From IMG/VR virus record IMGVR_UViG_3300025759_000769, positions 1 through 22,503 of that record: a DNA stretch of 22,503 bases, one strand, 5' to 3'. The translations under genes were made by a program, and so were the position numbers. This document shows, piece by piece, positions 1 to 22,503 of this stretch (its first letter is position 1; each line of letters starts with the position of its first letter). This stretch comes from a virus. The notes under the pieces are model-generated. The model saw only the letters and a list, made by a program, of their open reading frames with translations, did no database searches and had not been told where the DNA came from.

Positions 1-1208
1 AAGAACCTACAACTGCATATACTGCTAGTGGCACAAGTTTAACTTTAACTTCTGCTACATCTGCTAGTGATGATATGTATGCAATCTTTTTAGGTAAAGC
101 TGTGCAAACAGTTAATCCACCTGCTGGCTCAGTTAGTTTAGATAAAATAGATTCTACTGCTAAATCTTTTTTAACTAGAAATTATAGAAACATCATCATC
201 AATGGTGATATGAGTATTGCTCAAAGAGGAACTTCTACTGTTTCTATAACTGCTAGTGGTTATTATACAGCTGATAGATTTAGAACAGTAGCATCTTCTT
301 TTGGAGCTTGGACACAATCTCAAGATACAGATGTTCCTAGTGGTCAAGGTTTTTCAACATCTTTAAAATTAGATTGCACAACTGCTGATGCTTCTCCATC
401 TGCATCTGACGTTTTTTTTATTCAACAAAGAATTGAAGGTCAAATATTACAATATTTAAAAAAAGGAACTGCAAATGCAGAAAGTCTAACATTATCTTTT
501 TGGGTTAAATCAAATAAAACAGGAACATATATTTTAGAATTATATGATGCTGATAATTCAAGACAAATTTCAAAATCATATACAATAAATAGTGCATCAA
601 CTTGGGAAAAGAAAACTTTAACTTTTGCTGGAGATACAACAGGTGTTTTTGATAATGATAATTCAGCTAGTTTAGATGTAAATTTTTGGTTAGGTGCTGG
701 TTCTACTTATACGTCAGGAACTCTAAATACATCTTGGGGTGCAAGAGTAGATGCAAACAGAGTTGTAGGTCAAGTCAATCTTGCAGACAGCACATCTAAC
801 TACATCAACATCACAGGCATACAATTAGAAGCTGGAACAACTGCATCTGATTTTGAGTTCTTGCCTGTTGATGTGAATTTAGGAAGATGTCAGAGGTATT
901 TTCAATCTTTAAATGGTGCAGATGCAACAGCATTAGGTGATGGAATTACTCAAACAAGTACAACATCTAGAATTTATGTTAGTTTTATAAATCCAATGCG
1001 TTCATCTCCAACGGCAACTTTTTCTACTTTAGCTATTACTGATTCTGTAAATTATGGACCAGCAGTTACTTCTATTGATGCTATTGCAAGTGGAACAACA
1101 AGTGCAAGATTAAGTTTAACACATAATAGTGGTGCTTCAGCACTTCGTCCTGCAATGTTAATATTAAATAGTGCAAGTGGATATTTACATTTAAGTTCGG
1201 AGTTATAA
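1..1208 (+). CDS. Tail fibre / receptor-binding protein, 5'-truncated by window edge
   Basis: The frame is open from base 3 with no start codon that fits: in-frame residues PTTAYTASGTSLTLTSATSA precede the first Met at 75, so the true start lies before the window. That upstream piece and the following VNPPAGSVSLDK segment look like the N-terminal virion-attachment part of marine phage tail fibres. A second part begins with NIIINGDMSIAQRG (near 190-230) and is a beta-rich carbohydrate-binding-like domain (SLTLSFWVKSNKTGTY, then GIQLEAGTTASDFEF). It ends with the CQRYF motif near 885-900, typical of phage tail-tip proteins. A C-terminal beta domain of about 100 residues follows. The role is inferred: host-surface recognition at the distal tail. 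The next gene begins 2 nt downstream. Confidence is high for tail fibre and low for exact ligand. Confidence 0.85.
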   Translation, partial: EPTTAYTASGTSLTLTSATSASDDMYAIFLGKAVQTVNPPAGSVSLDKIDSTAKSFLTRNYRNIIINGDMSIAQRGTSTVSITASGYYTADRFRTVASSFGAWTQSQDTDVPSGQGFSTSLKLDCTTADASPSASDVFFIQQRIEGQILQYLKKGTANAESLTLSFWVKSNKTGTYILELYDADNSRQISKSYTINSASTWEKKTLTFAGDTTGVFDNDNSASLDVNFWLGAGSTYTSGTLNTSWGARVDANRVVGQVNLADSTSNYINITGIQLEAGTTASDFEFLPVDVNLGRCQRYFQSLNGADATALGDGITQTSTTSRIYVSFINPMRSSPTATFSTLAITDSVNYGPAVTSIDAIASGTTSARLSLTHNSGASALRPAMLILNSASGYLHLSSEL

Positions 1209-1210
1209 TT

Positions 1211-1393
1211 ATGATTAATACAGTTACAAAAAAATATGACACTTTTACAAATAGATTTGTAAGTTATGAAATAGTTTATAATAGTGGTTTAGTAGCAACT
1301 GTACCACTAGACCCAGCAAACACAGATTACCAAGCAATACAAGAGTGGATTGCAGAAGGAAACACAGTAATAGATAACGGAGCAAATAACTAA
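1211..1393 (+). CDS. Small tail-module protein, unknown function
   Basis: A 60-residue protein with no domain I can name with confidence. It begins MINTVTKKYDTF and contains VPLDPANTDYQAIQEWIAEG, a pattern seen in short proteins that sit between tail fibre genes, often annotated as tail assembly chaperone-like. Its stop codon overlaps the next start by one base (TAATG), so translation is probably coupled to the fibre-like gene that follows. No membrane segment or signal peptide is visible. Coding status is supported by tight spacing on both sides and by the acidic, non-repetitive composition. Confidence 0.75.
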   Translation: MINTVTKKYDTFTNRFVSYEIVYNSGLVATVPLDPANTDYQAIQEWIAEGNTVIDNGANN

Positions 1394-1875
1394 TGGCAAT
1401 AACAAAAATACAATCAGAAAGTCTTAACCTTGCAGACGACTTTGCATTTACTGGTACAATTACTGGTGCTGGTGGTGGAAAAATTTTACAACATGTTACT
1501 AATACATCTGGATCAGGAACTTCAACAACTGCAACTGGATTTACTGCTACTTCTGGATTGCCAACTGTTAGTATAACACCAAGTTCAACATCAAGTAAAA
1601 TACTTGTTTTTGCAAATTTTGGAGAAATGAAAGTAAGTAGTGGTGAAGGTTATATAACTATATTCAGAGATAGTGTTGATTTAGGAAGAAATAATTACGG
1701 AATGACTGGAACAAGATCAACAACAACAACTCCTGCTGGTGCTGGAATTATTACGGATATTCCAAACACTACATCTCAAATTACTTACACCGTTAGAGTA
1801 AGAGGTGGCACAGGAGTTACAGTTACTGTAGGTGGAGTTGGACAAACTTTAACATGTTTAGAATTAGGAGCATAA
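1393..1875 (+). CDS. Tail fibre-like structural protein
   Basis: A 160-residue Ser/Thr/Gly-rich protein. It opens with MAITKIQSESLNLADDFAF followed by TGTITGAGGGK, an N-terminal segment I associate with marine phage tail fibre proteins. The remainder is a predicted beta-sandwich (KILVFANFGEMKV, YITIFRDSVDLGR, ITYTVRVRGGTGVTV) with almost no charged clusters. It is probably a distal fibre or tail-decoration protein that adds a binding domain. It is preceded by a one-base TAATG overlap and followed 1 nt later by the next gene, so it is part of the tail operon. Confidence 0.78.
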   Translation: MAITKIQSESLNLADDFAFTGTITGAGGGKILQHVTNTSGSGTSTTATGFTATSGLPTVSITPSSTSSKILVFANFGEMKVSSGEGYITIFRDSVDLGRNNYGMTGTRSTTTTPAGAGIITDIPNTTSQITYTVRVRGGTGVTVTVGGVGQTLTCLELGA

Positions 1876-1876
1876 A

Positions 1877-2146
1877 ATGGCAACAAGTGGAAATAAAATA
1901 GTTGAAGCAGTAAAATTAATAAATCCTGATGCACAATTTAGTGTAACTGATGAAGATATTAATAAAATTCAATGGCACAATGGAACTACACCTATTTCTA
2001 AATCAGAAATAGAAGCCATGATACCAATTGTTGAACAAGAAATGGCACAAGCACAATTAGATAGAGAAACTAAAAAACAAGAAGCTGAAGTAATTATGGA
2101 ACAATTAGGATTAACCAAAGAACACTTAAAAGCATTAGGATTATAA
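1877..2146 (+). CDS. XkdW-like small tail protein
   Basis: An 89-residue acidic protein. The N-terminal half (IVEAVKLINPDAQFSVTDED, then INKIQWHNGTTPISKSEIEA) fits the XkdW-type pattern: a short fold with PDA, a W-H-N-G turn and a P-x-[ST]-x-x-E-I helix. The C-terminal half is a Glu/Gln-rich helix that could be a coiled coil. XkdW proteins lie among tail fibre genes of phages and defective prophages; their biochemical role is not established. The next gene starts 1 nt after the stop. The family call is from motif memory and moderate. Confidence 0.7.
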   Translation: MATSGNKIVEAVKLINPDAQFSVTDEDINKIQWHNGTTPISKSEIEAMIPIVEQEMAQAQLDRETKKQEAEVIMEQLGLTKEHLKALGL

Positions 2147-2147
2147 T

Positions 2148-2969
2148 ATGGCATATTTAGGAAGACAACCCATTGTAGGAAATTATCAAGTACTAGACGC
2201 ACTTACAGCTACGACTACTGATACCTATGCACTAACAAAAAATAGTGTTGCAGTATTTCCACAAACTCCAGCGAACTGCATTGTATCGTTAAACGGAGTT
2301 ATCCAAGCACCTTATGATTCTTATACGATATCAGGTTCTAACATTGTATTTGCTTCTGCTCTAACTGGTTCTGATAGCATAGACTTCATTACAGTATTAG
2401 GAGATGTATTAAATGTAGGTACTGTATCCGATGGTACGATTGGAATTGCTAAACTATCTGCAACAGGAACTCCAAGTTCTTCTACTTTTCTAAGAGGTGA
2501 TAATTCTTGGGTATCTGCTGGTGGTGCTAACACTCCAGCTTTTGAAACATATATGTCATCAGGACAAACTGGTGTTGCAGATAATGTTTTTGTTAAATTA
2601 AATTTTAATACAGAAAGGTTTGATACTAACAGTTATTATGATACATCTACATATAGATTTACACCTTTAGTAGCTGGTAAATATTATATTTACGCACAAG
2701 CATATTGTTATCCAACATCAGCAGATAGTATTTATTCTGCTGATATTTCTATTTATAAAAATGGAAGTAATTATAAATATGCTAGTTTTAGAGCAAATTC
2801 CTCTTATCCAATAGGTGAAGTTACTAAATTTATTGGTGCAACAATAGAATTTAATGGAAGTACAGATTATGTTGAAGTTTATGGAAGAATAAATGTAACA
2901 ACAAGTACAGGAAATTTTGAAGGTACATCTGCTACTAATGTATTTGGCGGATACAAAATTATAGAATAG
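2148..2969 (+). CDS. Tail fibre protein with C1q/TNF-like C-terminal domain
   Basis: A 273-residue protein. Residues about 1-90 (MAYLGRQPIVGNYQVLDALT, FPQTPANCIVSLNGVIQAP, YTISGSNIVFASALTGSDSI) are the usual phage fibre N-terminal domain and match the type of sequence at the truncated start of the first gene. A linker with TPSSSTFLRGDNSW follows. Residues about 130-273 form a jelly-roll region (FVKLNFNTERFDTNSYYD, FTPLVAGKYYIYAQAY, IYKNGSNYKY, VYGRINVTTST) typical of C1q-like trimeric heads. It is likely a trimeric fibre with a receptor-binding head. Confidence 0.85.
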   Translation: MAYLGRQPIVGNYQVLDALTATTTDTYALTKNSVAVFPQTPANCIVSLNGVIQAPYDSYTISGSNIVFASALTGSDSIDFITVLGDVLNVGTVSDGTIGIAKLSATGTPSSSTFLRGDNSWVSAGGANTPAFETYMSSGQTGVADNVFVKLNFNTERFDTNSYYDTSTYRFTPLVAGKYYIYAQAYCYPTSADSIYSADISIYKNGSNYKYASFRANSSYPIGEVTKFIGATIEFNGSTDYVEVYGRINVTTSTGNFEGTSATNVFGGYKIIE

Positions 2970-2977
2970 GAATTATT

Positions 2978-3298
2978 ATGACAAACTTATCAACTAAAAT
3001 AAAACTATACGCAAACCAAGAAATAGATTTTACTAAAGATGTTATCTTGCAAGACAATTCAGATGGCAAAGGAGTATTCATAGCTGAATGGAACTTACCT
3101 ATTGCTAAACCTACTAAAGCACAATTAGATGCACTTGATGCACAAGCAACTACTTATGAGAACAATGAAAAGATTAAAGCAACTAGAAAATCTTTATATG
3201 GTTCTTGGGATAAGCAATTAGAAGAAATTTACGATAATGGAATAGATAGCTGGAAAGCTAGAATAGCACAAATCAAAGCTGATAATCCTAAGGAGTAA
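2978..3298 (+). CDS. Small tail-fibre-associated (assembly chaperone-like) protein
   Basis: A 106-residue, charged, largely helical protein placed between fibre genes. The N-terminal half is beta-rich; the middle contains LPIAKPTKAQLDALDAQA, a pattern common in XkdW-like and tail fibre assembly proteins. The C-terminal helices (YGSWDKQLEEIYDNGIDSWK and a Lys/Asp tail) resemble the C-terminus of proteins that accompany fibre genes. The start has an AGGAATTATT leader. The specific function is unproven; a chaperone or small structural role is inferred from position. Confidence 0.75.
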   Translation: MTNLSTKIKLYANQEIDFTKDVILQDNSDGKGVFIAEWNLPIAKPTKAQLDALDAQATTYENNEKIKATRKSLYGSWDKQLEEIYDNGIDSWKARIAQIKADNPKE

Positions 3299-3301
3299 GA
3301 C

Positions 3302-3907
3302 ATGGCTCTTATTTCTGTTTCTAATAACGCCTTACAAAATATAACGGCAGTACCAGCTTCTGTACCTACTGGTGCTTTAGTATTATTATCTACCCAAACT
3401 GCAAGTAGTTCAGCTTCTATTAGCTTTACATCAGGAATAGATAGTACCTATGATTCCTATGTGTTTAAGTTTATCAATGTTCACCCATCTATTGATACTG
3501 TAAGATTTGAATTTAATGGAAGTACAGATGGCGGTTCTAACTACAATGTAATAAAAACAACTACATATTTTAGTGCTTATCATGCTGAAGCAGATGATAC
3601 TGCTGTTTTGAATTATCAAACTTCAAGAGATTTAGCTCAATCAACATCTTTTCAAAATTTAGGATATTCAGATAGTAATAATGATGATGCTTCTTTATCA
3701 GGAACATTACAATTATTTAATCCTAGTTCCACTACCTATGTAAAACATTTTATTTCTGAAAATAATGTAATGCATGCATATCCTATGCCTTTGAGTAGTT
3801 ATGTTGCTGGTTATTTTAATACTACAAGTGCTATAAATGCAATTCAGTTTAGATATGATGCTGGCAACATTGATGACGGCATCATCAAAATGTATGGAGT
3901 GAAATAA
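3302..3907 (+). CDS. Tandem fibre paralog 1 (beta-sandwich tail protein)
   Basis: A 201-residue protein, the first of three adjacent paralogs. Shared landmarks in order: LSTQTASSSASISFTSGID, the turn F-x-N-V-H-P, a S-T-D-G-G-S-N-Y segment, DLAQST near the middle, LFNPSSTTYVKHF, GYFNTTSAINAI and the terminal GNIDDG-I-K-M-Y-G-V-K. The whole is predicted beta-sandwich with no membrane segment. It probably forms a tail fibre or adhesin decorating the tail tip. The SD is AAGGAG just before the ATG; the stop overlaps the next start by one base. Confidence 0.82.
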   Translation: MALISVSNNALQNITAVPASVPTGALVLLSTQTASSSASISFTSGIDSTYDSYVFKFINVHPSIDTVRFEFNGSTDGGSNYNVIKTTTYFSAYHAEADDTAVLNYQTSRDLAQSTSFQNLGYSDSNNDDASLSGTLQLFNPSSTTYVKHFISENNVMHAYPMPLSSYVAGYFNTTSAINAIQFRYDAGNIDDGIIKMYGVK

Positions 3908-4509
3908 TGCCTTTACTGTATCACAACAATAACTCTATCTCTAATGTAACTTCATTCCCACAAGTACCTAGTGGAAGTCCTGTATTATTATCTACGGCTA
4001 CTGCATCAGCTTCTAGTTCTATTAGCTTCACAAGCGGTATTGATACCACCTATGATGTTTATTATTTTGAGTTTATCAATATTCACCCAAGTGTTGATGA
4101 TGCAAGTCTTCAATTTAATTTAAGTACAGATAGTGGAAGTAATTATAATGTAACTAAAACCACAACTTTTTTTAGAACTTGGCATGGAGAAGATGATGCT
4201 TTAACTACATTGACATATGATGATGGTAGAGATTTGGCACAATCAACAGGTTATCAAATTATAGGTGCAGGAGTAGGAACAGATAATGACCAAAATTTAT
4301 CAGGTTCAATGACTTTATTTAATCCTAGTTCTAATACATTTGTAAAACACTTTTTAAGTAATATAAGTATTCTCACATCAAATGATTATAATAGAAATGA
4401 CTTTATTGCAGGATATGGAAATACAACAAGTGCAATAAATGCAATCCGTTTTCAAATGTCATCAGGCAACATAGATGCTGGAACAATTAAAATGTATGGG
4501 ATTAAATAA
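3907..4509 (+). CDS. Tandem fibre paralog 2 (beta-sandwich tail protein)
   Basis: A 200-residue paralog of both neighbours: LSTATASASSSISFTSGIDT, INIHPSVDDASLQF, STDSGSNYNVTKTTTFF, DLAQSTGYQ, LFNPSSNTFVKHF, GYGNTTSAINAI and a terminal GNIDAGTIKMYGIK. The first part and the end are close to paralog 1, while the middle loops (around LTTLTYDDG and ILTSNDYNRNDF) differ. This suggests a conserved scaffold with variable surface loops. Start and stop each overlap the adjacent gene by one base, so the three copies are translationally linked. Confidence 0.82.
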   Translation: MPLLYHNNNSISNVTSFPQVPSGSPVLLSTATASASSSISFTSGIDTTYDVYYFEFINIHPSVDDASLQFNLSTDSGSNYNVTKTTTFFRTWHGEDDALTTLTYDDGRDLAQSTGYQIIGAGVGTDNDQNLSGSMTLFNPSSNTFVKHFLSNISILTSNDYNRNDFIAGYGNTTSAINAIRFQMSSGNIDAGTIKMYGIK

Positions 4510-5093
4510 TGCCACTAACTAAATTAAATAATAAAGCTGTAGCAAATGTAACTTCTATACCAGTTTCTTTAGGAGATATGGTATTAGTATCTAGTGCTAC
4601 TGCTTCATCTTCTGCTAGTATAGAATTTTCATTGGGGAATTATAAGGAGTATAAATTCTTCTTTGTGAATATTCACCCACAAAATGATGGCGTACAATTT
4701 AGATTTCAAACTTCAACAGACGGTGGAAGTAATTATGGAGTTACTAATACTTCAACATATTTTATTGCTTATCAAAATGAAGCTGGTACAGAAAATGATT
4801 TAACTTACATTACAGGAAGTGACCAAGCACAAACAACAAATGATATTGCATTAGGTAGTGGGGATAATGCTAATGACAGTGGTATAGCTGGAACATTACA
4901 GATTTTTAATCCATCATCAACAACCTATGTTAAACATTGGATTAATAGGTCAATCAATGATCCAAGTTCGTATGCACAAGATGAATTTCAAGCTGGATAT
5001 TTTAATACCACATCAGCATTAACTAATATCAGATTCCAAATGTCTAGCGGAAACATAGATGATGGTAAGATATTGATGTTTGGCATTAACTAA
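4509..5093 (+). CDS. Tandem fibre paralog 3 (beta-sandwich tail protein)
   Basis: A 194-residue, most diverged member of the triplet. It keeps SSATASSSASIEF, FVNIHPQNDGVQF, STDGGSNYGVTNTSTYF, DQAQTTNDIALG, IFNPSSTTYVKHW, GYFNTTSALTNIRF and a terminal GNIDDGKILMFGIN. It lacks the SGID-TYD turn after the first strand and is shorter there. Same inferred role as its neighbours: a tail-tip beta-sandwich that may contact host surface. It ends the run; a 67-nt gap with a small hairpin follows. Confidence 0.8.
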   Translation: MPLTKLNNKAVANVTSIPVSLGDMVLVSSATASSSASIEFSLGNYKEYKFFFVNIHPQNDGVQFRFQTSTDGGSNYGVTNTSTYFIAYQNEAGTENDLTYITGSDQAQTTNDIALGSGDNANDSGIAGTLQIFNPSSTTYVKHWINRSINDPSSYAQDEFQAGYFNTTSALTNIRFQMSSGNIDDGKILMFGIN

Positions 5094-5121
5094 AATGGCA
5101 AGCATTTTAGCCAATGAATTT

Positions 5122-5137
5122 TGCTTTGCTCAAAGCA
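5122..5137 (+). terminator. Possible hairpin between fibre triplet and chaperone gene
   Basis: TGCTTTG (5122-5128) and CAAAGCA (5131-5137) form a perfect 7-bp stem with a 2-nt loop in the 67-nt gap 5094-5160. No T-tract follows, so a weak attenuator or mRNA-stability element is more likely than a full intrinsic terminator. Confidence 0.3.
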
Positions 5138-5160
5138 TTAAATAATATATAGGAGAATAT

Positions 5161-5445
5161 ATGGAACATAAAATAGTAAATGGTATTCAAGTACCTCTAA
5201 CCGCAGAAGAAATAGCACAAAGACAAGCAGAAGAATCAGCTTGGTTAGGTGGTGCTTATCAAAGATCCATGAATGATTTAAGACAAAAAAGAAATGCTTT
5301 GTTATCTGCCACAGATTATTTAGCATTATCTGACCAAACCTTATCTCCAGAAATGTCTGCATACAGACAAGCATTGAGAGATATAACTGAAGGATTACTA
5401 ACAGTAGAAGAAGTGAATGCTGTAGTATTTCCTACAAAGCCATAA
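5161..5445 (+). CDS. Phage tail assembly chaperone-like protein
   Basis: A 94-residue, mostly helical protein preceded by a clear AGGAGA ribosome-binding site. The N-terminal half has TAEEIAQRQAEESAWLG. The C-terminal half has the familiar DLRQKRNALLSATDYLAL, then AYRQALRDIT, and a hydrophobic end VVFPTKP. That arrangement (R-x-x-LL-x-x-[TS]D and YRQALRDI) is characteristic of the tail assembly chaperone-like proteins that follow tail fibre genes. It probably helps assemble fibres; it is not expected to be a virion enzyme. Confidence 0.8.
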   Translation: MEHKIVNGIQVPLTAEEIAQRQAEESAWLGGAYQRSMNDLRQKRNALLSATDYLALSDQTLSPEMSAYRQALRDITEGLLTVEEVNAVVFPTKP

Positions 5446-5449
5446 TTAA

Positions 5450-5626
5450 ATGCCTAAGCAATCTTCTACAGAAGTAAAATTGGAATATATCTGCAGAGAG
5501 ATTAAGGAACTTAAAGAAGAACAAAAACAACTAAGAGCTGATATTAATAAAGGCAAAGGTGCTATTTGGTTATTGATTGCTATTTCTGGTATTGTAGCCG
5601 CAGCTCTATCTTATTTTAGAAACTAA
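5450..5626 (+). CDS. XhlA-like coiled-coil plus membrane protein (lysis accessory / holin-like)
   Basis: A 58-residue protein. Residues about 9-33 are a charged amphipathic helix (YICREIKELKEEQKQLRADI) suited to a coiled coil. Residues about 38-55 are a single membrane segment (AIWLLIAISGIVAAALSYF). Helix-then-anchor is the arrangement of XhlA/hemolysin-type proteins near lysis genes. It starts 5 bases after the previous stop and lies immediately upstream of a good sigma70-like promoter. Role inferred: membrane partner in lysis or holin regulation. Confidence 0.7.
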   Translation: MPKQSSTEVKLEYICREIKELKEEQKQLRADINKGKGAIWLLIAISGIVAAALSYFRN

Positions 5627-5629
5627 CTC

Positions 5630-5658
5630 TTGACATATATTGCGTTGCAACATATATG
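5630..5658 (+). promoter_or_regulatory. Sigma70-like promoter before lysis module
   Basis: A perfect -35 TTGACA (5630-5635), a 17-bp spacer and a TATATG -10 (5653-5658). It lies directly after the 58-residue membrane protein and before a run of small genes, lysozyme and holin. Prediction from consensus match only. Confidence 0.5.
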
Positions 5659-5705
5659 CACGCATATGATACCTTATAACAACGAAGAAATGGAGTGGTT
5701 AAGTT

Positions 5706-5834
5706 ATGTTTAATAATCCTTTTAAGTTTCCAACTTATGCGGAATGGAAAGAATCTGTAGAGAAAATTAATGCAGATGTAATGAAGTTCTACAAAGATTG
5801 GTTTTCTGATTTAAAAAAATATTTAGACAAATAG
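5706..5834 (+). CDS. Small amphipathic helical protein, unknown
   Basis: A 42-residue ORF beginning MFNNPFKFPTYAEWKESVEK and ending in Trp/Lys-rich helix (FYKDWFSDLKKYLDK). Support comes from a GGAG element 10 nt upstream of the ATG, placement just after a promoter, and absence of competing frames. It has no membrane segment; the amphipathic aromatic helices could associate with membrane or with another protein. I do not recognise a family. Confidence 0.55.
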   Translation: MFNNPFKFPTYAEWKESVEKINADVMKFYKDWFSDLKKYLDK

Positions 5835-5845
5835 TTTTATTCTGT

Positions 5846-5861
5846 CATACTAATTAGTATG
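5846..5861. promoter_or_regulatory. Perfect 16-bp palindrome over a start codon (operator candidate)
   Basis: CATACTAATTAGTATG is a perfect palindrome whose last three bases are the ATG of the following gene. No good Shine-Dalgarno precedes that ATG. A dimeric repressor site or an RNA hairpin occluding initiation are both possible. Confidence 0.4.
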
Positions 5862-6071
5862 AAGTTTGCACTAATTATGTATATTTGTTCTGTAGTTGCA
5901 GGACAATGCGGAGATGGAATTACAGATCCTGTAGTTTATCCAACGCATAAAGATTGTGCGATAGCTGGCTATACTAAATCCTTAGAAATTATCACAGACA
6001 TGGATGAAGCAGATGTCAATAAGAATAAGCTGTTCTTTTCTTTTACTTGTACACAAGCAAATTACAGCTAA
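5859..6071 (+). CDS. Small Cys-containing protein with hydrophobic N-terminus
   Basis: A 70-residue protein whose first 15 residues (MKFALIMYICSVVAG) are a short hydrophobic segment resembling a signal peptide or lipoprotein-like leader. The rest contains spaced cysteines (C at about 10, 17, 33 and 64) and an acidic middle (ITDMDEADVNKNK). It may be exported or periplasmic and act with the lysis genes, but no family is recognised. The ATG lies at the end of a perfect palindrome and lacks a clear ribosome-binding site. Confidence 0.6.
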   Translation: MKFALIMYICSVVAGQCGDGITDPVVYPTHKDCAIAGYTKSLEIITDMDEADVNKNKLFFSFTCTQANYS

Positions 6072-6090
6072 CAATATCTAGTAGTATCTA

Positions 6091-6119
6091 TTTACACATA
6101 TACAACATATAGCTATACA
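6091..6119 (+). promoter_or_regulatory. Sigma70-like promoter before nuclease/lysozyme genes
   Basis: TTTACA (6091-6096), a 17-bp spacer and TATACA (6114-6119) in the 61-nt gap before the nuclease gene. The -10 hexamer is the same as that of the rightward promoter at 12534-12539. Consensus-based prediction. Confidence 0.4.
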
Positions 6120-6132
6120 ACTATATAGTGTT

Positions 6133-6444
6133 ATGGGTATTAATGACAAACATAATAAAGGTATTATATCAGAATTGGTTGCTCTTACCTACCTTGCTAG
6201 ACTTCCTGATACTATTGTATTTCAAGCTATTCATGGTGTTGGTCCTGTAGATATTGTTACTTTTAATGTAAAAACAAAAGAGTATATTAACTATGATGTT
6301 AAATCTGTGTCTTTCAGAAAGAGCAAAAGCTATGGCTGCAAAGAAGGTACTAGAATCAATAGATGTGCCAGCAAAAAACAAAAAGACTTAAATGTAAAAA
6401 TATTATATGTCTACGAGGATGGAAGAGTTAAAGTACAGGATTAA
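6133..6444 (+). CDS. PD-(D/E)XK superfamily nuclease (Holliday-resolvase / restriction-like)
   Basis: A 103-residue protein with the compact PD-(D/E)XK arrangement: Glu14 in KGIISELVALTYLA, Asp40 in HGVGPVDIVTF and D55-V-K57 in YINYDVKSVSF. The G-x-x-[SG]E...GPVDI...DVKS order is typical of small Holliday-junction-resolvase-like and intron-associated PD-(D/E)XK enzymes. It would cleave DNA, either host DNA during takeover or branched phage DNA before packaging. Its end overlaps the lysozyme start. Catalytic residues all look intact. Substrate is unknown. Confidence 0.75.
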   Translation: MGINDKHNKGIISELVALTYLARLPDTIVFQAIHGVGPVDIVTFNVKTKEYINYDVKSVSFRKSKSYGCKEGTRINRCASKKQKDLNVKILYVYEDGRVKVQD

Positions 6445-6847
6445 AGAACACGAGGGGTTCAGAGATACTGTCTATTATGATCACTTAGGAAACGCTACAG
6501 TAGGTTGGGGTCATCTAGTTACATCCGAAGATAACTTTACTTCTGGAGTTACCTACCCAGAGGAAGTGCTGGAGCAAGTCTTTGAAAAAGATTTTGCCAA
6601 AGCCAAAGAAGGAGCAGATGAATTGTGCAGAAATCTACCTATTAATTATATTGCAAGAGGTGTGATTATTGAAATGTGTTTTCAATTAGGCAAAACAGGA
6701 GTTTCTAAATTTAAAAAAATGTTTGCAGCATTACAGACAGAAGATTATACAACAGCTAGCGAAGAGATGTTAGATTCTAAATGGTTTGAACAAACACCAG
6801 TTAGAGCTAAGTCTTTATCTTATATTATGAGGAGTTCTAACAAATGA
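6419..6847 (+). CDS. T4-type lysozyme (GH24 endolysin)
   Basis: A 142-residue muramidase that cleaves the glycan strands of peptidoglycan to release phage. Counting from 6419, the catalytic triad is Glu12 (KEHEGFRD), Asp21 (VYYDHLG) and Thr27 (NATVGWGH), almost the same numbers as T4 lysozyme (11, 20, 26). The C-terminal helical lobe follows (IARGVIIEMCFQLG, SKWFEQTPVRAKSL). No signal peptide, so it needs a holin. The start is ambiguous: an in-frame ATG at 6407 would add MSTR; 6419 is preferred because it reproduces the usual spacing to the catalytic Glu. It overlaps the nuclease by 26 nt and the holin by 4 nt. Confidence 0.93.
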   Translation: MEELKYRIKEHEGFRDTVYYDHLGNATVGWGHLVTSEDNFTSGVTYPEEVLEQVFEKDFAKAKEGADELCRNLPINYIARGVIIEMCFQLGKTGVSKFKKMFAALQTEDYTTASEEMLDSKWFEQTPVRAKSLSYIMRSSNK

Positions 6848-7224
6848 TTTGGAGTATCTTACCAACTCTATTTAAAACAGGAGTAGATGTCTTTAACAAA
6901 AGGCAAGAAACCAAACGATTAGAAGCTCTTGCAGAACGAAACTATATGGAACGAGTAGCCAAAGGCGAAGTAGAATACCAATCCAAAGTCATGGATAATC
7001 AAAATCAAGGGTGGAAAGATGAGTTAGTGCTTATCATTGTATGCTTACCTATTGTTATTCTTGCTTGGTCTATCTTCTCTGGAGACCCTCATGCCAAAGA
7101 AAAATTAGATATGTTCTTTGAATATTTCAATAATTTTCCAGAATTTTACAAGTGGTTAGTAGTAGGAATATTTGGTTCTATCTATGGATTAAAGCCAGGT
7201 ATTGATTTATTAAAGAAAAAATAA
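6844..7224 (+). CDS. Holin-like membrane protein
   Basis: A 126-residue protein. Its N-terminus (MIWSILPTLFKTGVDVF) is weakly hydrophobic, followed by a charged helix (about 18-55). Two clear membrane segments follow: DELVLIIVCLPIVILAWSIF (about 59-78) and FYKWLVVGIFGSIYGLKPG (about 99-117). The layout fits the 3TM holin group found beside phage lysozymes. Function: permeabilise the inner membrane to give the lysozyme access to peptidoglycan. It overlaps the lysozyme stop by 4 nt. Confidence 0.8.
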   Translation: MIWSILPTLFKTGVDVFNKRQETKRLEALAERNYMERVAKGEVEYQSKVMDNQNQGWKDELVLIIVCLPIVILAWSIFSGDPHAKEKLDMFFEYFNNFPEFYKWLVVGIFGSIYGLKPGIDLLKKK

Positions 7225-7367
7225 TGTCACAAGATATTTACAAAATGTTCAGTTCACAGTATTCCAAGAAGATAAGTTTATTATCACAACAAGGAGTGGG
7301 TTATGGCAAAAAAAAATCTTCTAGGACTAGCAAAGCTACCAAAAAAAAAGATAAGAAGAAAAGGTAG
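7224..7367 (+). CDS. Small Lys-rich protein, unknown
   Basis: A 47-residue ORF that begins in a one-base TAATG overlap with the holin stop: MSQDIYKMFSSQYSKKISLL, then a very basic tail ending in KKDKKKR. Its 3' part overlaps the next small gene by 65 nt in a different frame. Because the downstream ORF has a strong ribosome-binding site and this one relies on re-initiation, this is the less certain of the pair. No recognised family. Confidence 0.45.
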   Translation: MSQDIYKMFSSQYSKKISLLSQQGVGYGKKKSSRTSKATKKKDKKKR

Positions 7368-7425
7368 ACATTCCAAAAAGCATAAAGCTAAGAAGTTTTC
7401 TCGTGGACAGGGGAAGCCGATATGA
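7303..7425 (+). CDS. Very basic 40-residue protein, unknown
   Basis: MAKKNLLGLAKLPKKKIRRK, then GRHSKKHKAKKFSRGQGKPI: over a third of residues are Lys or Arg. An AAGGAG ribosome-binding site lies 6 nt before the ATG, and the stop overlaps the next start (ATGA). Basic short proteins ending in S-R-G-Q-G-like tails are familiar from marine phages, often near lysis genes. It could bind nucleic acid or membrane phospholipid; neither is shown. Confidence 0.6.
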   Translation: MAKKNLLGLAKLPKKKIRRKGRHSKKHKAKKFSRGQGKPI

Positions 7426-7679
7426 GAAGATTTTGTGGTTGCCAAAAGAGATCTTTCTATAATAGAATACGCAACTTTATTTTAAAAAAATTATTAACAT
7501 TCTTTAGTAGAATGGAAAATAAATTATGGAGAGAATTGTATGTTCTTAAATCTACGAAACCTTGTACCTGTAATCAGAACAGAAGTATGCAAGAATTTAC
7601 GAAAAGAGTATCAGCACAATCTCCTAACCCAGATATGTTCAATCATTGCGTTGTTAATGATGATAAGGATTATACCTAA
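7422..7679 (+). CDS. Small Cys-rich protein, unknown
   Basis: An 85-residue protein with a basic N-terminal half (MRRFCGCQKRSFYNRIRNFI) and a Cys pair later (KPCTCNQNRS), giving CxC and CxC pairs plus His and Cys near the end (FNHCVV). The pairs could bind a metal. An AGGGGAAG leader precedes the start. Start overlaps the previous stop by 4 nt, and the stop overlaps the next start by 1 nt. No family recognised. Confidence 0.6.
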   Translation: MRRFCGCQKRSFYNRIRNFILKKLLTFFSRMENKLWRELYVLKSTKPCTCNQNRSMQEFTKRVSAQSPNPDMFNHCVVNDDKDYT

Positions 7680-7873
7680 TGAAACAAAGACACGATGACT
7701 TACTGGCTAAACACGCTAAAGAAATATCTAAAGAGAAAAAGAACAAAAGTATATTTAAAAATTTTGGCGTTGTGGATACTTATAATCATGGCACTACAGG
7801 ATATAGGATAAAAGAAGGCAGCAACAAAGATAAGGTTGTTGGTCATATTAAACTTAAGGAAAAAGAGATATGA
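7679..7873 (+). CDS. Small basic protein, unknown
   Basis: A 64-residue, strongly charged protein. It has a Lys/His-rich helical N-terminus (MKQRHDDLLAKHAKEISKEK), then a Gly/Tyr-containing stretch (FGVVDTYNHGTTGYRIKEG) and a basic end. It is joined to both neighbours by 1-nt and 4-nt overlaps. No membrane segment and no family recognised. Confidence 0.6.
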   Translation: MKQRHDDLLAKHAKEISKEKKNKSIFKNFGVVDTYNHGTTGYRIKEGSNKDKVVGHIKLKEKEI

Positions 7874-8064
7874 AGATAGATTTGAAATGGATTCTTGGAG
7901 TGTTTGGAACAGTTTTGTTGTCTCTATCTACCTGGGTGTTACTAAGTGTAGTTGAATTAAAAGAAGATACTTCTTTAATTAAAGGAGAGCTATTTCAAAT
8001 TAACCAACAGTTTGGTAGAGTATATAATCACATGAATGAAATGTTAAGAAAGCCAAGTTATTAA
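7870..8064 (+). CDS. Single-span membrane protein with coiled coil
   Basis: A 64-residue protein with an N-terminal membrane segment (WILGVFGTVLLSLSTWVLL, about 7-26), then a helix (VVELKEDTSLIKGELFQINQ) that could form a coiled coil. Anchor-then-helix is compatible with an i-spanin-like or antiholin-like role in the lysis module, but no partner lipoprotein is identified. AAGGA lies upstream of the ATG. Overlaps with both neighbours are 4 nt and 1 nt. Confidence 0.6.
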   Translation: MKIDLKWILGVFGTVLLSLSTWVLLSVVELKEDTSLIKGELFQINQQFGRVYNHMNEMLRKPSY

Positions 8065-8186
8065 TGAGCTGTATCTATAAATTATACATGGGTTTTTGTT
8101 GCTTGTTACAAGACTGCAAATGTATCAACAGCGAAAGAGAAAAAACAATAGATCATATAAATGCTTTTAAGTATATTGGTTTGTAA
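8064..8186 (+). CDS. Cys-rich 40-residue microprotein
   Basis: MSCIYKLYMGFCCLLQDCKC followed by INSEREKTIDHINAFKYIGL. Five Cys lie within the first 20 residues. Both ends share the TAATG one-base overlap seen across this run, which is the main evidence that it is translated. It could bind metal or be disulfide-bonded; no family recognised. Confidence 0.5.
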   Translation: MSCIYKLYMGFCCLLQDCKCINSEREKTIDHINAFKYIGL

Positions 8187-8458
8187 TGGTAAAAAAAGTT
8201 TATCAAAATCCTAAAGGTGGTCTCAATCAAAAAGGTAGAGAATACTTTAATCGTAAAGAAGGATCTAATTTAAAAGCTCCTGTTAAATCTGGTACAAATC
8301 CAAGAAGAGTTAGCTTCGCTGCAAGGTTCGGCAACATGAAAGGTTCTTTGTTAAATAAGAATGGAGATCCCACTAGATTAAAACTAGCATTGAAAGCATG
8401 GGGGTTTGGCAGTAAGGAAGCTGCTAGAAAGTTTGCTGCACGCCATAAGAAAAGCTAA
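8186..8458 (+). CDS. DUF6321-like phage protein
   Basis: A 90-residue basic protein. It contains GGLNQKGREYFNRKEGSNLK, then NPRRVSFAARFGNMKG, DPTRLKLALKAWGFG and a helical basic C-terminus. The Gly-Gly-Leu...Gly-Arg...Leu-Lys opening and R-x-S-F-x-A-R-x-G-x-M turn match what I remember of DUF6321 proteins, which occur in phages. Function is unknown; high positive charge suggests nucleic acid association. Linked by one-base overlaps on both sides. Confidence 0.7.
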   Translation: MVKKVYQNPKGGLNQKGREYFNRKEGSNLKAPVKSGTNPRRVSFAARFGNMKGSLLNKNGDPTRLKLALKAWGFGSKEAARKFAARHKKS

Positions 8459-8670
8459 TGCGTAAAAAAAAAATAAGAGAATTTATTGTAGGTAACTGCG
8501 GTATCTGCAACAAGGAACATAGAACCACCAATGGCGGTTGGATTATCAATGCAGAAAAGAAACTATTTTGCCATGGTTTTTGCTTTAATCTTTATGTTGA
8601 TAATGCTACTATAGGAAGATTAACTAATCCACCAAGGAGAAAGACATATGCCACTAACTACCAAAGGTAA
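8458..8670 (+). CDS. Small zinc-ribbon-like protein
   Basis: A 70-residue protein with a CxxC (NCGIC) near residue 14 and an H-G-F-C group (LFCHGFCFNLY) about 25 residues on, a plausible zinc-binding set. The N-terminus is basic (MRKKKIREF). It starts in a TAATG overlap, and its 3' end overlaps the next ORF by 23 nt. Possibly nucleic-acid binding; unproven. Confidence 0.6.
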   Translation: MRKKKIREFIVGNCGICNKEHRTTNGGWIINAEKKLFCHGFCFNLYVDNATIGRLTNPPRRKTYATNYQR

Positions 8671-8812
8671 AAAAATGATGAGTGCCATGAAGAAAGAATA
8701 TGGCATGAAAAAAGGTGAGTCTGTTTTTTATGCTACGATTAAAAAGAAAAAACTAAAAGGCATGGAAAAGAAATCAGGCAAATCATTTCAATCCTTATTA
8801 ATGAAAGGTTAA
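8648..8812 (+). CDS. Small basic phage protein (MPLT-K-GKKMM family type)
   Basis: A 54-residue Lys-rich protein: MPLTTKGKKMMSAMKKEYGM, then KKGESVFYATIKKKKLKGME. This pattern (PLT-x-K-G-K-K-x-M, Y-G, K-G-E-x-V-F-Y-A) is a common short phage protein of unknown role in my recollection. AAGGAG lies 9 nt before the ATG. It is the last rightward gene before the convergent DnaA-domain gene, leaving only 9 nt between the two stops. Confidence 0.7.
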   Translation: MPLTTKGKKMMSAMKKEYGMKKGESVFYATIKKKKLKGMEKKSGKSFQSLLMKG

Positions 8813-8821
8813 AAAGATTAA

Positions 8822-9346
8822 TTATAACGATTCCTTAATCGTATTATAATCTTCCCAAATTCTTTTTCCTTCTTGCCAAAACCTTTTCTTTTCATATTTC
8901 ATTTTAAGATGATGCACGATGGTGGAGTGATCTCTTTCTCCTATAAACATAGACACAGAGTTTAGGGAAATATTTAATACTTCTTTAATTAAATTAATAG
9001 CAATGGATCTGGCTTGCACCAAAGACATTAATCGTTTATTAGAAATAAAATCTTCTTTGCTAACTTGATATAAATCACAAACCTTATCTACAATATCATT
9101 GCCAATGGTAATTCCTGTTTCTGTTATTTTATTGGAATGATTTTTATTAATGTATTTAACTCTAACAATTTCTTTGCTGAATTGATTAGACTCCAATCTA
9201 TCTATTTGCTTTCTATGTTTTATTCCTAAGTTATATCCATTCCTGGCAGCAGTTAGATAAATAGTTTTCTCTCTTGCTGTAAGATTTTCGTAAGGGGTAA
9301 AGTTTAATACTTGTTGTAGTTCTTCGTTTTGTTTTTGGTTAAGCAT
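8822..9346 (-). CDS. Stand-alone DnaA domain IV-like DNA-binding protein
   Basis: A 174-residue protein. Residues about 82-152 are a DnaA C-terminal domain: helix IVDKVCDLYQVSKEDF, basic helix with R113 in VQARSIAINLIKEVL, then the signature GERDHSTI (136-143) followed by VHHL. These are the helix-turn-helix residues that read the DnaA box in bacterial DnaA. The AAA+ ATPase domain is absent; residues 1-80 are a helical region of unknown type. The protein would bind DnaA boxes and could recruit, mimic or block host DnaA. An AGAGGA ribosome-binding site precedes the start. It is the last gene of the leftward operon. Confidence 0.85.
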   Translation of the reverse strand: MLNQKQNEELQQVLNFTPYENLTAREKTIYLTAARNGYNLGIKHRKQIDRLESNQFSKEIVRVKYINKNHSNKITETGITIGNDIVDKVCDLYQVSKEDFISNKRLMSLVQARSIAINLIKEVLNISLNSVSMFIGERDHSTIVHHLKMKYEKKRFWQEGKRIWEDYNTIKESL

Positions 9347-9405
9347 AGTATCCTCTCTAGTTGTTTCACAACTTGTCGTTGTTTGTTTTTTTTGTTTTAC
9401 AATTA

Positions 9406-9567
9406 CTATCTATTAGACAATAATTGATCTTCTGTTTGCATTACTTTGTTCATCAACTGAATAGATTGTTGATGATACTTGTTAGCTTTAGACTTTAACT
9501 GTAGAAACTTATCATGTTTCTTTTGCTGCAAGTCTTTCAGCTTTTGCAAACGAGTTCTTAGATCCAT
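9406..9567 (-). CDS. Small coiled-coil protein, unknown
   Basis: A 53-residue, Gln/Lys/Leu-rich helical protein (MDLRTRLQKLKDLQQKKHDK at its start), suited to a coiled coil. A near-perfect AAGGAGG lies 6 nt upstream of the ATG, the best ribosome-binding site in this operon and the main support. Its 5' end overlaps the previous gene by 56 nt in another frame. No family recognised. Confidence 0.65.
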   Translation of the reverse strand: MDLRTRLQKLKDLQQKKHDKFLQLKSKANKYHQQSIQLMNKVMQTEDQLLSNR

Positions 9568-9724
9568 TAGAATCCTCCTTTGTTATTTTAGTTCTCTCTA
9601 TCTTGAGATTACTAACCTTAACTTCTACAAAAGTACCTCGTTCTCCTTTTATAGCGTTCTCTTCGTTCTCGTATTCTTCCACATAAGAAAAGAAACAAGT
9701 ACCGAATACAGTTTTTTTAATCAC
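9512..9724 (-). CDS. Small hypothetical protein (GTG start)
   Basis: A 70-residue ORF starting with GTG, with an AAGGGTG-like site upstream. N-terminal half is beta-like (IKKTVFGTCFFSYVEEYENE, GTFVEVKVSNLKIERTK); the C-terminal quarter overlaps the next gene. The competing rightward frame over the same bases is very Phe/Ser-rich, lies against the operon direction and is rejected. Reality is likely but not certain. Confidence 0.5.
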   Translation of the reverse strand: MIKKTVFGTCFFSYVEEYENEENAIKGERGTFVEVKVSNLKIERTKITKEDSNGSKNSFAKAERLAAKET

Positions 9725-9740
9725 AATTTCACCCTTTTGT

Positions 9741-10019
9741 CTATATCTTTTTATGTAATTCTTTAGCCATATCTAAATAAATACTAGCATCCAAATAACT
9801 ATCTGCTTTAAATTTCTCTGTGGTTCGTAACATCTTTAACATAACCATACATTGTGCTACTTGGTGTGGTTTAATATCTTTATGAAGATGATCCTTTAAT
9901 ACAACAGACCAGAGCATAGCCAATAAATTAAAATTGACTTCATAGTTTCCATACTCAGAATTTTTCTGCTCACGCAGTTTGTTTTTGATTTGCTCTTCTA
10001 AATTTATAGTTTTGTTCAT
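9741..10019 (-). CDS. DUF6378-like phage protein
   Basis: A 92-residue helical protein. It contains NSEYGNYEVNFNLLAMLWSV, then PHQVAQCMVMLKMLR and DSYLDASIYLDMA. The order Y-G-x-x-x-x-N-F, W-x-x-x-L, V-x-x-x-M-x-x-L-K-x-x-R, D-S-Y-x-D-x-x-x-Y matches DUF6378 and related phage proteins that lie among nucleotide or DNA metabolism genes; activity is not known. A GGAG site lies 7 nt upstream. It overlaps the upstream gene by 50 nt. Confidence 0.75.
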   Translation of the reverse strand: MNKTINLEEQIKNKLREQKNSEYGNYEVNFNLLAMLWSVVLKDHLHKDIKPHQVAQCMVMLKMLRTTEKFKADSYLDASIYLDMAKELHKKI

Positions 10020-10161
10020 ACTCTATCTCCATGTGTGTTAGTTTTGCTTGCAAAGCACTAAGCGTTGCAAATGGTGTGTCATCTCCGCTAAGATCCATTC
10101 TTGTTTCCATTGCTAGTTCTACTAGCTCCTTTAATGTTTGTATTTCTTTTAAATGTAACAT
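9970..10161 (-). CDS. Small helical protein, unknown
   Basis: A 63-residue protein starting MLHLKEIQTLKELVELAMET. The ATG at 10161 is chosen because AAGGAGAAAGA precedes it; a longer in-frame extension to 10200 would run into a structured leader. It has two helices around a Gly/Asp/Thr-Pro turn and a basic Gln-rich tail. It overlaps the DUF6378-like gene by 50 nt. No family recognised; an early-phase accessory role is inferred from position only. Confidence 0.6.
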   Translation of the reverse strand: MLHLKEIQTLKELVELAMETRMDLSGDDTPFATLSALQAKLTHMEIEYEQNYKFRRANQKQTA

Positions 10162-10182
10162 TCTTTCTCCTTTTGTTTTTAC

Positions 10183-10251
10183 TCTCCTGTGGGAAAACAA
10201 AATTTATAGCCAAATAGAAAGGGGAAAGTGGCTAAAAAAACCCACAGGAGA
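10183..10251. repeat. Nested inverted repeat in operon leader
   Basis: Outer arms TCTCCTGTGGG (10183-10193) and CCCACAGGAGA (10241-10251) are perfect 11-bp complements. Inner arms TAGCCA (10207-10212) and TGGCTA (10229-10234) can also pair. In the leftward transcript the structure ends just upstream of the ribosome-binding site of the 63-residue gene. Possible attenuator, RNase site or protein-binding RNA. Confidence 0.6.
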
Positions 10252-10260
10252 ATGAGATTC

Positions 10261-10280
10261 AAATCAATTAAAATTGATTT
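10261..10280. repeat. Perfect 9-bp hairpin at a gene end
   Basis: AAATCAATT and AATTGATTT flank a 2-nt centre and overlap the stop codon of the 103-residue gene on the minus strand. The flanking TTC and GAA extend the pairing across a bulge. There is no T-tract in the leftward transcript, so it is not a classic terminator; it may protect the 3' end of a processed mRNA. Confidence 0.5.
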
Positions 10281-10579
10281 TTGAACCCTGTATTTGTTTT
10301 AGCATAAGATGGCTTTGCCGCAAATGCTTTTTGTTGATATCCACCAGCAGGTTTAGCAGCACTATTAGATGGTTCAAGGATTATTGTTAATCCACCCACA
10401 TCTGTTTTGCTGGGAAACGCAGCTTGCTTCCACCACGTTCCGTCTGGCATTTTTACTCCGATAGTCCAATTCTTCCCTTCAGGGGAATTTGGATTCGTTG
10501 GACCAATTAGAGTTGGTAAGTTGCTGCCGTCTGTATACTTGGGGTTTGGTACTAGGTTAATGTAGATTTTCTCTGACAT
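10268..10579 (-). CDS. Beta-rich small protein beside ERF, ssDNA-binding candidate
   Basis: A 103-residue protein. Residues 1-70 look beta-rich with aromatics (KIYINLVPNPKYTDG, KNWTIGVKMPDGTWWKQAAF, GGLTIILEP). The remainder is a flexible Ala/Lys/Pro/Gln tail ending in aromatic F. Beta core plus disordered tail beside an annealing protein suggests a single-strand binding protein, but the tail is basic rather than acidic, unlike SSB. An AAGGAG site precedes the ATG. The function is a guess from context. Confidence 0.65.
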   Translation of the reverse strand: MSEKIYINLVPNPKYTDGSNLPTLIGPTNPNSPEGKNWTIGVKMPDGTWWKQAAFPSKTDVGGLTIILEPSNSAAKPAGGYQQKAFAAKPSYAKTNTGFKNQF

Positions 10580-10606
10580 TTTTATTTGCTCCTTTTATTG
10601 TGCCAA

Positions 10607-11260
10607 TTATTTATGGCTTAGTTGTTCCATACGACTTTCATAAACTTTTTTTAGTTCTGAAAGTGCGTTTGGATTTTTATGTTGAAGATATTTAATTTGA
10701 TCTGCATACACAGTATCTTTAAGATGTTTCAATCTTGGAAGATGTATTGCTTGTGCAAATTCATTTTTTATATCTTCTATATTAACATCAATCTCTTCAA
10801 CTTGTTGCTGAGTTTGACTAATGTTATCACTAGCTTTCACTTGTGATTCTTTTTTAGATTTGAATGGTTTTGCTTCATACCCATCCTCGTAATCCATCCC
10901 TGTCTTTAAATTAAGTGCATTGAGGAACGCATATTTTTTAGCATAGCTCATTCCATTACCAGTGCCAAACTTATCTAAGTTTCCCATGGCACTACATCCA
11001 TTAATCTCAATATAGTCTGTTGGATTATCAATATCATGTATTTTCATAAAGCAAGTTACCATGACATAACTATCTGTAAGTTCATTGCTGTAAGTACACA
11101 CAGGATATAAGCCATTAGATAGCAATGCTTCCATAGCAACCTTCTGTACTTCATCATGTTGCAATGGGTTAAAGTGCATCCCTGGAACTCTTTTTCCTTT
11201 GACTACCCCTGTTGCTTCGCAAGCAGCTTTATGTAGTTTTTGGTATATGTTTTGTTTCAT
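10607..11260 (-). CDS. erf: ERF-family single-strand annealing protein
   Basis: A 217-residue recombinase. The ERF core is visible: a GMHFNPLQHDEVQKVAMEAL segment, a beta hairpin SYVMVTCFMKIHDID, then GNGMSYAKKYAFLNALNLKT (about 101-120) followed by the acidic DYEDGYE. The G-x-x-x-S-Y-A-x-K-Y-A signature is diagnostic for ERF proteins, which form rings on ssDNA and promote strand annealing, used by phages for genome circularisation and recombination. The C-terminal 80 residues are charged and probably mediate partner contacts. An AGGAG site is present. Confidence 0.9.
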   Translation of the reverse strand: MKQNIYQKLHKAACEATGVVKGKRVPGMHFNPLQHDEVQKVAMEALLSNGLYPVCTYSNELTDSYVMVTCFMKIHDIDNPTDYIEINGCSAMGNLDKFGTGNGMSYAKKYAFLNALNLKTGMDYEDGYEAKPFKSKKESQVKASDNISQTQQQVEEIDVNIEDIKNEFAQAIHLPRLKHLKDTVYADQIKYLQHKNPNALSELKKVYESRMEQLSHK

Positions 11261-11269
11261 TTTTTTCTC

Positions 11270-11563
11270 CTATCGTTTTATATTAAATGGGTTTTCAAAA
11301 ATACTTGGATATTGATGAAACCATTTCATTTGTTTTTTTTGCCATTCAGATAAGCTATCCAAGTTAGCCACCATTAAAGTCATTAATAAAATAAAACTAA
11401 TGACAATAATCTTTAATGTTCTTTTTAGTTTCTTTTGTTCTATTCTTTCTTGCCTGACCTGTTCGTAAAAACCTTTGAGCATATGATCCCTTTCACAATC
11501 AAATACAGTTTTATCTCTATTTCTTAATCGTTCTATGTGAGCTATCGTATTTTCATCAATCAT
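11270..11563 (-). CDS. Single-span membrane protein between exonuclease and ERF
   Basis: A 97-residue protein when started at the second Met (11563), where GGGGGA precedes and the start overlaps the exonuclease stop as TAATG; an ATG 12 nt upstream is the alternative. Residues about 48-65 form one membrane segment (KIIVISFILLMTLMVANL). A charged N-terminal helical part (ERLRNRDKTVFDCERD) precedes it, and a Trp/Lys-rich tail follows. No family recognised. Its place inside a recombination pair is unusual. Confidence 0.7.
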   Translation of the reverse strand: MIDENTIAHIERLRNRDKTVFDCERDHMLKGFYEQVRQERIEQKKLKRTLKIIVISFILLMTLMVANLDSLSEWQKKQMKWFHQYPSIFENPFNIKR

Positions 11564-12456
11564 TATATCCCCCATAATTGTTTAGCTATACCAACTTGCT
11601 CTTCAGTAAGATCAGAGTAATAGAAGTTTTTTAAATCTGGAGCTTCCACTAACTTTGCCATTTGACTTGCTTGACCTTTGCTGACCTCAAGTAAATTTTG
11701 TATGGTAAATGCTTTGTTTACTAATTGATGATAGTAGTATTCTAGTCTGTCATCTTCTGGTTCAAAGATTTTATATTCTTCTTGATTGACATAACCAAGA
11801 TATCCTTTTTTACCTGTAGCTTTCCAATAGAACGCAACTTGCTTTAGATAGGTTTCTTCGCAATCATCAATCGTGTTAGGAAGTTTTTGTATGATTTGAC
11901 CCATACCATTTTTATTTTTTCTAAAGTTAATTGGTTTTGATTTTAGTTCTAAAAATTTATTTTCAGATTCAAAATCAATACGACCCAAGATGTCTAAGAT
12001 TAATCCTTGTGGTGTTACATGAACATATCGTTCTGATGTTAAAGGTTCATCACCAAATACTTCTTTGACTAACTTTAATGTTTGTTCAATAGATGCTTTG
12101 CACGATGGTATCATATCAATTCTACATTGTTCATCTCGTTCATCTTTTGGTTCGTTATTATTGATGATTGCCAATTCATGTTCAAAAATTTTATCAAACA
12201 ATTCTGGTTTCACTTCTTCTTTTTCAGCAGCTTTAAAAATATATTTAGATAATAATCTTTGTGCTACATTTCCGCACAACGCACCATAGTATGCTTTATA
12301 ACCTACTTTGTTTTGCCTACGCATTGCTTGTGTACTACAAACATAACTGATGATGTATTTTTGGATGGGGATATTAAGACTAGATGGTGAGAAATGGTCA
12401 TAAGATTCTCCACCACTTAATTGTGATCTTATTGTATTAGCTAGTTGTTCATTCAT
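11563..12456 (-). CDS. RecB/Cas4-like PD-(D/E)XK exonuclease
   Basis: A 297-residue nuclease. The catalytic core is visible: D161 in ILDILGRIDFES, E170-L-K172 in KFLELKSK, and the RecB-family Q-x-x-x-Y helix in YLKQVAFYWKATG (Q206, Y210). The N-terminal part (FSPSSLNIPIQKY, then YYGALCGNVAQRLL) is the helical segment before the core. With the ERF gene two places downstream it forms a two-component recombination set: the nuclease resects ends, the annealing protein pairs strands. Four-Cys iron-sulfur ligands are not obvious. First gene of the leftward operon. Confidence 0.85.
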   Translation of the reverse strand: MNEQLANTIRSQLSGGESYDHFSPSSLNIPIQKYIISYVCSTQAMRRQNKVGYKAYYGALCGNVAQRLLSKYIFKAAEKEEVKPELFDKIFEHELAIINNNEPKDERDEQCRIDMIPSCKASIEQTLKLVKEVFGDEPLTSERYVHVTPQGLILDILGRIDFESENKFLELKSKPINFRKNKNGMGQIIQKLPNTIDDCEETYLKQVAFYWKATGKKGYLGYVNQEEYKIFEPEDDRLEYYYHQLVNKAFTIQNLLEVSKGQASQMAKLVEAPDLKNFYYSDLTEEQVGIAKQLWGI

Positions 12457-12480
12457 TTTGTTTTCCTATTTTGTTTTTTA

Positions 12481-12489
12481 TTATCCACA
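12481..12489 (+). promoter_or_regulatory. Perfect DnaA box TTATCCACA
   Basis: An exact match to the bacterial DnaA-box consensus. It lies within a few bases of the -10 of the leftward promoter, in the region where the transcript for the DnaA-domain operon would start. Confidence 0.7.
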
Positions 12490-12518
12490 CTAATAAAGAT
12501 AAAGATTGTGCTTGTCAA
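12490..12518 (-). promoter_or_regulatory. Leftward early promoter
   Basis: On the minus strand: TTGACA at 12518-12513, a 17-bp spacer, then TATTAG at 12495-12490. The exonuclease ATG is at 12456. The -10 abuts the DnaA box. Confidence 0.5.
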
Positions 12519-12539
12519 TAGGCAAAAAGTATATATACA
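12512..12539 (+). promoter_or_regulatory. Rightward early promoter sharing its -35 with the leftward one
   Basis: TTGTCA (12512-12517), a 16-bp spacer, then TATACA (12534-12539). The -35 overlaps the complementary TTGACA of the leftward promoter, so polymerase can occupy only one direction at a time. Confidence 0.45.
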
Positions 12540-12578
12540 TTAAGGTTATTTAACAATTAAACAAAAAAGGAAAATTAC

Positions 12579-12794
12579 ATGACACTAAAAGAGTACCTAG
12601 ATGAAAATAATATATCTAGTTTAATTGAAGCCGCCAAGTTTTTTAATTTGCCTGGCAAAAATCCTAGCACCAATATCATGCGTTATATTCGTGGAACTAG
12701 AATACCCCATCAGGAAATAATGAAAGTTATTTTTAACAAAACAAATGGAAAGGTTACACCTAATGACTTCTACCAAAAAATCTGGAGTAAATAA
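12579..12794 (+). CDS. Small Cro-like / YdaS-like HTH regulator
   Basis: A 71-residue protein whose pattern suggests a compact helix-turn-helix: SLIEAAKFFNLPGKNPSTNI followed by MRYIRGTRIPHQEIMKVIF. The order A-A-x-x-x, a turn, then I-x-R-Y-x-R-G-x-R-x-P is typical of Cro-like and YdaS-like proteins. It is the first rightward gene next to the divergent control region, the classic place for a regulator of the divergent promoters. A GG-A-rich site precedes the ATG. DNA binding is inferred. Confidence 0.65.
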   Translation: MTLKEYLDENNISSLIEAAKFFNLPGKNPSTNIMRYIRGTRIPHQEIMKVIFNKTNGKVTPNDFYQKIWSK

Positions 12795-13041
12795 ATTTCC
12801 TTATTCAAGAATAAAAGTTTATTGGAATGATATTCAAACTCATTCTGATTGGATTTCTATTTCTGACATTGAGGAATACAGCACAGCTAGTTGTGTTGAT
12901 GAGGGTTTCTTATGGAAGAAAGATAAATCAAGAATATGGATATTTAGTTCTTATTCTAAAAATGAAGATGGCAGTTATGATGTGGCAAATGTTACTTGCT
13001 TTCCCAAAGGATGTGTTACGAAAATAGAAAGGATTAAGTAA
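12763..13041 (+). CDS. Small protein, unknown
   Basis: A 92-residue protein starting MTSTKKSGVNKFPYSRIKVY. The start at 12763 is preferred over 12745 because the AAAGG site at about 12749 is correctly spaced only for the later ATG. Aromatic, beta-leaning composition (VYWNDIQTHSDWISISDIEE, SRIWIFSSYSKNEDG, VTCFPKGCVTKIERI), with a Cys near the middle and two near the end. It overlaps the HTH gene by 32 nt. No family recognised. Confidence 0.65.
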   Translation: MTSTKKSGVNKFPYSRIKVYWNDIQTHSDWISISDIEEYSTASCVDEGFLWKKDKSRIWIFSSYSKNEDGSYDVANVTCFPKGCVTKIERIK

Positions 13042-13178
13042 TGAATGAAGAAGAAATGAAAAGGATCATCGAAAGCCAGATCAATAGTTTAATCATGCTA
13101 GAGAAGCAGATCGCAGATATTCAAACGCAATTAAAAATTCTGCAAGAATTAATCAATGAGTTAAAACCTCATGGTTAA
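13041..13178 (+). CDS. Small coiled-coil protein
   Basis: A 45-residue helix (MNEEEMKRIIESQINSLIML, then EKQIADIQTQLKILQEL) with heptad-like spacing of Ile and Leu. It starts in a TAATG overlap with the previous gene after an AGAAAGGA leader, and its end overlaps the next start by 8 nt. Likely a small dimeric adaptor; unknown. Confidence 0.6.
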   Translation: MNEEEMKRIIESQINSLIMLEKQIADIQTQLKILQELINELKPHG

Positions 13179-13395
13179 ATTAAAAAATTCAACGCATGAT
13201 TTTTATGAGATCACTAGATTGAATAAAGAAGTTTGCTTGGAGGTAGTTAAAAAGATTGAGGATGAGTTTCCTAAATTTAAAATGGACCACTTGGTTTATA
13301 TCTATCAAATGGCTTTGCACGACTACTTTACCAATGAACAATTAAAAAAACTTGTATTGCACCTATCCAAGAATGAAGTCAGCAAGAAATTATAA
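13171..13395 (+). CDS. Small helical protein, unknown
   Basis: A 74-residue protein with helices (NKEVCLEVVKKIEDEF, MDHLVYIYQMALHDYF, NEQLKKLVLHLSKNEVSKKL). The ATG overlaps the stop of the coiled-coil ORF by 8 nt. The next gene starts 1 nt after this stop. No recognised motif. Confidence 0.65.
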   Translation: MVKLKNSTHDFYEITRLNKEVCLEVVKKIEDEFPKFKMDHLVYIYQMALHDYFTNEQLKKLVLHLSKNEVSKKL

Positions 13396-13396
13396 T

Positions 13397-13843
13397 ATGG
13401 CTAGAGATACATACGCATTTTCTAATGGAGTTTATAACGATTGGCATAGAAAGTATGAGGGTATCGCCATGATTGATATAGATAGCGTTGAGGTATGCAA
13501 GTATTGTTATGAGCCATTAGCTATTATTGAAACCTCTTACTATCGTGGTCATACAAACAAGGCAACTAGACTTACCAAAGAGATAGCGAAGCGATGTAAT
13601 GTTCCAGCTTATATGCTGTTCTATTATGAGCTTGAAACCCCTGCTAAACCACCTGAAGAACGAGCAAAACACCCTCAAATTTTACGATATGACCCTAGAT
13701 ATGACATAGACCTTAGGTTTGTTTGGAGGAACTTATTTGAGTACCATATTGCTTATAAGGAAACAGATCAGAATGAATGGTTAGAAGAATTAAATATGTT
13801 GCATAAAAGACACAGTAAGGAGTGTATAAAGTGGCAGAAATAA
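13397..13843 (+). CDS. Conserved phage protein, possible nuclease-fold (PD-(D/E)XK-like)
   Basis: A 148-residue protein starting MARDTYAFSNGVYNDWHRKY; an upstream in-frame ATG (13352) lies inside the previous gene and is rejected. The core (AMIDIDSVEVCKYCYEPLAI followed by IETSYY) has the D-x-D...E spacing of the nuclease beta-sheet found in several phage proteins that read 'DID-fvE..kpv.liE.K'; here the usual Lys is not present. A CxxC lies beside it, and CNVPAYMLFYYE completes the strand pattern. Fold is a weak inference; activity may be lost. Confidence 0.6.
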   Translation: MARDTYAFSNGVYNDWHRKYEGIAMIDIDSVEVCKYCYEPLAIIETSYYRGHTNKATRLTKEIAKRCNVPAYMLFYYELETPAKPPEERAKHPQILRYDPRYDIDLRFVWRNLFEYHIAYKETDQNEWLEELNMLHKRHSKECIKWQK

Positions 13844-14556
13844 GGCAGAACTACGATAGTTCAAGATCATTTTTATTATTAACCTATAAATTATATCATC
13901 ATTTGGATAAGGTTGGTGGTGTTAATAAAAGTAATTGCCTTAATGTATTCTTATCCTTGTTAAAATATGCTTGGAAGAAAAACAATTATCATTGTGGTTT
14001 AAGGCATTCTAAAATAGCTTTAGACACTGGCTTATCTAGGACCACTATTTATAGAACTTTAATGCTTTTAGAGAAGTTAAATATTCTTAAAACTATTAAA
14101 GGAAAGTCAGGAAAAAGCTATTCTATAAACACCGCATTTTTAAACACTGAAAGAGCTACTATGTTTAAATCTGAAACAAATAAGTTTAAATCTGAAACAA
14201 GGTATGTTTCAAATCCACCGACATTAGAAGAACAATATAAATCAATAAGCAATATCTCTAATTCTAAGATAGATGATATCATATTAAAAAATAGGTCAAG
14301 CAAGGATAGATTGGTTGATGAGCTGATTAAACACTGCACACTTGAAGAACTAAAAGAAGATAAAAAGAATGTCTATTATTGTGGTTTAGCTATTGCCGAT
14401 TATGATAAGAAGCGAGATCAGGAATTTGTACCGCCAGAAAAAATTATAAATGCCTTGAAAAATGTAGGTGGCAAAAAATCTAATGCTTTTTATAGAGCAA
14501 AGGTGGCTCATAATAAGAAATTCAATCTTGATTGGAAAGGCAACCCAAAAAAATGA
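13831..14556 (+). CDS. Winged-helix replication initiator-like protein
   Basis: A 241-residue protein. The GTG at 13831 is chosen because AAGGAG (13816-13821) is 9 nt upstream; the other in-frame GTG at 13822 abuts it. Residues about 30-100 form a winged helix: FLSLLKYAWKK, then HSKIALDTGLSRTTIYRTL and the wing ILKTIKGKSGKSY. This HTH_36-like domain is common in phage and plasmid replication initiators. A low-complexity linker with FKSET twice follows, encoded by the 17-bp iterons, then a C-terminal domain that could recruit a helicase or loader. Initiator by inference; a transcription factor is the alternative. Confidence 0.65.
   Translation: MAEIRQNYDSSRSFLLLTYKLYHHLDKVGGVNKSNCLNVFLSLLKYAWKKNNYHCGLRHSKIALDTGLSRTTIYRTLMLLEKLNILKTIKGKSGKSYSINTAFLNTERATMFKSETNKFKSETRYVSNPPTLEEQYKSISNISNSKIDDIILKNRSSKDRLVDELIKHCTLEELKEDKKNVYYCGLAIADYDKKRDQEFVPPEKIINALKNVGGKKSNAFYRAKVAHNKKFNLDWKGNPKK
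14163..14200 (+). repeat. Two perfect 17-bp iterons inside the initiator-like gene
   Basis: GTTTAAATCTGAAACAA occurs at 14163-14179 and 14184-14200, 21 bp apart (two helical turns). A degenerate copy TTTAAACACTGAAAG starts at 14139, and an inverted half-copy GTTTCAAAT lies at 14206-14214. Position between DNA-binding and C-terminal halves mirrors the lambda O iterons. Confidence 0.7.
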
Positions 14557-14993
14557 GAGGTGGATATAAAAACCAAAGGATATGTTGCGAAGCTATTACT
14601 AGGAAGAGTATTAGAGAGGGTAATCCAAGAAAATGTAGAGCCAAAGGTTATTTTACTCCAAGCGTTATGGGTTATCGCTGTATGTTTCATGGTGGTTTAT
14701 TTAGCCATGACTTTTACACAAGGAAGTATAAAGGATTGTTTAAAAACAATAAAATTAGTATAGAAGTAAAGGTAAAACGATTAAAAAATCTTAAAAATTT
14801 TAGAGATCTAAGTGATGAAAAAATTAAACAATACATTAGAGAAGAAGAAGCAAGATCTAATACTTTCGGATACAGAACAAAATACTTTACTAGAAAACTT
14901 AGTAGCTGGAAATCTCGTTATAGAAGAGGCAAGACGATTAAAGATCAAATTGAAAACTTTATACGACTTTGTGGAAGCAAACCCAAAGTTTAA
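14553..14993 (+). CDS. HGG zinc-binding-like phage protein
   Basis: A 146-residue protein starting MRGGYKNQRICCEAITRKSI; ATGA overlap with the initiator-like stop. Cysteines CC, then CRAKGYFTPSVMGYRCMFHG make a C...C...C..HG cluster like the 'HGG' zinc-binding proteins found near terminase genes of many phages. The remaining part is very basic (Lys/Arg-rich). Its last 179 nt overlap the terminase small subunit in another frame. That DNA-packaging neighbours and an HGG cluster occur together suggests a packaging or regulatory role. Confidence 0.65.
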   Translation: MRGGYKNQRICCEAITRKSIREGNPRKCRAKGYFTPSVMGYRCMFHGGLFSHDFYTRKYKGLFKNNKISIEVKVKRLKNLKNFRDLSDEKIKQYIREEEARSNTFGYRTKYFTRKLSSWKSRYRRGKTIKDQIENFIRLCGSKPKV

Positions 14994-15306
14994 AGAACAG
15001 TTTTTAAAAGCACAGGAAATAGGAATTAAAACCCTTGTTGAACTATTGTTAGAAGCATTTAACCAAGATCATCAAGAAGTAGATGCGAACAAGCTCCTCT
15101 TCCTTAGAGAGCGTAGTAATTACTTGCGTTGGCTAGCACCAAAAATATCTAGTTTCTTCCAAGAGAAGAAAAACCTAGATATTAAATCGGATGGAGTATT
15201 AAGGGTTATGTGGGAAGATACTACGACTGAACAAGATATTATTGATATTACTAATGAGATAGAATCTAAAAATTCTATCCCATTAGATAACAAGGGAACT
15301 GATTAA
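14815..15306 (+). CDS. terS: Terminase small subunit (Sf6-like / terS family)
   Basis: A 163-residue protein from the ATG at 14815 (a GTG three bases before is the alternative; SD weak). A helix-turn-helix at about 20-65 reads LLENLVAGNLVIEEARRLKI, then LKTLYDFVEANPKFKEQFLK, and a second part ends EVDANKLLFLRERSNYLRWL-APK. Both match the small terminase pattern of 'LxxIxxGxSxxEAc...TfyxWl...F...yxrAre' and 'VdrarlridarkwlasklaPk'. It binds the phage DNA packaging site and hands it to the large subunit. Its 5' third overlaps the HGG gene by 179 nt; its stop overlaps a convergent gene's stop. Confidence 0.8.
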   Translation: MKKLNNTLEKKKQDLILSDTEQNTLLENLVAGNLVIEEARRLKIKLKTLYDFVEANPKFKEQFLKAQEIGIKTLVELLLEAFNQDHQEVDANKLLFLRERSNYLRWLAPKISSFFQEKKNLDIKSDGVLRVMWEDTTTEQDIIDITNEIESKNSIPLDNKGTD

Positions 15307-15458
15307 TCTTTTTCTGATTGTTCCATTACATAAGAAATTATATCATCGCTGTCATATTTTTTAAGCAACTCATCTAATATATCTCTCATCTTTTTCTTAT
15401 GTAAACGATCTTTATTCCTGGAATGATTATAGAAATGTGCTTCGTTAAGTTCGGTCAT
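15303..15458 (-). CDS. Small acidic/basic helical protein, unknown
   Basis: A 51-residue protein (MTELNEAHFYNHSRNKDRLH at the start, DILDELLKKYDSDDIISYVM in the middle). The start follows a GAGGTAGCATAATG junction and its stop shares TTAA with the convergent terminase small-subunit stop. It is the last gene of the leftward cassette block. No family recognised. Confidence 0.6.
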   Translation of the reverse strand: MTELNEAHFYNHSRNKDRLHKKKMRDILDELLKKYDSDDIISYVMEQSEKD

Positions 15459-15688
15459 TATGCTACCTCTTTTTGCTGATTGTATTTATGTTTTTTATTT
15501 ATTTCTATTGCTAATGAACTAATTTTTTGTGATGTTTTAGATCTTACATTAAACTTTTTTTCTAGTTTAAATTCAGTATCCCAAATATCAAGCAAAGAAA
15601 TAAAACCATTTTTATTTTTAGAAATTTTATCAAATTTTTTGCAGATAAAATTAATCATTTTTAATTCTTTTTTTTCTTTCTCTTTCAT
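15458..15688 (-). CDS. Small basic protein, unknown
   Basis: A 76-residue, Lys-rich protein (MKEKEKKELKMINFICKKFD, then a helix IWDTEFKLEKKFNVRSKTSQ) ending KEVA. It begins at the TAATG junction GAGGTTGCATAATG and ends in the same kind of junction. Possible DNA- or RNA-binding, from charge only. No family recognised. Confidence 0.6.
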   Translation of the reverse strand: MKEKEKKELKMINFICKKFDKISKNKNGFISLLDIWDTEFKLEKKFNVRSKTSQKISSLAIEINKKHKYNQQKEVA

Positions 15689-15885
15689 TATGCAACCTCC
15701 TTTTCTTTTATTTCTTGTATATCAGCAATATCCCACTCAAGTACTTCTTCAAATTTAAAAGCGTCTGGTCCATGGCTACTCCATAAATCTTGTGTTTGAT
15801 GAATAGCATTTTCGCTGTTATCAGCTTCAACGATTGTTGAGTAGGTATTTGTTTCAGTTACCCAAACTCTATATTGTTTTTTCAT
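15688..15885 (-). CDS. Small DpnD/PcfM-like beta-alpha protein
   Basis: A 65-residue protein: KKQYRVWVTETNTYSTIVEA is a two-strand start, then a helix with DNSENAIHQTQDLW, then an acidic strand FKFEEVLEWDIADIQEI. The shape 'Y-x-V-x-V-T-E-T...V-E-A-x-x-x-x-A-I-x-x-x' is reminiscent of DpnD/PcfM-like proteins, whose role is unclear. An AAAGGGAAA leader precedes the start; the end is KEKEVA and couples the next gene. Confidence 0.55.
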   Translation of the reverse strand: MKKQYRVWVTETNTYSTIVEADNSENAIHQTQDLWSSHGPDAFKFEEVLEWDIADIQEIKEKEVA

Positions 15886-15911
15886 TGTTTTATTTCCCTT
15901 TCGTTTATTGT

Positions 15912-16196
15912 TTAATTATCTTTATATGTCCAAGTAGTCCTAAAATCCCATTTACTGTTAAAGATACCGATATCTTTTAACTTTAAAAAAGATTTAACAT
16001 ATTTTTTATATGCTTTATTACTTGATTTATTTGGAAACGATTTATCATAAGCTATGTTATGAAACATATTTTGATGTTTCAAAAAAGCGTCTACAGATCG
16101 TTTATTTTTATAATCAATATCAATTATTGTTGGCTTGTCTGATAACCCTCCTGTGTGCATATCACCAGCAATAGATTTTATTTTAAGTTTAAACAT
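15912..16196 (-). CDS. Small basic protein, unknown
   Basis: A 94-residue protein (MFKLKIKSIAGDMHTGGLSD; later DIDYKNKRSVDAFLKHQNMF; ends FRTTWTYKDN). An AAAGGAAAGGAAAATAAA leader precedes it. Alternating beta and helix; several Trp, Tyr and Lys. No family recognised. It belongs to the leftward accessory block. Confidence 0.65.
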   Translation of the reverse strand: MFKLKIKSIAGDMHTGGLSDKPTIIDIDYKNKRSVDAFLKHQNMFHNIAYDKSFPNKSSNKAYKKYVKSFLKLKDIGIFNSKWDFRTTWTYKDN

Positions 16197-16339
16197 TTTA
16201 TTTTCCTTTCCTTTTTTTGTTTTAGTTTTTGATTATACTTAAATCTAATAATACCATTAGCATTTAAGCAATTTAACAAAGTTATTTTGCATAACTCAAT
16301 CAAATATTGTTTTTGTTTATTGGTTTCTACTATCATCAT
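16178..16339 (-). CDS. Possible small basic protein, unknown
   Basis: A 53-residue ORF starting MMIVETNKQKQYLIELCKIT and ending in a Lys-rich stretch that runs into the leader and first 19 nt of the next gene. It begins 2 nt after the stop of the tiny membrane ORF. Only a weak GGGAA-like site is upstream. Without it, this stretch would be an untranslated gap; coding is plausible but not certain. Confidence 0.4.
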   Translation of the reverse strand: MMIVETNKQKQYLIELCKITLLNCLNANGIIRFKYNQKLKQKKERKIKCLNLK

Positions 16340-16341
16340 TG

Positions 16342-16431
16342 TTATTTTTCCCATTTAAAGATTAAATTTAAAATAGGATATACAACGCAAAGCATAAATA
16401 TAAAAAATATTAAAACGATAAATACAGCCAT
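16342..16431 (-). CDS. Tiny membrane microprotein
   Basis: 29 residues, nearly all one membrane helix: MAVFIVLIFFIFMLCVVYPI, then LNLIFKWEK. The start follows the same GAGGTTGCGTAAT junction as two other genes of the block, with the ribosome-binding site inside the upstream gene's terminal Glu-Val-Ala codons. That shared junction is the main evidence for translation. Confidence 0.5.
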   Translation of the reverse strand: MAVFIVLIFFIFMLCVVYPILNLIFKWEK

Positions 16432-16432
16432 A

Positions 16433-16822
16433 TTACGCAACCTCCCTTTCCTCGTGTTCTATTGGTGTTAAATCACAATCTAGCTGCCAAATAATTATAT
16501 TAATTATTTCTTCATCATTAACTGTAATAGAAGCTCCATCAAACCAATCTAAATACCAGTATTCAACTGATTGAATATTTTTTTCATTATCTGTATAAAT
16601 CCTAAACTCATCACTAGGACCACCCCAGCTTAATTGCCAACGATAATAGCCATCTTTTTGATTATCAAAGGTATTAGGCACAACATAGTCCCAGCTTAAA
16701 CCATATTCAGACAACCATGTTGAAAGATCAATATTTTGATTATTGTATGCTTCTCTCAAATCTTTTAATCTTGATTGATAATTTTTATTTACAAGATCAA
16801 TACATTTTTTTTGTTTTTTCAT
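16433..16822 (-). CDS. Conserved phage/plasmid accessory protein, function unknown
   Basis: A 129-residue protein with an unusually distinctive centre: STWLSEYGLSWDYVVPNTFD, then YYRWQLSWGGPSDEFRIY and VEYWYLDWFDGASITV. The Trp/Tyr-rich 'QLSWGGPSDEF' and 'YW-x-LDWFDGA' motifs are ones I recall from short proteins on plasmids and phages with no assigned role. The C-terminus (IEHEEREVA) supplies the ribosome-binding site of the next ORF. An AAAGGGAAAACAAA leader precedes the start. Confidence 0.75.
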   Translation of the reverse strand: MKKQKKCIDLVNKNYQSRLKDLREAYNNQNIDLSTWLSEYGLSWDYVVPNTFDNQKDGYYRWQLSWGGPSDEFRIYTDNEKNIQSVEYWYLDWFDGASITVNDEEIINIIIWQLDCDLTPIEHEEREVA

Positions 16823-16848
16823 TTTGTTTTCCCTTTCTTTTTTTTTGT

Positions 16849-17031
16849 TTATTTGTTTAAATAATTTTCATTTCTGTAAATAAGTAAGCCAGAAAATAAT
16901 CCAGATTGAGTTTTAATTAAAGTATAACCTTGATTTTCCAATTTACTTTTTTTTATTTCAGCTTTTTTAATGCTAGTTAAATCTCTATCGTTCCAACTAA
17001 CATATTGTATTTTTGTTTTATAAGTAGTCAT
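16849..17031 (-). CDS. Small protein, unknown
   Basis: A 60-residue protein (MTTYKTKIQYVSWNDRDLTS; helix IKKAEIKKSKLENQGYTLIK; ends IYRNENYLNK), beta-alpha-beta in appearance. It has the A-rich AAAAAGGAAAAACAAA leader shared by the block. No family recognised. Confidence 0.6.
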   Translation of the reverse strand: MTTYKTKIQYVSWNDRDLTSIKKAEIKKSKLENQGYTLIKTQSGLFSGLLIYRNENYLNK

Positions 17032-17094
17032 TTTGTTTTTCCTTTTTTTGTTTTTGTTTTATGTTTATAACCTTTTTGTATATAGTCAATAAGA

Positions 17095-17319
17095 TTATTT
17101 TGATCTTCTTTTAATTGTTTTGTAAGTACCAGCATAAACATATTCAACTCCATACTTTTTCATGGATTCAATGAAATTTAATGCTGCTGTTTTATTTTTG
17201 TGCATAGCTTTTTCACCAGATTTATAAGTCTGTTCAAAGTCAGACACTTTTCCGCTACTCCATTCTATCTTTTGTATTACTGTTTTATCAGTTTTACATT
17301 CTGTTAAGTGGTGTATCAT
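17095..17319 (-). CDS. Small basic protein, unknown
   Basis: A 74-residue protein (MIHHLTECKTDKTVIQKIEW; FEQTYKSGEKAMHKNKTAAL; ends TYKTIKRRSK). An AAAGGATAAAAAAAA leader precedes the ATG. Net positive charge. No family recognised. Confidence 0.6.
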   Translation of the reverse strand: MIHHLTECKTDKTVIQKIEWSSGKVSDFEQTYKSGEKAMHKNKTAALNFIESMKKYGVEYVYAGTYKTIKRRSK

Positions 17320-17406
17320 TTTTTTTTATCCTTTCTTTGTTTTTGTTTATGCTCTCAACTTACCATATTGGTTATAATTAGATAAGTCAAGAGCATTATT
17401 TTATTT

Positions 17407-17613
17407 TTATTTATTGTTTTTAATGTAGTTTAAAGCCACCTTAATAGCTTCTTTAGCTTGTCTTTTTTTTAAATTATGGACAGCTTGTATTGCTTCAATA
17501 CTTCTATCGTTCACAGGTAATTCATGTTCGTAATGACCTGTTAATAATGAAGCCACACAAAAAGATATATTTTTATCTTCGTGGAAGCTAAATTGCCATG
17601 AATTGTTATCCAT
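17407..17613 (-). CDS. Small protein, unknown
   Basis: A 68-residue protein (MDNNSWQFSFHEDKNISFCV, then VNDRSIEAIQAVHNLKKRQA and KVALNYIKNNK): a beta start followed by helices. A GAAAGGAAATAAT leader precedes the start. No family recognised. Confidence 0.6.
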   Translation of the reverse strand: MDNNSWQFSFHEDKNISFCVASLLTGHYEHELPVNDRSIEAIQAVHNLKKRQAKEAIKVALNYIKNNK

Positions 17614-17627
17614 ATTATTTCCTTTCG

Positions 17628-17786
17628 TTATTGGTTAATTGTTTCAAAGTTAATTTTGATATAATTTTGGACAATCTTTTTAAATTGTTCCAAAGATATA
17701 TCTTTAAAAATGCTATCTTGAGCTTCGCATTGTTTTTTCAAATCAATATATCCTTGATCTGTTGTTGGTATTAAATCTATGTTCAT
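17628..17786 (-). CDS. Small helical protein, first gene of leftward cassette block
   Basis: A 52-residue protein starting MNIDLIPTTDQGYIDLKKQC. The ATG at 17786 is chosen because AAAGGAAACAAA precedes it; the in-frame ATG at 17816 has no ribosome-binding site. Helical remainder (SLEQFKKIVQNYIKINFETI). It is the first gene transcribed from the repeat-rich gap to its right. No family recognised. Confidence 0.6.
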   Translation of the reverse strand: MNIDLIPTTDQGYIDLKKQCEAQDSIFKDISLEQFKKIVQNYIKINFETINQ

Positions 17787-17957
17787 TTTGTTTCCTTTCT
17801 TTGTTTGTTTAACCATTATGGATATTATTATTAAAGTTTAAATTAAAAAGCAATAGTTAAAATAAAAAATATTTATTGACAAAGTGTCGCACATAAAAGG
17901 ACCAATTAAGGAAAGGTAAAAAGGATAAAAGAAAATATTAAAAGAAAAGTATAGAAC

Positions 17958-18050
17958 GATTGAGAGGTTAAGAGATTGAAAAGATTAAGAGGGTTAAATG
18001 TTGAAAGGGTTAAAATGTTGAAAAGATAAAAAGTTTAAAAGGTTAAAAGT
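17958..18050 (+). repeat. Phased 8-9-bp tandem array, C-free strand
   Basis: Units resembling G-[AG]-TT-[AG]-A begin at 17958, 17966, 17974, 17983, 17992, 18000, 18008, 18017, 18025, 18033 and 18041, spaced 8 or 9 bp. The plus strand contains no C from 17958 to 18051. Candidate iterons or an unwinding and structural tract. Confidence 0.6.
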
Positions 18051-18144
18051 TGCTATTCTTATACTCAGCTTCATTCAAAAACAAATAGCATTATATATCG
18101 GCATTACATTCAATCAGCTTACCAATAGGCAAACTGTTTAAGAT

Positions 18145-18169
18145 TTCCGATAATCATAATTTATCGGAA
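18145..18169. repeat. Perfect 9-bp inverted repeat
   Basis: TTCCGATAA (18145-18153) and TTATCGGAA (18161-18169) with a 7-nt loop; no T-tract on either side. Possible binding site or DNA cruciform. Confidence 0.55.
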
Positions 18170-18235
18170 GTAATATAATTGAATAAATGATTGCTTGTGT
18201 GTGCGATTGTATGCAAAAATCAAGATTGGATAGGC

Positions 18236-18245
18236 GGGTATACCC
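18236..18245. repeat. Perfect palindrome GGGTATACCC
   Basis: A 10-bp palindrome in an otherwise AT-rich genome, just upstream of the TATATA tract. Possible protein-binding site. Confidence 0.4.
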
Positions 18246-18260
18246 CTTTAAGACTCCGCA

Positions 18261-18329
18261 TTTTATTATATATATATACATGGGATTTTTCCACACCCAT
18301 ATCCAGTCACACTCACCCCCATATCCACA
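18261..18329 (+). promoter_or_regulatory. AT tract with imperfect DnaA-box-like sites
   Basis: TTTTATTATATATATATACA (18261-18280) followed by TTTTCCACA (18287-18295, one mismatch to TTATCCACA), ATATCCAGT (18299-18307, weaker) and ATATCCACA (18321-18329, one mismatch), all in the same orientation. AT-rich unwinding tract beside same-strand boxes is the arrangement of bacterial origins. Confidence 0.4.
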
Positions 18330-18390
18330 AAACAACCCACCCCCTTTTCTTTGCTAGACCTCCCTTTTAAAATAATTTACTACAAGATAT

Positions 18391-18576
18391 ATGGAATACG
18401 ATAGCGACAATATACAATCTGTAGTATTTATAGAACCTGAGACTAATAATGTTATTATTAAAATCACAGGTTTTCCTAATAAGGATATAGCAAATCTATA
18501 TGTTACTTGGATTATGGCAGAGCTATCCTTTGATTTTACACCAATGAATGGAACGATAGATACGAAGATACACTAA
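18391..18576 (+). CDS. Small acidic protein upstream of terminase large subunit
   Basis: A 61-residue protein (MEYDSDNIQSVVFIEPETNN, then VIIKITGFPNKDIANLYVTW, then IMAELSFDFTPMNG). Its stop overlaps the terL start by one base (TAATG), coupling them. The beta-beta-helix pattern with a terminal Asp/Phe stretch may represent a small packaging accessory protein; no family recognised. Only a weak ribosome-binding site is visible, so the start is likely but not certain. Confidence 0.6.
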   Translation: MEYDSDNIQSVVFIEPETNNVIIKITGFPNKDIANLYVTWIMAELSFDFTPMNGTIDTKIH

Positions 18577-19847
18577 TGGATGCTAAGATACCCTATACTC
18601 CTAGGAAACATCAAATATACATACACCATAATATTGCTAACCACAGATGGTCTGTATTAGTTTGCCATAGAAGATTTGGCAAAACAGTCTGTATGATTAA
18701 TCAATTAATCAAATCAGCTTTACTTTCTGGATTGAAGAACCCTAGGTATGCCTATATTGCACCCACCTTCAAACAAGCAAAGTCTATTGCCTGGGATTAT
18801 ATGAAACAATTTACCAACCACATACCAGGAGTAAAGTTTAACGAAACAGAACTAAGGGTAGATTTTCCTAATGGTGCAAGAATAACCCTACTAGGATCAG
18901 AGAATTGCGATGGTTTACGAGGTATCTACTTAGATGGTTGTGTCATTGATGAGTATGCCAATGTAACAGAACGATTGTTTCCAGAGATTATACGACCTGC
19001 TTTATCAGATAGAAAAGGATATTGCGTATTTATTGGTACACCACAAGGAATGAATAATAACTTTTATGAACTATACCAACACGCACAAGGAGCAGAAGAT
19101 TGGTTTCATTACAAAGCAAAAGCATCAGATACCAAAATAGTAGATCCAGATGAATTAGAAAAAGCAAAAGAAGTCATGGGAGAGAATAAATATAAGCAAG
19201 AGTTTGAATGTGATTGGATTGCCAATATTGAAGGTGCTATTTATGGAGAGGTTCTAACAGAGATGGAAGATAAAAGGCAGCTACACAGAGTACCTTATGA
19301 TCCTGCTTTGCCTGTCTCTACTGCTTGGGATTTAGGAGTATCTGACCATACAGCTATTATCTTCTTTCAGCAATTAGGAAGTGCTATTAATATTATTGAT
19401 TACTATGAGGAACGAGGTCAAGGATTACCGCACTACATAGAGGTAGTGAATAGCAAGGATTATATTTATAAGGATCATTATGCTCCACACGATATTGAAG
19501 TCATGGAGTTCAGCAATGGCAAAACCAGAAGGGAAGTAGCTTATCAATTAGGTGTAAGGTTTAAGGTAGTTCCTAAACTTCCATTAGAAGATGGCATCCA
19601 TGCTACCTTGATGACCCTGCCTAGATGCTGGATAGATACAGATCATTGCAAAAAACTAATAGATGCGTTAAGACATTACCACAGAAAATATATAGACAAG
19701 AACAGGATGTTCAGATCTAAACCTGTACATGATTGGAGTTCACACGCTTGTGATGCCATGAGATATTTATCTGTAGGAATTACAGAATTAAATACTAGAC
19801 AAAATGCTCCACAAAATGTAGCAGATAATGAATATAGTATTTTATAA
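18576..19847 (+). CDS. terL: Terminase large subunit
   Basis: A 423-residue DNA-packaging motor. ATPase: Walker A CHRRFGKT (30-37), Walker B with IDE (124-126) and motif III IGTPQG (153-158), plus APTFKQAK (62-69). Nuclease domain (RNase H-like): Asp252 in TAWDLGVSDHT, Asp306 in APHDIEV and Asp393 in SSHACDAMRYL. It cuts concatemeric DNA and translocates it into procapsids through the portal encoded downstream. All key residues are present, so it appears functional. The start is coupled to the preceding small gene by TAATG; the next gene follows after a 12-nt leader. Confidence 0.95.
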   Translation: MDAKIPYTPRKHQIYIHHNIANHRWSVLVCHRRFGKTVCMINQLIKSALLSGLKNPRYAYIAPTFKQAKSIAWDYMKQFTNHIPGVKFNETELRVDFPNGARITLLGSENCDGLRGIYLDGCVIDEYANVTERLFPEIIRPALSDRKGYCVFIGTPQGMNNNFYELYQHAQGAEDWFHYKAKASDTKIVDPDELEKAKEVMGENKYKQEFECDWIANIEGAIYGEVLTEMEDKRQLHRVPYDPALPVSTAWDLGVSDHTAIIFFQQLGSAINIIDYYEERGQGLPHYIEVVNSKDYIYKDHYAPHDIEVMEFSNGKTRREVAYQLGVRFKVVPKLPLEDGIHATLMTLPRCWIDTDHCKKLIDALRHYHRKYIDKNRMFRSKPVHDWSSHACDAMRYLSVGITELNTRQNAPQNVADNEYSIL

Positions 19848-19859
19848 AAGGAATTTATT

Positions 19860-20081
19860 ATGGGAAGTTTATTTAGTCCAAAGATGCCAGCACTACCCCC
19901 AGTTCAACCTTTGCCTGAACCGCCGAAGGCAGAACTAAGTGCAGAAGAGAAACAAAGGATAGCGGATGAACAAGCTGCTATGGAGCGTAGAAGAAAAGGT
20001 CGTAAGTCTACTATTCTAACTGGACCTTTAGGTATTGAAACAGAAGCAACCACAGAAAAGAAAACTTTATTAGGAGGATAA
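19860..20081 (+). CDS. LLGG-tailed small protein 1 (between terL and portal)
   Basis: A 73-residue protein with a Pro-rich N-terminus (PKMPALPPVQPLPEPPKAEL), a charged helix, then the distinctive tail RKGRKSTILTGPLGIETEAT and a C-terminal KKTLLGG. A sister protein with the same R-K-G-R-x-[SA]-T-I-L-T...LLGG tail is encoded two genes on. Such proteins occur between terminase and portal in podoviruses; role unknown, perhaps head-assembly. The LLGG codons (TTATTAGGAGGA) supply the ribosome-binding site for the next ORF. Confidence 0.75.
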   Translation: MGSLFSPKMPALPPVQPLPEPPKAELSAEEKQRIADEQAAMERRRKGRKSTILTGPLGIETEATTEKKTLLGG

Positions 20082-20082
20082 T

Positions 20083-20232
20083 ATGGCAATTAAGAAAATA
20101 ATTAAAATGGCAAAAGAAATCATTAAACCAAAAAAAGAAAAACCTTTAGAATTAAAAAAGGAACAAGCAAAAGAAACTAAATCAGAAACAGTATCAGAAA
20201 ATACTAGCTCCTTAACTAGGGAGACAAACTAA
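20083..20232 (+). CDS. Small Lys-rich protein in terL-portal gap
   Basis: A 49-residue protein: MAIKKIIKMAKEIIKPKKEK followed by an acidic/Lys/Ser-Thr tail. It starts with a strong GGAGG site formed by the upstream gene's Gly-Gly codons, spaced 5 nt. It is not obviously like the LLGG proteins on each side. A basic amphipathic helix suggests nucleic-acid or membrane contact. No family recognised. Confidence 0.55.
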   Translation: MAIKKIIKMAKEIIKPKKEKPLELKKEQAKETKSETVSENTSSLTRETN

Positions 20233-20233
20233 C

Positions 20234-20488
20234 ATGGGTGCAGTAGCAGCAATAACAAAACCATTTATTAAACAAAAAATGCAAGAAGCTCCTAAACCAG
20301 CTACAACACCACAACCAGTTACTCCTACGACTGCAGAAGTTTCGCAAAGTGAAGCTACAGCCGCAGATGGTACTGGAGCTATGTCAAGAAAAGTAAAACG
20401 AAAAGGAAGATCAGCTACGATATTAACTTCATCTACAGGAGTAGACCAAAGCGTTACATTAGGTACACAAAGTTTATTAGGCGGATAA
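20234..20488 (+). CDS. LLGG-tailed small protein 2 (before portal)
   Basis: An 84-residue protein with a hydrophobic Ala start (MGAVAAITKPFIKQKMQEAP), a Pro/Thr linker (PATTPQPVTPTTAEVSQSEA), then RKVKRKGRSATILTSSTGVD and terminal SLLGG. It is a paralog of the protein encoded at 19860-20081 in its C-terminal third. The AGGGAG site lies about 10 nt upstream; the stop overlaps the portal start (TAATG). Likely a small head-assembly or portal-associated protein; role unknown. Confidence 0.75.
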   Translation: MGAVAAITKPFIKQKMQEAPKPATTPQPVTPTTAEVSQSEATAADGTGAMSRKVKRKGRSATILTSSTGVDQSVTLGTQSLLGG

Positions 20489-22110
20489 TGGCAAAAACAG
20501 AACTAAGCAAAAGTTTATTAAAACGATTTGATCGTCTGAAAGCTCAGCGTCAAAACTGGGAATCGCATTGGCAAGAAGTAGCAGACTACATGATGCCAAG
20601 AAAGGCAGATGTAACTAAATCCAGATCCAAAGGAGATAAGAGAACAGAATTAATTTTTGATTCTTCTCCTATGCAATCTTTGGAATTATTAGCAGCATCA
20701 CTTCATGGTATGCTGACGAACCCATCCACTCCTTGGTTCTCTTTACGATTCAAAGAAGATGGAATGGAAAATGAAGATGAAGCAAAAGAATGGCTAGAGT
20801 CTGCAACAGAAAGTATGTATGCCGCATTTAATCGTTCTAACTTCCAACAAGAAATTTTTGAATTATACCACGACCTGATCACCTTTGGCACAGCCGCAAT
20901 GTTTATTGAAGAGGATGAAGAAGATATTATTAAATTCTCTACGAGACACATTAATGAAATTTATATTTCTGAAAATGATAAAGGAAGAATAGATACAGTA
21001 TTTAGAAAATTTAAAATCTCTGCAAGAGCAGCATTACAAAAGTTTGGACAAGATGCGTCAGACAATATTGTAACTACTGCTAGAAAAGATCCATATGAAG
21101 AAATAGAGATACTGCATGTTGTATATCCAAGAGCTGATTTTGATCCTAAGAAACAAGACAAAGCCAATATGCCTTTTGCTTCTTGTTATATTGAAGCTGG
21201 CACAGGCAATGAATTATCTATGTCAGGATTCAAAGAGTTTCCTTTTGTAGTACCTCGTTACTTAAAAGCATCTCACGAAATTTATGGAAGATCTCCAGCG
21301 ATGACTGCTTTACCTGATGTGAAGATGTTAAATGAAATGTCTAAGACAACGATTAAAGCAGCTCAAAAACAAGTTGATCCACCTTTGCTTGTTCCTGATG
21401 ATGGATTTATTTTACCTGTACGAACTGTTCCTGGTGGACTGAACTTTTATAGATCTGGAACAAGAGATAGAATTGAACCACTCAACATTGGTGCAAATAA
21501 TCCATTAGGATTAAACATGGAAGAGCAAAGAAGAAACTCTATTCGTAATGCGTTCTATGTAAACCAACTGATGATGCAACAAGGTCCTCAAATGACAGCA
21601 ACAGAAGTCATCCAAAGGAACGAAGAGAAAATGAGATTACTAGGACCTGTGCTTGGTAGATTACAATCGGAATTGTTAAAACCTCTGATTGATAGAGTGT
21701 TTGCGATTATGATTAGAAAAAATATATTCTTACCTGCACCAGAATTTCTAGCAGGAAAAGATATTGAAATTGAATATGTATCACCACTTGCTAAAGCTCA
21801 AAAATCTTCAGAGCTACAATCTATTATGCGTGGTATAGAAATTATGGGATCACTTGCGAATGTTGCTCCTGTATTTGATTATATTAATTTTGATAAACTA
21901 GTGAAACATTTATTAGATATTGTAGGTGTGCCACAAAAAGTTTTAAAACCACAAGCACAAGTCAATTCGGAAAGACAACAAAAACAACAACAACAAGAAC
22001 AAGCTATGCAAATGCAACAGATGCAACAAATAGCACAAGCAGGAGGACAAGTAGCACCATTGGCAAAAGCATTGCCAGAGGAAGCAAAACAATTAGTATC
22101 AGGGGAGTAA
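20488..22110 (+). CDS. Portal (head-to-tail connector) protein
   Basis: A 540-residue T7-type portal. The N-terminus (LKRFDRLKAQRQNWESHWQE, VADYMMPRKAD, then DSSPMQSLELLAASLHGMLT and NPSTPWFSLRF) matches T7-like connectors. The middle contains YGRSPAMTALPDVKMLNEM and TATEVIQRNEEKM, as in connector wing and stem regions. The C-terminus is a Gln-rich low-complexity stretch (QQKQQQQEQAMQMQQMQQIA). It forms the dodecameric ring through which the terminase pushes DNA, and later the tail attachment point. The length matches the T7 family. Confidence 0.93.
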   Translation: MAKTELSKSLLKRFDRLKAQRQNWESHWQEVADYMMPRKADVTKSRSKGDKRTELIFDSSPMQSLELLAASLHGMLTNPSTPWFSLRFKEDGMENEDEAKEWLESATESMYAAFNRSNFQQEIFELYHDLITFGTAAMFIEEDEEDIIKFSTRHINEIYISENDKGRIDTVFRKFKISARAALQKFGQDASDNIVTTARKDPYEEIEILHVVYPRADFDPKKQDKANMPFASCYIEAGTGNELSMSGFKEFPFVVPRYLKASHEIYGRSPAMTALPDVKMLNEMSKTTIKAAQKQVDPPLLVPDDGFILPVRTVPGGLNFYRSGTRDRIEPLNIGANNPLGLNMEEQRRNSIRNAFYVNQLMMQQGPQMTATEVIQRNEEKMRLLGPVLGRLQSELLKPLIDRVFAIMIRKNIFLPAPEFLAGKDIEIEYVSPLAKAQKSSELQSIMRGIEIMGSLANVAPVFDYINFDKLVKHLLDIVGVPQKVLKPQAQVNSERQQKQQQQEQAMQMQQMQQIAQAGGQVAPLAKALPEEAKQLVSGE

Positions 22111-22113
22111 TAC

Positions 22114-22347
22114 ATGGATCATTTAAAACAATTAAAGATTAGCTATAAAAATATTTTTGAATCAGATGATGGAAAGTTAGTCATGTCTGATTTAGAGAAA
22201 CGATGTCATTATCATGCTACTACTAATGTAAAAGGAGATAGCCATGAAAGTGCATATATGGAAGGACAACGCAGCGTTCTTCTATTTATGAAACAAATGC
22301 TGCTAAAGGAAAACACTAATGTCAAACGAACAGATAACGGAGAATAA
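22114..22347 (+). CDS. Bbp19-like small phage protein
   Basis: A 77-residue protein: YKNIFESDDGKLVMSDLEKR, then CHYHATTNVKGDSHESAYME, then GQRSVLLFMKQML. The order F-x-x-x-x-G-x-x-V-x-x-D-L-x-x-x-C, an H-x-S-A-Y/F-x-E-G-x-R-S-V is the Bbp19 family pattern of podoviruses, positioned as usual between portal and scaffold. Virion or assembly role unproven. A GGGGAG site precedes the ATG, and the 3' end overlaps the next gene. Confidence 0.8.
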   Translation: MDHLKQLKISYKNIFESDDGKLVMSDLEKRCHYHATTNVKGDSHESAYMEGQRSVLLFMKQMLLKENTNVKRTDNGE

Positions 22348-22503
22348 TTCTTCGCCTGTAGAACAAGAGACAACACAACCAACTACAACTTCTACAGAAA
22401 CAACAGCACCAACAGAAGATACATTAATATCTTCTACAACCAATACAACAGCTCAAACTTCTAAATCTTGGAAAGAAATTATTAGTGAAGAGTACAGAAA
22501 GAA
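22319..22503 (+). CDS. Scaffold-like protein, 3'-truncated by window edge
   Basis: An ORF open to the window's end, beginning MSNEQITENNSSPVEQETTQ with a long Thr/Ser/Glu-rich disordered stretch, then SWKEIISEEYRKN. Acidic, flexible N-termini and position right after portal and a Bbp19-like gene fit a capsid assembly (scaffolding) protein. AAAGGAAAACACTA is the leader, overlapping the previous gene by 29 nt. The rest of the protein is outside the window. Confidence 0.7.
   Translation, partial: MSNEQITENNSSPVEQETTQPTTTSTETTAPTEDTLISSTTNTTAQTSKSWKEIISEEYRK

Follow-up and report, generated by a model that had tools for sequence, protein, structure and literature searches.

The window, by which we mean the whole 22,503-nt stretch of viral DNA that was analysed, is a fragment of a pelagiphage of the HTVC010P type. 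The 23 phage records matched by its late-gene end, at about 74-78% DNA identity, are all from Pelagibacter phages, with HTVC034P and HTVC010P first among them. Its TerL and portal proteins are recognised by PHROGs. Phages of this type are very abundant in the ocean. No packaging signal, origin or small terminase is annotated in the HTVC010P-type records that were examined, and none was found in a literature search.

The features that concern this report are listed in Table 1. The C-free array is flanked on the left by a group of small leftward genes, whose nearest start codon is at minus-strand position 17816, and on the right by a rightward 61-aa ORF and terL. The gene for the small terminase subunit (TerS) is located upstream, about 2.7 kb away, so that both the array and the leftward gene group fall between TerS and terL. 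A preliminary description of this DNA had placed the array next to terL, but the distance to that gene is in fact about 525 nt, and the 61-aa ORF together with about 340 nt of noncoding sequence intervenes. Elsewhere in the window, the minus strand at 10607-11260 encodes an Erf-like single-strand annealing protein (PHROG 155, E 9e-16).

Table 1. Positions in the window of the C-free tract, its neighbouring sequence elements and the terminase genes.
Feature	Position	Strand
TerS, gene for an Sf6-like small terminase subunit, candidate reader of the tract	14812..15306	+
Upstream extension of the tract, purine-rich, C-free, split from the array by the C at 17957	17904..17956	+
Array of G[AG]TT[AG]A-type units, C-free, period about 8.3 bp	17958..18052	+
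Conserved core GTTGCTATTCTTATA (family form GTTGCTATTCTAATA), endpoint of the C-free tract	18049..18063	+
Palindrome TTCCGATAA-TCATAAT-TTATCGGAA	18145..18169	
Element 6, very conserved block TTATATATATATACATGGGA	18266..18285	+
DnaA-box-like sequence TTTTCCACA	18287..18295	+
Second sequence resembling a DnaA box, ATATCCACA, with one mismatch relative to TTATCCACA	18321..18329	+
terL, gene for the large terminase subunit	18576..19847	+

On the plus strand, 17958-18052 contains no C over 95 nt. No other C-free run in the window is as long, and the length agrees with the preliminary description of a strand lacking C over about 94 bases. The runners-up are 55 nt (19823-19877) and 53 nt (17904-17956), the latter directly upstream of the array, and the 149 nt at 17904-18052 include a single C, at 17957. 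The C-free block that had been delimited earlier stands, but the C-poor tract to which it belongs extends upstream to about 17904. Eleven units in register had been described; seven of these are strict copies of G[AG]TT[AG]A (starting at 17958, 17966, 17974, 17983, 17992, 18008 and 18041), and the remaining four (near 17999, 18016, 18025 and 18032) are only degenerate. Autocorrelation of 17958-18050 gives z values of 5.9 at lag 8, 5.3-5.6 at lags 16-17 and 6.0 at lag 25, which confirms the proposed mean spacing of about 8.3 bp. It had been allowed at the outset that shuffled sequence might give autocorrelation as strong, yet the maximum was matched by none of 2000 dinucleotide shuffles. Tandem Repeats Finder gives, independently, arrays of period 16 and period 8 at 17992-18052, whereas a chain-score scan of the whole window was uninformative because its scores grow without bound. 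The array is not covered by any ORF of at least 60 aa, no RNA structure is predicted for the tract on either strand, and nothing in the window matches Rfam at the gathering score.

The site was examined in 80 TerL relatives from viral contigs, to which loci from pattern searches and from further TerL and TerS searches were added. In most relatives the C-poor tract stops exactly at the core GTTGCTATTCTAATA, about 500 nt upstream of terL. Among 57 non-redundant loci obtained with a tight definition of the core, the C-free run has a median length of 35 nt, compared with 4 nt in the background, and it is at least 40 nt long in 44% of the loci, compared with 0.3% in the background. An earlier set of 89 loci had a median run of 31 nt, with 33% of the loci reaching 40 nt. 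In the 48 nt that precede the core, C makes up 3-5%, and in the core itself 22%, while G falls from 22% to 2%; the upstream composition is independent evidence, whereas the composition of the core is not because the loci were selected by their core. In the tracts of the relatives, GATTAA and GTTGAA occur about four times as often as a first-order background predicts. HTVC204P, a cultured phage, possesses at the same site a 90-nt C-free array that exceeds every other C-free run on either strand of its genome. Not every relative has a long tract: HTVC010P has a short one only, the C-free run of many relatives is just 20-35 nt, and a minority of loci carry C near the core. The tract of some relatives coincides with the 3' end of a small plus-strand gene, whose product ends in KIKRVE, or comes after a terminator-like sequence. 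The gene at L017:1299-1490 (+) is one of a small family that encode proteins of 61-63 aa (..KIKRVE) and terminate directly at the core.

The length of the repeated unit is specific to the lineage. The best autocorrelation lag is 6, 9, 10 or 11 in other lineages as well as 8, some arrays are hardly periodic, and the arrays that occupy the same site in HTVC024P (L218) and HTVC204P (L384) have units of about 6 bp and about 8 bp, respectively. The weight that had been given to the 8.3-bp period itself is therefore not borne out, and phasing at 8.3 bp is ruled out as a structural constraint because the relatives show other periods. An iteron array, with conserved repeats at a conserved spacing, was also considered and rejected, as the lag ranges from 6 to 11 across lineages and the unit is degenerate.

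Avoidance of C is apparent from a comparison of the window with its two nearest relatives, L004 (nucleotide identity of terL 0.977) and L197. The arrays differ from that of the window by 14 and 9 substitutions, respectively, and C is involved in none of these 23, whereas the stretch from the core to the ORF differs by 41 and 44 substitutions, of which 19 and 22 (41 of 85) involve C. Two further relatives, L006 and L007, each have two substitutions involving C (among 23 and 19, respectively) plus an inserted C-containing segment upstream. The substitution pattern is read as selection against C near the core, with copying by tandem duplication as a partial alternative and with uncertainty in how the arrays align. 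Given the lack of C among the 23 array substitutions and the varying period, it is composition and position that are conserved and not helical phasing; the constant features are the absence of C, hexamers of the GATTAA/GTTGAA type and the placement of the tract against the core. For the HTVC010P-type pelagiphages, a conserved cis element with strand asymmetry in the neighbourhood of terL is well supported.

A tract of this kind could also be a neutral tandem array that was generated by slippage at the border of exchangeable modules and inherited its C-free state from the seed unit. Slippage would account for units of 6 to 11 bp across lineages, for arrays of unequal length in close relatives, and for the presence of other modules (terminators, the small plus-strand gene) at the site in some relatives. 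It does not explain readily, however, why the tract ends at the core in unrelated arrays, why GATTAA/GTTGAA-type hexamers recur despite different unit lengths, or why C is missing from the substitutions within the array, and we regard neutral drift as very improbable.

There is a small chance that the tract acts on transcription. It could form the upstream portion of a rightward promoter with its -10 element (CTATTCTAAT) in the core, or a leftward transcript could contain it as a Rho-utilisation stretch that is rich in C and lacks G. The location of the site between divergent gene groups accords with both versions, but the five promoter-like sites seen in the region compare with 6.6 expected from shuffles, none of the five is on the core, and the TG of an extended -10 element is not conserved there. 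Rut sites are C-rich, G-poor and unstructured stretches of about 70-80 nt of transcript. The minus-strand RNA of the window's tract resembles them in being G-free, YC-rich and predicted to be unstructured, since its 95 nt would include 26 C and 17 YC dinucleotides but not a single G, and it folds to nothing. The resemblance does not extend to many of the relatives, in which the C-free run of 20-35 nt is short for a Rho site, and a leftward transcript across the tract is not known.

Additional conserved elements are found to the right of the core. Palindromes of the CCGATAAT type are recurrent in relatives at the place of the window's palindrome, and TTATNCACA is found near the place of the first DnaA-box-like sequence in many relatives. 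The palindrome TTAGAATNATTCTAA was scanned for in five genomes and is located about 100-300 nt from the site in HTVC204P and HTVC035P; in HTVC010P there is a perfect copy about 0.5 kb off, across the record ends, in Skadi-7 a two-mismatch copy is far from the site, and in the window the scan found none at the site. The region at 18266-18330, in which the extreme conservation of element 6 is followed by DnaA-box-like sequences, is a candidate origin or promoter.

That the tract itself is the initiator-binding or unwinding part of a phage replication origin seems unlikely, though several observations favour the idea. About 215-280 bp to the right of the tract there are a (TA)n block and DnaA-box-like sequences. 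In 30 of 82 loci, TTWTNCACA follows the (TA)n block or element 6 at a distance of at most 150 bp, the motif being present in 1.5% of random windows and in 5% under dinucleotide models. The ORF at 8822-9346 on the minus strand encodes a 174-aa protein with DnaA domain IV (Bac_DnaA_C, E 6e-17) that has homologues across cultured relatives, and the ORF at 13822-14556 encodes a winged-helix protein with initiator-like matches. In three of four genomes the detrended GC skew reaches its minimum close to the region, but this minimum is confounded because skew in these genomes tracks gene direction, and in Skadi-7 the minimum is at 4256, away from the site, with element 6 at 17682. In DnaA-type origins an AT-rich block has DnaA boxes close by. 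The region is similar in that its (TA)n block is near DnaA-box-like sequences and the phage has a DnaA domain IV protein, whereas DnaA boxes are absent from the tract, the nearest being more than 200 bp away; the unit length of the tract is also not conserved, which differs from the spacing expected of iterons. Boxes beside an AT-rich region are thus a property of the right part of the region and not of the array. Because TTWTNCACA is present in 30 of the 82 loci and these phages possess a protein with DnaA domain IV, the right part may be a replication origin, as judged from sequence.

The product of the ORF at 14812-15306 is identified here as an Sf6-like TerS. This ORF alone gives a weak match to Sf6_terminase, and all 30 of the homologues match both Pfam Sf6_terminase and PHROG 1482 (terminase small subunit). 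In the predicted model of the protein, two long helices accompany an N-terminal region that resembles a helix-turn-helix, and the six top structural matches of this model are chains of Sf6 TerS (best E 0.013). Beyond roughly residues 13-80 the model is of low confidence (mean pLDDT 65), and none of the fold matches passes E 0.001, so the assignment leans on rank, Foldseek probability and the independent HMM matches. Annotations of this protein's relatives go no further than "hypothetical" or "putative DNA-binding protein". TerS and TerL are encoded on one strand in all 94 loci that hold both genes, TerS usually being about 2.8 kb upstream, and the site formed by the tract and the core sits between them.

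The best single reading of the tract, followed in order by part of an origin, a transcription element and neutral drift, is that it serves as the loading zone of a pac-like packaging-start site in HTVC010P-type pelagiphages, a tentative proposal that we would stop short of calling probable. With the two readings taken together, a part in starting either packaging or replication of the genome is probable. The tract would be the left half of a family-wide cis-acting site that is closed by the core upstream of terL. We infer that a ring of the Sf6-like TerS would load on the C-free tract, that TerL would introduce the initial cut at the core or close to it, and that packaging would then proceed rightward through terL. 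Among the supporting facts are that the tract abuts the core upstream of terL and that TerS is upstream in the same orientation in every one of the 94 loci. Strand asymmetry, to our knowledge, is not a requirement of pac sites, which counts against the packaging reading.

The ends of viral contigs are consistent with a cut at the core. In a hand-counted sample of 48 contigs from the TerL searches whose upstream end is at most 1 kb from terL, four start within 3 nt of one another inside the core, on the side of terL, and two more start a few nucleotides upstream. The scan P value is 0.011 for any 3-bp window holding four starts under uniform ends, for a window that was chosen post hoc. On the upstream side, only one contig end is near the core. 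Two contigs, L053 and L352, start at the same base (GGTATACCCCAG) by a C-homopolymer just upstream of element 6, which shows that shared contig starts can be technical. As starts also coincide at the homopolymer, and assemblers break at borders between variable and conserved sequence, placement of the cut at the core from contig ends is, after two attempts, only suggestive.

The preliminary description had raised the possibility of a pac or cos recognition array. The link to packaging survives as the leading guess, while a fixed cos end is unsupported. Cos sites of the lambda cosB type have a conserved core with adjoining repeats that bind the small terminase. The window's site is similar in having a conserved core beside repeats of protein-binding size upstream of terL, but the isolate genomes of pelagiphages and the near-full-length contigs run through or past the core. 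That these sequences are uncut there argues against a fixed cos end at the core, although annealed or ligated ends could mask fixed ends. The continuity of the isolate genomes through the core fits circularly permuted headful DNA better than fixed cos ends.

In the headful phages SPP1, SF6, P22 and Sf6, pac resembles the window's site in that direct repeats of modest conservation occur near the terminase genes, and the window shares with pac systems an Sf6-like TerS encoded in the same genome as the site. The direct repeats of the SPP1 pac are only moderately conserved, and the TerS domain of the SPP1 relative SF6 binds DNA weakly and with no sequence preference; the authors favour selection of bent DNA (PMC4737164). 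Small terminases bind pac weakly in vitro without clear specificity, and recognition of pac by TerS is treated as unsettled (reviewed in PMC9611059). In SPP1 and P22, pac is located at or within the TerS gene (PMC4737164, PMC9611059), whereas the window's site is far from TerS and upstream of terL. The exclusion of one base from one strand was also not found described for SPP1, SF6, P22 or Sf6.

A more general proposition, doubtful but not far-fetched, is that the site exemplifies a cis-acting signal that is defined mainly by the exclusion of one base from one strand. Such a signal would be C-free up to a fixed core, would be conserved across the family while sequence, unit length and repeat number vary, and would be read by a strand-sensitive protein such as the terminase or a replication protein. 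A site conserved in composition would suit the picture of weak or non-specific binding by TerS, although strand asymmetry is no part of that picture. The small terminase of HTVC010P-type phages is newly named here, and the tract, the core and element 6 make up a compact conserved region in which packaging, and perhaps replication, can be tested. If true, a signal conserved in composition would bear on how small terminases that bind weakly find pac.
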